A DNA stretch of 64,000 nucleotides from Bacteroidota bacterium (GTDB taxonomy: Bacteria; Bacteroidota; Ignavibacteria; UBA10030; UBA6906). The position numbers and the translations under genes were made by a program. The stretch spans positions 62,001 through 126,000 of the forward strand of contig JAHBUR010000002.1 in NCBI GenBank assembly GCA_019637975.1, given 5' to 3'. Below are positions 1 through 64,000 of the stretch, in pieces; the first letter of the stretch is position 1; each line of letters opens with the position of its first letter. The notes beneath the pieces are model-generated. The model had not been told where the DNA came from and made no database searches. It saw only the letters and a list, made by a program, of their open reading frames with translations.

Positions 1-2
1 TT

Positions 3-389
3 CACGTCTTTACGTACTCCGAGCGTCCGAACACTCCGGCAACCGGAATCGACGATCCAGTGGAACCACGCGTCCGTTTTCAACGGAACAAAGCGTTGAG
101 AATTCTCAGTCAGAAGAAGAAGGATGCCTTCCACCTTAACATGGTTGGGCACGAAGTGCAGGTGTTGTTCGAGGGCGACCTTGAGGACGGAATCCGGCTC
201 GGTTTCTCCGGAAACTATGTTCGGGTTGGTATGCCGGCGCATTGCGTCGGGGAGAATGAGCTTGTCGGGTCACGTATTGTGGAACCGGGGAAGAACTTCA
301 TGCTCGCTGAACGAATTGACGGCAGAGGTGGTGCAGTCGAGGCGGAGAACGCAGGCAAGTTGCTCATAGAAACACAAGGATATTTGTGA
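3..389 (+). CDS. mtaB: tRNA t6A37 methylthiotransferase MtaB, C-terminal fragment
   Basis: This is the 3' end of a radical-SAM methylthiotransferase; the 5' part lies outside the window. The reading frame is open from base 3 and begins HVFTYSERPNTPA, the segment that closes the radical-SAM barrel in MtaB-family enzymes. It is followed by a basic helix (RNKALRILSQKKKDAF) and a TRAM-like RNA-binding region. The family converts N6-threonylcarbamoyladenosine at tRNA position 37 to its 2-methylthio form. The iron-sulfur cysteine motifs are not visible because they are upstream. An internal GTG at 60 could be mistaken for a start, but the homology runs through it. The stop overlaps the GTG start of the next gene (GTGA), so the two are probably co-translated. 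A RimO- or MiaB-type relative is less likely given the YSERPNTPA segment. Confidence 0.85.
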   Translation, partial: HVFTYSERPNTPATGIDDPVEPRVRFQRNKALRILSQKKKDAFHLNMVGHEVQVLFEGDLEDGIRLGFSGNYVRVGMPAHCVGENELVGSRIVEPGKNFMLAERIDGRGGAVEAENAGKLLIETQGYL

Positions 390-1699
390 AAATCACGACC
401 ATAGAACCCGGGAGCATTGCAGAAGAACTCGAACTCAAAGTCGGTGACGAGGTGCTGGAAATTAACGGGAAACGCGTTGCCGACGTAATTGACTATCGTT
501 TCTACGAGAATGATCCCGTTATCTCTGTGAAGGTTGCCTCGAACGGAGAAATCACCATTTATGATATCGAAAAGGATGAAGGTGAACCGCTCGGTCTTGA
601 CTTCGAGGATTTCAAGATTCTTTCATGCGGCAACGATTGCATCTTCTGTTTTGTTGATCAAAACCCCAAGGGGATGCGAAGCCAGGTTTATTTCCGCGAC
701 GGCGACTACCGCCTCTCCTTCATGTACGGTAACTATACCACAATGACCAATGCCGGTCCGGCAATTCTTCGTCGTATTATTCAACAGCGACTTTCCCCCC
801 AGTACATTTCGGTACATGTGACCGACTATAAAATTCGGAAATTGATGATGGGATTGAAGAAGGATGATCTCATTCTGGAGAAAATCAAACTTCTTCATGA
901 TAATGGTATCGATATGCACACACAGATTGTTCTGTGTCCCGGATTAAACGACGGTACGGCGCTTGAAAAGACTGTGCATGATCTCTATCGCTTCAACAAC
1001 CATGTGATCTCGCTCGCAATCGTTCCCGTCGGGCTTACGGACCATCGTTTCGGATTGTATCAACTTCGGAAAGTCGATGAACAGTATGCTCAGAATCTGC
1101 TGAACCGTGTCGAAGAATGGCAGGAGGTTTTCAAGAAAGAAACGGGGCGGTCGTTCGTGTATTGTTCGGATGAGTTTCATATTGTTGCGGGAAGGTCGAT
1201 TCCCGACGATGAGTATTACGACGAATTTCCGCAAACCGAGAATGGTGTCGGGCTTGTGCGAACCTTCATAAGGGAAACAAGAAAACAGGCAAAGCAATTT
1301 CCGCGGAAACTGGCCGGGAAAAAGAAGCTGACAATGGCGACTGCCGAGTTGCCGTCCGGATTCATGCGAAGTGTTATCCTACCACTGCTTCACAATATCC
1401 CGGATCTTGCTGCGGCCCTGTACACTGTGCCGAATACCCTCTTCGGATCAAGCGTAACGGTTGCTGGACTTCTTTCGGGAAAATGTTTACTTTCATCACT
1501 GAAAGACAAAGAGTTAGGGGATTTGTTGTTATTGCCGCCGGATATACTTAACAATGACGGTTTGTTTCTCGACAACATGACAGTCCCGCAACTTGAAGAT
1601 GCTCTCAATGTTCCGATACTTGTGTTTGACGGACGTTGGAACGACGTTTTCAGCCATCTCACCAAACGGAGACGACGCGCCCGACTTGCTACTGTGTAA
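386..1699 (+). CDS. DUF512 family PDZ and radical-SAM-like protein
   Basis: A 437-residue protein with a PDZ-like domain at about residues 1-60 (IEPGSIAEELELKVGDEVLEING). A cysteine motif CGNDCIFCF follows, with Cys81, Cys85 and Cys88 in the CX3CX2C spacing of radical-SAM enzymes. The remainder matches my memory of the DUF512 family (FVDQNPKGMR, SVHVTD, CPGLNDG). The family is widespread and its biochemical role is unsettled, so no reaction is assigned. Translation starts at GTG 386, overlapping the mtaB stop, which implies coupled expression with that tRNA-modification gene. No signal peptide is visible, so it should be cytosolic. Family membership is confident; function is open. Confidence 0.85.
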   Translation: MKITTIEPGSIAEELELKVGDEVLEINGKRVADVIDYRFYENDPVISVKVASNGEITIYDIEKDEGEPLGLDFEDFKILSCGNDCIFCFVDQNPKGMRSQVYFRDGDYRLSFMYGNYTTMTNAGPAILRRIIQQRLSPQYISVHVTDYKIRKLMMGLKKDDLILEKIKLLHDNGIDMHTQIVLCPGLNDGTALEKTVHDLYRFNNHVISLAIVPVGLTDHRFGLYQLRKVDEQYAQNLLNRVEEWQEVFKKETGRSFVYCSDEFHIVAGRSIPDDEYYDEFPQTENGVGLVRTFIRETRKQAKQFPRKLAGKKKLTMATAELPSGFMRSVILPLLHNIPDLAAALYTVPNTLFGSSVTVAGLLSGKCLLSSLKDKELGDLLLLPPDILNNDGLFLDNMTVPQLEDALNVPILVFDGRWNDVFSHLTKRRRRARLATV

Positions 1700-1737
1700 T
1701 TCATATTCACTTTCGTATTGCTCAACAGGTGCATAGC

Positions 1738-2517
1738 ATGTTGCGATTCCATAGCGTCGTTGTTCTCACCATTCTCTTCTTCCCGCATCTTTCTGCCGGT
1801 CAACCGGAACTCTCTGGTCGGTTTGCAATTCAACAGGATTTGTTTGCCAGTTCAAATCCCAACGCCGGCTTCGGTACTTTGAATTTGCAGAATCAGGAAT
1901 CAGCCCGGAAGAAGAAATCTGTTGGCCTTGCGGCATTGTATTCATTACTCCTTCCGGGATTAGGTGAGTATTATGCGGATGGATTCAGTTCCGGCAAGTA
2001 CTTCTCGATTGCCGAAGGTGCGCTGTGGTTGACATACATAACGTTTGATGTCTACGGCGCTTCACTGAAGGATGATGCCATACGATTCGCGGCTGCCAAT
2101 GCAGGCATTGACCCAATTGGAAAGGATGATCAGTTCTTTATTGACATCGGCAACTTTCTTAATACGGCGGAGTTTGATGAAAAGCGGAACAGGGAACGTG
2201 ATCCGCAGAGAACGTACGGCAACCGTGCTGGGTATGCTTGGAATTGGGGCCCTGCCGAATCGCCTCAAAGCGACATCAACCGTGCTTTGTACAAGGATCA
2301 ACGTGTCAGCGGCGAAAACATGCTCAACAATCGGAAGTTCGTCGTCGCTGCCATTGTGATCAATCACGTTGCTAGCGCTATTAATGCGGCCCGGATTGCC
2401 ATTTCATACAATCGGGAAATACGTGACGAGTTAACTCAATATCAGTTTAAAGCAGATGTACTTGGCGGGTTTACAAATCCCCACGGGGTTCTGCTTACCG
2501 TCAGCAGGAATTTCTAA
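1738..2517 (+). CDS. Exported or membrane protein of unknown function
   Basis: The start is placed at ATG 1738, which gives a convincing signal peptide (MLRFHSVVVLTILFFPHLSAGQ) and a 259-residue product; an in-frame start at 1636 would sit inside the upstream gene. After the signal comes a KKKSVGLAALYSLLLPGLGEYY segment, a hydrophobic stretch typical of small DUF5683-like envelope proteins with a G-x-G-x-Y turn. A second hydrophobic stretch lies near FVVAAIVINHVASAINA. The C-terminus (GVLLTVSRNF) ends in Phe, as many outer-membrane proteins do. It lies between the DUF512 gene and truA, 9 bases upstream of truA. I do not recognise a function; a DUF5683-type membrane protein is my best guess. 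Confidence 0.65.
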   Translation: MLRFHSVVVLTILFFPHLSAGQPELSGRFAIQQDLFASSNPNAGFGTLNLQNQESARKKKSVGLAALYSLLLPGLGEYYADGFSSGKYFSIAEGALWLTYITFDVYGASLKDDAIRFAAANAGIDPIGKDDQFFIDIGNFLNTAEFDEKRNRERDPQRTYGNRAGYAWNWGPAESPQSDINRALYKDQRVSGENMLNNRKFVVAAIVINHVASAINAARIAISYNREIRDELTQYQFKADVLGGFTNPHGVLLTVSRNF

Positions 2518-2526
2518 CGATTTTCC

Positions 2527-3255
2527 ATGAGAAATATCAAGCTTGTTCTTGAATACGATGGCACCGATTTCGTCGGGTGGCAAAGTCAACCTAACGGGCG
2601 CAATGTGCAGGATGAGATCACGAGTGTGTTGGATCAGATTCTGCAGGAACCTGTTACACTCATAGGCGCAGGGAGAACGGATTCCGGGGTTCACGCTCGC
2701 GGACAAGTGGCCAACTTCAAAACAAATTCGCCTTTGAGTGTCAGCACGATACTCAATGCCCTTAATGGTACGCTGTCGGAGGATATTTACATTCACTCTG
2801 CCGAAGAGGTTGATGAGAAATTTCATTCGCGCTTCGATGCAAAACAGCGGATGTACAAATACTATATCTCCCTGAAACCGACGGCTATCGGACGCCAGTA
2901 CCAATGGTTTGTGAAGTACGATTTGAACATCAATCTCATGAATCAGGTTGCGCAAGAGGTATCCGGCGAGCATGATTTTGAATCATTCACAAAATCTGAA
3001 GCTTTGGTTCCGCACTACCGCTGCACGATTATGACATCGCAGTGGACTAAAACACCTACCATGCTAATCTACGAGATCCGTGCCAACAGGTTTTTGCACG
3101 GGATGGTGCGAGCCTTGGTGGGGACGATGGTGGATATCGGAAGAGGATACATCCCGGTTTCCCAGTTCCAGGATATTATTGCGGCAAAAGATCGCCGCAA
3201 AGCGGGCATGGCTGTTTCTCCTGCAGGTCTTTTCCTGGAAGAGATTGTGTACTAA
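2527..3255 (+). CDS. truA: tRNA pseudouridine(38-40) synthase TruA
   Basis: A 242-residue protein, normal length for TruA, which isomerises uridines 38-40 in the tRNA anticodon arm. The N-terminal strand (MRNIKLVLEYDGTDFVGWQSQ) and the catalytic motif GAGRTDSGVHARGQ are both present, with the catalytic aspartate at residue 52. The second half carries HYRCTI and the RFLHGMVRALVGTMVDIGRG segment of the duplicated fold. It begins 9 bases after the preceding envelope gene, suggesting one transcript. The ATG start agrees with the family's N-terminus. Identification is secure. Confidence 0.95.
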   Translation: MRNIKLVLEYDGTDFVGWQSQPNGRNVQDEITSVLDQILQEPVTLIGAGRTDSGVHARGQVANFKTNSPLSVSTILNALNGTLSEDIYIHSAEEVDEKFHSRFDAKQRMYKYYISLKPTAIGRQYQWFVKYDLNINLMNQVAQEVSGEHDFESFTKSEALVPHYRCTIMTSQWTKTPTMLIYEIRANRFLHGMVRALVGTMVDIGRGYIPVSQFQDIIAAKDRRKAGMAVSPAGLFLEEIVY

Positions 3256-3328
3256 TCTGTTCTGAGTCCGCTCCCTGAGCGGGCCTCGCCAAGAATTTCG
3301 TTCTTTGTACAATTGCCCGCAGACCGTC

Positions 3329-4867
3329 ATGCTCTCCAAAATTCTATCCTGCGCAACATACGGTGTTAACGCCTACGTTGTTGAAGTTGAATCACATCTC
3401 GAGAACATGGTTCCCGGTTTCATCATTGTTGGACTTCCCGATGGTGCCGTCCGTGAGAGTCGTGAGCGGATTACCGCTGCGATCAAGAACTCAGGCCTTC
3501 CGTTCACGAAGAAGAAGATCACCGTAAATCTTGCTCCCGCCGATATCAAAAAGGAAGGATCCGCATACGATCTTCCGATGGCGATCGGCATTCTCGCTGC
3601 AAGCGGAGAAGTACAAGCTTCGATGCTCGATGACTTTGTCCTTCTCGGGGAGTTGGCGCTCGATGGCACGTTACGTCCTGTCCACGGCACATTGCCCATG
3701 GCCCTCGAAGTGCGAAAACGAAAGTTGCGTGGAATGATTGTGCCGAAGGAAAACGGGAAAGAAGCGGCAATGGTCGAAGGGATCCAGGTTTTTCCAATGA
3801 CATCGCTGAAAGAAACCGTTGAGTTCATGCATGGCGATCGTTCCGCCCGCCTACCGCTGAAAGTAGACGTGAACGACCTGTTCATGAACGACCATCAGTA
3901 CATGTCGGACTTCGCCGATGTGAAAGGACAAGAGAACGTGAAGCGGGCATTGGAAGTTGCAGCCGCGGGCGGCCACAACATTATCATGATTGGGCCGCCG
4001 GGGTCCGGGAAAACCATGCTCGCGAAGAGGCTACCGAGCATACTCCCGCCGCTTTCATTCGAGGAATCTCTCGAAACCACGAAGATCCATTCAGTTGCTG
4101 GCATGCTCCCGCCAGATACTGCACTCGTTGCCACGCGTCCATTTCGATCTCCCCATCATACTATTTCCGATGCGGCATTAGTAGGAGGCGGAACGGTTCC
4201 GCGCCCGGGAGAGATTTCATTATCCCATCATGGTGTCCTGTTTCTGGACGAGCTTCCCGAGTTTGCTCGAAACGTTCTGGAAGTTCTGCGCCAACCCCTT
4301 GAAGATGGACGAGTTACGATTAGTCGCTCAAAGCTTTCTGTTGAGTTCCCTGCAAACTTCATGCTCGTATGCGCAATGAACCCCTGTCCATGTGGCTTCT
4401 ACACGGACCCGAACAAGGAATGCACATGCACGCAATTGATGATTCAGAAATACATGGCAAAAATTTCGGGGCCCCTGCTCGACCGGATTGATCTTCATAT
4501 TGATGTGCCGGCCGTAAAATACAAGGAACTCTCAAGCAAAGAAAGTGGCGAGAAATCGGGCGAAATCCGTGAACGAGTTATTCGGGCACGGGAGATCCAG
4601 TCGAGACGTTTTCTTGAACGAAAAGGGCTCTTCGCAAATGCCGACATGCAATCGCGAGAAATCAGGGAATTTTGTCGAATCGACGGTCAGGGCGAAGAGT
4701 TGTTGAAGATGGCAATTACCAAGCTCGGCCTTTCAGCTCGTGCGTATGATCGGATACTAAAGGTCGGTAGAACAATTGCCGATCTTGAATCCAGTGCGGA
4801 GATTCGGCCCGAACATATCAGCGAGGCAATTCAGTACCGAAGTCTCGACAGAAACCTCGTCGCGTGA
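3329..4867 (+). CDS. YifB/ComM family Mg-chelatase-like AAA+ ATPase
   Basis: A 512-residue AAA+ protein of the YifB/ComM family. In naturally competent bacteria the ComM member is a hexameric helicase that promotes branch migration during recombination of transformed DNA. The N-terminal Lon-protease-like domain ([19 protein letters not shown]) is followed by Walker [10 protein letters not shown], Walker [10 protein letters not shown], and the cysteine-rich [18 protein letters not shown] segment of the family. The C-terminus has the helical Mg_chelatase_C region ([16 protein letters not shown]). ATG 3329 is chosen over TTG 3305 because family members start MLSKI. The protein looks complete. 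I saw no dprA or comEC beside it. Confidence 0.9.
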
Positions 4868-4960
4868 TTCCGTTCACGAAGACACGGCGGTTAGGACTGG
4901 GAACTCACCTCGGAACTCACAAGGCCGCAAACGGATGGGTGAGTAGTCTTTCGTTACAAC

Positions 4961-4989
4961 TTGACATTCACACAGTTCTAGAGCATATT
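4961..4989 (+). promoter_or_regulatory. Candidate sigma-70-type promoter
   Basis: A -35 box TTGACA (4961-4966) is separated by 17 bases from CATATT (4984-4989). It lies about 60 bases upstream of the prepilin-like gene starting at 5049. It is the strongest promoter match in the 180-base gap after the YifB gene. Sequence match only. Confidence 0.5.
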
Positions 4990-5048
4990 CTGTCAGAGCC
5001 ATTCGCCTACCCGGTTTTTTCTGATTTCAACATTATCTCAAATGTGTG

Positions 5049-5459
5049 ATGGGACAACAGCAGATTCTGTTTCTCATACTAGGTGTCTGCATTCTCGGTA
5101 TAACCGCTTCGGCGGGAATCATCATGGTTCAAGCGGACCAGGTTTCTTTCGAGCGCCATGTGATTGATACTGATTTCCGAGACCTCGAGGTTCGTGCCCG
5201 GGCATATCGTGCACGCTCCTTTGAAGAAGGAGGAGGCGAAGGAACCTTCATCGGGTTAACGGCCACGCCGCAGGGAATTGAAAAGCTGACGCAAAATCGC
5301 TTCACGCCGTATGCCGAATACTCCATCACAAAGAGCGGCAATTCACGCTCTGTTCAGATTGCCTGCGTCGGATATGCACCGGGAAAAAATCCCCGAAAAC
5401 CAATCCACATGGTCATGACTGTGTATGCTGATTCCACACAGATAGCTATTCTCAACTGA
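5049..5459 (+). CDS. Membrane-anchored prepilin-like protein
   Basis: A 136-residue protein with a short N-terminus (MGQQQ) running directly into a transmembrane helix (ILFLILGVCILGITASAGIIMV) and then a soluble domain (residues 27-136). This is the architecture of pilin-like and pseudopilin-like proteins, but the usual glycine cleavage site and glutamate at +5 are absent. It recalls short hypothetical proteins starting MGQQQ in related genomes (memory only). An alternative GTG start at 5046 adds one residue. A good promoter candidate lies just upstream, so it is probably transcribed alone. A similar set of three genes sits at 20.6-23.1 kb. Function is unknown. Confidence 0.65.
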   Translation: MGQQQILFLILGVCILGITASAGIIMVQADQVSFERHVIDTDFRDLEVRARAYRARSFEEGGGEGTFIGLTATPQGIEKLTQNRFTPYAEYSITKSGNSRSVQIACVGYAPGKNPRKPIHMVMTVYADSTQIAILN

Positions 5460-5562
5460 CATTCATACGTCTTTTGTCCGCGTTGTATCTCCCTTCAGTT
5501 TTTTTTACCTTGTAACGGTTCTTTCCCTATTCATGCGTAATAATCAACTATCAAGGTAGTTC

Positions 5563-6573
5563 ATGCACAGAGTAACGCTAATTCCGGGAGATGGAATCGG
5601 CCCAAGCATTTCCGAATCAACAACAACAATCATCAAGGCAGCCGGTGTCAATATCCAGTGGGATATTGTTGAGGCCGGCCTCGCCGCTATCGACAAGTAC
5701 CGCGACCCGCTTCCTCCGAATGTCATCGAGTCGATCAAGTCAACCAAAATAGCACTGAAGGGGCCGCTGACAACTCCCGTCGGTTCCGGTTTCAGAAGTG
5801 TGAATGTTGCCCTGCGAAAAGAATTCGACTTGTACTCAAACGTCCGGCCTGCACGTTCGTTTGAGGGTGTTCCTGCCCGATATGAAGGCATTGATCTCGT
5901 CATCGTCCGGGAGAACACGGAGGAGTTTTATGCAGGTATTGAGCATTATATCGACCCGTCGCGAAGTGCGGCTGAAACGATCGGCATCGTGACGAGAATG
6001 GGATCTGAGCGCATTCTCCGCTATGCCTATGAATACGCGAGGAAACATGGACGTAAGAAAGTGACAACAGTACATAAGGCGAATATTCTCAAATATACAG
6101 GTGGATTGTTTCTTGATGTGGCCCATGAAGTCGCCAAACAATACCCTGACATTGTCTCCAATGACAAAATCGTTGACAACATGGCGATGCAGATGGTTAC
6201 CAACCCGCATCAGTTCGACGTAATCGTGACGACGAACTTGTTCGGCGATATTCTCTCCGATCTTGCTTCAGGATTGGTGGGTGGGTTGGGTCTGGCGCCA
6301 GGTTCCAATATCGGATATGATGTAGCGATTTTTGAGGCTGTGCACGGAAGCGCCCCTGATATTGCAGGGAAGAATATTGCAAATCCTTGCGCGTTGATAC
6401 TCGCGGGAGTTATGATGTTGCGTCACATCGGGGAAGAATCGGCCGCGGAGCGAATCGAAAACGCGGTCAGCACCGTGCTGAAGGAGGGGAAATATGTAAC
6501 CGCAGACCTGAAACCCGCTGCCCCTGTCAGGACGACAGAGATGACGCAGGCAATTGTCAATAAGCTGAAATAG
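5563..6573 (+). CDS. Isocitrate/isopropylmalate dehydrogenase family, probable NAD-isocitrate dehydrogenase
   Basis: A 336-residue beta-decarboxylating dehydrogenase. It carries the nucleotide/metal-site elements TLIPGDGIGP, the substrate-loop arginines (LRKEFDLYSNVRPARSFEG), RENTEEFYAGIEH, the catalytic lysine in TTVHKANILKYTGG, and the metal-binding aspartates in TTNLFGDILSDLASGLVGG. The RENTEEFYAGIEH loop and the NVRP segment resemble mitochondrial-type NAD-dependent isocitrate dehydrogenases (IDH3-like), which oxidise isocitrate to 2-oxoglutarate in the TCA cycle. A homoisocitrate or 3-isopropylmalate dehydrogenase is the main alternative; no leu or lys genes are adjacent. It is preceded by AAGGTAGTTC and followed by a terminator. 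Confidence 0.85.
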   Translation: MHRVTLIPGDGIGPSISESTTTIIKAAGVNIQWDIVEAGLAAIDKYRDPLPPNVIESIKSTKIALKGPLTTPVGSGFRSVNVALRKEFDLYSNVRPARSFEGVPARYEGIDLVIVRENTEEFYAGIEHYIDPSRSAAETIGIVTRMGSERILRYAYEYARKHGRKKVTTVHKANILKYTGGLFLDVAHEVAKQYPDIVSNDKIVDNMAMQMVTNPHQFDVIVTTNLFGDILSDLASGLVGGLGLAPGSNIGYDVAIFEAVHGSAPDIAGKNIANPCALILAGVMMLRHIGEESAAERIENAVSTVLKEGKYVTADLKPAAPVRTTEMTQAIVNKLK

Positions 6574-6590
6574 AAGAAGGCAGCGAAGAT

Positions 6591-6625
6591 AAGGAGTAAT
6601 GGCGGATATGCCACTACTCCTTTTT
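6591..6625 (+). terminator. Rho-independent terminator after isocitrate dehydrogenase
   Basis: A 13-base stem with one mismatch (6591-6603 pairing with 6610-6622) has a six-base loop and is followed by a run of T. It lies between the convergent dehydrogenase and M16 peptidase genes. Confidence 0.8.
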
Positions 6626-6634
6626 CTTCGGCAA

Positions 6635-8074
6635 TTATTGACTGAGTTTGTTTCCGTTTACATCACACATCACAACCTCACCGAGACGCATCGTGTCAAT
6701 GCCATCCTTCACAATGCCCAAATCTCCGACTACCACCACGGCCATCCGCGAAGAATTGAGGTATTTGCCCGAAACGCGCTTAACATCATCGAGCGTTACT
6801 TTCTCGATGTTCTGAAGGTACATTTCGTAGTAATTCTCGGGAAGGTTGTAGAGAACGATGTTCTGCAATGCCCCGGCAATTTGTGCGGGAGTTTCAAACG
6901 TGAGTGCAAAATTCCCGCTCAAACCCTTCTTCACAAAATCCAGTTCTTCGGCTGTGATCCCGTCTTTCTGTGTTCTATCAATTTCGTAGAAGAACTCGTG
7001 CAGTGAACTGTCGGTTTTGGAAGTTGTCACTCCGGCCGACGCGGTGAACGGACCTGCTTGTTTGTTGAAAGAAAAGGATGATCGGGCACCGTAGGTAAAA
7101 CCGCGTTTCTCACGGAGATTCAGGTTCAGGCGACTTGCAAACTGCCCGCCCAACGCCCGGTTCATGAGGTTGACGGCAAAGAAGTCAGGTGAATTTCTGG
7201 CAATTGCAGGAAACCCGATGCGAATCTCTGATTGTGGAGCGGCCGGTTTGTCTATCAGGTATACCATCCGCTTATCGATAGCGGGTGCAGCAGGCATTGT
7301 TGCTGCCGGAATTGCTGCGGCCTTCCAGGAAACAAAAAGCGGATCAAGTTTCTTTACAATCTCCTTCAACTTAACGTCACCGACGATGATCAATGTTGCG
7401 TTGTTCGGGCGATAGTAGGACTCGTAGAATTTCACCAAATCCTCCCGTTTCATTTCAGCGATTGAAGTCTCGTCGCCTGCGGCATTGCGCCCGTAGGGAT
7501 GATCGTTACCGTAGATGATTTTGTTGAATGACAACGTGGCGATGGTTGCAGCACGGTCCTTCTGTTGCAGAAGGGCGGTTAGACGTTGCTGTCTCAGACG
7601 CTCAAATTCTTTTTCGGGAAACGTCGGATTCACCAAAACATCCGCATAGATCGCAAGGGCCTTATCCAGATGTTTCGTCATGCAGTTTAGGGTCATTGAC
7701 GATCCGTCGGTGAACGCATTTATGCCGAGATTCGCGCCGATGAAATCCAATTCCTCTGCTATTTGCAGCGCATTGCGTGTCTTCGTCCCTTCATCCAACA
7801 TATCGGCCGTCATTGATGCGAGTCCGGCCCGGTTTGCCGGATCGTGATCCGATCCGGTTTGAAAGACGAGGTTCATCGCGACAAGAGGCAACTCCCGTGC
7901 TTCCACCAACCAAACCGTCAAGCCGTTTTTGAGCGCAGCTTTCTGGATGTCAGGCAGGTCGACGCGCGGTACACCCTGCGCTTTTGGCCGGATTGTTCGG
8001 TCAAGTTCCTGGGTAAATGCTGTCATGCAGACTCCCAACATGAATAACGTAAGAGTAGCGGTGAACATCTTCAT
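6635..8074 (-). CDS. M16 family peptidase-like protein, non-catalytic partner
   Basis: A 479-residue secreted protein with a signal peptide (MKMFTATLTLFMLGVCMTAFTQ) and two M16 (insulinase-like) domains. The zinc motif HxxEH is absent: the corresponding segment reads AGLASMTADML. The second domain keeps the Arg-Tyr element LREKRGFTYGARS used by the non-catalytic half of M16 heterodimers to help bind substrate. Its ATG overlaps the stop of the upstream M16 gene (ATGA at 8071-8074), so the two are translationally coupled and probably form an active/inactive pair. It should be periplasmic. Family assignment is confident; the substrate is unknown. Confidence 0.88.
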   Translation of the reverse strand: MKMFTATLTLFMLGVCMTAFTQELDRTIRPKAQGVPRVDLPDIQKAALKNGLTVWLVEARELPLVAMNLVFQTGSDHDPANRAGLASMTADMLDEGTKTRNALQIAEELDFIGANLGINAFTDGSSMTLNCMTKHLDKALAIYADVLVNPTFPEKEFERLRQQRLTALLQQKDRAATIATLSFNKIIYGNDHPYGRNAAGDETSIAEMKREDLVKFYESYYRPNNATLIIVGDVKLKEIVKKLDPLFVSWKAAAIPAATMPAAPAIDKRMVYLIDKPAAPQSEIRIGFPAIARNSPDFFAVNLMNRALGGQFASRLNLNLREKRGFTYGARSSFSFNKQAGPFTASAGVTTSKTDSSLHEFFYEIDRTQKDGITAEELDFVKKGLSGNFALTFETPAQIAGALQNIVLYNLPENYYEMYLQNIEKVTLDDVKRVSGKYLNSSRMAVVVVGDLGIVKDGIDTMRLGEVVMCDVNGNKLSQ

Positions 8075-9498
8075 TCGACACCTCCTTTTCTTTCAAGTGT
8101 CTTCTTTTCGGCTGCAAGTTCTACTTTCCCTTCCGGCACAATGCTCAAGGCAACTTTGTTCCCGCCGAGAATCTTTTTGGCAACCGCCAATACTTCGGCC
8201 GGGGTAATGCCCTTGTAGCGGTCGAACTCCTTATTGATATTATTTGGATCGCCGGTGAACGTGAAATACGTTGCAAGTGAGTTTGCCTTGCCCAATACGG
8301 TAGCGAGACTGTTGGTGAGGCCTGCTTCTCTGTGGTTGATGGATGTTTGAATTTCCTTCTCTGTCACGCCATCGTTGAAGAAAATCGCCAGCTCATCATT
8401 GACGGCAGCTTCCATTTCCGTTAGTGACTTGCCGGGCTTTGCCGTTACTTCAATGGAGAACTGGCTGGAAAGTAACTGGCTTGCCTGAAACACGTTGACA
8501 GATTGGGCAACCTGCCTCTCGTAGACAAGCGTTTTATACAGACGTGAGTTCTTGCCGGCGCCAAGGATGTCGGCGATAACGTCAAGGACTGCATCCTCAC
8601 GCGTATTGAGTGGTGCGCTGGGCCAGCGAAGATAGAGGCGAGGAAGCTGTACTTTGTCTTCGAACACCATACGCTTCTCGTCGCTCAGCGTGACGGGCAT
8701 TGGTGACGGTCTCGGAATTTCCGTCCCTCTCGGAATTGACCCGAAGTACTTTTTCACCCATTCTTTCGCTTGAGCGGGTTTGAAATCGCCGGCGATCGAC
8801 AGCACGGCGTTGTTCGGGGCATAGTAAATGCGGAAGAATTCCATCACATCCTCGAGGGTTGCGGCAGATAAATCCTCCATGTATCCGATAACCGGCCAAC
8901 TGTAGGGATGTTCCTCCGGATAGATTGCTTTGGCTATTTTCTCCCACGCGGTACCGTAGGGCTGATTGTCGACATTCTGGCGGCGCTCGTTCTTCACAAC
9001 GTCCCGTTGGTTGTCGAGCTTTTCTTGCGTCATGGCAGGGAGGAGGAAGCCCATTCTATCCGATTCAAGATAAAGGGCAAGTTCGAGATAGTTGCTCGGC
9101 ACAACTTCAAAGTAGTTTGTCCTGTCGTTCGAGGTTGTGCCGTTAATGTTGCCCCCTACTTCCTGCAGGAGCTTGAAGTGTTCATCATCGGCGACATGCT
9201 GCGAGCCTTGGAACATCATGTGCTCGAACAAGTGGGCAAATCCCGTGCGGCCTTTCTTCTCATTCTTTGAGCCGACGTTGTACATGGCAACCACGGCGGC
9301 TACCGGTGCGGAATGGTCCTCGTGGAGAATAACCGTCAACCCGTTGTCGAGTGTATATTGCTCGAACGATACTTTGGTCTGAGCATCAGTTTGCGCGGTT
9401 GTAAGCATAAGTATGGCCCCTAGTGTAAGAACTGCAGAAAAAAGCCTGCGAAGACCCGCCGGAGGTAAGCCGGGCGGCCTGTCCTTCCTTCGTTGCAT
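8071..9498 (-). CDS. M16 family zinc peptidase, catalytic partner
   Basis: A 475-residue M16 metallopeptidase with the inverted zinc motif HLFEHMMF and the downstream glutamate region (ALYLESDRMGFLLPAMTQEKLDNQRDVV). The start is at ATG 9498 because an AGGAGA ribosome site lies just upstream; an ATG at 9561 has none. The N-terminus (MQRRKDRPPGLPPAGLRR) is basic and is followed by a hydrophobic signal segment ending around TAQTDAQ, so the protein is exported. The second domain contains the usual SAPLNTREDAVLDVIADILG and KNSRLYKTLVYERQ elements. It probably degrades peptides in the periplasm together with the downstream inactive homologue. Confidence 0.9.
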   Translation of the reverse strand: MQRRKDRPPGLPPAGLRRLFSAVLTLGAILMLTTAQTDAQTKVSFEQYTLDNGLTVILHEDHSAPVAAVVAMYNVGSKNEKKGRTGFAHLFEHMMFQGSQHVADDEHFKLLQEVGGNINGTTSNDRTNYFEVVPSNYLELALYLESDRMGFLLPAMTQEKLDNQRDVVKNERRQNVDNQPYGTAWEKIAKAIYPEEHPYSWPVIGYMEDLSAATLEDVMEFFRIYYAPNNAVLSIAGDFKPAQAKEWVKKYFGSIPRGTEIPRPSPMPVTLSDEKRMVFEDKVQLPRLYLRWPSAPLNTREDAVLDVIADILGAGKNSRLYKTLVYERQVAQSVNVFQASQLLSSQFSIEVTAKPGKSLTEMEAAVNDELAIFFNDGVTEKEIQTSINHREAGLTNSLATVLGKANSLATYFTFTGDPNNINKEFDRYKGITPAEVLAVAKKILGGNKVALSIVPEGKVELAAEKKTLERKGGVE

Positions 9499-9610
9499 GT
9501 GGTTCTCCTTGATTGTAATGAGATGAGATTGGTGATTGTTGAATAGAAATAATATCGCCAATCTTGTACGGAAAATCCATAAAAGAGTTGTGCTAAATCG
9601 TCATAACAGG

Positions 9611-9638
9611 TTGATTTCATGGCGATTTCTTGTAATTT
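9611..9638 (+). promoter_or_regulatory. Weak candidate promoter for the secreted-protein cluster
   Basis: TTGATT (9611-9616) and TAATTT (9633-9638) are 16 bases apart in the 213-base divergent gap between the M16 gene and the first T9SS protein gene. Sequence match only; the boxes are imperfect. Confidence 0.3.
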
Positions 9639-9711
9639 GATGGAGAGGATTTTCCCCTACCCGGTTCATTCCAATCCACGATATACAGGATATCAAAGAA
9701 AGGATGTCAGC

Positions 9712-12696
9712 ATGATGCGCTTGTCATTATTTGTATGGCTGTTACTCATTGGAACTTCGTTGTTTGCACAAAGCATTGTGCAAGTGGTACCACTCCCGAA
9801 CACTACGTACTGGAATCAGGCATGGGGTCTTGCACCTGGCGCCGGCGGTGCGCGGCTCTTCATCAGCAGCGGAACGACAACAGCCGTGTTCAATCGCGGG
9901 CATATCTACTCGCTTGATTCTAACGGTGTGGTTCTCGACAGCGTTGTCACCGGCTTGAACTCGAGCCAGGGATTGGCATGGGATGGAGAATTTTTTTGGT
10001 ACATTCGCGGTAGCGGCACGACAGGACGCATCTACAAAGTGAACACTGCAGGGGCCGTCGTAGATTCAATCATTCCTCCCGCCACATCGTGGTTTCTCGG
10101 CGGGGCTTGCTGGGATGGAACCGGCTTGTGGGTTTCACTTTACTCTCCCAACGCGTCGGCAGGACTTTACAAGTACAATGTGACCACGAAAACAATCATT
10201 GATACGATTCCCTCGATCGGCCAACAACCTCAGGGTATTGCCTGGGACGGGCAATATCTGTACTACGCAATGGACTTGAACAGCACCGAGCCAAACCTGA
10301 ATCTCATTTACGTCGTCAATCCTGTTACCCGTGATACAGTCCGAACGATCCCGATGCCCGAGCCGCCGAATGTGGATTCGAACCCACGAGGATTGGCGTG
10401 GGACGGGCGCTATTTGTGGCTTGTTGCGGAGCCTGTTGGTGCCGCGTCGGGGCGTTCAATTTACAAATATGACTTGAGCGGAAGCGGAACACCGGATATC
10501 GATATTGTTTCGTTGGTTGACTTTTTTGGAACTCGCATTGGACAGCCGAGAACGATCAATCTGAGCATCAGCAATTTGGGTACGGCACCTTTGCAGATCG
10601 ATAGCGTTCGCATTCTACTCTCAAATCAAATGACGACGACGTTCGTCACGCCTGTTACCGTGCAACCGAATGGTTCCGTTCAGTTCCCCGTAACATACAC
10701 TCCAACAACATTCGGAAAAGACTCCGCCAGCATACGTATCCACTCGAACGATCCGGACGAGGCGGCAAAAATTGTCGCTGCCCGGGGGTACGGAATCCAC
10801 GGCACGCCCGTGATTCTGAGTCCCGCCAATTATGATTATGCAGCACGGCGAGTGGGCAGTTCCAACTCGTGGTTACTTACAATCGAAAATCAAGGCGGGC
10901 CGCAACTGTCGATTTCTTCGCTTGCAACGCTCACCAACGTGTTTACAATTGATTCTGTCGGATTGCCTTTACTAATCGATTCTCTCGGTTCTGCCAACGT
11001 TCGGGTGTGGTTTATGCCAACGGCGGCAACGGCATACACAGATACGTTGAAGATCACCAGCAACGCCTCGAACGGCCCCGTCACGAACATCGTGCTGACA
11101 GGAACAGGCGATGCAACTCCGGTTCCGCTCGGTCAGCCATTGTGGACCTTCACCGTTCCCAACAACCCCCGCACAAGCTCAAATCAGAAATTGACAAAGG
11201 CTGTAAGGGCCATCAGCGACATAACGGGAGATGGAAAGCCTGATGTTGTCGTATCATCAGAGAACTACTTCACGATGGCGCTCAATGGCAACGCGTCCGT
11301 TACAAACGATACGTTGTGGGCTTTCAATACGTACATTGCCAACACAAGTGCCGGCTCGATTGGTACGACAGGTGATTATTCTCATCAAAAGGCGCTTGCT
11401 GTTGCGGATCTGAATCAAGATGGATTCAAAGATGTCATCATCGGAACCGGAGGAGGGAACGAGCATGTCTATGCCATCAACGGCCGAACCGGACAGATGC
11501 TCTGGACATTCGGCACCGATCACCCTGACAGCTTTTCACTTGGCGATTTCACCGGAGTTGACGTGAGTACGGACTACAATAACGACGGCATTCCCGATGT
11601 TATCGCAGCGGCCGCGGCGACAGAATCCGGCGGTGTCGGTGGCCGTCGCAGCATTTACCTGTTCAACGGCGCAAACGGCAATCTGCTTTGGGTGTCGCCT
11701 CTTCCGGGCTTCACACACGCCGTCACAGCAATCGGTGACATCAGTGGGGATGGTGTTCCCGATGTGATTGGATGTGTCGGTGAACCGGCGTACAAAGCAA
11801 GTGCATTCAGCGGCGCAAACGGCACGTTGCTCTGGGACTTCAGCATACCAACTGCAAGCAGCGGAGGAAAAGAAGTACTGGCATGGCCGGTCACAGGCCA
11901 AACCCCCGATGTCATCGTGGGTGCGTTCTGGGGGCCCATATATCGCGTCGATGGAGAATCGGGGACACAAATGTGGTCACGTCCAACCGGCAACAGCGGT
12001 GTTATGCAACTTGTCCGCTTGAAGGACGTGACAGGCGACGGCATAGACGAAATTATTGCACCGCTTCTCGTAGGTGGAATCTACTGCATCAATGGCGCAA
12101 CGGGAGATATTGTCTGGTCGTTGCCCACCGGCAACACGATGGGGGCTGTAGCAATCCCCGATCTCAATAGCGACGGATTTGACGATGTCGCTATTGCCGT
12201 GCAGAATCAGGGAACGATGATTGTGAAAGGGCAGGATGGGTCTCAACTCGCCATCTATCCGACCGGTACGGCACAAACCCGTGAAGTCGCTGTAGTACCT
12301 GATATCGATGGTAACAACAGCTATGAGATTATTATGGGGGGACAACAGGGCAACGTTGCATTGCTGTCAGGCGGAAGCGGCGTGACGAGTGTCGGCTACG
12401 GCCCGACGGGAAATCCCGAAACATACGAGTTGGGACAGAACTACCCGAACCCGTTCAATCCTGCCACAACTATCAACATCACTCTTCCTGTTTTGTCGGA
12501 TGTCAGGCTGACTGTGTATGATGTGTTGGGCAAAGAAGTGAAGACTTTCCTCTATGAACAAGTACCCGCGGGCACACATCAGATTGTGTGGGATGGAAAG
12601 AACCAGGCCGGTTCATCTGTTGCAAGCGGTGTGTACTACTACCGTGTACATGCCGGAACGTGGTTTCAAACAAAGAGCATGATTCTGTTGCGTTAG
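9712..12696 (+). CDS. Large secreted T9SS protein with propeller, choice-of-anchor and FG-GAP regions
   Basis: A 994-residue secreted protein. The start is ATG 9712, preceded by AAAGGATG and giving a clean signal peptide (RLSLFVWLLLIGTSLFAQ). Residues about 25-260 form a YncE-like propeller with repeated GLAWDG segments. About 270-460 hold two Ig-like choice-of-anchor/ASH-type domains (PRTINLSISNLGTAPLQIDSVR). About 470-890 hold at least seven FG-GAP/VCBS repeats with D-x-D-x-D-like loops (DITGDGKPDVVV, DLNQDGFKDVII, DYNNDGIPDVIA). The end is a T9SS type A sorting domain (GQNYPNPFNPATTI ... GVYYYRV). It should be exported by T9SS and attached to or released from the cell surface. It heads a run of four secreted proteins; the ligand is unknown. 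Confidence 0.88.
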   Translation: MMRLSLFVWLLLIGTSLFAQSIVQVVPLPNTTYWNQAWGLAPGAGGARLFISSGTTTAVFNRGHIYSLDSNGVVLDSVVTGLNSSQGLAWDGEFFWYIRGSGTTGRIYKVNTAGAVVDSIIPPATSWFLGGACWDGTGLWVSLYSPNASAGLYKYNVTTKTIIDTIPSIGQQPQGIAWDGQYLYYAMDLNSTEPNLNLIYVVNPVTRDTVRTIPMPEPPNVDSNPRGLAWDGRYLWLVAEPVGAASGRSIYKYDLSGSGTPDIDIVSLVDFFGTRIGQPRTINLSISNLGTAPLQIDSVRILLSNQMTTTFVTPVTVQPNGSVQFPVTYTPTTFGKDSASIRIHSNDPDEAAKIVAARGYGIHGTPVILSPANYDYAARRVGSSNSWLLTIENQGGPQLSISSLATLTNVFTIDSVGLPLLIDSLGSANVRVWFMPTAATAYTDTLKITSNASNGPVTNIVLTGTGDATPVPLGQPLWTFTVPNNPRTSSNQKLTKAVRAISDITGDGKPDVVVSSENYFTMALNGNASVTNDTLWAFNTYIANTSAGSIGTTGDYSHQKALAVADLNQDGFKDVIIGTGGGNEHVYAINGRTGQMLWTFGTDHPDSFSLGDFTGVDVSTDYNNDGIPDVIAAAAATESGGVGGRRSIYLFNGANGNLLWVSPLPGFTHAVTAIGDISGDGVPDVIGCVGEPAYKASAFSGANGTLLWDFSIPTASSGGKEVLAWPVTGQTPDVIVGAFWGPIYRVDGESGTQMWSRPTGNSGVMQLVRLKDVTGDGIDEIIAPLLVGGIYCINGATGDIVWSLPTGNTMGAVAIPDLNSDGFDDVAIAVQNQGTMIVKGQDGSQLAIYPTGTAQTREVAVVPDIDGNNSYEIIMGGQQGNVALLSGGSGVTSVGYGPTGNPETYELGQNYPNPFNPATTINITLPVLSDVRLTVYDVLGKEVKTFLYEQVPAGTHQIVWDGKNQAGSSVASGVYYYRVHAGTWFQTKSMILLR

Positions 12697-12703
12697 GGAG
12701 AAT

Positions 12704-14722
12704 ATGAAGCGTATCGTTTTGTTAGCGTCTGCATTTTTTTGTGGTGCCGCCGTTGCGATGTCTCAAATCGCAGCACGTATTGCTGTGCAGACTGAAGAAG
12801 ATGTGATTGCGTTGCATCAGTTGGGACTTCGGATTGATGATGTGAAGATTCGAGAACGAGTATCATCCGAAGGAACGAGGCGGTTTCAAGTCTCCTACAA
12901 TCCTGAAAACCGGTTCGTTACCATTATCGGAAGTGAGAGGGAGATAGAAGCAGCAAAGGGGAGGGGATTCAACATCCTCTCCCTTCAGTATCTTTCCGAT
13001 GAACCCTTGCCCATGCTTCATAACGCAAACATGGATACGATTGCGTTTCAATTCGGCTGGCCCCGATCGATCTTTAACGGATTGTCGCTGTACGAAAACA
13101 GTCCCACGATTGCCGATATTAACAGAGACGGGCAGTTGAATATTTCGGTTACAAACGCGTGGGGATCGTATCAACCGACAAATCCCCCGTACGTCATTAC
13201 GTGGCGAAGAAACGGCGCATATTTGCCCGGCTTCCCCACTGCACTTCAACCCGGTTTCTTGCAGAGCAGCGCCGATGCCGGAATCTCTGCTGCCGGAGAT
13301 ATTTTCGGAGATGATAAGTTGGAGATTGTTTGCGGCGATGAAAACGGCTATCTCTACGCATTCAATGCAGACGGAACGTCACTCACAGGTTTTCCTGTAA
13401 ACTTCGGCACCTTTGTGGGCGTGTTTACGCCGGCCCTTGCCGATTTTGATGGAGACGGGAAATGCGAGATCGCCGTCATCTCACACAACTGGGATTCGCC
13501 CTACGGCAATGCCTTCCTTCATCTCTTCAAAGTGACAGCAACAGGGCCGGTGGAGATGCCGGGCTTTCCCGTTGATCTGCAGAGAGGCGCACAAAACAGT
13601 CCTGCAATCGGTGACCTTGACGGCGATGGGGAGCTCGAAATCGTTGTCGGTACAGGCGGTATCGTTGCTACCCCGATTGCACGGATTATTGCCTTCCGTT
13701 CGACCGGACAAGTGATGAACGGATTTCCATTTCTTGTCGGTGCAAGCAGTGTCGGCAATTCGCCGACGTTGTATGATGTAACCAATGACGGAAAGCTCGA
13801 GATCCTTATTCGCATGAAGCCGGACAACGATATTAACGGAATCTATGCAATTGATTATCAAGGTCAGATTGTTCCGGGCTATCCGTTCCCGATTACATAC
13901 GGTAACCCCGGTTCCTGCGTTGCTGTTGGTGATATAAATGGCGACGGTATTCCGGAACTCGCTTACGGAGGCGTTGAGGCTGTTGACTCCGGAAAGGTGT
14001 GGGCCTACGATCTCTCGGGCAATCTCCTCACCGGGTATCCCGCGAGAGTGTTTCGAACCTGGGTGGACGGCTCCGTTGCAATTGCCGATGTTGATGGCGA
14101 CGGCAAAGGGGATGTTGTGTGCGGAACGAACGGCGTGTCCAACAAGCCCGGCGTGATCTGCGGATTCAATTATCTCGGACAAGTGGTGCAAGGATTTCCG
14201 CTGATGCCGGGCAACCCGTTGTTGAACAGCTTCGAAACCCATCCCACACTGGTTGATATTGACGGCGATGGCGACACGGAAATTTTTGCCGGACGGTTGG
14301 ACAAGTATGTGTACGGCTGGGATACCCCGGGAATGTTTGATTCGACGAATGTGTGGAGAACTTTCAAAGGGAATGCTGCACGAACCGGAGGGCAGTTAAG
14401 GAGTCCCTCGGCAGTCTCGGTCAGGGATCGAGAATATCGGCCGGCGGATTTCAGGTTGGCGCAGAACTATCCAAACCCTTTCAATCCGACAACGACAATC
14501 AGAGTCAGTATCCCAGTACGAACAGATTTCAGTCTTACGATTCATGATGTACTCGGCAGGCAAATCAAGTCCTATCTGTTTGATCATGGTGCAGCCGGGG
14601 TTTACGGCATCATCTGGGATGGGACGAACGACAACGGCCAGGCCGCCGCAAGTGGTGTTTATTTCTATCACTTACGAGCCGGCTCGATCGTTCAAAGCCG
14701 GCGGATGGTGCTGGTTCGTTAA
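12704..14722 (+). CDS. Secreted FG-GAP/VCBS repeat protein with T9SS sorting domain
   Basis: A 672-residue protein with signal peptide MKRIVLLASAFFCGAAVAMSQ. An N-terminal region of about 80 residues resembles a propeptide (EEDVIALHQLGLRIDDVKIR). Eight FG-GAP-like repeats follow, each with an acidic loop (DINRDGQLNI, DFDGDGKCEIAV, DLDGDGELEIVV, DINGDGIPELAY, DVDGDGKGDVVC, DIDGDGDTEIFA). These probably fold as a calcium-binding integrin-alpha-like propeller. The C-terminal T9SS domain begins near LAQNYPNPFNPTTTI. It starts 7 bases after the previous stop, so the genes form one operon. The family is seen in surface adhesins and carbohydrate-active proteins; no catalytic motif is visible. Confidence 0.88.
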   Translation: MKRIVLLASAFFCGAAVAMSQIAARIAVQTEEDVIALHQLGLRIDDVKIRERVSSEGTRRFQVSYNPENRFVTIIGSEREIEAAKGRGFNILSLQYLSDEPLPMLHNANMDTIAFQFGWPRSIFNGLSLYENSPTIADINRDGQLNISVTNAWGSYQPTNPPYVITWRRNGAYLPGFPTALQPGFLQSSADAGISAAGDIFGDDKLEIVCGDENGYLYAFNADGTSLTGFPVNFGTFVGVFTPALADFDGDGKCEIAVISHNWDSPYGNAFLHLFKVTATGPVEMPGFPVDLQRGAQNSPAIGDLDGDGELEIVVGTGGIVATPIARIIAFRSTGQVMNGFPFLVGASSVGNSPTLYDVTNDGKLEILIRMKPDNDINGIYAIDYQGQIVPGYPFPITYGNPGSCVAVGDINGDGIPELAYGGVEAVDSGKVWAYDLSGNLLTGYPARVFRTWVDGSVAIADVDGDGKGDVVCGTNGVSNKPGVICGFNYLGQVVQGFPLMPGNPLLNSFETHPTLVDIDGDGDTEIFAGRLDKYVYGWDTPGMFDSTNVWRTFKGNAARTGGQLRSPSAVSVRDREYRPADFRLAQNYPNPFNPTTTIRVSIPVRTDFSLTIHDVLGRQIKSYLFDHGAAGVYGIIWDGTNDNGQAAASGVYFYHLRAGSIVQSRRMVLVR

Positions 14723-14770
14723 GATTGCTTGATAGTTTGATATTGTTTTAGCATTTTGCATCTATAAACA

Positions 14771-14802
14771 GGCGGCAGTATTCACCATCCTCGACTGCCG
14801 CC
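14771..14802 (+). other. Inverted repeat in the gap before the M28 peptidase gene
   Basis: GGCGGCAGT (14771-14779) pairs perfectly with ACTGCCGCC (14794-14802) across a 14-base loop. No T-run follows, so it is not a convincing terminator. It could modulate read-through or transcript stability between the two secreted-protein genes. The rest of this 190-base gap holds nothing else I recognise except the ribosome site of the next gene. Confidence 0.4.
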
Positions 14803-14915
14803 GAGCTGTTCCTTCCCACATTCCATCCTGAAGAATTTTCCGTCGCGACATTCCGATTGTTATCTCCGTCAGGAGTGGGAAATAACTTTGTATTCGTCAA
14901 CAGGAGGAGTTTGTC

Positions 14916-17084
14916 ATGGTACGAATCGTTACGGTTATCTCTGTTTTTGTCAGCATGTTCTTTCTTTTCCCGGCAATATCTCATACTCAAGTCGATGAGG
15001 TGTTGGTCACAATTCCGTCTCTTGCGGCAATTGAAGCCGTTCGGGTGGCCCCGTCAACCATTCGCTTCTATCACCGGTTGGATGATGGTTACCTCGCAGG
15101 CACTACGAGAATCGCAACATCATACCTCAAGAAGAGAGGGATAGATGTTGTGGTTGTGGATGATCAACCTTGGAGTGAATCCTACGCAATAGTGGCGAAG
15201 CCGCATCCCGGCAAAACAGATGTAAGTCTGGACAGACTGACTGGACGCATGTTACTTGCGGGCGACGATTTCATGCTTGTCAAAGGGTCGGAATCATACT
15301 TTGAGCAACTGCGTGAACAGGGTTTTGTCTGCGTGGAAATTGATAGATGGGAAGTGCCAATAGATGCGACAACAACCCGTTTGTCTGAGAGTATCGGGCA
15401 GCATCGCTACGGCTTGATTGACACGCTGATCTCGTTTGTTTCAGACACTTCCCTCAGGGACTACATACAAGCAATGCAGAATTTCGGAACGCGCTACTGG
15501 AACAACGCGAATCGGGATTCGGTATCGAAATGGGTACGGGCTAAGTACCTCGAAACGGGAATCACGGATGTCAAGCTGGATAGTTTCCAGTACAGCAGCA
15601 CGTGGCAGGCAAATGTCGTTGCCACGATCCCCGGAACTGTTGATCCGTCGAAGGAGCTTATTGTGGGCGGACATCATGACTCGTACAATTCTGCAAACCA
15701 GAATCTTGCGCCCGGCGCCGATGACAATGCCTCCGGAGCAGCCGGGGCAATTGAGATGGCTCGGGTGCTGCAGTTGAGGAATTATCAACCCGCCTATACA
15801 ATGCGCTTTATGGGATATGCTGCCGAAGAAGCCGGACTTCGGGGCAGCGCAAGTTATGCGCAGCGGGCGAGGGCGGCCAATCGGGATATCCGATGCATGC
15901 AGAACTATGATATGATTGCAAACCGGTATCAGGCTCCGACAGATCAAAGCGTGTATGTGGTGTGGTACACAACCAGCGAGGCGTATCGGGATTTGCATGC
16001 AACCATGATGCAGATGTACACGCCGCTTGTGCCCGTCGCCACAACGTCATATCGTTCTGGAAGCGATAGCTATTCATTCTGGCAACAGAACTATCGTACG
16101 GTGTTTTGCATTGAACGGAACTTCAGTCCGTATTATCACAGCCAGAACGATCTCCTCCAATATCTCGACATGACCTATTGTGCCAACATTGTCAAGTCGG
16201 GGCTTGCCATGTTGGTCACGCTCGATCAAATGCCTGCCTCGGTGGCGAATCTCCGGGTGCGGGACCGCGGAAACGGAACATCCTTGTATGCAGCTTGGGA
16301 TAGTGTCCACGTTCCCGATTTTGCATTGTACAAAATTTATGTCGGCAGAATTCCCGGCGTGTATGACACAGTTTACACACAAACCACGCGTTCCCGAACA
16401 ATTGCCGGATTAACAGAAGGTACATCCTACATTATTGGCGTTTCGATCGTTGATGTGGTTGGTCGGGAAGGAATGGTAACAGAATTGACCGGCGTCCCCC
16501 GAAGTGTACCGCTTCCGCCCGCAGGGCTCGTAACGGAGGGGCTTTCCGGCTGTGTCAAGCTGAATTGGCGAATGAACACTGAAATGGATTTGCGAGGATA
16601 CAATGTGTACAGAACAATGGTGCCTATTCCAGGTTCACCGTTTATGATGCTCACTTCAACACCAACTCTTGACACACTTTGGATGGATAGCCTCCAGAAT
16701 ACCGGCATCTACGAATACTACGTCACGGCAGTTGATTCACAAATGCATGAAAGCGCCCCGTCGGACACAGTACAGGGGAGTGTCCTAACGGGTATCAGAC
16801 ACGAGGCAGGGTTCTCGCCATTCTCTTTCAGGCTTCACAGCAACTATCCGAACCCGTTCAATCCTTCAACCAGCATCCGTTATGAGGTCGGGCAATCCGG
16901 CGATGTGGAAATCCAGGTATTTGACATGTTGGGTCGGGAAGTCGCAACTCTCGTCAATGAGCGAAAGTCCGCAGGATCGTTCGTTGCCGTCTGGAATGCT
17001 GGTGAGGCTGCCAGCGGTGTCTATTATGTTCAATTGAAGGCTGAAGGTCGGATTGCCACTCACCGAATGATGTTGATGAAGTGA
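14916..17084 (+). CDS. Secreted M28 family zinc peptidase with T9SS sorting domain
   Basis: A 722-residue exported peptidase. AGGAGG precedes the ATG, and the signal peptide is MVRIVTVISVFVSMFFLFPAI. The M28 core has the zinc-ligand segments VGGHHDSY, GADDNASGAAG, GYAAEEAGLRGS and the later histidine in YYHSQNDL. M28 enzymes are aminopeptidases or carboxypeptidases with two zinc ions. Residues about 440-620 hold two fibronectin type III-like domains (VANLRVRDRGNGTSLYAAWD and GCVKLNWRMNTEMDLRGYNVY). The C-terminus is a T9SS type A domain (SNYPNPFNPSTSI). It probably digests extracellular peptides at the cell surface. The next gene starts 4 bases after its stop. Confidence 0.92.
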   Translation: MVRIVTVISVFVSMFFLFPAISHTQVDEVLVTIPSLAAIEAVRVAPSTIRFYHRLDDGYLAGTTRIATSYLKKRGIDVVVVDDQPWSESYAIVAKPHPGKTDVSLDRLTGRMLLAGDDFMLVKGSESYFEQLREQGFVCVEIDRWEVPIDATTTRLSESIGQHRYGLIDTLISFVSDTSLRDYIQAMQNFGTRYWNNANRDSVSKWVRAKYLETGITDVKLDSFQYSSTWQANVVATIPGTVDPSKELIVGGHHDSYNSANQNLAPGADDNASGAAGAIEMARVLQLRNYQPAYTMRFMGYAAEEAGLRGSASYAQRARAANRDIRCMQNYDMIANRYQAPTDQSVYVVWYTTSEAYRDLHATMMQMYTPLVPVATTSYRSGSDSYSFWQQNYRTVFCIERNFSPYYHSQNDLLQYLDMTYCANIVKSGLAMLVTLDQMPASVANLRVRDRGNGTSLYAAWDSVHVPDFALYKIYVGRIPGVYDTVYTQTTRSRTIAGLTEGTSYIIGVSIVDVVGREGMVTELTGVPRSVPLPPAGLVTEGLSGCVKLNWRMNTEMDLRGYNVYRTMVPIPGSPFMMLTSTPTLDTLWMDSLQNTGIYEYYVTAVDSQMHESAPSDTVQGSVLTGIRHEAGFSPFSFRLHSNYPNPFNPSTSIRYEVGQSGDVEIQVFDMLGREVATLVNERKSAGSFVAVWNAGEAASGVYYVQLKAEGRIATHRMMLMK

Positions 17085-17088
17085 GAAA

Positions 17089-18786
17089 ATGACAACGAAA
17101 TCAATATGTCTGGCTGCAGTTCTGTCGGCTTGCGGATTGTTTCGTTCTGCCGATGCCCAAGTTCCGTTTAGTACATCACCGACGTGGACTTCAACGGATG
17201 TTGCAAACTACTCAACAGGTTGTGCATGGGCAGATATAAACCAGGACGGGTGGCTTGATCTCGTTGTGGCAAACGGTAACGACATGGCGCGGCAGCGGGT
17301 GGTGATTTATTTGAACAACGGGAACGGCACGCTGCCCACCACACCTTCCTGGCAGTCGTCTGATATTGACTATCATGGACATCTTTCCGTCGGCGATGTG
17401 AACGGCGACGGATATCCCGATGTTGCAGTGTCGGTGTACATTGGGGCAGCCGGCTTCAGTCAAAAGGGGAAAGTGAAGCTCTACATGAACAATAACGGCA
17501 CACTTTCCTCCAACCCTACGTGGATTTCTTCAGATGCAGTGTACACGTTCAGTTGTGCTTTCGGGGATGCGGACGGCGATGGCGACCTCGATCTTGCTAT
17601 TGCCGGAGGTGAATCGTACAACAACAGAGCCGAACAAAACCGCATCTACTACAACAGATCAGGGGTACTGGATTCAGTTCCGGGATGGAAGGCTCGCGAT
17701 GCAGGGTATAGCTACGACGTTTCTTGGGCGGATATTGACAACGACGGAGACCTCGACCTGGTTTTTGCGAACGAAAAAGGCCCGAATAGGGTTTTCATGA
17801 ACTACGGCGATTCGATTGGCACAGTACCGATTTGGAATTCCGCCGACGGAGCATTGAATGCGAATTCACTGTTCGTTGCCGATCTCGATGGTAACGGCCT
17901 GCTCGATTTGGCAGTGTCGGATAACAACCAGCTTGGAGGAACCGGCAGGTTCAAGCTGTACCGCAATCAAGGGGGAAGGTTAGATTCGATTCCGTTCTGG
18001 ACTTCGTCCTTTTCGGGATATGGTTCAGGGATAAATCTTGCCGATATCGATTTTGATGGCGATCGTGATTTGATAACTGGTGGCTGGTGGAATCCGGTTC
18101 GCATCTACATGAGTCAAAACGGAAGCTTCTCAACAACGCCTCAATGGACTTCCGCCACAAATAGTGTTGTGGAAGCTATCGTCTTCGGCGACTATGATAA
18201 TGACGGATTGGATACGCTGAATCTCCAATTCATCAGTAACGGTCAAACGAAATTGTACTATATACCGAGAGCGCCCATTCAACGGATCCTTCGGCTGACG
18301 TGGAACGGCGATCCCGATTCGGTTGCGCCGTTTTGCTACGATCTTGAGAACGGCTGGATTAGTTTTTCGCTGCCGGCCGGACTTGGCACACACATCGACG
18401 TGAGGGTCGTTGTGTCGCACGATTTGGATTTTGCAGTCAGCAATTGGGACAATACTATCGGCAATTACATCTTCAAGAATACCATCACAGTTTCGGTCAG
18501 CGAGCAAAATCACATTCCCCCTCAATTCAGATTGTACCGGAACTATCCCAATCCGTTCAATCCTTCAACACGAATCAAGTATGAACTGGAAAGCAACGGA
18601 CTGGTTGCGTTGAAGGTATATGACATGCTTGGCAGGCAGATTGCTATTCTTGTGAATGAGGAAAAACCTCGGGGGTTACACACGATTGAGTGGGTACCGG
18701 AGGAAGGCATTTCAAGTGGCGTATATTATGTCCGATTGGAAGGAGGGGAGAAAACTGCAACAAGCCGGATGGTTTTCCTCAGATAG
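17089..18786 (+). CDS. Secreted FG-GAP/VCBS repeat protein with T9SS sorting domain
   Basis: A 565-residue secreted protein (signal MTTKSICLAAVLSACGLFRSADAQ). It contains seven FG-GAP/VCBS repeats with acidic loops: DINQDGWLDLVV, DVNGDGYPDVAV, DADGDGDLDLAI, DIDNDGDLDLVF, DLDGNGLLDLAV, DIDFDGDRDLIT and DYDNDGLDTL. The repeats are spaced by W-x-S-x-D-like strands, consistent with a seven-bladed propeller. A region after about residue 400 may be a small Ig-like domain. The C-terminus is the T9SS sorting domain (RNYPNPFNPSTRI). It is the last gene of the four-gene secreted block and is followed by a strong terminator. No enzymatic residues are apparent. Confidence 0.88.
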   Translation: MTTKSICLAAVLSACGLFRSADAQVPFSTSPTWTSTDVANYSTGCAWADINQDGWLDLVVANGNDMARQRVVIYLNNGNGTLPTTPSWQSSDIDYHGHLSVGDVNGDGYPDVAVSVYIGAAGFSQKGKVKLYMNNNGTLSSNPTWISSDAVYTFSCAFGDADGDGDLDLAIAGGESYNNRAEQNRIYYNRSGVLDSVPGWKARDAGYSYDVSWADIDNDGDLDLVFANEKGPNRVFMNYGDSIGTVPIWNSADGALNANSLFVADLDGNGLLDLAVSDNNQLGGTGRFKLYRNQGGRLDSIPFWTSSFSGYGSGINLADIDFDGDRDLITGGWWNPVRIYMSQNGSFSTTPQWTSATNSVVEAIVFGDYDNDGLDTLNLQFISNGQTKLYYIPRAPIQRILRLTWNGDPDSVAPFCYDLENGWISFSLPAGLGTHIDVRVVVSHDLDFAVSNWDNTIGNYIFKNTITVSVSEQNHIPPQFRLYRNYPNPFNPSTRIKYELESNGLVALKVYDMLGRQIAILVNEEKPRGLHTIEWVPEEGISSGVYYVRLEGGEKTATSRMVFLR

Positions 18787-18807
18787 GAAGGTGTTACCCC
18801 TTTTTCT

Positions 18808-18836
18808 AAAAACCCGTCATCACGACGGGTTTTTTT
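18808..18836 (+). terminator. Rho-independent terminator ending the secreted-protein block
   Basis: AACCCGTC (18811-18818) pairs with GACGGGTT (18824-18831) across a five-base loop. It is preceded by A-rich sequence and followed by a run of T. This is a classic intrinsic terminator, placed 25 bases after the last T9SS gene. Confidence 0.9.
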
Positions 18837-18906
18837 GTAGCAAGCCGCTTGCCTATGAGTATAACTCTTCTATCTTGAGAGCAATCCCAAAATACCTGCA
18901 GCTATC

Positions 18907-19767
18907 TTGATCTCGATACGCCTTCTTCTTCTTTTCTGCGTCTTAATCTGGGGCTGGACTTTTGTTGCCACGAAAATGTGTCTGGCATATCTCGATCCGT
19001 ATGAACTTGTCGGGCTACGTTTCGGCATAGGGTTGCCGGTTCTCTTTTTTGTCATCCGGTTGAAACGCCTTCGAATAGAATTTTCGAGACGTGAGTACCG
19101 CCCGTTGGCTGTCGGGGCTGTTGTCATCGGTGTTCATTTCCTTATCCAGGCTGTTGCTCTGAACTATACATCTGCAACAAACACGGGCTGGATAATCGCT
19201 GCCACCCCTCTTGCGCTTGCCGGGCTTTCTTTCCTCATTCTCAAAGAACGAATCGGGCAGAAAGAGATTGCGGGAATTGCCGTTGCAACACTCGGCATCA
19301 TCATTCTCATTTCCAGAGGCGACTTCACAAGTCTCGGCTGGTTGACAAGCATTGGAGACTGGCTGATACTGGCTTCGGCCCACACCTGGGCGTTGTACAC
19401 GATCTCGACGCGAGACATTTCCCGCATACGCAATCCGCTTACAGTCACGCTGTGTGTGTTCGTTCCCGTTACCGTTGTGTGTCTTTTCTACATCCTCGCT
19501 GTAAAAGACATTTCAACAATCATGGTACTTCCTGCAGATGTTCTTGTTGCTCTCCTGTTTCTGGGCGTGTTAGGAACATTGGCCCAATGGTTCTGGCAAA
19601 TCGGTATAGCGAGAATAGGGGCAACGAGGGCAGGTATATTCCTTTATCTTGAGCCGATCGCAACAACCATGCTGGCAATTCCGTTATTGAACGAGTCCTT
19701 CACATTCTCTACAGCATGTGGCGGCTTGCTGGTGATGACAGCCGTGTGGTGGGCGCAACGCAAGTAA
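18907..19767 (+). CDS. EamA/DMT family transporter
   Basis: A 286-residue integral membrane protein with about ten hydrophobic helices in two halves, the layout of the drug/metabolite transporter (EamA) family. Typical landmarks are the N-terminal FCVLIWGWTFVATK segment, ALNYTSATNTGWIIAATPLALA at the end of the first half, and GATRAGIFLYLEPIATTMLA in the second. The substrate cannot be told from sequence. The start is a TTG at 18907; an upstream in-frame stop at 18862 rules out a longer form, and no ATG sits near the N-terminal helix. It lies alone between two terminators' territories, with its own promoter presumably in the 120-base gap. Confidence 0.88.
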   Translation: MISIRLLLLFCVLIWGWTFVATKMCLAYLDPYELVGLRFGIGLPVLFFVIRLKRLRIEFSRREYRPLAVGAVVIGVHFLIQAVALNYTSATNTGWIIAATPLALAGLSFLILKERIGQKEIAGIAVATLGIIILISRGDFTSLGWLTSIGDWLILASAHTWALYTISTRDISRIRNPLTVTLCVFVPVTVVCLFYILAVKDISTIMVLPADVLVALLFLGVLGTLAQWFWQIGIARIGATRAGIFLYLEPIATTMLAIPLLNESFTFSTACGGLLVMTAVWWAQRK

Positions 19768-19810
19768 CTGGGGCCTCGTATCATCTAAATATCAATAAGG
19801 AGAACAACGT

Positions 19811-20284
19811 ATGAAGCTATTTTTGCCCTTATTCATTCTTTCTTTTGGAGTGTGTCCTGCCATCTCGCAAGAAAGCAAACACACAGTAGGATCGTTGGAT
19901 TGGCTTTCGGGCACTTGGGAGATGAATATCAGGGGGCGAGTTGTTACCGAACACTGGATGAAGCCGTCCGGCAAAATGATGATGGGGACGAGCCATTCAG
20001 TAAAAGATGGAAAGACCTATGAGTATGAGTTCATCCGGCTTGTGGAGAATGATGCCGGAACAATTGAGTACATCGCCCGCCCATCTGGGCAGGAGGGGGC
20101 GAGCTTCTCACTGATCGAACTCGATGAACGAAAAGCAGTGTTCGAGAATCTCCGGCACGATTTTCCTCAACGCATCATCTATAACAGAATTTCGTCCGAC
20201 TCGTTGATCGCCCGTATTGAGGGTGTCAGGGATGGCAAACGAAGGGGAGTTGATTTTCCGTATCGCAGAATTCACTGTGATTGA
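19811..20284 (+). CDS. DUF6265 family secreted protein
   Basis: A 157-residue protein with a signal peptide (MKLFLPLFILSFGVCPAISQ) and the single-domain DUF6265 pattern: LDWLSGTWEM at the start, EHWMKPSGKMMMGTS in the middle and FENLRHDFPQRIIYNR toward the end. This fold is a lipocalin-like barrel; members are secreted or periplasmic and have no established function. AAGGAG precedes the ATG. It sits 43 bases after the transporter gene and may share its transcript. A strong terminator follows about 75 bases downstream. Confidence 0.8.
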   Translation: MKLFLPLFILSFGVCPAISQESKHTVGSLDWLSGTWEMNIRGRVVTEHWMKPSGKMMMGTSHSVKDGKTYEYEFIRLVENDAGTIEYIARPSGQEGASFSLIELDERKAVFENLRHDFPQRIIYNRISSDSLIARIEGVRDGKRRGVDFPYRRIHCD

Positions 20285-20360
20285 GGTGGTGCTATGATGC
20301 AAGAAGAAGGTTGATTGAAGATTTGTTCAAGCAACTTGAAAAAAGGAGAGAGTGTTGACT

Positions 20361-20399
20361 GCCTCTGATGGATGACTCCTCAGAGGCGGTTTTTTTTTT
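20361..20399 (+). terminator. Rho-independent terminator
   Basis: GCCTCTGA (20361-20368) pairs with TCAGAGGC (20380-20387) across an 11-base loop, followed by a ten-base T-run. It ends the transporter/DUF6265 unit. The remaining gap up to the next gene at 20623 holds only short out-of-frame reading frames and no clear promoter. Confidence 0.9.
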
Positions 20400-20622
20400 G
20401 TTCATGGCGACCTCTGAACCTACATCGTACCCAATCAATACTGATGGAGTAGCGAACGTGTGAATCATGAGCAATAATTGGAAACGGACACGACGATGAA
20501 ACGACTTGCATTGTATTGTATTGTAACGAGTTATGGAGGCAGTGTGAAGGCGGTCTGCCGACTCTGCGGCACTCTATTTGCTTGTAGCACAGGTAAGGAA
20601 AAAACCACAAAGTGCATCAGGC

Positions 20623-21147
20623 ATGAGTACGGGACAGACAATTCTGACGTTAGGGGCATTCATGCTTCTCACAACGATTCTGCTCAACTTCTATTCTGTA
20701 TTGGCAAAATCAAGCGATATTGTAGAGAGTGGCCAGGACGGCATTCTCGCAACAACTTTGTCCGTATCGTACACGGAAATTGCGCAAGGCCTTGCTTTCG
20801 ATGACATTACCGACACATCTGACGCTGCAATCGGGAACACCAACTTGCTGACGCCCTCGGCCTATCTTGGGCCGGATAACTACCTTGAAACAACCATTGA
20901 CACGTTCAACGACTTTGATGATTTCAACAACTTCTCGATAGAGAGAGAAGCATCGGGTACGAATCGCAGATTCAGAACTACGTTCAAAGTTCATTACGTT
21001 GACCCTGCTAACGTGAACAATATTACAACGAACAGAACATTTACGAAACGGATGGATGTCAAAACGTGGCGTACGTTTCCTGCGGTCTCAGGGAAGGTCG
21101 ACACATTGCGAATGTCCGTTGTGCTTGGCTATTTTCATTTCGATTGA
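20623..21147 (+). CDS. Prepilin-like membrane-anchored protein, first gene of a three-gene set
   Basis: A 174-residue protein whose N-terminus MSTGQTILTLGAFMLLTTILLNFY runs straight into a membrane helix, followed by a soluble Asp/Asn-rich domain. The layout matches type II secretion and type IV pilus minor pilins of the GspI/PilV kind. The canonical glycine site and Glu5 are missing; position 5 is Gln. A TTG at 20578 would add RKKPQSASG before this Met, producing a leader-like sequence with Gly at -1; neither start has a strong ribosome site, so the start is uncertain. It is followed after 9 bases by a second pilin-like gene. Function is inferred only from architecture. Confidence 0.6.
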   Translation: MSTGQTILTLGAFMLLTTILLNFYSVLAKSSDIVESGQDGILATTLSVSYTEIAQGLAFDDITDTSDAAIGNTNLLTPSAYLGPDNYLETTIDTFNDFDDFNNFSIEREASGTNRRFRTTFKVHYVDPANVNNITTNRTFTKRMDVKTWRTFPAVSGKVDTLRMSVVLGYFHFD

Positions 21148-21156
21148 GAGGTACGA

Positions 21157-21774
21157 GTGGGAGCAATCCTTGACCTTATTACGTCGACGCTGTTAGGGGC
21201 AACTATGTTGCTGATTGTATTAAATGCAAACGACATTGCTGTAGAAGCTCAAAGTGTGCACAGTGGTGACGTTCTTGTGCAGGAGTTGCTCGTATCGACA
21301 GTCCGCCTGATCGAAGGCGAATTTCGTAATATGGGGTTCGGCGTACCGGATGAAATGACAACGGTATTGCACGCTGATACCTCTTACATATCGTTCTTGT
21401 GTGATCTGGGGCGAGACGGGGGTTTCATAGATACCGTGTCATACTACATCGGGCCGACGACCGAGTTGCTGAGTACCCAGAATGAACTCGACCGCTATTT
21501 GTACCGAAAAATCAACACGGACGCTCCCTTGAAAGTGGGTGTCGTAACCATCTTTGATTTGAGATACTCAGCGCGTTCGGGTGAAGAATTACCGGCGCCT
21601 GTTCCGGACGACAGGAGGTCGGAGATATACGTTGTTGAGGTGACGGTGGAAGTCCAGAATCCCTACGCAATCAGCAGAAGGGAAGCGGAAATCAACCCGG
21701 GTGAAAGAACAGCACGCTTTTCAAGCGCACTGTGGCAACAAACACGTCTCGCATCTCAAAATTCACGACGTTGA
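21157..21774 (+). CDS. Prepilin-like membrane-anchored protein, second gene of the set
   Basis: A 205-residue protein starting at GTG 21157 after GAGAGGTACGA. The N-terminus MGAILDLITSTLLGATMLLIVL is a membrane helix. The soluble part includes LLVSTVRLIEGEFRNMGFGVP, which resembles the alpha-helical spine of PilW/GspJ-type minor pilins, and later strands (SEIYVVEVTVEVQNPY). No standard prepilin cleavage motif is present. Position in the middle of a three-gene set, directly after a PilV-like and before a PilX-like protein, mirrors the order of minor pilin operons. The assignment is structural analogy; I do not recognise a named family. Confidence 0.6.
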   Translation: MGAILDLITSTLLGATMLLIVLNANDIAVEAQSVHSGDVLVQELLVSTVRLIEGEFRNMGFGVPDEMTTVLHADTSYISFLCDLGRDGGFIDTVSYYIGPTTELLSTQNELDRYLYRKINTDAPLKVGVVTIFDLRYSARSGEELPAPVPDDRRSEIYVVEVTVEVQNPYAISRREAEINPGERTARFSSALWQQTRLASQNSRR

Positions 21775-21792
21775 CGAAAGCAAGGAGGAGAA

Positions 21793-23076
21793 ATGGTAGG
21801 TAGAGCATCTCTTATTGTTGTGATGGGCTATGGTTCGATTCTCGGGTATATTGCTCTGAATCTGAACCGATCGGCCACAAATGCAGTCGGCAACATGTCG
21901 ACATATTATGAAGCAACAGCTTCGCACAACATCGCTCTGGCCGGAGCCAACGTCGGCCTGGCAAAGTTCTATGCGGATACAACGTGGTTCGGTACATTCA
22001 CACAGAACCTCTCGAGTACGATGGGAGGCAGTTTCACTGTTACCAATACCGATTTGGGAGGCAACAAGGTGCGCTTGAGAAGTGTTTCCACCTACGTTAT
22101 TCCTCCTCCGAATGCCGAAACGCTACGGGATACTATCGAAGTGTTCTTTGATAAGACACGGTACAACAGTTTCTCCATGTTTGCCTGGATGACGCAGTTT
22201 GAGGGAAATGTCTTTTGGATAACCGGCGATACAGTATGGGGGCGAATTCACTCCAATGGTAACCTCCATGTCAATGGGAGGCCCACGTTCTTTGAGAAAG
22301 TAACAACCTCAAAAAAATTCGATCCGAAACCGGGCACAGGAACAAACAAGGCCGTCTTTAAAAAGGGATATGAAACCGGCATCGCCCCGATTGACTTTCC
22401 GGACGACCTCTCGGCAGTGATAGAGGCCTCGACATCGGGCGGGGTGAAATATACAGAGAGAATTTTCGTCGATTTGGTTCCGGGTACCTCCGCGAACAAT
22501 GACGGCATTGCAGTCATCAGACGCACACCGTCAGATCCATCTCCCGACACTATTGCATTAAGCAATCCGGCGTTTAACGGGGTTATCCTTTCTACGGACA
22601 CGGTGCGGGTCAAGGGGACCCTTGACGGTCAGGTAACGATCGCTTCCCTCAAAGATCTGTATGTCGACGACAATGTGCGATACGAGCAAAACCCTAGGAC
22701 AATGCCGAATAGCGACGACTTGCTGGGTCTTGTTGCAGAGAAGAATGTCATTGTGGCAAACAACCCTGCAAACAATACGCATTGTGAGATTGACGGCTGT
22801 GTTTTCTCCCGCGACGGCTCGTTCATGGCTGAAAAGTACAATACGCGTCCGGTAAGCGGCGAATTGCGCTTCTACGGGTCGATTGTGCAGGATACAAGAG
22901 GACCGGTCGGCACTTTCTCCGGATCCACTATCAGCAGCGGATTCTCAAAACGTTACCGGTATGACGATCGGCTTTCAAATCCCGCGTTTCGTCCCCCGTA
23001 CTATCCGGGCTTCTATGTCAAGACGTACGCCATCACAAATTGGTGGGAGAGCTTTCGAGTGCCCGAGATAAGGTGA
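21793..23076 (+). CDS. PilX/DUF4900-like membrane-anchored protein, third gene of the set
   Basis: A 427-residue protein preceded by AAGGAGGAG. An N-terminal hydrophobic helix (RASLIVVMGYGSILGYIAL) is followed by YYEATASHNIALAGANVGLAKFY, closely resembling the extended helix of PilX-type pilins (RNIALAGA...). The long C-terminal part, with IHSNGNLHVNGRPTF and GVILSTDTVRVKGTLDGQVTIAS, looks like the beta-helical DUF4900 region found in such proteins. It is the largest of the set, like GspK in type II secretion. The start lacks the G|xxxxE signature. It probably belongs to an envelope filament or pseudopilus; the rest of that machinery is not in the window. Confidence 0.65.
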   Translation: MVGRASLIVVMGYGSILGYIALNLNRSATNAVGNMSTYYEATASHNIALAGANVGLAKFYADTTWFGTFTQNLSSTMGGSFTVTNTDLGGNKVRLRSVSTYVIPPPNAETLRDTIEVFFDKTRYNSFSMFAWMTQFEGNVFWITGDTVWGRIHSNGNLHVNGRPTFFEKVTTSKKFDPKPGTGTNKAVFKKGYETGIAPIDFPDDLSAVIEASTSGGVKYTERIFVDLVPGTSANNDGIAVIRRTPSDPSPDTIALSNPAFNGVILSTDTVRVKGTLDGQVTIASLKDLYVDDNVRYEQNPRTMPNSDDLLGLVAEKNVIVANNPANNTHCEIDGCVFSRDGSFMAEKYNTRPVSGELRFYGSIVQDTRGPVGTFSGSTISSGFSKRYRYDDRLSNPAFRPPYYPGFYVKTYAITNWWESFRVPEIR

Positions 23077-23179
23077 TTCGCGAAGAATCGAAAGCGAGAG
23101 TTGCAACTGTTCCGGCGGTTCAATATTCTGTGTGCAGCAATTCGTTGTGCCAGACTCATTCTACAAATCCGGGACTCTT

Positions 23180-23446
23180 ATGTGCCGCAATATCAAAACA
23201 CTCTTCAATTTTGACCCGCCAGCCACCAATGAGGAAGTCGAAGCTGCTTCGCTGCAGTTTGTTCGCAAGCTGAGCGGCTTCAACAAACCATCCGCTGCAA
23301 ACCGTCCGGCCTTTGAACAGGCCGTAGCGGAAGTTGCCGCAGTAGCACGCAAGCTAATTGATTCACTCGAAACACAATCACCTCCGCGGAACAGGGAAGT
23401 AGAGGCGGAAAAAGCTCGTAAACGTGCCGCAATTCGATTCGGATGA
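23180..23446 (+). CDS. DUF2277 family protein
   Basis: An 88-residue protein starting MCRNIKTLFNFDPPAT and ending near EAEKARKRAAIRFG, the diagnostic ends of the DUF2277 family. The core QFVRKLSGFNKPS is also typical. ATG 23180 is chosen because the family begins MCRNI; an upstream in-frame start at 23132 would add a non-homologous tail. Many members are annotated only as small helical proteins of unknown role. It lies alone between the pilin-like set and dusB. Confidence 0.9.
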   Translation: MCRNIKTLFNFDPPATNEEVEAASLQFVRKLSGFNKPSAANRPAFEQAVAEVAAVARKLIDSLETQSPPRNREVEAEKARKRAAIRFG

Positions 23447-23496
23447 GGCTGTTCTCATCTGTATGAACTCATTTCCGTTTTTCCTATCTTGTTCTC

Positions 23497-24486
23497 ATGA
23501 AAATCGGAAATATCGAAATCGACAAGGGCATCCTTCTTGCGCCGATGGAGGATGTGACGGATTTGCCGTTTAGGGTCATCTGTAAGCGGCTGGGGGCGGA
23601 TATCGTCTATACTGAGTTTGTGAATTCCGAAGGTCTTGTTCGTAACACGGAGAAGACCAAGAAAAAGATGCTCTTCTGGGAAGAAGAACGTCCGTTCGCA
23701 ATTCAAATCTATGGCGGTGAACCCGCCTCGATGTACGGCGCAGCTCAACTTGCCGAGAGTTTCTCACCCGACATTATTGATATCAACTGCGGCTGCTGGG
23801 TGAAAGATGTAGCGATGCGTGGGGCAGGGGCGGGCCTGTTGCGCGATCTTCCGAAAATGGAAAAGATTGCCTCGACAGTCGTTAACGCGGTGAAGACGCC
23901 GGTAACGCTGAAGACGCGTCTCGGCTGGGACAAGAGCAGTATCCGTATTGTTGATGTAGCGAGAATGTGTGAAGCCGTCGGTATCCGGGCGCTTGCTGTC
24001 CATTGCCGCACACGCGATCAGGGTCACAAAGGCGAGGTTGATTATAGTTGGATTCCGAAGATCAAAGAAGCTGTGTCTATTCCCATTATCGTGAATGGAG
24101 ATATTGTCTCCCCCCAGAACGTCAAGACTGTCTTTGATACAACAGGTTGTGATGCCGTCATGATCGGACGGGGAGCGGTTCTCAATCCATGGATTTTTCG
24201 TCAAGCGAAGCAGTTCATGGCAACGGGCGAGCTCTTGCCGGAACCAACAATTGAAGAACGTGTGGGTCTTTTGCGCGAACATCTGAAACTCTCGGTTGAA
24301 TTCAAAGGCGAGCGGGCTGGCGTCATCGAACTTCGAAAACACTACTCGGGCTTCTTGCGCGGCATGCCGCATATCTCAAAAGTCCGGATGGAACTCATGC
24401 AGTATACCGAAGCGGAGCCGATACTTGAGCATCTCACAAACTTCTTGGAACTCTATTCTCCATCGTCCGAAGCGATTGCCGTTTAG
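23497..24486 (+). CDS. dusB: tRNA-dihydrouridine synthase, DusB type
   Basis: A 329-residue flavoenzyme of the DUS family that reduces uridines in the tRNA D-loop using FMN and NADPH. It shows APMEDVTDLPFRVICKRLGAD (FMN site), VYTEFVNSEGL, the catalytic-cysteine loop DINCGCWVKDV, RLGWD, AVHCRTRDQGHKG, and the phosphate-binding PIIVNGDI and GCDAVMIGRGAVLNPWIF. In the catalytic loop the usual Cys-Pro is Cys-Trp; the cysteine itself is kept. Length and order are normal. It is 16 bases upstream of polX and probably co-transcribed with it. Confidence 0.92.
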   Translation: MKIGNIEIDKGILLAPMEDVTDLPFRVICKRLGADIVYTEFVNSEGLVRNTEKTKKKMLFWEEERPFAIQIYGGEPASMYGAAQLAESFSPDIIDINCGCWVKDVAMRGAGAGLLRDLPKMEKIASTVVNAVKTPVTLKTRLGWDKSSIRIVDVARMCEAVGIRALAVHCRTRDQGHKGEVDYSWIPKIKEAVSIPIIVNGDIVSPQNVKTVFDTTGCDAVMIGRGAVLNPWIFRQAKQFMATGELLPEPTIEERVGLLREHLKLSVEFKGERAGVIELRKHYSGFLRGMPHISKVRMELMQYTEAEPILEHLTNFLELYSPSSEAIAV

Positions 24487-24502
24487 GTGAGTCTTAAAAT
24501 CA

Positions 24503-26254
24503 ATGCCACTCGATACAAAAACTATCGTCTCAATCCTTGATGAAATGGGAACGTTGCTGGAATTGCAGGGAGCAAACCCGTTTAAATCCCGCGCATTTCA
24601 TAACGCATCCCGCGCACTCGAAGGCGTTTCCGATGACATGGGTGATCTGGTTGACTCGGGAGGAATTCGGGAGATTCCGGGGATTGGAGAGAGTATAGCG
24701 AAGATCATTGCCGATCTCGTGACGAAGGGTCGGTCGAACGATTACGATGATCTGAAGAAGGCTTTTCCACCAGGTGTGCCTGAAATGCTGAGGATTTCAG
24801 GTCTTGGCCCGAAAAGGGTGAAGGTGTTGTTTGAGCAAATGAAGATCACGTCACTCGACGAGTTGCAGGACGCGGCAAGAGCCAACAAACTTGCCAACCT
24901 TGCCGGTTTTGGTGAGAAGACAGAGCAGAATATTCTCAAAGGAATCGAAGCTCTGCGTGTTCGAAGTGACAAGCATTTGTATCCTGCGGCATTCATTCCG
25001 GCGAATGCTATTCTTCATCATCTCAAGAAGCACAAGGGAGTTGTTCGAGCTGAAATAGCCGGAAGCCTGCGCCGGAAGAAGGAGGTGATAGGTGATGTCG
25101 ACCTCGTGGTCAGTGCGAAGGATTCACAGCGTCCGGCAATCATGGATGCATTCGTGTCTCATCCTGAAGTTCAGAGAGTGGTCGGAAAAGGGGAGACAAA
25201 ATCGAGTGTCGTGTTAACGGCAGGAATCAACTGCGATTTGCGAATAGTTGATGACAGCGAGTTTCCGTTTGCGCTGAATTACTTTACAGGCAGCAAGGAA
25301 CATAATGTTGAAATGCGCACACGCGCGAAACAATTCGGCTGGAGCCTGAATGAGTACGGATTCTCGGAGATTGGAGCAGACGAAAAGCGTGGGAAGGCAA
25401 AGAAGATTGTCCGGTGCAAGGAAGAAGTTGATCTGTACAGAGCTTTGAAACTCAGTTATGTTCCTCCCGAACTCAGGGAAAATACCGGTGAATTCGTTGC
25501 AGCAGAAGCGGATGTGTTGCCGGATCTTATCGAGGAACGGGATATTCGCGGCACGTTCCATTGCCACACAACATATAGTGACGGCGTCAATTCTCTTGAA
25601 CAGATGGCAAAGGCCGCGAAAGAGTTGGGTTGGGAGTATCTTGGCATTGCAGATCACAGCAAAGTTGCCGCGTACGCCGGAGGTTTGAGTGAAGAAAACG
25701 TGAAAGCGCAGTTCAAAGAAATTGATGAACTCAACAAGAGACTCAAGGGCTTTCGAGTCATCAAAGGGACGGAATGTGACATTCTGCCGAACGGTGATTT
25801 GGATTGGTCGGAGAACATTCTGGCCTCGTTCGAATATGTTGTCGCCTCGGTGCACAGCAGCTTCAAGAAGAATGAAAAGGAGATGACGAAACGAATCGTC
25901 AAGGCTTTGAAAAACAAGCACGTAACCATGCTTGGCCATCCGACGGGGCGATTGTTGTTGTCACGGGAGGGTTATCCCGTGAACATGGTTCAAATCATCA
26001 ACTGCGCAGCCGATTACGGTAAGGCAATTGAAATCAATTCCCACCCGACAAGACTTGATCTGGACTGGCGACTTGTGAAGTACGCAAAAGAGAAAGGTGT
26101 CATGATTGCAATCAATCCGGATGCCCACAATATCGAAGGACTGCGGGATGTCTTCTATGGGGTGGGGATTGCCCGGAAAGGCTGGCTGGAGAAGAAGAAT
26201 GTGTTGAATTCAAGACCACTTAAAGATATGCTTACGTTGCTACACATCTCCTAA
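24503..26254 (+). CDS. polX: Family X DNA polymerase/3'-5' exonuclease PolX
   Basis: A 583-residue two-part enzyme for gap-filling DNA repair. Residues about 1-330 are the Pol beta-like region: helix-hairpin-helix motifs (IPGIGESIAKII, ISGLGPKRVKVL, LAGFGEKTEQNI), palm aspartates in GSLRRKKEVIGDVDLVVS and CDLRIV, and NYFTGSKEHNVEMR. Residues about 340-580 are the PHP exonuclease domain with metal ligands in FHCHTTYSDG, IADHS, IKGTECDI, ASVHSS, LGHPTGR and NPDAHNIEG. Both active sites look intact and the length is standard. It follows dusB by 16 bases. Confidence 0.95.
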   Translation: MPLDTKTIVSILDEMGTLLELQGANPFKSRAFHNASRALEGVSDDMGDLVDSGGIREIPGIGESIAKIIADLVTKGRSNDYDDLKKAFPPGVPEMLRISGLGPKRVKVLFEQMKITSLDELQDAARANKLANLAGFGEKTEQNILKGIEALRVRSDKHLYPAAFIPANAILHHLKKHKGVVRAEIAGSLRRKKEVIGDVDLVVSAKDSQRPAIMDAFVSHPEVQRVVGKGETKSSVVLTAGINCDLRIVDDSEFPFALNYFTGSKEHNVEMRTRAKQFGWSLNEYGFSEIGADEKRGKAKKIVRCKEEVDLYRALKLSYVPPELRENTGEFVAAEADVLPDLIEERDIRGTFHCHTTYSDGVNSLEQMAKAAKELGWEYLGIADHSKVAAYAGGLSEENVKAQFKEIDELNKRLKGFRVIKGTECDILPNGDLDWSENILASFEYVVASVHSSFKKNEKEMTKRIVKALKNKHVTMLGHPTGRLLLSREGYPVNMVQIINCAADYGKAIEINSHPTRLDLDWRLVKYAKEKGVMIAINPDAHNIEGLRDVFYGVGIARKGWLEKKNVLNSRPLKDMLTLLHIS

Positions 26255-26260
26255 CGTGAA

Positions 26261-26548
26261 ATGCCGAACGTCGTCTTTGTGCCTTTCAACAAAACAAAGC
26301 GGGTCAAAGCGGGGGCAACCATTCTTGCCGCTGCAAATCAGGCTGATGTGCCTATAGGACAATCGTGCAGTGGTGACGGTATTTGCGGATGGTGCAAAGT
26401 GACGGTTGTTTCCGGTACCGACAATCTTGCACCACCCACAAAGCTCGAAGCGAAATTGATCGCGGAGAAATTGTTCGGCCAAAACGAGAGGGCTGCCTGT
26501 CTGGCAATTGTGCGGGGAGATGTTGCAGTCACAACTTCGTACTGGTAG
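26261..26548 (+). CDS. 2Fe-2S plant-type ferredoxin
   Basis: A 95-residue ferredoxin with the plant/adrenodoxin-type ligand pattern: the cysteines in QSCSGDGICGWCKV, plus the fourth in ERAACLAIV. It would carry one [2Fe-2S] cluster in the cytosol and act as an electron carrier. It begins six bases after the polX stop, so it shares that transcript. The redox partner is not evident; the hydrogenase locus is 3 kb downstream, but linkage is only positional. Confidence 0.88.
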   Translation: MPNVVFVPFNKTKRVKAGATILAAANQADVPIGQSCSGDGICGWCKVTVVSGTDNLAPPTKLEAKLIAEKLFGQNERAACLAIVRGDVAVTTSYW

Positions 26549-26699
26549 ATGTAATTTAAATCGATATTGCCTCGGAATTCTGCTGATAGCCATCGGCGCC
26601 ATCTTCCCACTCGATAGTCTTGGCATTGTGGCGTTCAGATCTCTGTTGTATCACTTCTGGCCCGTTCTCCTGATTCTCGTAGGGATCGGCATTCCCTAG
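26520..26699 (+). CDS. Short LiaI/LiaF-like two-helix membrane protein
   Basis: A possible 59-residue protein overlapping the 3' end of the ferredoxin gene. Its second part (CLGILLIAIGAIFPLDSLG ... FWPVLLILVGIGIP) matches the small transmembrane domain seen in LiaF- and DUF5668-type proteins, where a GILLI-G-x-L-F-x-LD-x-LG hairpin is followed by FWPxLLILxG. The soluble C-terminal domain of LiaF is absent, because a stop follows immediately. ATG 26520 is the only plausible start and its ribosome site is too close. It may be a real small membrane protein or the stub of a larger gene. Confidence 0.45.
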   Translation: MLQSQLRTGRCNLNRYCLGILLIAIGAIFPLDSLGIVAFRSLLYHFWPVLLILVGIGIP

Positions 26700-26760
26700 A
26701 AGGGGCGGAAGCCAGAGTCTTTATCAAAACAACATCTTCACTAGCTCCTACAATCAAGCG

Positions 26761-27120
26761 ATGCCACGATATCAACGTCACATATTTGTTTGCATAAACG
26801 AGAGAGAACCGGGACATCCGAAAGGTTGCTGTTTAGAGAAAGGTTCGGCTGAAGTTCGGGACAAGATCAAGGATGAACTCAAGAAACGGGGCCTCGCTCC
26901 GGTCGTTCGTGCCAACAACGCCGGTTGTCTTGATGCCTGCGAATACGGCGTAACATTGGTAATCTACCCTGAAGGGATCTGGTACGGAGGAGTCAAGAAG
27001 GAGGATGTTGAGGAGATTGTCGACCGCACGATTATTCATGGCGAGGTCATTCAACGCCTCTTGATTCCTAATGCACGGTACGTACCCGAATCATTGCAAT
27101 ACCCGAAGCTTCAAGAATAA
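26761..27120 (+). CDS. Thioredoxin-like (2Fe-2S) ferredoxin
   Basis: A 119-residue protein with the fold of the thioredoxin-like ferredoxins. It has HIFVCINEREPGHPKGCCLEKGS at the start and NNAGCLDACEYGVTLVIYPEGIWYG in the middle, giving the four cysteines (Cys12, one of Cys23/24, Cys56, Cys60 by my count) that bind one [2Fe-2S] cluster. The final VEEIVDRTIIHGEVIQRLL segment is typical. It is cytosolic. It ends six bases before nth. The partner enzyme is unknown; nearby [4Fe-4S] proteins include Nth and, further on, hydrogenase subunits. Confidence 0.88.
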   Translation: MPRYQRHIFVCINEREPGHPKGCCLEKGSAEVRDKIKDELKKRGLAPVVRANNAGCLDACEYGVTLVIYPEGIWYGGVKKEDVEEIVDRTIIHGEVIQRLLIPNARYVPESLQYPKLQE

Positions 27121-27126
27121 GTAAAC

Positions 27127-27804
27127 ATGGCAACGACACGTACTCGAAAGCCCGCGCTCGAAGATTCGGAGAAGAAGAGGCAGCGGGCACACCACATCCT
27201 TACACTGCTGAAGAAGGAGTTCCCTCATCCTCTCACTGCACTCCATCATGAAAATGCGTTCCAGCTTCTGATTGCAACAATTCTCTCCGCCCAGTGCACA
27301 GATGAACGGGTGAATATGGTGACGCCAGGACTCTTCAAGAAATACAAGACTCCACAAGCATTTGCGGCTGCAAATCCTGCCGAACTTGAACAAGACATTC
27401 GCCCGACAGGTTTCTACCGGATGAAGACGAAGAATATCATCGGGTGTAGCAACGCCATCATGGAACGATACAAAGGAGAAGTTCCTGAAACGTTGGAGGA
27501 ATTGGTAACACTGCCGGGGGTGGGCCGCAAGACCGCGAATGTTGTGCTTGGGCAGGTGTTCGGCATTGCATCAGGCGTCGTCGTCGACACTCATGTGCAC
27601 AGGCTTTCGCGCCGTCTTGCCTTTACGCACCAGGATACGCCCGAGAAGATTGAAGAAGACCTGATGGAGTTGTTCCCGAAGAAGCAGTGGATTGATCTTG
27701 GAACCGTTCTGATTCTTCACGGAAGAAAAACGTGCATCGCGCGCGCGCCGCGCTGCGAATCCTGCCCCGTAAGTCAGCTCTGTCCGTCAGCAGAACTCTA
27801 CTAA
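27127..27804 (+). CDS. nth: Endonuclease III
   Basis: A 225-residue base-excision-repair DNA glycosylase/AP lyase. The helix-hairpin-helix with catalytic lysine (LPGVGRKTANVVLG), the catalytic aspartate in VVDTHVHRLSRRL, and the C-terminal [4Fe-4S] ligands CIARAPRCESCPVSQLC (C-x6-C-x2-C-x5-C) are all present. The N-terminus adds about 15 charged residues (TRTRKPALEDSEKKRQRAH). It begins six bases after the thioredoxin-like ferredoxin. Length is typical and nothing is missing. Confidence 0.95.
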   Translation: MATTRTRKPALEDSEKKRQRAHHILTLLKKEFPHPLTALHHENAFQLLIATILSAQCTDERVNMVTPGLFKKYKTPQAFAAANPAELEQDIRPTGFYRMKTKNIIGCSNAIMERYKGEVPETLEELVTLPGVGRKTANVVLGQVFGIASGVVVDTHVHRLSRRLAFTHQDTPEKIEEDLMELFPKKQWIDLGTVLILHGRKTCIARAPRCESCPVSQLCPSAELY

Positions 27805-27816
27805 GTAAGGTACATC

Positions 27817-28047
27817 TCACAGACCAGCGGTATCCTGCGTCTGCGAAGGCACCTTCTCCTCCACAAAGGGTTGATGACTCACACCTTCAATGCGCGCCGA
27901 CCCGGATTTTTGAACTGCACGAATGGCAGTGATGCAGTTTTCCTTTGATCTATACAAGACCCCCGAAATTGCGACAAGCTTGCCTGCATTAGTGCGAAGC
28001 TCCCATTTCCACTGAGTGTTGGCGTCATGAAAGAGATGATAAATCAT
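27817..28047 (-). CDS. DUF1508 (YegP-like) family protein
   Basis: A 76-residue protein with one copy of the DUF1508 motif: WKWELRTNAGKLVAISGVLYRSKENCITAIRAVQKS, where a W-x-W-x-L strand is followed by an alanine-rich helix. Start at ATG 28047 because GGAGG lies seven bases upstream; a start at 28080 lacks one. Most members carry two copies; this one has a single copy with an unrelated C-terminal tail (VEEKVPSQTQDTAGL). The family is of unknown function and often lies near stress genes. It is convergent with nth, with only 12 bases between. Confidence 0.7.
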   Translation of the reverse strand: MIYHLFHDANTQWKWELRTNAGKLVAISGVLYRSKENCITAIRAVQKSGSARIEGVSHQPFVEEKVPSQTQDTAGL

Positions 28048-28196
28048 CGTAACCTCCGTACGTGTCAGTGAGCGGTTCATGATCTCGCCTTCTCAACCCT
28101 GCGGGTCAGATGCGCGCAAAATGTTACGAAAGTCAATCCAAGAAGTCAAGTGACGGAAGGATTTGTGAGGGATTCCACAGCTTGCGGCCGAAAGCC

Positions 28197-28442
28197 CTAA
28201 TTCTTGCTCAGCAATTGGTTGTGAAGGCGGTGAATACAAGACGGGCAAAAGTAGAGGAGTTTATAGTCGCCGATTTGTCGCTCAATGAGCATCGAAGTAT
28301 TGTATTTCTCGCGACAAATTGAACATCTCTCCATATTGAGTTCTTCGGGTGGCTTCCCCTGCCTGATGACGGCCTTAAAACCAACGAATGCAACCACGAG
28401 GATGAGAAGAAGAAAGACGGATGCGAGAACGGTAAGTGTCAC
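28197..28442 (-). CDS. Small membrane protein with zinc-ribbon motif
   Basis: An 81-residue protein starting at GTG 28442, six bases downstream of the O-methyltransferase stop. Residues about 3-24 form one transmembrane helix (LTVLASVFLLLILVVAFVGF). The cytosolic or periplasmic tail has two CxxC pairs, ERCSICREKY and YFCPSCIHRL, spaced as in a treble-clef or zinc ribbon. It does not match a family I can name. The tight spacing implies co-expression with the methyltransferase. Only visible features are reported. Confidence 0.6.
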   Translation of the reverse strand: MTLTVLASVFLLLILVVAFVGFKAVIRQGKPPEELNMERCSICREKYNTSMLIERQIGDYKLLYFCPSCIHRLHNQLLSKN

Positions 28443-28448
28443 GAGTCG

Positions 28449-29090
28449 TCAGAGTTTCATGCTGAGGGAAACCCCGTCCCGGATGGGAAGGATTGTTGTG
28501 AAAAGTCGCGAATCGGAATAGAGCATCCTGTTGAAAGTGAGAATTGCTGCCGATGTTTCGTCTGGTGTGTTGGCGAGGATGCGCCCTTTCCACAGAACAT
28601 TGTCCGCAAGGAACAGCCCGCCACGACGCAATTTGGGAATACCGAGAGAGAGTGCCCGCGGGTAAGCATGTTTGTCGATATCGCAGAACATAATATCAAA
28701 GGGCCCGTCCTCTGATGCGAGTACATCCAGTGCATCACCAACTCTGAAGTCAACCTTCTTGTCCAATCCTGCGCGGCGCAACCATTCCTTAGCGCGTGCG
28801 GCATTCTCTTCTTTCGTATCAGTGCAGATAACTCTCGCGTCGTCGGCAGTTCCCTTTGCAAACCAATACGCCGAGTAGCCGAAACCGGACCCCAACTCGA
28901 AAATGCGTCGGGCGTTTGCGGCAGACGCGAAGAGCGTCAACAGCCTTCCGACAAGGGGACCAACAATTGGAAAGTTGGTCTTACTCGCAAATGTTTCCAT
29001 TTCAGTGAGAATAGAATCCCGTTCAGGAGAGACGTGTTTCAGGTATTCTTCAATAAGCGGATGAACGATGTTGAGATCAGTTTCTTGCAT
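28449..29090 (-). CDS. Class I SAM-dependent O-methyltransferase
   Basis: A 213-residue O-methyltransferase of the COMT-like family. It has the SAM-binding motif I FELGSGFGYSAYWFA, an acidic residue after VICTD, and the metal-coordinating aspartates in IMFCDIDKHAYPRAL and GGLFLADNVLWKG. The start at ATG 29090 fits the family N-terminus (MQETDLNIVHPLIEEYL); a longer form from 29153 has an unlikely tail. Such enzymes methylate catechol-type or other small hydroxylated substrates; the substrate here is unknown. It forms a two-gene minus-strand unit with the small zinc-ribbon protein. Confidence 0.88.
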   Translation of the reverse strand: MQETDLNIVHPLIEEYLKHVSPERDSILTEMETFASKTNFPIVGPLVGRLLTLFASAANARRIFELGSGFGYSAYWFAKGTADDARVICTDTKEENAARAKEWLRRAGLDKKVDFRVGDALDVLASEDGPFDIMFCDIDKHAYPRALSLGIPKLRRGGLFLADNVLWKGRILANTPDETSAAILTFNRMLYSDSRLFTTILPIRDGVSLSMKL

Positions 29091-29258
29091 CCGAAACGTA
29101 GCGGATATTGTTGTATGAGATGTTGTTGAACAAATATACAGTAACTCTCTCAATTTTCAAATCTGAGAAGCAGCGCACCGGGGTTTCCCAGAAGTAGGAA
29201 ATCGCTGCATTTGCATGAAGTCTTTTCCTGATAGTTCCGTCGAATTGTGAAGCTTCCG

Positions 29259-29273
29259 TGGCACGTAAACTGC
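29259..29273 (+). promoter_or_regulatory. Candidate sigma-54 (-24/-12) promoter for the hydrogenase operon
   Basis: TGGCAC (29259-29264), five bases, then CTGC (29270-29273) matches the sigma-54 consensus TGGCAC-N5-TTGC with one mismatch. The essential GG and GC dinucleotides have the correct spacing. It is 61 bases upstream of hydB, in the 243-base divergent gap. Several bacterial hydrogenase operons are known to use sigma-54. No enhancer-binding activator gene is in the window. Confidence 0.6.
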
Positions 29274-29333
29274 GCGTTAATTGATTGATACGCATCTGCT
29301 CAGCAACACATGTCATTCTTTGAGGATCAATAA

Positions 29334-30455
29334 ATGATCATTATCGAGTTCACACATCTTGATGAACTGTTTTCGGCATTGCGCAAACGGGAATACACGA
29401 TCATCGGACCCGTTGCTCGTGACGGGGCAATTGCGCTCGACGTCATCTATTCTGCTTCCGATTTGCCGAAAGGCCATCATGATGAACAGCAGCCCGGCAC
29501 GTACTTCCTGAGACATGAAAACGATGAGGCGCTATTCGGCTATGTCGTGGGTCCGCAATCCTGGAAGAAATATCTGTATCCCCCGCGCATGAAGCTCTTT
29601 TCTGCAAGCCGGGCAGGGAAGGGATTTGAGATTCTCCCTGATTCTGTTACGCCGCCCTCGAAATATGCGTTTGTAGGAGTGCGTCCTTGTGAAATCAGTG
29701 CAATGGTAATCAATGATGCCGTTTTTGACGGCGGTCAGTTTACGGATGCCAGATATGTGTCAACACGGAAAGGTTCGTGCGTCATCGCAGTGAACTGCAC
29801 TCGCTCCGGCGGAAATTGCTTCTGTGCGTCGATGAATACCGGACCGAGGGCCACCCATGCATTCGATTTGTCGATGACCGAGATATGCGAGAACGGCACT
29901 CACCATTTTGTCGTCGAGGTTGGTAGCGAATTGGGACAGAGCATTCTTGATGAGGTCAAGCACAGAAAGGCCGAAAAGAGTGAAATGGAGCGTGCCTTGG
30001 AACTGCTGTCGACAACAGCGACAGGCATGGCCAAATCACTCGTAACCGAAGGATTGCCGCAATTGTTGAATGACAATTATGAACATCCCGAATGGGATGA
30101 CGTGGCAAAACGATGTCTTGCGTGTGCCAACTGTACACTGGTGTGCCCGACATGTTTCTGTTCCACCGTCGATGATATAACAGACCTCACCGGCGATCAT
30201 GCAGAACGGTGGAAACGATGGGACTCCTGCTTCACGTCGGATTTCACAAGAATCGCAGGCGGAAATATCCGCATGTCCACGCGTGCACGGTATCGTCAGT
30301 GGATGATGCACAAACTCGCGCACTGGCACGATCAGTTCGGGACATCGGGTTGCGTCGGGTGCGGACGCTGCATTACGTGGTGTCCTGTGGGGATTGACAT
30401 TACACACGAGGCACAACGCATTCGGGAAACAAGTATCTCAACCATCAATACGTAA
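29334..30455 (+). CDS. hydB: Group 3b [NiFe] hydrogenase beta subunit, HydB-like iron-sulfur protein
   Basis: A 373-residue electron-transfer subunit of the soluble sulfhydrogenase-type (group 3b) enzyme. The N-terminal region contains [14 protein letters not shown] and a cysteine cluster ([19 protein letters not shown]). The C-terminal half has two ferredoxin-like [4Fe-4S] motifs, [17 protein letters not shown] and [17 protein letters not shown]. In the family this subunit carries electrons between the hydrogenase dimer and the flavin subunit HydG. It is the first gene after the sigma-54 candidate and is followed after 11 bases by the cyclic-nucleotide-binding-fold gene. Symbol follows the archaeal hydBGDA naming. 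Confidence 0.9.
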
Positions 30456-30466
30456 GGAGATTGAAC

Positions 30467-30943
30467 ATGGAAGACCTAACCATAATTCTCCGTCAGCATC
30501 CGTTCCTTCGCGGCTTGTCAGATGAGCACATGCAGACATTGATCGGGTGTGCTACAAACGTCAGGTTTGCAGAAAACTCCCGTCTCATCAACGAGGGTGA
30601 ACTGGCGAACAAGTTCTTTCTGATCCGCAGCGGACGTGTTGCGCTGGAAGCAGAAGTGAGCGGGCGAGGCGGCATCCGCATTCAAACTGTAGGCCCCGGC
30701 GAAGTGCTTGGGTGGTCGTGGCTGATTTCCCCGTATCGCTGGCATTTCAGCGGTGTGGCCGTGATGGACACACGAGCGATTGCTCTCGATGCAGAATGTC
30801 TACGCAACAAATGCGAAACAGATGCTCACTTCGGCTATGAAATGTTGAAGCGTCTTGCTTCAGTAATGGAGCGCCGCCTCGAGGCAACGCGCTTGCAGTT
30901 GCTCGACATGTATGGCATTACCTCAACCGGAGTGACGCCATGA
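30467..30943 (+). CDS. Stand-alone cyclic-nucleotide-binding-fold protein in the hydrogenase operon
   Basis: A 158-residue Crp-type effector domain without the DNA-binding helix-turn-helix: the protein ends 20 residues after the dimer-helix-like segment ([22 protein letters not shown]). The barrel is clear ([49 protein letters not shown]). The phosphate-binding cassette reads [17 protein letters not shown]: Arg91 is present, but the Ser/Thr that normally follows it is Trp92, so cAMP binding is doubtful. ATG 30467 is preceded by AAGGAG. Its stop overlaps the hydG start (ATGA), so it is co-translated with the flavin subunit. It may be a regulatory subunit of the hydrogenase (inference). Confidence 0.85.
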
Positions 30944-31800
30944 AGGATGAGTTGGCACATAGGTCGTCGAGCGTCGCTGATGCCATGCTAACCCACCCGG
31001 TCACAATCCGCAAAGTTATTTGGGAGAATGACGACACCTTTACGCTTACGCTGGACATGAACGGAATGCCGGATGCATTTTCGTTCCTTCCCGGTCAGTT
31101 CAATATGTTGTATGTCTACGGGGTCGGCGAGGCCGCTATTTCCATCAGCTCCGATCCGTTGAGAACCGGAACACTCGACCATACCATTCATCGGGTGGGG
31201 ACCGTGACAACGGCACTCTCCCAGAAGAAGAGGGGCGATGTCATCGGGATACGTGGTCCGTACGGGTCAAATTGGCCGCTGGATGTTGCACGAAAACGCG
31301 ACGTCTGCATTATCACCGGGGGCATCGGTCTTGCACCATTGCGGCCCGTAATCTACTCCCTCCTAAAAAAGCGTGAAGAATACGGACGCATCATCATTCT
31401 ATATGGAGGCAGAAGCCCGCTGGATTTGCTCTACCGAGTGGAGCTTGAACGATGGGAAGATGAGAAGAATGTGGAAGTTCTGGTAACCGTTGATCGCGGG
31501 GACTCATCGTGGAAGGGTCACATTGGCGTCGTGACGTCTCTCCTGTCGTATATAAAGCTTGATACGCGCAACACGCTCGCGTATGTCTGCGGACCCGAGA
31601 TCATGATGAAGTATACGATTGACGAGCTTGAGCGTCGCGGCTTGCCTCTTGATAGAGTCTACCTTTCGATGGAGCGGAACATGAAGTGTGCAGTCGGGTT
31701 CTGCGGGCATTGCCAGTACGGACCGACATTCATCTGCAAAGATGGCCCCGTGTTTCCGCTCCCTCGGATTCGATCATTGCTGGATAGAAAGGAGTTGTAG
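30940..31800 (+). CDS. hydG: Group 3b [NiFe] hydrogenase gamma subunit, HydG-like flavoprotein
   Basis: A 286-residue NAD(P)H- and FAD-binding subunit related to dihydroorotate dehydrogenase PyrK and ferredoxin-NADP reductase. The FAD domain ([24 protein letters not shown]), the pyridine nucleotide site ([16 protein letters not shown] and [11 protein letters not shown]), and a C-terminal [2Fe-2S] site [17 protein letters not shown] are seen. It would exchange electrons between NAD(P)H and the hydrogenase module in the cytosol. It overlaps the previous gene by four bases and lies two bases before hydD. Length is normal. Confidence 0.92.
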
Positions 31801-31802
31801 AT

Positions 31803-32579
31803 ATGCCGGCAAAAAAACCGAAGCTTGCAGTCTTCAAATTTGCATCTTGCGATGGCTGCCAACTCTCTCTTCTTGATGCAGAGGATGAACTCCTTCTAGT
31901 TGCAGGAGCTGTGGAGATTGCCAACTTCCCTGAAGCCAGCCGTCGCATACTACGCGGTCCGTACGATATCGGGTTGGTGGAGGGCAGCATAACAACTCCG
32001 CATGACGTTGAACGGATCAGGCATATTCGGAAGGAGTGCAAAGTTCTGATTACGATCGGAGCGTGTGCGACGGCCGGCGGCATTCAAGCGCTGCGGAATT
32101 GGAAAGATGTGAAGGAGTTTACGAGACTTGTGTACGCTTCTCCGGAACATATCTCGACACTCGACCGTTCAATGCCTGTCGGCTCGTATGTGCATGTCGA
32201 TTTCGAACTGCGAGGATGCCCCATCAACAAGTATCAACTGATTGAAGTGGTCAATGCGTATCTCAACAAAAGAAAGCCGAACATACCTGCGCATAGTGTG
32301 TGCATTGATTGCAAGACCAAGGGAAATATCTGTGTGATGGTGGCGAAGGGCACGCCCTGTCTCGGCCCGGTTACGCAAGCAGGATGCGGGGCGCTCTGCC
32401 CCTCGTTCCATCGCGGTTGCTACGGCTGTTTCGGACCGATGGAAAGCCCGAACCCGGCCTCATTGAGCAAGCAACTGAAAGATTTGGAACTGGGAAATCA
32501 TGATATCATGCTCTTGTTCCGCGGGTTCAACGCATACGCAGAGGCGTTCAGAAAGGAAAGTGACGCGCATGAAAAATAG
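31803..32579 (+). CDS. hydD: Group 3b [NiFe] hydrogenase small subunit, HydD-like
   Basis: A 258-residue small subunit carrying the three [4Fe-4S] relays. The proximal-cluster ligands lie in [21 protein letters not shown] and [10 protein letters not shown]. The medial/distal cysteines cluster in [32 protein letters not shown] and GCYGCFGP. There is no twin-arginine signal, so the enzyme is cytosolic, as expected for group 3. AAGGAG precedes the ATG, and the 3' end overlaps hydA by 11 bases. The large subunit follows directly, forming the core dimer. Confidence 0.93.
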
Positions 32580-33852
32580 AATCATCAAAGTAGATCAACT
32601 CGCCCGTGTCGAAGGTGAGGGGGCGGTGTTTGTCAAGATCAGCTTGGGGAAAGTGACTGATGTGAAGCTCAAGATCTTTGAGCCACCCCGCTTCTTCGAG
32701 GCGTTTCTTCGCGGACGGGACTACTCCGAAGCACCAGATATCACGGCTCGTATTTGCGGCATTTGTCCCGTCGCATATCAGATGAGCGCCGTAACGGCAA
32801 TGGAGGATGCCTTCGAGATAGAAGTGGATGGCCAACTGCGTGAACTGAGAAAGCTCCTCTACTGCGGCGAATGGATTGAAAGTCACGTTCTTCATATCTA
32901 CATGCTTCATGCGCCCGATTTCCTAGGTTATGAAGATGCCCTGCTTCTCGCAAAAGACCAGCCGGACCTTGTGAAGAAAGCCCTTCGCATGAAAAAAATC
33001 GGCAACGATCTTATGACTCTGATCGGAGGACGGGAGATCCATCCGATTAATGTCAAAGTGGGCGGATTTTACCGTGTTCCGACAAAATCTGAACTGGAGC
33101 AAAAACGTGATGACCTGAAATGGGGACTGGATGGTGCAATTGAGACGGCTAAACTTGTCAATACCTTTGAGTTCCCTGATTTCGAAGTTGACTATGAGTT
33201 TGTATCGTTGAAGCAGCCGAATGAATATCCACTCATAGGCGGCAGGTTCGTCAGCAGCAGCGGATTGGATATCGCCATTCGTGAATACGAATTTCACTTT
33301 GAAGAACGGCATATCGCGCATTCAAACGCCCTCCATTCGGTGGAGAAGGGAAAAGGCCCGTACGCCGTTGGCCCGCTTGCCCGCTTCAACCTGAGTTTCG
33401 AGACCCTGTCGGAAACCGCACAGCAAGTGGCAAGAGATATCGGGTTGGCGCCGGTAGTAAAGAATCCGTTCAAGAGTATTATCGTTCGCGCTATCGAAAC
33501 CATTCACGCATATGAAGAATCTCTTCGAATCATTACCCAATACGAAGAGCCGGAACACCCGTCGGTTGAAGTGTGGCCGCAAGCCGGTATCGGTTTCGGA
33601 GCAAGTGAGGCGCCTCGAGGCACCCTCTATCACCGCTATCGGGTAAATGATGACGGGACGATTCTCGATGCCAAGATTGTGCCCCCCACAGCGCAAAATC
33701 AGCCAACAATAGAAAGCGATTTACGTCTTTTCGTTTCGGCGAACGTTGACTTGCCGCGTGAGGAACTGACGTGGAAGGCAGAGCAGGCAGTGCGCAACTA
33801 CGACCCGTGTATATCGTGCGCAACACATTTTGTAACTTTAGAGAAGGAGTAA
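32569..33852 (+). CDS. hydA: Group 3b [NiFe] hydrogenase large subunit, HydA-like
   Basis: A 427-residue catalytic subunit. The start at ATG 32569 fits the family N-terminus ([18 protein letters not shown]). The four active-site cysteines are in RICGICP (Cys63, Cys66) and DPCISC (Cys414, Cys417). The last residues, ATH followed by FVTLEKE, are the maturation cleavage site: removal of the seven-residue tail after His420 closes the Ni-Fe site. The sequence pattern fits the group 3b (NADP-linked, sulfhydrogenase) enzymes that reversibly oxidise H2; direction in vivo is not told by sequence. A protease gene of the right type lies 500 bases downstream. Confidence 0.94.
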
Positions 33853-33908
33853 GACTTGCGTCGGCTGTAATGCCAATGAGGGTTATCTTCTGAAAGGAGG
33901 GTAGAAAT

Positions 33909-34346
33909 ATGGCAACACGCTATGAACACACACAAATCGGTATGGTTATGGTGGGAATGCTTGCGCTGGGGATTTTCTGTGCAACATTCTGGATGATCTA
34001 TCTTGGATTCAGTTGGATAGGTCTGATTGCGCTTGTTGCACTTGACGCGTCCTTGATGCTGTTCTCGACACTGACAGTGAGAATTGAGAATCGCATCTTG
34101 CTGATTTCCTTCGGGCCGGGAGTGATTCGCAAGGCTTTCGACTTGAATCAGGTGCGAGAATGTTTCGTAGTCTTAACTCCGACTCACCATGGCTTCGGTA
34201 TTCGCTGGATGCCTGAGAGTTGGCTCTACAACGTGCCGGGTACACACGCAGTTGACCTGACCATGAAAAACGGCACGCACTATCGCATAGGTACCGATGC
34301 TCCGGAAGATCTGGCACAAGCGATTCAACGGGTTATTCATGCGTGA
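33909..34346 (+). CDS. Two-helix membrane protein of unknown function in the hydrogenase operon
   Basis: A 145-residue protein with a strong ribosome site (AAAGGAGGG). Two adjacent transmembrane helices (about residues 10-32 and 36-56) are followed by a soluble domain that ends DAPEDLAQAIQRVIHA. The soluble part, with RIENRILLISFGPGVIRKAFDLNQVRECFV and HAVDLTMKNGTHYRIGT, looks like the PH-like domain of YcxB-type bacterial proteins. Its stop overlaps the GTG start of the maturation protease, so it is part of the operon. No member with a known role comes to mind. A membrane link for a soluble hydrogenase is one guess. Confidence 0.7.
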   Translation: MATRYEHTQIGMVMVGMLALGIFCATFWMIYLGFSWIGLIALVALDASLMLFSTLTVRIENRILLISFGPGVIRKAFDLNQVRECFVVLTPTHHGFGIRWMPESWLYNVPGTHAVDLTMKNGTHYRIGTDAPEDLAQAIQRVIHA

Positions 34347-34903
34347 TGCGGACGACAACATCCGCAAGGCATAAGGGGATGGTGATGCAACAGAGTAAAA
34401 CACCTTCTGCCAGAAAGACGACGAGCACACGGAAAGCCCGGTCGTTGCTGGTCATAGGTGTTGGCAATGAGTACAGAAGTGATGACGGGTTGGGCATCTG
34501 CGTTCTTCGCACGTTGCGTCGTCGCATGAGTAACGACATGAGAATGATAGAACTCAGTGGGGAGGGAACATCGCTTATGTCCGCGTGGAGGGAGGCGGAG
34601 CATGTACTCATCATTGATGCTGTGGTGTCGGGTGGGCCGGCGGGTATGTTGCATCGCCTTGATGCAAGGCGCGATCGGATTCCCAAGTATCTCTTTCATT
34701 CGTCGAGTCATACATTTGGCGTAGGCGATGCCATTGAACTTGCGCGAGAACTTGATGAGCTCCCGCAATCTCTCATCCTGTACGGTCTTGAAGGCGAATC
34801 GTTCGAGGCTGGTGTAGGGCTTTCGGAGTCGGTGGTGCGAATGGTGCCGGATCTCATTCATTTAGTCGAACGTGATATTGAGCGACTGTTGCGCGCAGAG
34901 TAG
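34343..34903 (+). CDS. Hydrogenase maturation endopeptidase, HyaD/HoxW type
   Basis: A protease of about 170-186 residues that removes the C-terminal tail of the hydrogenase large subunit after nickel insertion. It has the family opening VIGVGNEYRSDDGLG, with nickel-ligand Glu and Asp, the second aspartate in IIDAVVSGG, and the histidine in SSHTFGVGDAIELA. The annotated start is GTG 34343, overlapping the preceding stop; ATGs at 34346, 34379 and 34385 are alternatives, and 34385 is best placed behind AAGGGG. It follows the HydA gene by one membrane protein and presumably trims HydA at His420. Confidence 0.9.
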   Translation: MMRTTTSARHKGMVMQQSKTPSARKTTSTRKARSLLVIGVGNEYRSDDGLGICVLRTLRRRMSNDMRMIELSGEGTSLMSAWREAEHVLIIDAVVSGGPAGMLHRLDARRDRIPKYLFHSSSHTFGVGDAIELARELDELPQSLILYGLEGESFEAGVGLSESVVRMVPDLIHLVERDIERLLRAE

Positions 34904-35103
34904 TGCTTCTAAATCCTCCATGATCCTGCCACACTTCCAACTCCTAAATATGACAAAAAGGAGGGTTGGGAGTCCCATTTGTTGGAAATTACCCAATCAG
35001 TGCTGCTGAAAATCGACGGAAAATCTCACTTTAGAGGGCATGATTGTTGACTTATGCTACAGTAACCTCGACAGGCTGAATTTTTGTCAACTCGGTGAGA
35101 GAA

Positions 35104-37461
35104 ATGCACATTGCTAATATGACCCGGCTGCGGGTTGCGATTCACGGCGCCGTACAAGGCGTGGGCTTTCGTCCGTTCATCTACAGGCTCGCGTCTGATT
35201 GTCACCTGAACGGCTGGATTGAGAATTCCCCGCAGGGGGTATGCATTGAGGTTGAGGGTGGGAAAGAATCGTTGGAGAGATTTCTTCTTCGCGTTGTTTC
35301 GGAGAAGCCGGTGCACTCTTCGATTCAAAGCCTCGAAGCAACGTACCTCGACCCTGCAGGCTATTCCGGTTTTGAAATCCAATCGAGCAATCATGCTGGT
35401 AAGCAAACGGCACTTGTTCTTCCCGACATTGCAACATGCCCTGATTGTTTGCGCGAGATGCTCGATCCGTTGAACCGCCGGTATCTGTATCCCTTCATCA
35501 ACTGCACACATTGTGGCCCGCGGTTCAGCATCATTCAGTCGCTTCCGTACGATCGCGTCAACACAACGATGAAGCAATTTGAGATGTGTGACGAGTGCCG
35601 GCATGAATATGAGAACCCGCAGGATAGGCGATTTCACGCTCAACCGATCGGCTGTCCGCAATGCGGTCCACGCATTGAACTGTGGGCACAGACCGGAACG
35701 ATTCTCTCCAGAGGCCAGGAAGCGCTGACCACCGCTGCAACATCCATTCAACAAGGCATGATTGTCGCGCTAAAAGGACTCGGAGGTTTCCACCTTCTTG
35801 TTGATGCAGGGAACGAGGATGCTGTAGTGAAACTGCGATACAGAAAGCGTCGCGAGGCAAAGCCGCTTGCGGTGATGTTTCCTTCACTTTCGGAAATTGA
35901 GACGGCATGTGAAGTATCTGCTTTGGAACGTCAGGCCCTTCAATCCCCGGAAGCACCAATCGTTCTTCTCCGGAAACGTTCGGAAAGCACTTCAAGAGTT
36001 GCGCCGTCAGTATCTCCGGCAAACCCGTACATTGGCGCAATGCTCCCGTATACGCCGCTTCACCATCTTGTAATGCAGAAATGCAGTATCCCTCTCGTTG
36101 CGACGAGCGGAAATGTTTCCGATGAACCCATCTGCATTGATGAAAACGAAGCGTTGCAGAGGCTTCACGGAATTGCCGATGTGTTTCTTGTCCACAACCG
36201 CCCCATTCAACGGCATGTTGATGATTCGGTTGTAAGAGTCATGTTGGGCAGAGAACAGGTATTACGGCGGGCCAGAGGATACGCTCCCCTTCCGATTCGA
36301 TTGAAGTATGACGTGCCGACGATGATGGCCCTCGGCGCGCATCAGAAGAACACGGTATCAGTGTCAACCGGAAGAAGTGTGTTCATAAGTCAACACATTG
36401 GTGATCTTGAAACGCCTGAAGCATTTAATGCGTTTACGAATGTTGCCGCCGACCTTCGAGGTCTTCTCGCTATTTCTCCGGAACTGATCGCAACAGATAT
36501 GCACCCCGACTATCTTTCAACACAACATGCACAGTCTATCGGACTGCCTATCACGCAAGTCCAGCATCACATTGCCCATGTAGCAGCGTGCATGGCTGAG
36601 AATGAACTTGATGACAATGTATTGGGTGTGTCATGGGATGGGACAGGACTCGGATGTGACGGAACGATATGGGGTGGGGAGTTCTTTCTTGTGCACGGCT
36701 CAGAGTTCACACGCGTTGCAACGTTCAGGGAGTTTTGTCTTCCCGGCGGTTCGCAGGCCGTCCGCGAACCACGCCGCACTGCAATTGGTTTGATGCATAC
36801 AATGCTCGGAGATGATGTTTTTATTATGAAAGATCTGTTGCCGGTTTCGGCGTTCACACATACGGATTTGAGACTACTCCAGCGGGTGATGGTTCAAGGG
36901 GTGAATTCTCCCCGAACGACAAGTGTCGGTCGTCTGTTCGACGCTGTCGCGTCGATTGTGAATCTTGCACACAAGGTAAGCTACGAAGGTCAAGCTGCGG
37001 TAGCGCTGGAGTATGCCATTGATGACCATGAAAACCAATCCTTCTACGAATATCATATCGAAACAAAGCAAAGCGAGCCGCTGCTATTCAGTATTGATTG
37101 GGCTCCGATGATTGTTGGGATTATTCATGATGTGAATTCTGAAATTCCGATTTCGTGTATTTCAGCAAAATTCCATAACACTCTTGTCGAGATGATTGTG
37201 GGCGTTGCGCGTCTCCAAGGAGCCCAGCGAATTGCGTTGACCGGTGGCTGTTTTCAGAACAAGTACCTCACGGAGCGTGCAGTGAAACGGCTTCGTGAAG
37301 AAGGATTCACCCCGTATTGGCATCAACGAATTCCACCGAATGACGGTGGAATTTCTCTCGGGCAGATCGCCTTTGCCGCGAGGATGGAGGCGAGCGCAAA
37401 AAACATGCATGACCACGACCTGCTGCACAGTTCTTTTGTGCTGATTCCATCTGATAACTAA
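35104..37461 (+). CDS. hypF: Carbamoyltransferase HypF
   Basis: A 785-residue maturation factor that turns carbamoyl phosphate into the carbamoyl group transferred to HypE, the source of the cyanide ligands of the Ni-Fe site. The domains are in order: acylphosphatase-like (GAVQGVGFRPFIYRLA, residues about 5-90), two zinc fingers (CPDCLREMLDP with NCTHCGPRF, and CDECRHEYENP with GCPQCGPR), YrdC-like (about 200-390) and a Kae1-like C-terminal part with HHIAHVAACMAENEL and SWDGTGLG. All motifs look intact. ATG 35104 is chosen over GTG 35095 because GGTGAGA lies at a suitable distance. It is 200 bases after the protease gene, so it could start its own transcript. Confidence 0.94.
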   Translation: MHIANMTRLRVAIHGAVQGVGFRPFIYRLASDCHLNGWIENSPQGVCIEVEGGKESLERFLLRVVSEKPVHSSIQSLEATYLDPAGYSGFEIQSSNHAGKQTALVLPDIATCPDCLREMLDPLNRRYLYPFINCTHCGPRFSIIQSLPYDRVNTTMKQFEMCDECRHEYENPQDRRFHAQPIGCPQCGPRIELWAQTGTILSRGQEALTTAATSIQQGMIVALKGLGGFHLLVDAGNEDAVVKLRYRKRREAKPLAVMFPSLSEIETACEVSALERQALQSPEAPIVLLRKRSESTSRVAPSVSPANPYIGAMLPYTPLHHLVMQKCSIPLVATSGNVSDEPICIDENEALQRLHGIADVFLVHNRPIQRHVDDSVVRVMLGREQVLRRARGYAPLPIRLKYDVPTMMALGAHQKNTVSVSTGRSVFISQHIGDLETPEAFNAFTNVAADLRGLLAISPELIATDMHPDYLSTQHAQSIGLPITQVQHHIAHVAACMAENELDDNVLGVSWDGTGLGCDGTIWGGEFFLVHGSEFTRVATFREFCLPGGSQAVREPRRTAIGLMHTMLGDDVFIMKDLLPVSAFTHTDLRLLQRVMVQGVNSPRTTSVGRLFDAVASIVNLAHKVSYEGQAAVALEYAIDDHENQSFYEYHIETKQSEPLLFSIDWAPMIVGIIHDVNSEIPISCISAKFHNTLVEMIVGVARLQGAQRIALTGGCFQNKYLTERAVKRLREEGFTPYWHQRIPPNDGGISLGQIAFAARMEASAKNMHDHDLLHSSFVLIPSDN

Positions 37462-37485
37462 AGTGTCACGAAAAGGAGGCCTGTA

Positions 37486-37743
37486 ATGTGTCTCGCAATT
37501 CCGGGAAAGGTATTGACGATAGAGAAGGATGCTCAACCAGTGATGGGAAATGTCAGCTTTGCAGGCATTCAACGGCGTGTTTGTCTCGAATGGCTTCCCG
37601 ACATAAACGTGGGAGAGTATGTTCTTGTGCATGTAGGCTTTGCTCTGAGCAAAGTTGATGAAAAGGAGGCGAAGGAGACGCTGGATATTCTGCAGAAGAT
37701 GAGGGACGGGCTTGATGACCTAAAAGAAGACGGAGATTTGTAG
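37486..37743 (+). CDS. hypC: Hydrogenase assembly chaperone HypC
   Basis: An 85-residue HypC/HybG family chaperone. The mature N-terminal cysteine that binds iron and the large subunit lies at position 2 in MCLAIPGKV, and the barrel core is [30 protein letters not shown]. It carries Fe(CN)2CO with HypD and inserts it into the large subunit. AAAAGGAGG lies just upstream. It is followed one base later by hypD and begins 24 bases after hypF, so hypFCD form one unit. Confidence 0.95.
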
Positions 37744-37744
37744 C

Positions 37745-38851
37745 GTGAGATTCATCGATGAATATCGAGATGGTGAAACAGCCCGGCGCTATGCCGAAGA
37801 AATCAAGAGGATCACTACCCGTACGTGGACTCTTATGGAAATCTGCGGCGGGCAAACACATTCCATTATAAAGAGTGGAATTGAGTCTCTCTTGCCCGCT
37901 GAAATCCAACTGTTGCACGGGCCCGGTTGCCCTGTGTGCGTGACACCCCTCGAAATTATCGACAAGGCGATAGCGATTGCCTCACGCTCGGACGTCATCT
38001 TCACGTCGTTCGGGGATATGTTGCGCGTACCGGGCTCACACAAGGACCTTCTTTCGGTGAAAGCCGAAGGAGGAGATGTCCGGATGGTGTACTCACCCCT
38101 CGACGCATTGACAATCGCTAAGAACAATCCTGACAAGCGGGTAGTCTTCTTTGCCGTGGGGTTCGAGACCACAGCCCCAGCTAATGCAATGGCCGTGAAA
38201 GAAGCACGCAAGCAGAGCATTGTGAATTTCTCAATACTGAGTTCGCATGTCCTGGTTCCACCTGCTATTGCAGCAATTCTCTCATCTTCAACAAACAAGG
38301 TTCAAGGATTGCTCGCAGCGGGTCACGTCTGCACCGTCATGGGGTATGAAGAGTACTTTCCTCTTGCTGAGCAGTACAAAGTGCCGATTGTTGTTACGGG
38401 TTTTGAGCCGGTTGATATTCTTCAAGGAATCTACATGACGGTAAAGCAACTTGAAGAAGGTCGTTACGAGGTGGAAAACCAGTATTCGCGTTCTGTACGC
38501 AGAGAAGGGAATCCTGCAGCACGGGCATTGCTGAAAGAAGTGTTTGCTGTAATAGATCGGAAATGGCGCGGCATCGGCGAAATTCCATCAAGCGGATTCG
38601 GCCTATCGGAACTGTATACCGAGTTTGATGCGGAACAAATATTCGGCGTTGAATCCATTGAGGTTCAAGAACCTGCTGTGTGCATTGCAGGAGACGTGCT
38701 GCGAGGAATACGCAAACCTCAGGAATGCCCCGCCTTTGGAAACGAATGTAAGCCCGAACATCCGCTCGGCGCGCCGATGGTGTCGTCCGAGGGTGCTTGC
38801 GCCGCATACTACAACTACAAAAGAATACGAAACACAATAGCAACCCAATGA
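37745..38851 (+). CDS. hypD: Hydrogenase maturation protein HypD
   Basis: A 368-residue scaffold protein on which the Fe(CN)2CO group is assembled. It shows [10 protein letters not shown], the redox-active pair in [35 protein letters not shown] and the [4Fe-4S] ligands near the C-terminus ([26 protein letters not shown]). The start is GTG 37745. Its stop overlaps the ATG of the glutamine-synthetase-like gene (ATGA at 38848-38851), an unusual neighbour for hypD. Length is normal. Confidence 0.95.
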
Positions 38852-40392
38852 CTATGAACGCAAGCTACGCCCTGACCAATCCAATTTCACTGCTTGTTGA
38901 TAAGCAGTCGGAAGAATTTACGCGCGAGGATATGCTATCGGTGATCGAGCAGAAACGCATCGAAAGAATTACCTTCCGGTACACTGCGCTCGATGGCAAG
39001 CTGAAAGAACTGAAGATTCCGGTATCCAGTCGGTATCAGGCCGAACGTATTCTTGCAGATGGCGAGCGGGTTGACGGATCCTCGTTGTTCAAAGGAATGG
39101 TCGATACCGCATTATCCGATCTGTATGTGGTTCCTGTGTACAAAACTGCATTCCTTAATCCGTTTGATGAAAGCAGCTTGGATTTCATCTGCCGCTACCT
39201 GACGCGTGAGGGGCAACTGGCTCCTTTTGCGCCTGATACCATTCTTCATAATGCAAGCAGGCTGTTCAAAGAACAAACGAAACTGGAATTGTACGCCCTC
39301 GGAGAGCTCGAGTTCTTCCTGTTAAGCGAGAAGAGATCAAACATCTATCTTTCCTCGAAACAACGAGGGTATCACGCAGCCGGCCCGTTTGTGAAAAGCG
39401 GATTAGTGTTGGATGAAATGGTTCGATACATCTCGCAGTGTACCGGCTCTGTGAAGTACGCCCACAGTGAGGTGGGATATGTTGAGAGTGTGCGCAGTGA
39501 TGTGGAAGAGATCGCCGGAAAGCAAGCCGAGCAGTTGGAGGTGGAATTTCTTCCGCAACCGATTGAAGATGCGGCAGATTCTCTCGTTCTGGCCCGCTGG
39601 CTGATCCGGAATGTCGCCTACAAACACGGCTGCGTTGCAACATTCACACCAAAACTCGAAGAGGGTGTTGCCGGAAACGGCTTGCACGTGCATATGGAAG
39701 TTCTTCGCGATGGAAAGAATATCATGACGGATGAGTCGGGAAAGCTTTCCGGAACGGCAAAGAAAGTGATTGGCGGACTGTGTACGTACGCGGACTCACT
39801 CACTGCTTTCGGGAACACCGTGTCTGCCGCGTACTTGCGGCTCGTTCCAAACCAGGAGGCGCCGACGAGAATTTGCTGGAGCGACATGAATAGAAGCGCG
39901 ATGATTCGTGTGCCGCTCGGGTGGGCAAGTCTGAACAATCTTGCCCAAGTTCTGAATCCGCAGCAGAAGCAAAAATTGGAACAGCGCGAAGGACGCCAAA
40001 CAGTGGAACTGAGGAGCCCCGATGGAAGTGCCATGGTCCATCTGCTGATGGCCGGAATCACAATGGCAGCGGAATGGGGCTTGACATCCGATGAGTCGAC
40101 AAATATCGCTCAACGACTCTATGTCGCAGGGAACATATTCAAAGATCAGAAACTCCTTGCCACGTTGACTGCACTTCCCACTAGTTGCGTGGAGTCATCC
40201 CGCATCCTTGCTGAAAAGAGGCAACTCTACGAGAGGGAAGGAATCTTCCCCCCGAGCATCATTCACTATGCTGCAAAGTTGCTTGCCAATGAAGATGATG
40301 AAGATATGAACCTGCGTTTGGTTGATTTGCCTGCCGACGACCGCCTGCATGAAACGAGGCGTATTATGCATCAGGACATTCATCGACATTGA
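38848..40392 (+). CDS. Glutamine-synthetase-family protein inside the hyp operon
   Basis: A 514-residue glutamine synthetase fold. The N-terminal beta-grasp region ([27 protein letters not shown]) and catalytic region elements [33 protein letters not shown] and [11 protein letters not shown] are present, so an ATP-grasp-like ligase activity is plausible. The canonical NSYKRLVPG loop is changed to AAYLRLVPN. Related sequences include GlnA and gamma-glutamyl-amine ligases, so the amine substrate is uncertain. The start at ATG 38848 overlaps the hypD stop, which implies translational coupling. No GlnB or GlnK gene is adjacent. Confidence 0.8.
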
Positions 40393-40441
40393 AGCAAGAA
40401 GGCTGTATACGTTACATTATTCACAAAACAAAGGAAACCAT

Positions 40442-42457
40442 ATGATACAGAGATTCCTCCTCGGAGCGTTGCTTACAATCGTGTGTGTTGGGTACGTGAA
40501 TGCACAAGCATTCGACCCGGCACGAAAAGGAGCGGAATATTGTGCTGAGAAGAAGCAAAACTCCATCCACCAATTCGACCGGCTTGCGTTATCGCCCGGA
40601 AGCCCGAAGCACTCCTTCGACGTTTTGGACTACAAGCTTGACCTTGATCTATACAGTTGCTTTCTCAGTCCGTATCCGAAGTCGTTTACAGCCAGCAACG
40701 TGGTCACCTTTCGCGTCGATTCAGTACTGTCCACCATTGCGCTGAACGCCGTGAACACATCGATGGTTATTGACTCTGTTGCGCTGGCGGGCGTTTCGTT
40801 TACCCATACATCCAACATTCTGACAATCACACTTGACTCGATGTATCAGGAGGGAAGCATAGTTCAGGTGAAAATCTACTATCGCCACCTGAATGTCAGC
40901 GATGGTGCGTTCTACGCAAGCAACGGCATGATCTTCACCGATTGTGAGCCTGAGGGTGCCCGAAAATGGTTTCCGTGCTGGGACAGGCCCTCCGACAAGG
41001 CGACGTTGAATCTTACGACAAAAGTACCCGCCACGGTGAAGCTCGGTTCTAACGGCCGACTTGCCGATTCCACCCGCATCGCCGATACTATCTGGTACAA
41101 TTGGATTAGCCGCGATCCTATAGCAACGTACTTGATGGTGATGTCGGGAAAGGTGAATTACAATCTTGATATTGTTCATTGGAAGAATCCCCAAAGTCCG
41201 AACGATAGTATTCCGATCAGATTCTATTGGAATGCTGGTGAAAATCAGACAAATCTCAACAATATCAAGACAAAGATCATCCCGATGACAACGGAGTTTT
41301 CGCGCTTGTACGGCGATTTTCCGTTTGAGAAGAACGGCTTTGCAACATTGAACAGTCAGTTTACATGGGGGGGGATGGAGAACCAGACATTGACGAGCCT
41401 TTGCGCAAATTGCTGGAGCGAGAATCTCGTGTCGCACGAACATGCGCATCAGTGGTTCGGTGATATGATTTCGCCGGCAACATGGGCTGACTTGTGGCTG
41501 AACGAGGGATTTGCAACATACAGCGAGGCAATCTGGTTCGAGTACACAGGCGGCTATACGTCATACAAGAATGATATCAACGGTAACGCAAGCGGGTACC
41601 TGAGCGGCAATCCGGGTTGGCCAATTTACAATCCCTCGTGGGCAGTGACAACTCCTCCGACAAGCACGCTTTTTAACACGGCTATCACGTATTACAAAGG
41701 CGCATGTGTTCTCCACATGCTTCGTTATATGTTGGGCGATTCCACGTTTTTTGCTGCCATTAAAGCGTACGCGGCGGACGCCGTGAATTTCAAACACAAA
41801 TCGGCTGCTACTGCGGACTTCATCGCGAAGATCAATGATGCCACGGGGCAGAATCTGACGTGGTTCTTCGATCAGTGGATCTATCAGCCGAATCATCCTG
41901 TCTATCAAAACGGGTATTATTTCACTTCGTTGGGAGGCGGCGAATGGCGTGCAACGTTTGTAACGCGGCAAACGCAGACAAATCCGCCATTCTTCCGGAT
42001 GCCCATCGAACTTAAGTTTACATTCTCAACAGGTTCTGACACAACGATCAGAGAGATGAACGATGTGAACAATCAGATATTCACGTTCACGTTCAACCGG
42101 CAGCCGACCGGTTTGCAATTCGATCCCGGAAACAATATCGTATTGAAGCAGGCGACAACAGTGGTCGGAGTGCCGGCGGGGGCAGTGCTGCCCGGCGAGT
42201 TTACTTTACATCAGAACTACCCGAATCCGTTCAATCCGGTAACTACTATCAAGTACGATATTCCGCAGCAGGCACATGTGAGGTTAACCGTGTACGATCA
42301 ATTGGGCAGACAAATCGAACAGCTTGTGAACGAGGAGATGCCCGGCGGCAGTTATGCCGTTCAGTTTGATGGTTCGCGGTACAGTTCCGGCGTGTACTAC
42401 TACAGGCTGGAAGCGGGGAACTATGCAAAGACAATGTCATTGGTATTAGTGAAATAG
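40442..42457 (+). CDS. Secreted M1 family aminopeptidase with T9SS sorting domain
   Basis: A 671-residue exported metallopeptidase. AAAGGAAACC precedes ATG 40442; the signal peptide is MIQRFLLGALLTIVCVGYVNAQ. The M1 fold shows the substrate-binding GGMEN at about 310-314, the zinc site HEHAH at 332-336 and the third ligand in NEGFAT (Glu355). A T9SS type A domain follows (HQNYPNPFNPVTTI ... VYYYRL). It would cleave N-terminal residues from peptides outside the cell. Its stop abuts the hypE start with no spacer, yet it has its own ribosome site. Why it lies in a hydrogenase maturation operon is unexplained. Confidence 0.93.
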   Translation: MIQRFLLGALLTIVCVGYVNAQAFDPARKGAEYCAEKKQNSIHQFDRLALSPGSPKHSFDVLDYKLDLDLYSCFLSPYPKSFTASNVVTFRVDSVLSTIALNAVNTSMVIDSVALAGVSFTHTSNILTITLDSMYQEGSIVQVKIYYRHLNVSDGAFYASNGMIFTDCEPEGARKWFPCWDRPSDKATLNLTTKVPATVKLGSNGRLADSTRIADTIWYNWISRDPIATYLMVMSGKVNYNLDIVHWKNPQSPNDSIPIRFYWNAGENQTNLNNIKTKIIPMTTEFSRLYGDFPFEKNGFATLNSQFTWGGMENQTLTSLCANCWSENLVSHEHAHQWFGDMISPATWADLWLNEGFATYSEAIWFEYTGGYTSYKNDINGNASGYLSGNPGWPIYNPSWAVTTPPTSTLFNTAITYYKGACVLHMLRYMLGDSTFFAAIKAYAADAVNFKHKSAATADFIAKINDATGQNLTWFFDQWIYQPNHPVYQNGYYFTSLGGGEWRATFVTRQTQTNPPFFRMPIELKFTFSTGSDTTIREMNDVNNQIFTFTFNRQPTGLQFDPGNNIVLKQATTVVGVPAGAVLPGEFTLHQNYPNPFNPVTTIKYDIPQQAHVRLTVYDQLGRQIEQLVNEEMPGGSYAVQFDGSRYSSGVYYYRLEAGNYAKTMSLVLVK

Positions 42458-43525
42458 ATGGCGAAGAAGACTGAAATCAACTTCGATGGTGGGATGTCTT
42501 GCCCGATTCCCTTAACGGAATACAAGCATGTTCTGCTCGCTCACGGAAGCGGCGGCAAGCTGACGCATCAGTTGATTCAGAAGGTGTTTCTGTCGCAATT
42601 CAAGAATGAGGCGCTTGAGCCTTTGCATGACGGCGCAATTCTAAACATCAATGGCTCACGCCTCGCTTTTTCAACCGATTCATTCGTAGTAAACCCCATC
42701 GTCTTTCCGGGCGGAAGTATTGGAGAGTTGGCAGTAAACGGAACAGTAAACGACCTCGCTGTTTGCGGCGCCAAGCCATTGTTCATCGGCGTAGGCTTCA
42801 TCATTGAAGAAGGCTTCTCCATGGAGGAGTTGTGGCGGATTGCTGTTGCCATGCAAGAGGCCGCGAGGAAAGCGGGCGTCATGGTAGTAACGGGGGATAC
42901 CAAGGTTGTCGAGCGCGGCAAGGCGGACAAGATATTCATCAACACGTCCGGCATCGGGGTTGTTGAGGAGGGCGTTGATATCAGCCCGAAAAACATCAAA
43001 CCGGGTGATGCCATTATCGTGAGCGGAACGATTGCCGATCACGGCATTGCGATCATGTCCGTTCGGGAAGGGCTTGAATTCGAAACGCAAATCACAAGCG
43101 ACACAGCCCCGCTGAACGACTTGGTTGAGAGGATGTTTTCCGCAAGTAAGCGAATACGTGTGCTGCGTGACGCGACAAGGGGTGGAGTGGCCAGCGTTCT
43201 GAATGAGCTTGCCGAAAGTTCCGGAATAGGGCTCACAATCGTTGAGGAGAGGATTCCGCTCAAAGAAGAAGTACGCGGCGCATGCGAGCTTCTCGGGTTC
43301 GATCCGTTGTACGTTGCAAACGAAGGGAAACTCCTTGCCATTGTCCCGAAAGAAGTTGCAGAAGCCGTTCTTGAAGCTATGCGCTCGCATCCGTTAGGGG
43401 TTGATGCGCAAATTATTGGCGAGGCAACAATGGATCATCCCCGGATAGTTGTCATGAAGAGCAGAATCGGCGGCACACGGGTTGTAGATATGCTTTCAGG
43501 CGAGCAATTGCCCAGAATCTGCTGA
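42458..43525 (+). CDS. hypE: Hydrogenase expression/formation protein HypE
   Basis: A 355-residue HypE, which dehydrates the carbamoyl group on its C-terminal cysteine to thiocyanate as the cyanide donor. The essential C-terminus PRIC is present. The ATP-binding part shows LAHGSGGKLTHQLI, FSTDSFVVNPIVFPGGSIGELAVNGT and LRDATRGGVASVLNELAE, as in the PurM/SelD superfamily. It begins immediately after the M1 peptidase stop, so it depends on that transcript or on coupling. With HypF, HypC and HypD this gives four of the six usual Hyp proteins. Confidence 0.95.
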   Translation: MAKKTEINFDGGMSCPIPLTEYKHVLLAHGSGGKLTHQLIQKVFLSQFKNEALEPLHDGAILNINGSRLAFSTDSFVVNPIVFPGGSIGELAVNGTVNDLAVCGAKPLFIGVGFIIEEGFSMEELWRIAVAMQEAARKAGVMVVTGDTKVVERGKADKIFINTSGIGVVEEGVDISPKNIKPGDAIIVSGTIADHGIAIMSVREGLEFETQITSDTAPLNDLVERMFSASKRIRVLRDATRGGVASVLNELAESSGIGLTIVEERIPLKEEVRGACELLGFDPLYVANEGKLLAIVPKEVAEAVLEAMRSHPLGVDAQIIGEATMDHPRIVVMKSRIGGTRVVDMLSGEQLPRIC

Positions 43526-43609
43526 CAAAACGTAAGTCGTGATTTTTGTCCGAGTTTCTGCTCAATATCTCATATCTTCTTACCTACTATTTCCTGTTAG
43601 GAGAATTGG

Positions 43610-44167
43610 ATGATTCCCGATCGCCAACGATCTCTTGATCTGTTGTTTGAATACACAAAAACCGACAGCCTCCGAAAGCATGCGCTTGCGGTCGAAGCTG
43701 CGATGCGTGCGTATGCCCGCAAATTCGGCGAAGATGAAGAGAAGTGGGGGACTGTCGGGCTGCTGCACGACTTCGATTATGAGATGTATCCACGGGTTCC
43801 GGATCACCCGATGAAGGGTTCGGAGATATTGCGGGAGCATGGCTATTCAGAAGAAATTCGGACAACTATCATCAGTCACGTTCCCGCGATGCAGGTGCCA
43901 CGGGAAACGCTTATGTCGAAGACACTGTTTGCCTGCGATGAACTTAGCGGGTTCATCGTTGCATGTGCGATGGTACGCCCCAACAAATTGGCTGATCTGA
44001 AGGCTTCATCGGTGAAGAAGAAGCTAAAGGATAAGGCGTTCGCAAGGACCGTCAGCAGGGAGGATATTCAGTTGGGAATTGAGGAGATTGGAATTGGTAC
44101 AGACGAGCATATAGAATTCGTTATCTCTGCCCTCTCTAACATATCTAAAGACATTGGGTTAGACTGA
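43610..44167 (+). CDS. HD-domain phosphohydrolase
   Basis: A 185-residue protein of the HD/HDIG superfamily with metal-binding motifs KHALAVEAA, GLLHDFDYEM, DHPMKGSEIL and IISHVPAM. Small members of this family often act on nucleotides or other phosphoesters; the substrate here is not known. TTAGGAGAA precedes the ATG. It lies 84 bases after hypE on the same strand, so it may be read through from the hyp operon, although no functional link is obvious. Confidence 0.8.
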   Translation: MIPDRQRSLDLLFEYTKTDSLRKHALAVEAAMRAYARKFGEDEEKWGTVGLLHDFDYEMYPRVPDHPMKGSEILREHGYSEEIRTTIISHVPAMQVPRETLMSKTLFACDELSGFIVACAMVRPNKLADLKASSVKKKLKDKAFARTVSREDIQLGIEEIGIGTDEHIEFVISALSNISKDIGLD

Positions 44168-44193
44168 CCAACGTCAATAAAAAAGTTGCCTTT

Positions 44194-45078
44194 CTACCAA
44201 AAATCAAATGCAACGCCAACCCCCCAATCCTCCCGTCTCAGGTCATAGTATTGGCTGAAAACATCCAGCCCGTTGTAGTAGCTCAGGAATATCCGAAGTC
44301 CGGTTGACGACCATTCGCCGAGCTTTATCCCCATCTCAGAATGATGAGTAGCGACGTAGGAGGGAATCCCTCTTAGCGTCATATTGTAAGCAAGATAGAG
44401 ATTGAACGGTCGCCCGAGAACTGAACCTGCCGCCTCCGGTGTATAGAATTCCATCCCCCCGTGACCCTCAATCCTCTTGATTTCAGTAGGACGAATGAGC
44501 GTGGCATAGCTGATTCCGGCGTAGATTCTACCGGAAACCCACGATCCGCGAAAGTCGTACATACCGAGCAGCTCACCGAAATCCCGCGTAAACGGGATGG
44601 GAGCACGGCCATCCTTCCAGGTTTGCGTTGAGTTGTTGAAATGCCCGTCGAGAAAATGGGCGCTCAGATGCAAAAGTCTGAGTCGCAATGTGAACCGGGA
44701 ACTCGTTTCGTGTGTTGAAATGTATGTTACATGTCCGCCGAAAAAGCCGTCGACTGCATCAATCTGAAGCCGTAGGCCTTCCGAATTCGTGGAAAGAGCA
44801 TACGTGAAGAAATCTATGCCAAGTCTAATAATGTCAGTAGAATCCGTTGATGTTCTGAACTCCAACATATCAACAGATGCGCCTATGTCCACCTTCAGCC
44901 GAGATGTGCGAATATCCTTGCAAAGCCCGACCCTCGGTTCCTGAAGCGACGCACGAAGCGGAGCCGTGAGAAGTCTGCCCGGGAGGAATGTGAATTGCGA
45001 GGTGTTGTCACCTGCCTGCGATGAGCCGGCGCCGATAACAAGTTGAAGGAGAAGGAGAATGCTGGGAGTGTGGCGCAT
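44194..45078 (-). CDS. DUF1207-like outer-membrane beta-barrel protein
   Basis: A 294-residue protein with signal peptide MRHTPSILLLLQLVIGAGSSQA. Alternating amphipathic strands continue through to an aromatic C-terminus (RREDWGVGVAFDFW), typical of outer-membrane barrels. The start FTFLPGRLLTAPLRASLQEPRVG resembles the DUF1207 family, as far as memory allows. It is convergent with the HD-domain gene. It has no recognised ligand. Confidence 0.7.
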   Translation of the reverse strand: MRHTPSILLLLQLVIGAGSSQAGDNTSQFTFLPGRLLTAPLRASLQEPRVGLCKDIRTSRLKVDIGASVDMLEFRTSTDSTDIIRLGIDFFTYALSTNSEGLRLQIDAVDGFFGGHVTYISTHETSSRFTLRLRLLHLSAHFLDGHFNNSTQTWKDGRAPIPFTRDFGELLGMYDFRGSWVSGRIYAGISYATLIRPTEIKRIEGHGGMEFYTPEAAGSVLGRPFNLYLAYNMTLRGIPSYVATHHSEMGIKLGEWSSTGLRIFLSYYNGLDVFSQYYDLRREDWGVGVAFDFW

Positions 45079-45216
45079 TAAGAAATTGCTGAAGTTGTCA
45101 TGGAAACGAACTCAATATATGCAAGTGATGAAGGAGTATCAACGTTGAATATCAGCAGAGATTTGACTAACTTTTTGCCATTCTTGTGAGCATATCATTC
45201 ATATCGGAGAAAGATA

Positions 45217-45963
45217 ATGAAGCGTACGTTAGCTGCAATCGTCATATTTGCGACCATCGTTTCAATGACATTTGCTCAAGAGGAGCCGATTCCGCCGAAA
45301 CGTTCGAAAGCTGCAAAGATCGGCGGGTTGGGCGGCTTCACGCCGAGCTGGCTTTTTGTTGATGTGAAGGAGATTAACAACTTCCTTCAAGCCGGCAAGG
45401 CTGCCCCCTTGAAGGAGAACGGCGTATTTCTCACCGGCGGGGCAGGCGCAGCGTATATTATGGTTATCCCCAACCTGCGTGTTGGTGGATTAGGAATGAG
45501 CGGCTCAATCAGCAGTTCATCGCTTGATGCTTCCGGCTTGCGGCGTGACGCGAAGCTTCATATCGGGTTCGGCGGCGTGACGTTTGAATACGTTGTTCCG
45601 ATTGTTGAGAGATTTGACGTGGCGTTCGGCTCGATGTTCGGCGGCGGCGGAATTGACATTACCTTGAGGCAAAACTCAAGCGGCCAGAACACGTGGCAGG
45701 GAGAACAAGGCTACCTTGGCGGAGGGAGCGCGGTACCGAATAACACCCGCGAACTGAACGGCTCATTCTTTGTTATCGTGCCCTCAATTAATTTCGAGTA
45801 TAGCCTGTTGAGTTGGATCGGTGTGCGTGTCGGAGCAAGTTATGCTGCAATGATTGCCCCGTCGTGGAAGGTTGATGGAGAATATGACCTGATGGGAGTC
45901 CCGGGCGGCGTCAACGGTAGAGGCTTCATGATCAACGCCGGTTTGTTTGTCGGCACGTTTTAA
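45217..45963 (+). CDS. Outer-membrane beta-barrel protein of unknown function
   Basis: A 248-residue protein with signal peptide MKRTLAAIVIFATIVSMTFAQ and a CGGAGA ribosome site. After RSKAAKIGGLGGFTPSW come about ten glycine-rich amphipathic strands (GGAGAAYIMVIPNLRVGGLGMSGSISS, FGSMFGGGGIDITL, GVRVGASYAAMIAP) and the end GLFVGTF, typical of an outer-membrane barrel. No catalytic feature is visible. A strong terminator follows its stop. Confidence 0.75.
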   Translation: MKRTLAAIVIFATIVSMTFAQEEPIPPKRSKAAKIGGLGGFTPSWLFVDVKEINNFLQAGKAAPLKENGVFLTGGAGAAYIMVIPNLRVGGLGMSGSISSSSLDASGLRRDAKLHIGFGGVTFEYVVPIVERFDVAFGSMFGGGGIDITLRQNSSGQNTWQGEQGYLGGGSAVPNNTRELNGSFFVIVPSINFEYSLLSWIGVRVGASYAAMIAPSWKVDGEYDLMGVPGGVNGRGFMINAGLFVGTF

Positions 45964-45986
45964 CCGGGAGAAATTGGCAGAAAAAC

Positions 45987-46013
45987 AAACGGCGGCTCCG
46001 AAAGCCGCCGTTT
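45987..46013. terminator. Bidirectional intrinsic terminator between convergent genes
   Basis: A perfect 11-base stem (45987-45997 with 46003-46013) and five-base loop, ending with TTT on the plus strand and AAA-rich on the other side. It separates the plus-strand barrel gene from the minus-strand acyl-CoA synthetase gene, whose stop codon starts right at its edge. Confidence 0.85.
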
Positions 46014-47723
46014 CTATTTGTGTTCGGTGAACTGAACTGTTTTCCACCGGGCAAACAAGTCCTTACAGCGGCTCCGCTGATACTTGCCTGTTGAGGTAAC
46101 CGGCACATCGTTCCCAAATATAATTACCTTCGGAGATTTTGCGAACGGCAGATGTTTCCGGCAGTAGGATTTCACCTCGGCTTCCGTAAGTTCCACCCCA
46201 TTCTTCGTCATGACGTATGCACCGACTTCTTCGCCATACCAGTCATTTTCGAACGCAACTGCAATGCCTGCGTGGACACCGGGCATCTTCATCAACACTT
46301 CATCAATCTCGAAGGGAGAGATATTGACGCCGCCACGAATGATCAGTTCCTTGAGGCGACCTGTGATGAAAAAGAACTTCCTGTTCTGCTCGTCATACGT
46401 GAAGAATCCCTCATCACCGCTGCGGAACCAATGGAACGCAAATGTCTTTTCGTTTGCGTCGGGGTTCTGGAAATAGTACTTCATCACGTTGTGGCCGCGT
46501 ATGACAATCTCACCCTTCTCGCCTTCACCCATCTCCTTGCCGTTCTCGTCGTGAATTGCCATTTCATTCACGGGAAGCGGCACGCCGATTGACGGGTACC
46601 CGAACTCGGACATCCACATCTTATGCTCTTTCGGCGTCAGATCGATCGGGCGGAAACAAGAATAGCAGGTCGTCTCTGAAAGTCCGTACCCGTGCATGAT
46701 GGGGATTTTGAACTGCTGCTCGAACTTCATGGCAAGTTCGACTGTCAGCGGCCCGGCCCCGCAGATGATGTGCCGGAAATGGGCAAGCTTGTAGGCGTCC
46801 ATGTTCAGCTTTGCGTGGAGCAGAAACTGAAGCAGCGTAGGCACAACACTGACTACGGTGACCCGTTCGCTGCTGATCCGTTCGAAGAATTTGTCGGGAT
46901 GGAATTTCTGATTCAATACAACGCCGCAGCCCGCATACAAGGGCGTAAAAAGCGTAACGATGGTGCCATTAACGTGATGAATCGGCAGTACACACATCAT
47001 CCGTTGATCATCCGAAATGCGGTGCCATTCGGCAATCGCCATCGCATCAACGAGAAGATTGTATTGAACAAGAACGACACCCTTCGGATGTCCTGTCGTT
47101 CCCGACGTGTATACAATCAACGCTTCGTCCTCGAGAGAAGGCGAGGAAGCAGGTTTGAACACAGGCGAATGCTTGCCGATTTCTTTGACAAAATGGGGAA
47201 CGGAGGGATTGGTGACCTGGCCGGTCTCAACGATCACCTGAAGAGAAGTGACGTTCTTTGATATCTTCTGAATGCGCTCGAGAAACTGGTCGCGGACAAA
47301 AGCGAGTTTGGTGTTTGAATTCTGTAGAATGTAAGCAATGCGTTCATCGTCTTCCCCGACATTGATGGGAACAACAACCGCCCCCAGCAAAAATGCGGCA
47401 AAGTACTGAATCACCGTATCCGCATGGTTAAACGAGACTGTAGCGATACGATCGCCCTTCTTGATTCCACTCGCCTGAAGAAAGTTTGCAGTCCGGCACG
47501 CCTCTTCACAGAACTCGTGATACGCATATTCCTTCCGGTATCCTTCGTCACTGTAGAAGATGAGAAACGGCTTGTGTTCATACTGATCGGCTTTCTCACG
47601 CAAGAGCTCGCCGATGTTTCTGTACGGAACCATCGGGCTTGTTGGCGGAATGCCGTTGACGGTCTGGGCGTTCAGGATTTTTCCGGACAAAGCTTCCGGA
47701 AGGGAATCAGCCGGGGATGTCAT
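46014..47723 (-). CDS. AMP-binding acyl-CoA synthetase family enzyme
   Basis: A 569-residue adenylate-forming ligase (class I). The ATP-binding loop VYTSGTTGHPKGVV, GYGLSETT, SGDEGFF, and the hinge/catalytic region TGRLKELIIRGGVNISPFEID are present. It activates a carboxylic acid with ATP and transfers it to CoA; sequence alone does not show whether the acid is fatty or aromatic. It is followed downstream (minus strand) by a terminator and lies 50 bases downstream of the homogentisate dioxygenase gene, so a role in aromatic acid or side-chain catabolism is possible. Confidence 0.9.
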   Translation of the reverse strand: MTSPADSLPEALSGKILNAQTVNGIPPTSPMVPYRNIGELLREKADQYEHKPFLIFYSDEGYRKEYAYHEFCEEACRTANFLQASGIKKGDRIATVSFNHADTVIQYFAAFLLGAVVVPINVGEDDERIAYILQNSNTKLAFVRDQFLERIQKISKNVTSLQVIVETGQVTNPSVPHFVKEIGKHSPVFKPASSPSLEDEALIVYTSGTTGHPKGVVLVQYNLLVDAMAIAEWHRISDDQRMMCVLPIHHVNGTIVTLFTPLYAGCGVVLNQKFHPDKFFERISSERVTVVSVVPTLLQFLLHAKLNMDAYKLAHFRHIICGAGPLTVELAMKFEQQFKIPIMHGYGLSETTCYSCFRPIDLTPKEHKMWMSEFGYPSIGVPLPVNEMAIHDENGKEMGEGEKGEIVIRGHNVMKYYFQNPDANEKTFAFHWFRSGDEGFFTYDEQNRKFFFITGRLKELIIRGGVNISPFEIDEVLMKMPGVHAGIAVAFENDWYGEEVGAYVMTKNGVELTEAEVKSYCRKHLPFAKSPKVIIFGNDVPVTSTGKYQRSRCKDLFARWKTVQFTEHK

Positions 47724-47771
47724 AGAACAGATCGATCAATCAATACGAGGATCGGGGAAAATTACATGATT

Positions 47772-48875
47772 CTACTTCTTTTCCATCCAACTCGCCCAAT
47801 ACTCCTTCCATTCGGCTTCTTCACCGGCGGGAAGAACATGTATCGGGTTCAAGCCATCGAGCATTACTGCGTACTCATCCGTATGCGTTTTTGTTGCCTG
47901 ACCTTTCAGCGCTTTCGGATGCGGACCGTGATGAATGCCGCGGGGATGGAGAGTCACCATCCCGGCTGTGATGTTGTCGCGGCTGAAAAAGTTGCCGTCG
48001 TGATAGAAAATGAACTCATCGTAATCCGTGTTCCGGTGGAAGAACGGAACCTTCAGGGCTTCAGGATCCTCCTCAAGGGGACGCGGCAGGAAACTGCACA
48101 CAATCGCCCCTTGTGTGATGAACGTTGTGTGGGCGCTCGGCGGTAAGTGGGCGCGATGGCTCATGATCGGGCGGATATCCCTCATGTTCAGCTTCCAGAC
48201 TGTCAGGTCGCCTTTCCATCCCACAACATCAATCGGGTTGAAGGGATAGGTAACTGTTGTGAATTCGTCTTCCACTTTAATGCGGACGTCCCACTCATTT
48301 TTGTCGTCGAGATTGGGTTGAGGATCGGGCGTTACAATCACTCCCGGGTCATACAAGGCGTGTTGTCCGATAAGCCCTTTGTCGGGTTGCTCAAATTCTG
48401 TTTTCGATTGGATGATGAGGAAGAAGTTGTCTTTCGTTGATGGAATGACTCTGTACGTTACCGCCCTCGGAATATTAATGTAGTCGCCCTTCTCGAACGT
48501 CAGCGGCCCGAAGTCCGTTTCGATGACTCCCTCACCCCGATGCACAAAATACAACTCATCACCATCGGCATTGCGGTAGTAGAAGGGCATCGGCTCGGTT
48601 CTACGTGAGACGTACAGCGTCACATCGTTGTTGCCGATAAATGCCACGGGCGCCCCTTTGGGATCGTGCTGGTCGGTCGGTTTCAACTTGTTGCAGTCAA
48701 TACAGTGCGGCCGGAGTTTCCCTTCAAACCGGATCCATCCTGTTGGCGGATTGGCATGGTACAGATGTGCTGCCTTTCCTGAAAAGCCCTTGCGCCCGTG
48801 CTCCTCCTCATAAGTCCCCTGCGGAAGTGCAACGTGAGCTTGCTTTGTTGTGAGCCCTTTCTTGAGCGGATACAT
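47772..48875 (-). CDS. hmgA: Homogentisate 1,2-dioxygenase
   Basis: A 367-residue cupin-type ring-cleaving dioxygenase. It opens homogentisate to maleylacetoacetate in tyrosine and phenylalanine degradation. The core GDELYFVHRGEGVIETDFGPL, the AHLPPSAHTTFITQGA region, NTDYDEFIFYHDGNFFSR and the metal-ligand segment LHPRGIHHGPHPKA are visible. ATG 48875 is chosen because AAGGAG lies five bases upstream; a longer form from 48929 lacks a site. It is shorter than the 430-residue eukaryotic enzymes but resembles the bacterial type. It is followed by the acyl-CoA synthetase gene on the same strand. Confidence 0.92.
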   Translation of the reverse strand: MYPLKKGLTTKQAHVALPQGTYEEEHGRKGFSGKAAHLYHANPPTGWIRFEGKLRPHCIDCNKLKPTDQHDPKGAPVAFIGNNDVTLYVSRRTEPMPFYYRNADGDELYFVHRGEGVIETDFGPLTFEKGDYINIPRAVTYRVIPSTKDNFFLIIQSKTEFEQPDKGLIGQHALYDPGVIVTPDPQPNLDDKNEWDVRIKVEDEFTTVTYPFNPIDVVGWKGDLTVWKLNMRDIRPIMSHRAHLPPSAHTTFITQGAIVCSFLPRPLEEDPEALKVPFFHRNTDYDEFIFYHDGNFFSRDNITAGMVTLHPRGIHHGPHPKALKGQATKTHTDEYAVMLDGLNPIHVLPAGEEAEWKEYWASWMEKK

Positions 48876-48992
48876 GTACTCTCCTTGGTTAGTAAAAACG
48901 TGCCGGTTTGGATCGGGGATTGGCTGCAATCCACCCGCAATATAGCAGGTGTGGCGGTAATCAGCAAGCAGAATTTATGGAGGGGAGACTAA

Positions 48993-49024
48993 CAAAAAAG
49001 GGGTTGCCCTTGCAAGGCAACCCC
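48993..49024 (-). terminator. Rho-independent terminator of the secreted T9SS gene
   Basis: A perfect nine-base stem (49000-49008 with 49016-49024) and seven-base loop, followed on the minus strand by a run of T (seen as A at 48993-48999). It ends the 49046-50761 gene and separates it from hmgA. Confidence 0.9.
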
Positions 49025-49045
49025 GAATCGGCAGGAGGGCCGAGA

Positions 49046-50761
49046 TTACTTCAGCAGGACAAGTGATTTGGTTTGGGAGAAATTGCCTGCCTGCAAGCGG
49101 TAGAAGTACACGCCGCTCGCAGCACCTGAGGCATTCCACGTAGCCTCAAAGGAGCCTGCATTGAGCTCGCCGTCATGAAGCGTCGAAACCAGCTGGCCAA
49201 GTGTGTTGTAAATCTGAAGCGTGACACGCTCTTTCACCGGAATCGAAAACTTGATCGTAGTGCTCGGATTGAACGGATTCGGGTAGTTCTGGGAAAGAAC
49301 GTAGCCCGACGGAACTTCAGTACTCGATTCCTTCACGTTCGTGAGAACCTGGCCGTAGATCGTGAACGGCATACCCTGAGGAGTAAGCGTTCCCCCCATC
49401 GAGAGGTTAACCCAGCCGGCGGCGCCTCGCTGGCGGCCGTTGCCTGTGGTTGTCTGTCCGGGAATGGTAATCGGTGGTGAGAAGGAAAGTCCCGTGATAT
49501 TCCAATCAAGCCAGTATGTACCCTGCGGCAGGGTCGTGCCGACACCGGCATTGACAATCATCAGTGCGCGCTGGAGGTTGATTGTAGTTTCAGAAATGCG
49601 AACCTCTCGCTGCCAGTAGGTTCTTGTCATGCGATTGGTCGTCGTATCTCCCCAAACAACACTACTGCCGGCTGTATCGGGGATGCCATTCCAAATCCGC
49701 AAGTTCACAGCGGTTGCACTGGAGTTAATGGTGTCCGGTGTTGTCATCGTGGTATAGCCGTTGAACTTGATAGAGTCGATTCTCCACCCTCCTGATGAGT
49801 TCACGTTGATGTCATCCGCCAAACGCACTGTGCCCGTGACGCCAAAGCCGAGAGTCGTCATTCCGAGAGAGGTTTGAAGCACCGAGGCGTTCGTCCCGCC
49901 GGGGCCGCCACCGGGCGCAGTCACATACGGGCCGTTGTCATAGATAATGGTGCTTGTCGACGTCGTTTGGCTCGTGCCGAACAGCGCAAAATGGTTCGAA
50001 GGATTCGCTACACCGAGTGACGTAACCGTAGCCCACGGGAACGGCGGGATTCCAAACAAGCCTGTAAAATCCTGAATATGGGCCGTCAAGCCTACAGCCG
50101 TCGGGCCGTTGTACCAGTTCCAGCGCGTCTGGGAAAGAACGGTTCCCGTGTTGTAAATGGCGTAAACGGAAAGCCAATAGGTACCGCTGTTGAGAACAAC
50201 CGGTGAGGGCAGCTTCAACCGCAAGCTGTCAAATCTGGGAAGCCCGTTTGCCGGAATAAGCGCGCGATAGTAAATCCGTGTGCCGGGCTTGTTCGCCGGG
50301 TCGTTTGCATAGATTGCAACAGCATACGAATCCACGGCACCGGTGACTGTTGAGAAACCGCGTGCATAGATGCTGTCTATCGACCACTGAACGCCTGCCG
50401 GCACGACGAAATCATCGGCTGTATTGACCAGCGAGGAGTCGGGATGACGGCCGCGTAGATCGTTTGACACGATGCCCGAGGTTGTCACGTTGATATTGGT
50501 GTTGTCCCACAGCAGAACTGCGTTCGGGCTCGATCGCGGAGTTTCCGCGTTCATAAAAGGTCCGGCCTGGATCAAATCCGGAAGAACGATGTTTGCCGGG
50601 GCGATTTGTGCAGCCTGCCCGACTGTTACCTGCTGAGTTGTTGCTGCGGCTTCAACGTCGGCAACGATTTTGCCTCCGGGCTCGCCGGCGTTCAATGTTG
50701 CGACAAAGGAAACCGCAAACAGAAGAACAAGAAAAACTCGACCATATTTCTCAAATGTCAT
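49046..50761 (-). CDS. Secreted T9SS protein of unknown function
   Basis: A 571-residue protein with a signal peptide (KYGRVFLVLLFAVSFVATLNAG). Two long beta-rich regions of similar pattern follow (DDFVVPAGVQWSIDSIYARGFSTVTG and ADDINVNSSGGWRIDSIKFNGYTTM), each like the choice-of-anchor or secretion-associated domains of FCB surface proteins. The T9SS type A sorting domain ends it (SQNYPNPFNPSTTIKF ... GVYFYRLQAG). It sits alone with its own terminator in the middle of the tyrosine-catabolism genes. No enzymatic motif is seen. Confidence 0.85.
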   Translation of the reverse strand: MTFEKYGRVFLVLLFAVSFVATLNAGEPGGKIVADVEAAATTQQVTVGQAAQIAPANIVLPDLIQAGPFMNAETPRSSPNAVLLWDNTNINVTTSGIVSNDLRGRHPDSSLVNTADDFVVPAGVQWSIDSIYARGFSTVTGAVDSYAVAIYANDPANKPGTRIYYRALIPANGLPRFDSLRLKLPSPVVLNSGTYWLSVYAIYNTGTVLSQTRWNWYNGPTAVGLTAHIQDFTGLFGIPPFPWATVTSLGVANPSNHFALFGTSQTTSTSTIIYDNGPYVTAPGGGPGGTNASVLQTSLGMTTLGFGVTGTVRLADDINVNSSGGWRIDSIKFNGYTTMTTPDTINSSATAVNLRIWNGIPDTAGSSVVWGDTTTNRMTRTYWQREVRISETTINLQRALMIVNAGVGTTLPQGTYWLDWNITGLSFSPPITIPGQTTTGNGRQRGAAGWVNLSMGGTLTPQGMPFTIYGQVLTNVKESSTEVPSGYVLSQNYPNPFNPSTTIKFSIPVKERVTLQIYNTLGQLVSTLHDGELNAGSFEATWNASGAASGVYFYRLQAGNFSQTKSLVLLK

Positions 50762-50883
50762 GAGAAGGTCCTTTCATGCATGTTTATGAATGAATGTGTT
50801 TCTGCTGGTAAAGACAGCAGTTGGTACAGATGTACAGTATAAGGCATTCCTTTCAATTAGTGACTGATTTGTTAGTTGGTGAA

Positions 50884-52011
50884 TTACAGATTTCCGCGTA
50901 GCGCCTGCTCGCGTTCAATCGCCTCAAACAGAGCCTTGAAATTTCCCTTGCCGAAGCTGCGGCTGCCTTTGCGTTGAATGATTTCGTAGAACAGCGTCGG
51001 TCGATCTTCCACGGGTTTTGTGAAGATCTGAAGCATATACCCCTCGTCATCCCGATCGACCAATATGCCGAGTTCGCTCAGTTGGTCAACCGGTTCGTCA
51101 ATCTTGCCGACGCGGGAGAGGAGAGTGTCGTAGTACGCAGTTGGAACACGCAGAAAGTCTATGCCTTGTTTGTGCAGTTTCGTAACCGTGTCAATGATGT
51201 TATCGGTGGCCATGGCAATATGCTGAACGCCGGGGCTCCGATAGAAATCAAGGTACTCTTCAATCTGGGACTTGCGCTTTCCGTGGGCGGGCTCATTGAT
51301 CGGAAATTTGATCCGTTCATTGCCGTTCGACATCACTTTCGACATCAGTGCCGAGTATTCGGTGCTGATGTCCTTGTCGTCGAAATGTTTGAACATTCTG
51401 AAGCCCATAACATCTTCATAGAACTTCACCCAGACATTCATCTGACCCCACCCGACGTTCCCCACCATATGGTCGATGTATTTCAGTCCGACGGGACGAG
51501 AGACGGTGTCGGGTCCCTCAATGGCCTTGTATCCGGGGAGGAAGGTGCCGGAGTAATTCTTGCGTTCAATAAACGTATGCACTGTATCGCCATAAATGGC
51601 AATGGAGGATTTCCGTACTTCGCCGAACTCGTCGTTGAACACCGTCGGCTCCATCACGCCGCGGGCGCCTCGCTTCGTGGTTTCACGATAGGCGGACTCC
51701 GCATCATCTACCCACAACGCAATATCCCGAACTCCGTCGCCGTGCAGTTTTACATGATCGCTCACGGGATGGTCGGGTTGCAGTGCCGTGGTAAGCAACA
51801 GACGAATTTTGTCTTGCTGAAGAACATAAGAGGCCCTGTCGCGTACACCTGTTTCGGGTCCGCAATAGGCAACCAGTTTGAATCCAAAAGCGGAGCGATA
51901 GAAGTGAGCGGATTGTTTCGCATTGCCGCAGAAAAACTCGACGTGATCCGTCCCGTTAATGGGAAGAAAATCAACAGACGTCTCCGCCCGACTTTCCGTC
52001 ATGGTTGCCAT
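50884..52011 (-). CDS. hppD: 4-hydroxyphenylpyruvate dioxygenase
   Basis: A 375-residue Fe(II) dioxygenase that converts 4-hydroxyphenylpyruvate to homogentisate. The vicinal-oxygen-chelate fold is doubled. The iron ligands fit His181 (YIDHMVGNV), His264 (VQHIAMATDNI) and Glu343 (LFYEIIQR). The C-terminal helix GKGNFKALFEAIEREQALRG is also typical. AAGGAAC precedes the ATG at 52011. It lies 1.9 kb upstream of hmgA on the same strand, with a secreted T9SS gene between. Product flow to HmgA is expected from the known pathway. Confidence 0.95.
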   Translation of the reverse strand: MATMTESRAETSVDFLPINGTDHVEFFCGNAKQSAHFYRSAFGFKLVAYCGPETGVRDRASYVLQQDKIRLLLTTALQPDHPVSDHVKLHGDGVRDIALWVDDAESAYRETTKRGARGVMEPTVFNDEFGEVRKSSIAIYGDTVHTFIERKNYSGTFLPGYKAIEGPDTVSRPVGLKYIDHMVGNVGWGQMNVWVKFYEDVMGFRMFKHFDDKDISTEYSALMSKVMSNGNERIKFPINEPAHGKRKSQIEEYLDFYRSPGVQHIAMATDNIIDTVTKLHKQGIDFLRVPTAYYDTLLSRVGKIDEPVDQLSELGILVDRDDEGYMLQIFTKPVEDRPTLFYEIIQRKGSRSFGKGNFKALFEAIEREQALRGNL

Positions 52012-52043
52012 AGACTTGTTCCTTACTTCACTTCGAGTAATGA

Positions 52044-52679
52044 CTATCTGAATTCCTTGTCGATAACGTCAATTTCGCCCGGGTAGGAAATCGGGCCGAA
52101 ATCGGTTTGGATGGTCGGCTTGACACGCAACGTGATTCTGCTTGCCGAGCCGTTGGCTCCCCCTAAGGCAAGGGCAAGGTTGAGGATGCTCTCGTAACCC
52201 TTGTCCCTAAAGAACTTTAAAAGATCCAGATTAATTTGCAAGGGAATAATTGTTTGCTGGCCGGTTCCCGGTATTTTGATCGGGTCTTTGATGTTCCCGC
52301 TGACGGTCAGTGTCGTATCAAGAATGAGCGTCCAAGCGAGGCTTGTCAGGGTTGAGGTGGCCTGAGTTGTGCCGCCGGTGCCGTCATTCGGGTTAAAAAC
52401 GGCGATATTGAGCGTAAATGCGGCTGGCAGATCGTTACGATTGTACGCGGAAAGCAACTTTGCCCCATCCAGAAGAGTGAAACTCGTCTTGCCGGACAGT
52501 GGGATTCCGGCAAGCTGAAAGCCATCGACCGTGTCAAGCTTGAATTTCGTTCTGGAGAGATTTGTCATCATCCCGGACATTTCCTTGAGCGTGGAGCAGG
52601 AGAGGGTGGATAGAGACAAGACTATTGCTGTTAAGAATAGAAGTCTCACAGCGGGATTTCGAAGAAGTATCAGAATCAT
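52044..52679 (-). CDS. Putative lipoprotein with LEA type 2-like domain
   Basis: A 211-residue protein. The start at ATG 52679 overlaps the hisC stop (ATGA) and gives a hydrophobic signal (LLFLTAIVLSLSTLSC) ending in a lipobox-like cysteine, so a lipid anchor is possible though position -3 is Thr rather than Leu. The soluble part (FKLDTVDGFQLAGIPLSG, LNIAVFNPNDGTGGTTQATSTLTSLAWTLILD) has the beta-sandwich pattern of LEA type 2 proteins. It lies between hppD and the aminotransferase gene. Function is unknown. Confidence 0.65.
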   Translation of the reverse strand: MILILLRNPAVRLLFLTAIVLSLSTLSCSTLKEMSGMMTNLSRTKFKLDTVDGFQLAGIPLSGKTSFTLLDGAKLLSAYNRNDLPAAFTLNIAVFNPNDGTGGTTQATSTLTSLAWTLILDTTLTVSGNIKDPIKIPGTGQQTIIPLQINLDLLKFFRDKGYESILNLALALGGANGSASRITLRVKPTIQTDFGPISYPGEIDVIDKEFR

Positions 52680-53788
52680 ACCGGAACAGATAATTTGATG
52701 GTCTTGAGAGAACGTATCAGCCTTTCGTTTTCCGCCATGGTGCCGATCGTGATCCGGATACAATGCGGCAATCTGAATGCAGGCAGTGGCCGGATAATAA
52801 CGCCTAACTTCAGCAGTTCGTTGTACAATTCTGTTACGGCGGCCGGACTCTCCATCGGACACATGACGAAGTTGGCATCCGAAGGGAGAACGGTGAATCC
52901 GAGATTCTTGAGTTCGGGAACGATATACTTCATTCCTTCGGCGTTTACTTCAAGCGAGCGATGAACAAATACGCTGTCGCGTAAAGCACCGATGCCTGCT
53001 GCCTGCGCAAGCGTACTCGGTTCGAAGGGGAGCTTCACTTTCAGCAGGTTCGTGATCAGCGTATCATGCGCAAAGCCGTACCCGATGCGAATGCCCGCAA
53101 GTCCGTACACCTTGGAAAATGTACGGAGCGTGATCACATTATCGTACCGGTAGTGCATCGAGTCGGGGTACTTCGGATTGTCTTTGGCGTACTCGAAGTA
53201 GGCCTCATCCAGAATAATCAACACATGCGGCGGAACATGTTTCATAAACTCGTCGAATTCATGCGTTGTGAAGATCGTGCCTGTCGGGTTGTTCGGATTG
53301 GCGAGATAGATGATTTTTGTGCGGGGCGTAATGGCAGCCGCAATCGCCGGCAGGTTGAAATGATACTCCTTCAAGGGAACGGTAACAAGCTTCACGCCGC
53401 GTGACTTGACAAGAACATACAGCCCCACGAACGTTCCCTCTGAAGTCAGAACTTCATCATCATCACACAAGAACGTTCTGATGATGCTTGACATGATCCC
53501 CTCCGAGCCGGCATCGACAATCACATTTCCCAACTGCACATCGAACCGTCCCGCAAGTACTTCGCGCAAGTCCAATCCGCCATTCGGATAGTAATGCAGA
53601 TCATTCAGTACGTTCTTCATTTCCTCGAGAGCAAGGGGAGAAGGGCCGAGCGGGTTCTCGTTCGAAGCGAGCTTGATGATATCGGTAAGGCCGAGTTCTC
53701 GCTGTAATTCGGAAATCGGTTTGCCCGCTTTGTAAGGCTCTAACGTCTCAATATAGGGAGGTACAAGTGACATTTTCTGTGCTTTCAT
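52676..53788 (-). CDS. HisC-type aminotransferase (histidinol-phosphate or aromatic)
   Basis: A 370-residue fold type I, PLP-dependent aminotransferase of the HisC family. It has IIKLASNENPLGPSP, the PLP-phosphate region, NPNNPTGT, DEAYFEY, and the Schiff-base lysine in RTFSKVYGLAGIRIGYG. HisC-like enzymes commonly also accept tyrosine or phenylalanine. No other his gene is nearby, and hppD and hmgA are, so it may supply 4-hydroxyphenylpyruvate from tyrosine. That role is inference. It overlaps the lipoprotein gene by four bases. Confidence 0.85.
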   Translation of the reverse strand: MKAQKMSLVPPYIETLEPYKAGKPISELQRELGLTDIIKLASNENPLGPSPLALEEMKNVLNDLHYYPNGGLDLREVLAGRFDVQLGNVIVDAGSEGIMSSIIRTFLCDDDEVLTSEGTFVGLYVLVKSRGVKLVTVPLKEYHFNLPAIAAAITPRTKIIYLANPNNPTGTIFTTHEFDEFMKHVPPHVLIILDEAYFEYAKDNPKYPDSMHYRYDNVITLRTFSKVYGLAGIRIGYGFAHDTLITNLLKVKLPFEPSTLAQAAGIGALRDSVFVHRSLEVNAEGMKYIVPELKNLGFTVLPSDANFVMCPMESPAAVTELYNELLKLGVIIRPLPAFRLPHCIRITIGTMAENERLIRSLKTIKLSVPV

Positions 53789-53853
53789 GATCGACGACAG
53801 ACCGGAAGAAAGATAGGAAAGCCCTGTCTGAAAGGCAACGAGTTGAAAAAATC

Positions 53854-54221
53854 GTGAAGGTTTTAGATTGTCCTTCGATCAGGATCAGACAATTCGCCGG
53901 GTACGTCTTTCTTTCTGCGGGCATCTATGGGATTCTCCTGCTAACCCCGGTGTATTTCATGGAGAAGCAAGTCGGCATTGACTATCCGCCGCCGATAACA
54001 CATCCCGAGATTCCGTACGATACCGCATGATGCTGCTGCCTTCCGTTCTGGAGAAATTCGGCTTTGCGATTGCCGTTTTGTGGCTGTTTGCGCAGAATCG
54101 GGTTCCGGCACCGCCAGCGGGGTTCGGATTTGTTGATGCTGTTCCCGGAGTTCTGTTCATCGTGGCATTTCTGAAACGAAGGGGGTGGAAGCAACAAATC
54201 AGGTTGAAGCGTCGTAACTGA
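53854..54221 (+). pseudogene. Small integral membrane protein gene broken by a deletion/frameshift
   Basis: Two parts of one small membrane protein lie in different frames. In the first frame (GTG 53854) it reads GYVFLSAGIYGILLLTPVYF then EKQVGIDYPPPITHPE and ends at a stop at 54028-54030. In another frame the sequence from 54006 reads RDSVRYRMMLLPSVLEKFGF and continues AIAVLWLFAQNRVPAP and DAVPGVLFIVAFLKRR to 54221. As I remember this common family of about 125 residues, ITHPE is followed by about 20-25 residues (a YGFxGVALxWQ segment) before RDPVRYRxMMLPSVLEK. Those residues are missing, so an out-of-frame deletion near 54006 fits. A residual C-terminal product from ATG 54027 is possible. 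Confidence 0.65.
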
Positions 54222-54275
54222 AGGCACATGTTCCGCTGAATGTTGGGTCTCATTGCATATAGAGGAGGTAGTGTT

Positions 54276-54827
54276 ATGAAGCAGATTGTATTTCTTGCGT
54301 TCCTGTTTGTTGCCGCATCTTCCTACTCCCAAGAAGCAGCCCCTTATCCGCCCGCCCCTGACAATGTGTTATCTGTGACAACGCTGGTAGCGAAGGATGA
54401 ACCCGGCGCAAAGCTCGTTATTACCGGCACAGCCTACAAAGCGGACGGCAAAACTGTGTACCCCGATTTAGTGATCTACCTGTATCAAACCGATGCGACA
54501 GGCGTGTACAATACGGCAGATGGCAACTGGCAACGCCCGCGCATTCGAGGCTGGGTGAAAACAGATGATAAGGGGAGATATGAAATCCGGACAATCAAGC
54601 CCGGCTCATATCCCCGCAGCCGGAATCCGGCACACATTCACGCCATCGTCCGGCTTCCGGACGAAAAGCCGAAGTGGATAGACGATTTTCTTTTTGAAGG
54701 AGATGAATTCTTGTCCGAGAGGGACGTGCAGCGAGCGGCGAAATCGGGGACATTTTCCAACATCATGAAAGCGACAATTGATAACGACGGAACGCTTCGA
54801 TGCACGCGTAGTATTGTGATACAGTAA
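54276..54827 (+). CDS. Exported intradiol ring-cleavage dioxygenase-like protein
   Basis: A 183-residue protein with a signal peptide (MKQIVFLAFLFVAASSYSQ) and an AGAGGAGG ribosome site before ATG 54276. The fold matches protocatechuate 3,4-dioxygenase-type enzymes: VIYLYQTDATGVYNT, RIRGWVKTDDKGRYEIRTIKPGSYPR, and NPAHIHAIV. All four non-haem iron ligands fit (Tyr78, Tyr112, His120, His122). The export signal distinguishes it from cytosolic PcaGH; similar exported forms exist in FCB genomes but their substrate is not known. It is unrelated in position to the tyrosine pathway. Confidence 0.8.
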   Translation: MKQIVFLAFLFVAASSYSQEAAPYPPAPDNVLSVTTLVAKDEPGAKLVITGTAYKADGKTVYPDLVIYLYQTDATGVYNTADGNWQRPRIRGWVKTDDKGRYEIRTIKPGSYPRSRNPAHIHAIVRLPDEKPKWIDDFLFEGDEFLSERDVQRAAKSGTFSNIMKATIDNDGTLRCTRSIVIQ

Positions 54828-54850
54828 CTTCAGCCTTCCTCCTTTAGCTC

Positions 54851-54878
54851 AAGATGTGCCGGAACTCCGGCACATCTT
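54851..54878 (+). terminator. Perfect inverted repeat, probable terminator
   Basis: A perfect 12-base stem (54851-54862 with 54867-54878) with a four-base loop follows the dioxygenase-like gene by 23 bases. The downstream tract GCTTCTCTT is only partly T-rich, so terminator strength is uncertain. Confidence 0.6.
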
Positions 54879-54960
54879 GCTTCTCTTAAGCATACAGCGT
54901 ACTTTCAAACACCTCATCCGGCTGTATCACCATTCGTATCATACAATGAAAGGGGCGTTC

Positions 54961-57849
54961 ATGGCTCGTCGTGTCAGTACATTCTTCCTCATGTTGCTTG
55001 CAGCAAGCATTGCTGTTTCAGCGGTAAAACCGAATCGCCAACAAAGAGTGTTCAATCCGGAAGATGAGGTGATTCCGGGTGTTCTCATCATCAAGTTTCT
55101 CCCGGGCGTGGAAGTAGTTGAAGGATCGAATCGAACCACGTCATCCGACATCAACCTTCATCTCATCGAAGAGGGCGTTCTTTCGCTCAAGAAAACAGCC
55201 GGCTTTGTTCCGCAAATCGACGCATTGCGCATCGCCGAAGGCTGGGTTGATGTGTCGAGAATCTACACCGCGGAAATTTCTTCTGCTGCCGATCCCCGTC
55301 TCATTGCGAGCCGTCTCGGCGCTATCGAAGGCATTGAATACGCCGAGCCGAAGTTCATGAACTACATCAACGACACGCCGAACGATCCACTCCTTTCCAA
55401 TCAAAGCAATATGTTCACGCGTATGAACGCCTACAACGGGTGGACGATTGCCAAGGGAGATACCGGCGTTTACATTGCTGTTGTGGACGGTGGTACGTAC
55501 TGGCTGCATGAAGATTTACAGCCCAACTACCGCTTCGGTTGGAATTTTGCAAACAACACGAACAATCCTCAAGGACTTCCGAACACACCCAACAGTGCGG
55601 CACACGGTACGGCTACCGCAAGTCATTTCGGCGCACGCACCAACAACGCAATTGGCATGGCGGGTTCAAGCTGGAACTGCAGCATCATCGCGATCAACGC
55701 CGCCTCGCCGACGAATGATAATGGCATCGCATTCGGGTATGAGGGAATTGCCTACGCATACGCCAACGGCGCAAAGGTGATCAATTGCAGTTGGGGGAGA
55801 ACGGGAGGCTATTCACAGTTTGAGCAGGACTTGATTACCGCCGCCACACAGGCGGGCGCGCTGGTTGTGTGTGCAGCAGGAAACGGCACAAACAACAACG
55901 GCGTCGGCAAACTGAACGACTCGAATCCCGACTTCCCGCCGAGTTACAGGAACGTTCTTGCCGTCGGTGCGACAAATTCTACATCCGATGCGCGGGCAAG
56001 CTTCTCAAACTACGGCCGGACTGTCCCTGTCTACGCGCCGGGTGTGAGCATCTTCAGCGCGTTTCACGGCGGCGGGTACGGCAATGGCGGAAACGGGACG
56101 TCGTATTCGAGTCCGCTGGTTGCGGGACTCGCGGGCATCATCAAATCACTTCATCCGACTTGGACTCCGCGCCAGATTGCGCTGCAAATCAAAACAACAT
56201 GCGATTCAATTGACGGCGCGAACCCGGCGTTGGCGGGCAACCTTGGCCGGGGCCGCGTGAACTTTGCCCGGGCACTTACGGAATCGCATGCAGGAATTGA
56301 AATCCTCTCAGCCAACATTCGAACGCCCGGCGGCAGAACTCTTTTTCTCCAAAATGACACGATCCTCATGACGCTGTCGGTGCAGAATATTCTCTTCGCT
56401 CCGGCAAACAACCTCGTGTTTACGGCAACATCATCCAGCGGGTCGGTGACGGTTCTGCAGGGGACAGGAAATGCCGGAACTGTAGCACCGGGACAAACGG
56501 TGGAAGTTCCGACATTTCAATTCAGAGTAGGAACATTAACTGCTTCGCAGGATGTCGTGTTGCGTGTTGACTGGGTTTCGAACACGAACGAACGCGATAG
56601 TTGGGCGTACAAGGTAACCGTCTTTCCTGCAATACCGCAATGGGAAACTCAGGCAAGTCCGACAACCCTCAGCTTATACAGCGTCAAAGTTGTGAATCAG
56701 GAGGTTGTATGGGCCTCCGGCGGCAACGGAAGCGGAACAGCCCCGGTCGTGATCCGGACATCGAACGCCGGCACGAACTGGCAAAACGCTACAGGCAATC
56801 TCACCGGAGTGGATCTGTATTGCATAACGGCAATCGACGCGGACCGTGCCTGGGTCGGAACCGGTAACGGCAGAATTTATGCGACAACAGATGGCGGTAC
56901 AAGCTGGAATCAACAAACATATCCGGGCACGCAATCGCCCTTTATCAATGCGGTGTGGATGTTCAGCAACGGTACAGGATATTCACAAGGCGATCCGGCA
57001 AGCGGCGGCAGATTTGTTGTGCTGAAAACAACCGACTACGGCGCAACGTGGGCGCATCTTGTGAATGAACCCGTTGGCGGAGCCAGCGAAGCGGGCTGGA
57101 ACAATTCCTTCGCAATGACCGATGAGAATACTATCTGGTTCGGGACGAATGCGAGCAGAGTGTGGCGCTCGACCGACGGCGGCGGTTCGTGGACTTCAGC
57201 CGCATCGGGCGCAACGAACAGCTATGCCGTATCGTTCAAAGATAATCTCAACGGCATTGTTGCGCATTCGACAGGCGTCATCAGAGTAACGGTGAACGGC
57301 GGCGAAACGTGGACAGCGGCAACGAGTCCGACAACTGCCGCTATTCTCGGTCTGTCATTCCCTGCAAGCGCAAACTTCGCCTGGACGATCGCAGGGGCAA
57401 TCCCGTACCGTTCAACCAACAACGGATCCAACTGGTCGGCCCAGACCGTGTATCCGATTAGCGGGACCTTGAATCATATCTCATTCATCGATACCAGCAA
57501 CGGGTGGGGCGTAACATCGAGCGGCGAGGTGATCAGGTACAGGCCTCCCGGAACCACCGGCGTTGCCGGACAAGCCGGTTTGCCGGAGGGATTGATGTTG
57601 GAACAGAATTATCCGAACCCGTTCAATCCGGCAACGGAAATCAGATTTCATACATCGGAAGTCCGTCATGTTGCACTGACGGTGTATGACGTTCTCGGGC
57701 GGAAAGTTGCAACACTGGTGAACGATGTGAAGCCCGCCGGAACGCATTCTGTATTATTCAATGCGGAAGGAGTTTCGAGCGGCGTTTATTACTACACGAT
57801 GAAAGCGGGCAATTTCACGGTAACGAAGAAAATGGTGCTTCTGCGCTGA
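54961..57849 (+). CDS. Secreted subtilisin-like (S8) protease with Asp-box propeller and T9SS domain
   Basis: A 962-residue secreted protease. ATG 54961 is preceded by AAAGGGG and starts a signal peptide (RRVSTFFLMLLAASIAVSAV). An inhibitor-like propeptide follows, then the S8 domain with Asp176 (VAVVDGG-like IAVVDGG), His215 (AAHGTATAS) and Ser381 (GTSYSSPLVAG). After an Ig-like region, residues about 560-870 hold a propeller with Asp-box-like loops (TSNAGTNW, TTDGGTSW, TTDYGATW, STDGGGSW, STNNGSNW) similar to HCF136/YCF48 repeats. The end is a T9SS type A domain (QNYPNPFNPATEI). It probably digests extracellular protein and may bind a ligand through the propeller. Confidence 0.93.
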   Translation: MARRVSTFFLMLLAASIAVSAVKPNRQQRVFNPEDEVIPGVLIIKFLPGVEVVEGSNRTTSSDINLHLIEEGVLSLKKTAGFVPQIDALRIAEGWVDVSRIYTAEISSAADPRLIASRLGAIEGIEYAEPKFMNYINDTPNDPLLSNQSNMFTRMNAYNGWTIAKGDTGVYIAVVDGGTYWLHEDLQPNYRFGWNFANNTNNPQGLPNTPNSAAHGTATASHFGARTNNAIGMAGSSWNCSIIAINAASPTNDNGIAFGYEGIAYAYANGAKVINCSWGRTGGYSQFEQDLITAATQAGALVVCAAGNGTNNNGVGKLNDSNPDFPPSYRNVLAVGATNSTSDARASFSNYGRTVPVYAPGVSIFSAFHGGGYGNGGNGTSYSSPLVAGLAGIIKSLHPTWTPRQIALQIKTTCDSIDGANPALAGNLGRGRVNFARALTESHAGIEILSANIRTPGGRTLFLQNDTILMTLSVQNILFAPANNLVFTATSSSGSVTVLQGTGNAGTVAPGQTVEVPTFQFRVGTLTASQDVVLRVDWVSNTNERDSWAYKVTVFPAIPQWETQASPTTLSLYSVKVVNQEVVWASGGNGSGTAPVVIRTSNAGTNWQNATGNLTGVDLYCITAIDADRAWVGTGNGRIYATTDGGTSWNQQTYPGTQSPFINAVWMFSNGTGYSQGDPASGGRFVVLKTTDYGATWAHLVNEPVGGASEAGWNNSFAMTDENTIWFGTNASRVWRSTDGGGSWTSAASGATNSYAVSFKDNLNGIVAHSTGVIRVTVNGGETWTAATSPTTAAILGLSFPASANFAWTIAGAIPYRSTNNGSNWSAQTVYPISGTLNHISFIDTSNGWGVTSSGEVIRYRPPGTTGVAGQAGLPEGLMLEQNYPNPFNPATEIRFHTSEVRHVALTVYDVLGRKVATLVNDVKPAGTHSVLFNAEGVSSGVYYYTMKAGNFTVTKKMVLLR

Positions 57850-57855
57850 AAGCGG

Positions 57856-58830
57856 ATGAACACACCTGACTCTTCGGAACGCGTTACGGCGCAGCGGGCA
57901 TTTCGGACGCTCTTCGTCATGCTCGCATTACTTGTTGTTTCCGCGACGCTCACCCTGATCACCGTCGAGCATCCGGGGAGTGTTGTCGTTGCATCAGAGA
58001 ACCCGACGCCGTTCGGCTACACTGTAAGCCTGCTTCTGTTTATCATGCCGTTGAGTGTTCTCGCGTGGTGGTTCTTGCGAAATCCGGCCTTACAGTTTCC
58101 GAGAACAGCATTCTGGTGGACGATCGGCGTGCTTGTTCCGAGCGGACTCGTTCTCGACATTCTGTTCGGAACCACCTTCTTCACATTTGAAAACGGCGGC
58201 GCCCATCTCGGTATTCTGATTCCTGCGCTCGGCGGATCGGTTCCGGTGGAGGAGTTCGTTTTCTACGTCGCCGGCTTTGCCCTCGTTCTTCTGATGTATG
58301 TCTGGTGTGATGAGTATTGGCTGAAGGCCTACAATATTCCCTCGTACGAGGAAGAAGCAAAGAGCATAACACGAATCGTCCGCTTCCATCCGGGATCGCT
58401 GGTTCTTGGCGGAGTGTTGCTTGCGGCCGCGTTCGCCTACAAGAAACTTTTCAGCGCTTCTCCCGAAGGCATGCCGTGGTATTTCACATACCTCGTGCTT
58501 GTAGCGATTGTTCCGGCGGCGGGATTTTTCGAGACGACGAAACCGTTCATTAACTGGAGGGCATTCGGCTTCACCGTCTTTCCGATTCTGCTGATCAGTC
58601 TTTTGTGGGAGGTCACGCTCGCCATTCCGTATCAATGGTGGGGATACAGGGAGGAGGCTCTCATCGGCCTGAGCATCGGAGCATGGTCACGTCTCCCCGT
58701 CGAGGCCGTTTGTGTGTGGCTCGCCGTAACGTTCACGACGGTGATCATCTACGAAGTGATGAAGGTGTGGAAAGCCACAGGCAAGCGGGCACGTGAAGCG
58801 TTTTTTGGAACCCGCATGAACCGACCCTGA
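57856..58830 (+). CDS. Multi-helix membrane protein related to lycopene cyclase (CrtYcd-like)
   Basis: A 324-residue protein with about seven transmembrane helices. Two regions carry the charged helix motif of CrtYc/CrtYd-type lycopene cyclases, where a proline and acidic residues precede a hydrophobic helix: GSVPVEEFVFYVAGFALVLLM and SRLPVEAVCVWLAVTFTTVI. The intervening sequence (GGAHLGILIPALGG) is also compatible. If right, it would cyclise a linear carotenoid end group in the membrane. No other carotenoid gene (crtB, crtI) is in the window, so the substrate is open. It begins six bases after the subtilase stop. Confidence 0.55.
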   Translation: MNTPDSSERVTAQRAFRTLFVMLALLVVSATLTLITVEHPGSVVVASENPTPFGYTVSLLLFIMPLSVLAWWFLRNPALQFPRTAFWWTIGVLVPSGLVLDILFGTTFFTFENGGAHLGILIPALGGSVPVEEFVFYVAGFALVLLMYVWCDEYWLKAYNIPSYEEEAKSITRIVRFHPGSLVLGGVLLAAAFAYKKLFSASPEGMPWYFTYLVLVAIVPAAGFFETTKPFINWRAFGFTVFPILLISLLWEVTLAIPYQWWGYREEALIGLSIGAWSRLPVEAVCVWLAVTFTTVIIYEVMKVWKATGKRAREAFFGTRMNRP

Positions 58831-58836
58831 TTGACC

Positions 58837-59031
58837 ATGTCCGATCGTAAACGCCTTCGTCGTTCAACGCGCAACAAGATGATTGCAGGAGTCTGTGCAG
58901 GGTTGGCTTCATGGCTTGGTTGGGATGTGACTGTTGTGCGCGTTCTCTTTGTCGTCGGGTCGTTCATTCCTGTGATACCGGGCTTTCTTGTATATCTTGT
59001 GCTCTGGATTGCTGTGCCCTCTGAGAGGTAG
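58837..59031 (+). CDS. PspC domain protein
   Basis: A 64-residue membrane protein with a basic N-terminus (SDRKRLRRSTRNKMIAGVCAGLASWLGWD) and one or two helices (VVRVLFVVGSFIPVIPGFLVYLVLWIAVP). This matches the PspC domain, associated with envelope stress in other bacteria. ATG 58837 is six bases after the lycopene-cyclase-like stop, so it may be co-transcribed. No psp regulator is nearby. Confidence 0.85.
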   Translation: MSDRKRLRRSTRNKMIAGVCAGLASWLGWDVTVVRVLFVVGSFIPVIPGFLVYLVLWIAVPSER

Positions 59032-59083
59032 TTCATCTTGCTGTATCGAGTTCTTTCTCAATCATTCATATAGGAGGTGTGTC

Positions 59084-59941
59084 ATGTTTCACTCGTTGCT
59101 CAAATATATCGCGGCTGCAATCATCGCTGGCTTTACAGCGCAGGAGGCGGCAGCCCAACTGGAAACACCGCAACCGAGCCCGAAAGGGAAGATCGAACAA
59201 AAAGTCGGAGTCATGAATGTCTCCGTCTCGTATTCGCGTCCCGGCGTGAAAGGGCGGAAGATCTTCGGCGATCTTGTGCCCTTCGGACAGGAATGGCGGA
59301 CAGGCGCCAACGAACCCACAACCATCACATTCAGCGATCCTGTCAAGATTGAAGGACAGGATTTACCCGCGGGAACATATTCCCTCTACTCCATTCCGCA
59401 AGAACAAGAGTGGACAGTCATCCTCAACAAGAAAACATCCGGCCCGCCGCGTGATACGAAAGAAGATGCCATCACCCTCAAAATACAGCCCTCGCGTACG
59501 GCAAATCTTGTCGAAACCTTCACCATCAACATCACTGATATCACAACGAACGCCGCCAACCTCGAACTGGCTTGGGAGAACACCGTGGTGAAGTTCCGGA
59601 TGGAGTTCGACGTCGATACGAAAGTGATGGCCGCAATCAAGCGTACAATGGAAAACCCGCTTGCCGCTGCCGCGAACAACTACTATCAATCAGCATCGTA
59701 CTACTATTCGACAAACAGGGAACTGAAAACCGCGCTCGAATGGGTGGACAAATCCCTCGACATCAACAAAAATCCCTACTGGGTATGGCGGCTGAAGTCG
59801 CAAATCCAGGCGGCACTCAAGGACTACAAAGGCGCAATCGTTTCGGCGGAGATGAGTAAAGAACGCGCAAAAGCCGCGGGCAACGAACAGTTTGTGAAGA
59901 TCAACGAAGCCGCTATTGCGGAGTGGAAGGGAATGAAGTAG
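59084..59941 (+). CDS. DUF2911 family secreted protein
   Basis: A 285-residue protein with AGGAGG upstream of ATG 59084 and a signal peptide (FHSLLKYIAAAIIAGFTAQEAAAQ). Residues about 35-170 are the DUF2911 domain (VSVSYSRPGVKGRKIFG, VPFGQEWRTGANEPTTI, LPAGTYSLYSIP), a beta-sandwich of unknown role. The C-terminal part (ALEWVDKSLDINKNPYWVWRLKSQ, KDYKGAIVSAEMSKERAK) resembles tetratricopeptide-like helical repeats. It is the last gene before the long gene-free repeat region. Confidence 0.88.
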   Translation: MFHSLLKYIAAAIIAGFTAQEAAAQLETPQPSPKGKIEQKVGVMNVSVSYSRPGVKGRKIFGDLVPFGQEWRTGANEPTTITFSDPVKIEGQDLPAGTYSLYSIPQEQEWTVILNKKTSGPPRDTKEDAITLKIQPSRTANLVETFTINITDITTNAANLELAWENTVVKFRMEFDVDTKVMAAIKRTMENPLAAAANNYYQSASYYYSTNRELKTALEWVDKSLDINKNPYWVWRLKSQIQAALKDYKGAIVSAEMSKERAKAAGNEQFVKINEAAIAEWKGMK

Positions 59942-60192
59942 CAGGAGATGTTGAACGAATTGATTGATGGACATACGCCGTTTCAAGTACGAACGACGTA
60001 GCTGCCGGGGATGCATCGGGTGCGAAGCAGGTACGAAGCGGGAGCGAACGAGCTGCGAACCGGCGGCGGCGGACGGCAATTCAACAGCGTACGCTGTGTT
60101 GCGTAAACAGTGGAGGGGTCGTGACCGGGCGGAAGCACGTGTATATCATCACGCAAGCAATTGTTCTTCCGGATTTCGGGAGATGTGCAGAA
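59942..60192. other. Gene-free stretch leading into the hairpin repeats
   Basis: About 250 bases after the DUF2911 stop contain no convincing gene. The sequence is G-rich, with repeated GCGAAC- and CGAAGC-type words, and the small reading frames present lack ribosome sites and homology. It leads into the hairpin-rich repeats at 60193. Confidence 0.5.
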
Positions 60193-60436
60193 GCGGGACG
60201 GAGTCCCGCGCTACAGCGTGTAGCGCGATTCCCCGAATCGCCCCTTGCGCAAGTTCAGCCCAAACGGGGCGGGATATTACAGCCGGGGACGAAGTCCTCG
60301 GAATTCATCATCACAGAAGTTCACACAACCCTGAAGGGGTTGGATATCATCAGCGGTATCTCACCCTTTCAGGGTGATGTGGGGTTCTCGTATTTTCTGG
60401 CTTGGGACTTCGTCCCAAGCTGTAGTATCTGACCCC
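60193..60436. repeat. Long direct repeat copy A: array of triloop hairpins
   Basis: Nine short inverted repeats follow one another, most with 3-base loops: GCGGGAC/GTCCCGC (60193-60209), GCTACA/TGTAGC (60210-60224), GCGATTC/GAATCGC (60225-60241), CTTGC/GCAAG (60244-60253), GCCC/GGGC (60258-60270, imperfect), CCGGGGAC/GTCCTCGG (60283-60301, one mismatch), AACCCT/GGGGTT (60327-60341, one wobble), CACCCT/AGGGTG (60362-60376) and CTTGGGAC/GTCCCAAG (60401-60419). From 60219 it is matched by copy B at an exact offset of 395 bases, with eight differences in 218 bases by hand count. Confidence 0.85.
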
Positions 60437-60510
60437 CGCCAAAAGGTAAGGCACGGCGGGCAAGCCGGTGGGGTCGGGTGCGGACGGCCTCGTGGCTTTG
60501 CAATGCTTGA

Positions 60511-60563
60511 TGCGGGACGGAGTCCCGCGCTACAGCTTGTAGCGAGACTCTCTGAATCGCCCA
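60511..60563. repeat. Partial repeat copy: first three hairpins only
   Basis: The segment repeats the opening of copy A: GCGGGAC-GGA-GTCCCGC, then GCTACA-GCT-TGTAGC, then a degraded third stem (GAGACTC next to GAATCGC). It stops before the remaining hairpins. It shows that the three-hairpin head can occur as a separate module. Confidence 0.75.
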
Positions 60564-60587
60564 GCCTCGTTGCTTTGCATGGCCTGA

Positions 60588-60841
60588 TGCGGGACTGAGG
60601 CCCGTGCTAAGCTTGTAGCGCGATTCTCCGAATCGCCCCTTGCGCAAGTTCAGCCCCAACGGGGCGGGATATTATAGCCGGGGACGAAGTCCCCGGAATT
60701 CATCATCACAGAAATTCACACAACCCTGAAGGGGTTGGATATTATCAGCGGTATCTCACCCTTTCAGGGTGATGTGGGGTTCTCGTATTTTCTGTCTTGG
60801 GACTTCGTCCCAAGCTATAGTATCTGACCCCTTCGGGGTCA
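60588..60841. repeat. Long direct repeat copy B: array of triloop hairpins
   Basis: The head (60588-60619) is degraded. The rest is aligned with copy A without gaps from 60614 at offset 395. Stems here are perfect where copy A has errors: GCGATTC/GAATCGC (60620-60636), GCCCC/GGGGC (60653-60665), CCGGGGAC/GTCCCCGG (60678-60696), CACCCT/AGGGTG (60757-60771), CTTGGGAC/GTCCCAAG (60796-60814). It ends with one more hairpin, TGACCCC-TTC-GGGGTCA (60825-60841), which copy A has lost at its junction with unrelated sequence. Confidence 0.85.
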
Positions 60842-61014
60842 TGCCGGCAAAGGGCTGGAACGATACCCAGGTCATCGTGGACCATGACGACAACACGAGA
60901 ACATCCGGCAGACAAGATAGTGTTACTGAATGTCTGCCCGCCTGCGGTGGGGTGCGAGTAAACGGCAGGCGGACGTGACGCCCGGTTTTATATCTGCTGA
61001 AATTGTATCATGCA

Positions 61015-61043
61015 AATGCCCCGTTGCGCTACGGGGCATTTTT
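61015..61043 (+). terminator. Rho-independent terminator in the gene-free region
   Basis: A perfect ten-base stem (61015-61024 with 61031-61040), a six-base loop and a T-run. There is no protein gene within 1 kb upstream, so it would end either read-through from the DUF2911 gene or a non-coding transcript across the hairpin repeats. Confidence 0.8.
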
Positions 61044-61128
61044 GTTTCTGTGACTCATTCGAATAGGTTAGCTCGGCTGTTACGGGCAAGTCGGCTACTA
61101 AAGGGAAAATCCAGCCAATTTTGTGCTA

Positions 61129-61157
61129 TTGACTTCGCACAACATATGTACTATATT
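61129..61157 (+). promoter_or_regulatory. Candidate sigma-70-type promoter
   Basis: TTGACT (61129-61134), 17 bases, TATATT (61152-61157). It is the best match in the gap between the terminator at 61015 and the membrane-protein gene at 61441 and could drive that gene with a long leader of about 270 bases. The leader holds no other feature that I recognise. Confidence 0.5.
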
Positions 61158-61440
61158 GCGCCGTCAAAAAAAAGCCAGGTCGTAAACCCAAATGCCACGG
61201 ATGTATCTGTGACTTACTGGTTCAGACCTGAGAGCGCTCTCCCCGCATTCCGGGCCTAACGCCCTCACTTCTCCACCTCTCAGCCACACATCAGAGTAAC
61301 AACGAAGTGCAACTATTTCGTTTTCTACAATGCCGTTATTCTGTTCTCTCTATATCTCAGACGGTTTAACGTAGCAGTTTTCCCGGTTCCATCCATACTC
61401 ACACAAGGAAGGAGGCATTATCAAAGTTCTCCTCATTGTC

Positions 61441-61755
61441 GTGCCGGCACTTGCGGCCTTCTGCAGCGTCGTAGTCTACCTTGCCCAGGATCATCCTGCA
61501 ATGGGTGTCCTCTCTTCACTGGTGATCGGGTTTGCTCCGCTCATCGGTCTGGGTGTCCTCATCATCCTTGATGCGCTTATTATCTCGTTTTTCATCTGTG
61601 CTGCCGAGAAGATCTTCGTCGATGTTGATGACGACGTTGTGCCAGAGCGACATCTCAAAAGTAGATGGCATCGTGTCGAACACCCCCTGCCTGATCAGCT
61701 TTCCGATCGTATTTCTCTCAAAGAACACAGCCCGCCCGGATTCCTTTTTTCATAA
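61441..61755 (+). CDS. Small two-helix membrane protein of unknown function
   Basis: A reading frame with two transmembrane helices (ALAAFCSVVVYLA and a longer one from VLSSLVIGFAPLIGLGVLII through ISFFICAA) and an acidic/basic tail (KIFVDVDDDVVPERHLKSRW). The only canonical start is GTG 61441, which has no ribosome site. Upstream, AAGGAAGGAGG is followed by ATTATCAAAGTTCTCC in the same frame, which would give IIKVLLIVVPAL before the GTG. A non-standard ATT or ATC start would therefore fit the site and the basic residue before the first helix. I do not recognise a family. Confidence 0.45.
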   Translation: MPALAAFCSVVVYLAQDHPAMGVLSSLVIGFAPLIGLGVLIILDALIISFFICAAEKIFVDVDDDVVPERHLKSRWHRVEHPLPDQLSDRISLKEHSPPGFLFS

Positions 61756-61940
61756 GACGTTGTGAACACGGGTCCTTCGGATTCTTGTGCAGTACCGAAC
61801 CCGGACTCAATACCAAATCGAGAGCACAGAGTGTCACGTACCCGGACGGTACTGTTTCTATACAGTCTCGCTTGGTTGTGATGCTGCCAGTTGCCGTCCA
61901 ATGAAATTATTTGACCTGGGACAATGGAAGGGTGAAGAAT

Positions 61941-62492
61941 ATGAATGCAACCAGTATGTCTGCGTTCCGGATTGCTGTCGTCGCGACAGTGATAGGATTG
62001 TTTTTCGTTACCGCCGGATATGGACAAACGGAGAAGGGCGATTTTGAGGTAGGCATCGAAGTAGGGCCGTCTTTAGTCATTGCAACCGGCGGTCATGAAG
62101 CGATTGGCGCTTTGCTTTTGGCGGTCGAGCCCCATGCCGGCTATTTTCTCACCGACGCTCTCGCTGTGGGAGCCACGGTTTTTCTGTTTCGTCCATTCGA
62201 TAGCGATCCTTCACAGTCTGCCATTTCCTTCGGAGCGGCGTACGCTTATGTGAACTACCATTTCAATGCGGGCGGTACCTGGTCTCCGTACGTTGGTGGC
62301 AGACTCGGTGTGTTCAATGCAAATTCAGCCGCGCTCTTTGCGGCGAGTGCCCAGGCCGGCCTGCAGTTCTTTGCTGCCCGTCAGTTTTCGATCAACTTGC
62401 AGCTCGAGGTCGGAACAATTGCGGGATCGGCAGGATCCGGGTCTGTCTTCCTGTCAACCCTGGGTATTGGCATGTCGTATCATATCAAGTAA
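61941..62492 (+). CDS. Outer-membrane beta-barrel protein
   Basis: A 183-residue protein; ATG 61941 with a GGAAGGGTGAAG site gives a signal peptide (AFRIAVVATVIGLFFVTAGYGQ). The mature part has alternating strands (FEVGIEVGPSLVIATGGH, SFGAAYAYVNYHFN, WSPYVGGRLGVF, FSINLQLEVGTI, VFLSTLGIGMSYHIK), as in small eight-stranded barrels of the OmpW/OprF-like kind. Function unknown. Start at 61911 would place unlikely residues before the signal. Confidence 0.75.
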   Translation: MNATSMSAFRIAVVATVIGLFFVTAGYGQTEKGDFEVGIEVGPSLVIATGGHEAIGALLLAVEPHAGYFLTDALAVGATVFLFRPFDSDPSQSAISFGAAYAYVNYHFNAGGTWSPYVGGRLGVFNANSAALFAASAQAGLQFFAARQFSINLQLEVGTIAGSAGSGSVFLSTLGIGMSYHIK

Positions 62493-62549
62493 TGGTCTTC
62501 GACGGCGGATGGTAGGTGTAACTGTTAACAACCCAAAGGAGCAACACAA

Positions 62550-63065
62550 ATGAAACTCGCTCACAGAATCGGCTCATATTTTTGTCTTTTGGGAATAACC
62601 ATATTTGTGTTGGATGGATGTGGTACTTCGTATGAGGTTACCCCACCACCGGGAAGAGGAGATTACTCTTACAACGATCTCAATACCGAGTTTTTGGAGA
62701 AGGAAGTGGTTATCGAACTCAACGACGGGAGAGAAATGCATGCCAGGCAAATTCATGTCATCGCCGACTCTCTGTCATGGAACGAGTCTCTCACCGGAGC
62801 ACACTATACGGTTGCAGTCAGCGATCTGAAAAGAATCAGTCGGAGGAATCATCTGTTGGGAGGCCTTGAAGGGCTCGGGTTTGGCGTACTTGTCGATGTG
62901 GCCGCGCTTGTGGCAATCTCCTCCGCCTCTTCGCGCGAGTTTCCTATCGGCGGGTTCTTCGTTCTAATGGGGGTCCCACCCGTGGTTGCAGGGCTCGGCG
63001 CCGTCATGGGACATCGATACGAATACAACTTCCCGGTGGATTCAACGAATGCAAAGCAGAAGTAG
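62550..63065 (+). CDS. Putative lipoprotein of unknown function
   Basis: A 171-residue protein with AAAGGAG before the ATG. The signal ends in a lipobox-like VLDGC (Cys24), suggesting a lipid anchor. The region EFLEKEVVIELNDGREMHARQIHVIADSLSW looks like a small beta domain, and the C-terminal part has two hydrophobic stretches (GVLVDVAALVAISSASS and GGFFVLMGVPPVVAGLGAVMG) that may be membrane helices or a glycine-rich hairpin. I do not recognise a family. It may share a transcript with the barrel gene 57 bases upstream. Confidence 0.65.
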   Translation: MKLAHRIGSYFCLLGITIFVLDGCGTSYEVTPPPGRGDYSYNDLNTEFLEKEVVIELNDGREMHARQIHVIADSLSWNESLTGAHYTVAVSDLKRISRRNHLLGGLEGLGFGVLVDVAALVAISSASSREFPIGGFFVLMGVPPVVAGLGAVMGHRYEYNFPVDSTNAKQK

Positions 63066-63219
63066 AGTTTGGGCTGTGAAAATATAAATCGGCCATTCTT
63101 TGTTACGGGCACTGCACAGAACTACGCAATTACGAATCGCCAACGTTATATGTCATTTGTCTGCAACCTTCAGACGAAAAATGCTCTTGTCCCGTACCCT
63201 TTCACGAAAGGAGATACAC

Positions 63220-63432
63220 ATGAACAACAATATCATATTCCTCTTGGTGGTGTCTTGCCTCTTCACCATCACGAATCCAGTACATTCCCAATGGATTCAA
63301 ACCAACGGCCCGTATGGCAGCACTGTCAAGTGCCTTGCCGTCTCCGGCATTGATCTCTTTGCCGGGATTAGTGATGACCGTGTTGTCCCCACCACCGGCG
63401 TCCATTTCCAATATTCGAGGAGGCACTCATGA
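63220..63432 (+). CDS. Short secreted reading frame, probable truncated propeller gene
   Basis: A 70-residue product with a GAAAGGAG site and a signal peptide (NNNIIFLLVVSCLFTITNPVHS). After it come QWIQTNGPYGSTVKCLAVSG and IDLFAGISDD, which resemble the first blade of secreted Asp-box/YCF48-like propellers in FCB bacteria (pattern WxQTNGPYGGxVxxLAVSGTNLFAGT, from memory). It then departs from that pattern and stops. Its stop overlaps the ATG of the following propeller gene. It is probably the stump of a larger gene, but a small secreted protein cannot be excluded. Confidence 0.5.
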   Translation: MNNNIIFLLVVSCLFTITNPVHSQWIQTNGPYGSTVKCLAVSGIDLFAGISDDRVVPTTGVHFQYSRRHS

Positions 63433-64000
63433 ATACAAGAATGGTTTTCTTCATGCTCGTGTGCGCAGGAACGTTACACGCCCAAGATTTTTGGGAGCCT
63501 GTGCTTCCATCGGGCTTTGCTCTTTCGTTTGCCGCAAATTCACAGGGCTACATTTACACGACAGGTTTTTACCGTTCGACTAACGGAGGAACAACCTGGG
63601 CGCTGATAAATTCCGGTCTTCAATCGGGTGGCATCTTCGTTGCCGTAAATCCGTTGAACGATGATTTGTTCGGTTCCGTGGGAAGCAAGATCTTCCGGTC
63701 AACAAACAATGGAGACTCATGGACTCTGCAGGATTCGGTGACGTTTCACGCGGATGGAGTGCGATTAACTTTGAACAACCAAGGGATTCTGTTTGGATAC
63801 GCAGATACCCTACGCAGGTCGACTGATAACGGAATTACATGGACTGTTATCCACAGCGGATTGCCGTTCGGCCAGATACCTGACCTTCGGGTTCACCCGA
63901 ACGGAAATCTCCTTTTGGCACGCAAGGGTGATTGGTTGTTTCGCTCTACTGATAATGGCAACAATTGGATAGCAGTTACGCTCCCGCCCATACCGCCCCC
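63429..64000 (+). CDS. Secreted Asp-box (BNR-like) propeller protein, 3' end outside the window
   Basis: The frame is open from ATG 63429 to the window end (190 codons, incomplete). The ATG follows GAGGAGG and starts a signal peptide (MNTRMVFFMLVCAGTLHAQ). Four Asp-box loops are visible: STNGGTTW, STNNGDSW, STDNGITW and STDNGNNW, about 40-60 residues apart. These are characteristic of sialidase-like and HCF136-like propellers. A T9SS sorting domain would be expected at the missing C-terminus, as in the subtilase gene; this is a prediction. The function is not evident from the visible part. Confidence 0.85.
   Translation, partial: MNTRMVFFMLVCAGTLHAQDFWEPVLPSGFALSFAANSQGYIYTTGFYRSTNGGTTWALINSGLQSGGIFVAVNPLNDDLFGSVGSKIFRSTNNGDSWTLQDSVTFHADGVRLTLNNQGILFGYADTLRRSTDNGITWTVIHSGLPFGQIPDLRVHPNGNLLLARKGDWLFRSTDNGNNWIAVTLPPIPP

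Follow-up and report, generated by a model that had tools for sequence, protein, structure and literature searches.

Tandem hairpin repeats in a Bacteroidota genome are probably transposase-less ends of a subclass-1.2 TnpA_Y1 single-strand DNA transposon family

Described systems of hairpins and Y1 transposases

Opposed hairpins that flank a Y1/HUH gene, with many gene-less hairpin copies elsewhere and inverted dyads, are known from the REPtrons and REPINs of TnpA_REP (RAYT) in E. coli and Pseudomonas (Nunvar 2010; Bertels 2011; Quentin 2018), and the locus described here shares these features. It also resembles the TIRtrons (TIRYT), where long, sometimes self-complementary inverted repeats flank Y1 genes and also occur alone (Di Nocera 2013, PMC3733652), and TnpA_Y1 class 3 of Planctomycetes and Acidobacteria, with atypical structures around the Y1 gene and dispersed copies of these (Quentin 2018). 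The latter study reported 'atypical secondary structures' around both class 3 and subclass 2.6 genes (PMC6006769); these structures and the TIRtrons are the closest published ideas to what follows. Quentin 2018 also defined TnpA_Y1 subclass 1.2, assigning it REP status 'no' and describing it as generally without the terminal secondary structures of IS200 (PMC6006769).

The IS200/IS605 elements (IS608, ISDra2) share with the present system a homologous transposase and subterminal hairpins at both ends. IS608 has a single hairpin at each end.

One further family enters the comparison from the RNA side. Acido-Lenti-1 (RF01687; Weinberg 2010) is filed by Rfam as an sRNA, its function being listed as unknown. 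It is graded 'probably' RNA in a passage of Weinberg 2010 (PMC2864571), and a passage of a 2026 paper proposes that Acido-Lenti-1 ncRNAs regulate the KLIKK protease genes of Tannerella (PMC13298647). The passages found, all from the open-licence literature, hold no link between Acido-Lenti-1 and a transposase.

Anatomy of the repeat pair

The window, i.e. the whole 64-kb stretch of DNA analysed, contains a direct repeat pair at 60215-60436 and 60610-60831. The two copies are 222 nt long and 96% identical. They are ungapped at an offset of exactly 395, as an earlier note on this sequence had proposed for two long hairpin-rich repeats. Counting perfect Watson-Crick hairpins of at least 5 pairs with 3-5-nt loops, the density over 60190-60848 is 16.7 per kb, six times that of the rest of the window (mean 2.8 per kb in equal tiles, sd 2.0, maximum 7.6). 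The folding z-scores of the two copies are -8.6 and -9.6, and 0 of 200 shuffles folded equally well. Stems that are perfect in copy B and mismatched in copy A, as the note had described, are present: CCGGGGACgaaGTCCCCGG in copy B corresponds to ...GTCCTCGG in copy A, and GCCCCaacGGGGC to GCCCAaacGGGGC.

Each 222-nt repeat is also a long imperfect inverted repeat (palindrome), and its hairpin order is therefore mirrored, H1-H2-H3|H3'-H2'-H1'. Its two halves, of ~98 nt and with three small hairpins each, lie on opposite strands and form a dyad. In a half, the outermost hairpin H1 (about GCCCC-loop-GGGGC) is followed by the linker GATATTATAG, by H2 (about CCGGGGAC-gaa-GTCCCCGG), by a spacing of ~25-30 nt, and by the innermost hairpin H3 (CAACCC-loop-GGGTTG). 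The halves were delimited with a covariance model, R1, for which the three hairpins were aligned from 26 ends at 16 loci beside tnpA, taken from other genomes only. In the window R1 identifies exactly four halves, forming two (-)(+) dyads (E 2.1e-14, 9.7e-13, 1.2e-9 and 1.8e-6), while the next-best match has an E of 0.39; in unit A and unit B alike, 8 nt separate the two R1 matches. The features are as follows.

60193..60241, (+): linker hairpins before unit A, comprising GCGGGACggaGTCCCGC at 60193-60209, GCTACAgcgTGTAGC, and the GTAG-tagged GCGATTCcccGAATCGC at 60225-60241
60249..60347, (-): unit A left half, with H1 60258-60270, H2 60283-60301 and H3 60326-60342 (R1 E 1.2e-9 in the window search; RF01687 29.6 bits at 60257-60301)
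60348..60355: unit A joint, 8 nt, the position of tnpA in autonomous copies (compare contig C28)
60356..60449, (+): unit A right half, with H3' 60361-60377 and H2' 60400-60420 (R1 E 1.8e-6)
60430-60436 and 60470-60476, (+): unit A H1', split into TGACCCC and GGGGTCG, as read from the sequence
60437..60469: 33-nt insert CGCCAAAAGGTAAGGCACGGCGGGCAAGCCGGT in the loop of unit A H1', from comparison with unit B and the copies on contig C2
60512..60636, (+): linker hairpins separating the two units, comprising GCGGGACggaGTCCCGC at 60512-60528 and the GTAG-tagged GCGATTCtccGAATCGC at 60620-60636
about 60589-60605, (+): decayed second copy of GCGGGACggaGTCCCGC within the same linker
60644..60742, (-): unit B left half, with H1 60653-60665, H2 60678-60696 and H3 60721-60737 (R1 E 2.1e-14; RF01687 40.5 bits at 60652-60696(-), above the gathering score)
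60743-60750: unit B joint, 8 nt
60751..60848, (+): unit B right half, with H3' 60756-60772, H2' 60796-60814 and H1' 60825-60841 (R1 E 9.7e-13)
61014..61041, (+): intrinsic terminator-like hairpin, AAATGCCCCGTTGCGCTACGGGGCATTT followed by a T run, outside the element

The same kind of small hairpin-bearing insert as that of unit A is present exactly in the H1' triloop of copies on contig C2 (at 130.7k and 131.0k), and such inserts may represent nested elements with hairpin loops as their target. The 5' GT[AG]G foot of canonical REP and REPIN sequences is absent from the ends themselves, GTAG occurring only in the linkers, on the hairpins at 60220 and 60615. These belong to a second, canonical REP-like hairpin family (GTAG..CGATTC...GAATCG) that is interleaved with the units, at 60220-60241 and 60615-60636 in the window and at 5911 and 6939 of locus L035 on contig C28.

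Among Rfam families, RF01687 alone gave a credible match to the region, all others scoring far below gathering. The earlier note had matched the repeats to no named element; two of the three hairpins in each half are in fact the Acido-Lenti-1 motif, since RF01687 covers H2 and H1, the outer two hairpins, together with the CTATnnTC linker. With a gathering score of 37 bits, the left half of unit B passes and that of unit A falls below. What Rfam files as an sRNA would here be the outer portion of one end of a transposon, the complete end having a third hairpin besides, and a partner in mirror orientation.

The ends flank subclass-1.2 transposase genes in several phyla

The repeat is multi-copy in its own genome. 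Searched at the DNA level, the complete draft assembly (4.25 Mb) gave 52 matches, with clusters on contigs C2, C5 and C28 and a few short matches on C3, C18 and C30, and R1 found 39 half units on C2, C3, C5, C28 and C30 (49 in the fetched stretches). The ~40-49 half units fall into five clusters, of which two, on C28 and C30, surround subclass-1.2 genes. On plasmids, no DNA match to the repeat was obtained, and subclass 1.2 is nearly absent from them (2 records). The note had also considered one recent tandem duplication whose pairing is due to chance, to be recognised by a lack of other copies and of covariation. Two adjacent copies of 96% identity agree with such an origin, but it is refuted by the copies elsewhere, the match to a model from other genomes, the hairpin density and the strong covariation described below, and I give it essentially no weight.

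Two Y1-transposase genes (PF01797) lie among these copies: C28:26452-26793 is located inside a repeat cluster, and C30:39719-40060 has RF01687 matches on both flanks. The order on C28 is H1-H2-H3, tnpA, H3'-H2'-H1', and its hairpin sequences resemble the ones in the window; C30 is similar. As the C28 tnpA is enclosed by the same halves, the window unit is the same end pair minus the gene, i.e. (-)half-8 nt-(+)half instead of (-)half-tnpA-(+)half, which is the configuration of a MITE. A Y1 gene flanked by hairpins that are also dispersed in the genome likewise corresponds to the generic definition of a REPtron.

The C28 and C30 proteins (P0001 and P0002) carry the subclass 1.2 signature DHVH, WQ, YIxNQEEHH. 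The transposase is homologous to TnpA of ISHp608/IS608 (PDB 2a6m, E 1.2e-14), and, on the evidence of such sequence matches to the PDB, its Y1/HUH fold is settled. Membership of Y1 class 3 or class 2 was rejected because the motifs do not fit. Searching with the C30 protein reveals four Y1 genes in this genome, those on C28 and C47 being 41-45% identical to that on C30; the divergent gene on C6 has no R1 match.

The association extends well beyond this genome. The comparison covered 80 named loci at which subclass-1.2 relatives are encoded, in Verrucomicrobia, Planctomycetes, Acidobacteria, Bacteroidota, Calditrichota, Nitrospirae and other groups; DH[VI]H is present in 69 of them, WQxG in 79 and Y...Q..HH in 79. 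In 57 of the 64 loci left out of R1 training, an R1 half lies within 600 bp of tnpA, and over these 64 loci the number of matches falls with distance from the gene as 127, 20, 7, 6, 5, 3, 1 and 0 per 300-bp bin. The nearest upstream half is on the (-) strand in 38 of 47 cases and the nearest downstream half on the (+) strand in 37 of 47, so that the arrangement around subclass-1.2 genes is mostly (-)half-tnpA-(+)half; 7 of the 80 tnpA loci are without an R1 match. A model-free comparison gives the same picture: the 0-300 bp upstream of the gene resemble the reverse complement of the downstream flank at 57/71 loci, but further out only at 5/61, 1/59, 1/51 and 1/46. In a first set of 30 loci, the same flank test gave 22/30 near the gene versus 5/28 and 2/28 farther away. 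Most of 30 further subclass-1.2 loci from a survey of the phylum are also matched by R1. A small control set of nine loci of other Y1 genes yielded no R1 match; eight of these nine could be typed, having NHxH and/or ...NP motifs or no Y...Q..HH. Three-hairpin ends at 57/64 independent loci contradict the published description of subclass 1.2, not the membership of the proteins.

The system also differs from those described. The enzyme is IS200-like and of subclass 1.2, where that of REPtrons is of class 2, and P0001 and P0002 score 24-26 bits against the NCBIfam RAYT model, whose cutoff is 80; the ends are an ordered trio of hairpins. Compared to IS200/IS605, each end has three mirrored hairpins, many dyads lack tnpA, no tnpB was seen beside the C28 or C30 tnpA, and there is no high-copy, near-identical tnpA. 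Class 3 is characterised by W[TA], YV[VI]xEQ and a CnGA foot, in contrast to the WQ, YIxNQxxHH and (T/A)C foot found here, and TIRtrons, set beside the present ends by their description, have RAYT-like proteins and a GGGGWSAS motif.

RF01687 is associated with the same gene. In the 80 tnpA loci it has 58 matches, at 27 loci, and for 57 of the 58 the distance to tnpA is at most 700 bp, although the zones so defined make up 140 of the 438 kb. Upstream, the nearest match is on the minus strand in 14/20 cases; downstream, it is on the plus strand in 17/21. RF01687 is above its cutoff in 28 of 296 genomes of the phylum, and is dispersed in several (57 matches in G165, 76 in G214). A subclass-1.2 gene is present in 23 of the 28 positive genomes and in 110 of the 268 others (Fisher p=3e-5, uncorrected for phylogeny). 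Among the matches listed for RF01687-rich genomes, other-class Y1 genes (PF01797 <50 bits) have no RF01687 within 1 kb. Five of the 28 positive genomes (G097, G117, G138, G295 and G306) are without a subclass-1.2 match, possibly through gene loss, assembly gaps or use of a different enzyme. Four of these five belong to a single genus (g91).

Pairing, mechanism and turnover

Across phyla, the alignment has compensatory double changes at 15 of its 18 pairs, and pairing holds in 92.5% of cells. Covariation scores 0.45, compared with 0.14 for shuffles (0/500), and it collapses in slid controls. Copies within the source genome, in an alignment fitted to R1, show the same covariation behaviour. G-T pairs make up 1.6% (cross-phylum) and 0.8% (own genome) of standard pairs, A-T being far commoner. 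A G-T pair is weak in DNA and well tolerated in RNA, and structured RNAs usually have several-fold more of them; selection on DNA hairpins is therefore favoured, and covarying pairs with so few G-T suggest that the hairpins act at the DNA level. Several unpaired bases are also conserved, namely T and C at the hairpin feet (a (T/A)C foot), CTA after H2, and T and C in the triloops, and these are candidate recognition points.

These results bear on whether the arrays are a structured small RNA (Acido-Lenti-1) or a cis-acting RNA, lying close to a transposase gene incidentally or for its regulation. The Rfam entry, the window match above its gathering score, the grading by Weinberg 2010 and the conserved pairing agree with an RNA. 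The scarcity of G-T pairs does not, nor do the opposed pairs around tnpA and the (-)(+) dyads, by which each unit would carry the 'RNA' on both strands, nor does the clustering of matches beside tnpA and not beside a common regulated gene. The case for an RNA is weakened accordingly, and I consider it improbable. The earlier note had left the choice between a structured RNA and a mobile REP-like element; the latter fits better, the repeats being multi-copy, strongly covarying and of the same structure as the flanks of transposase genes.

The reading I favour, with good though not full confidence, is that the repeats are tandem transposase-less (MITE/REPIN-like) ends of a subclass-1.2 TnpA_Y1 single-strand DNA transposon family. 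In this view the repeats of the window are non-autonomous derivatives, whose mobilisation or maintenance would be supplied in trans. An autonomous copy would consist of a (-)end, tnpA and a (+)end, and the window copy of the two ends joined by 8 nt, with tnpA missing. By analogy with the biochemistry of IS200/IS605 and TnpA_REP, the transposase would recognise the hairpins on single-stranded DNA, and its catalytic tyrosine would cut beside them, the strand then being rejoined; cutting and rejoining at these positions could thus spread or remodel the tnpA-less dyads in trans. The C28 TnpA is the likely partner of the window dyads, judging from its flanks, which carry the same hairpin sequences. 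The 395-nt period would result from tandem block duplication by recombination, and since the copies of the source genome are clustered, not scattered, recombination may account for most of their multiplication.

More broadly, I lean towards subclass 1.2 being a distinct multi-phylum single-stranded DNA system with mirrored, ordered hairpin trios, and the whole of Acido-Lenti-1 its outer DNA end, not an RNA gene. A widespread HUH group described without an associated DNA structure hereby gains a concrete candidate substrate. In addition, a curated family labelled 'small RNA' may be the end of a DNA transposon; the RNA label has already been carried into genome papers, and if RF01687 is such an end, the proposed regulation of the Tannerella KLIKK genes needs review.

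Comparison with genomes of the same genus shows that arrays and tnpA turn over within the genus, with no clean insertion in either case analysed. In the window, the element fills 60106-60990. The sister genome G001 carries nothing homologous to this segment beside either flank, homology between the two genomes extending on the left to 60105 (85%) and on the right from 60991 (86%). In G001 these flanks are on different contigs with different neighbours, so the site is a synteny breakpoint and not a clean empty site; R1 has no match at the corresponding G001 junctions. The earlier note had placed the repeats between a gene end and a terminator. There is indeed a terminator at 61014-61041, but its G001 counterpart stands behind another gene, and the placement therefore reflects the breakpoint. 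The G001 gene that precedes this terminator has a NYPNPFNPTTAIKF-type sorting tail and is absent from the window.

The C30 site has nine halves and tnpA here, versus three halves and no tnpA in the same intergenic region of G001 (C45). As halves without tnpA are present in G001 at this one shared site, gain of the gene is not polarisable against loss. Neither the window site nor the C30 site has a clean empty counterpart in the sister genomes, the latter being a case of array variation, and no cleavage site or excision product was seen.

The arrays could also be derived from transposon ends but no longer mobile, spread by recombination and domesticated in the manner of REPs (as terminators, mRNA protectors or genome-structure sites), with the TnpA having a host role. 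Consistent with this are the arrangement of the copies in tandem clusters with ~350-395-nt periods, the small number of tnpA copies in most genomes, the synteny breakpoint and the low subclass-1.2 copy number noted by Quentin 2018 (PMC6006769). Against it, copy number and tnpA presence differ between sister species at an orthologous site, and in a further genome of the genus, G002, the 36 halves are distributed among about 30 contigs. I regard domestication as unlikely, though a more serious alternative than the RNA, and retain transposase-less ends of a subclass-1.2 family as the preferred explanation.

Some halves of G002, e.g. at C190:29509-29704 and C30:67895-68091, are in (+)(-) order with 1-nt joints, opposite to the (-)(+) dyads of the window. 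On contig C28 of the source genome, a 1666-aa Cas9-like frame, identified by reading the sequence (L035:7063-12063), has its end directly beside the hairpin array and the subclass-1.2 tnpA.
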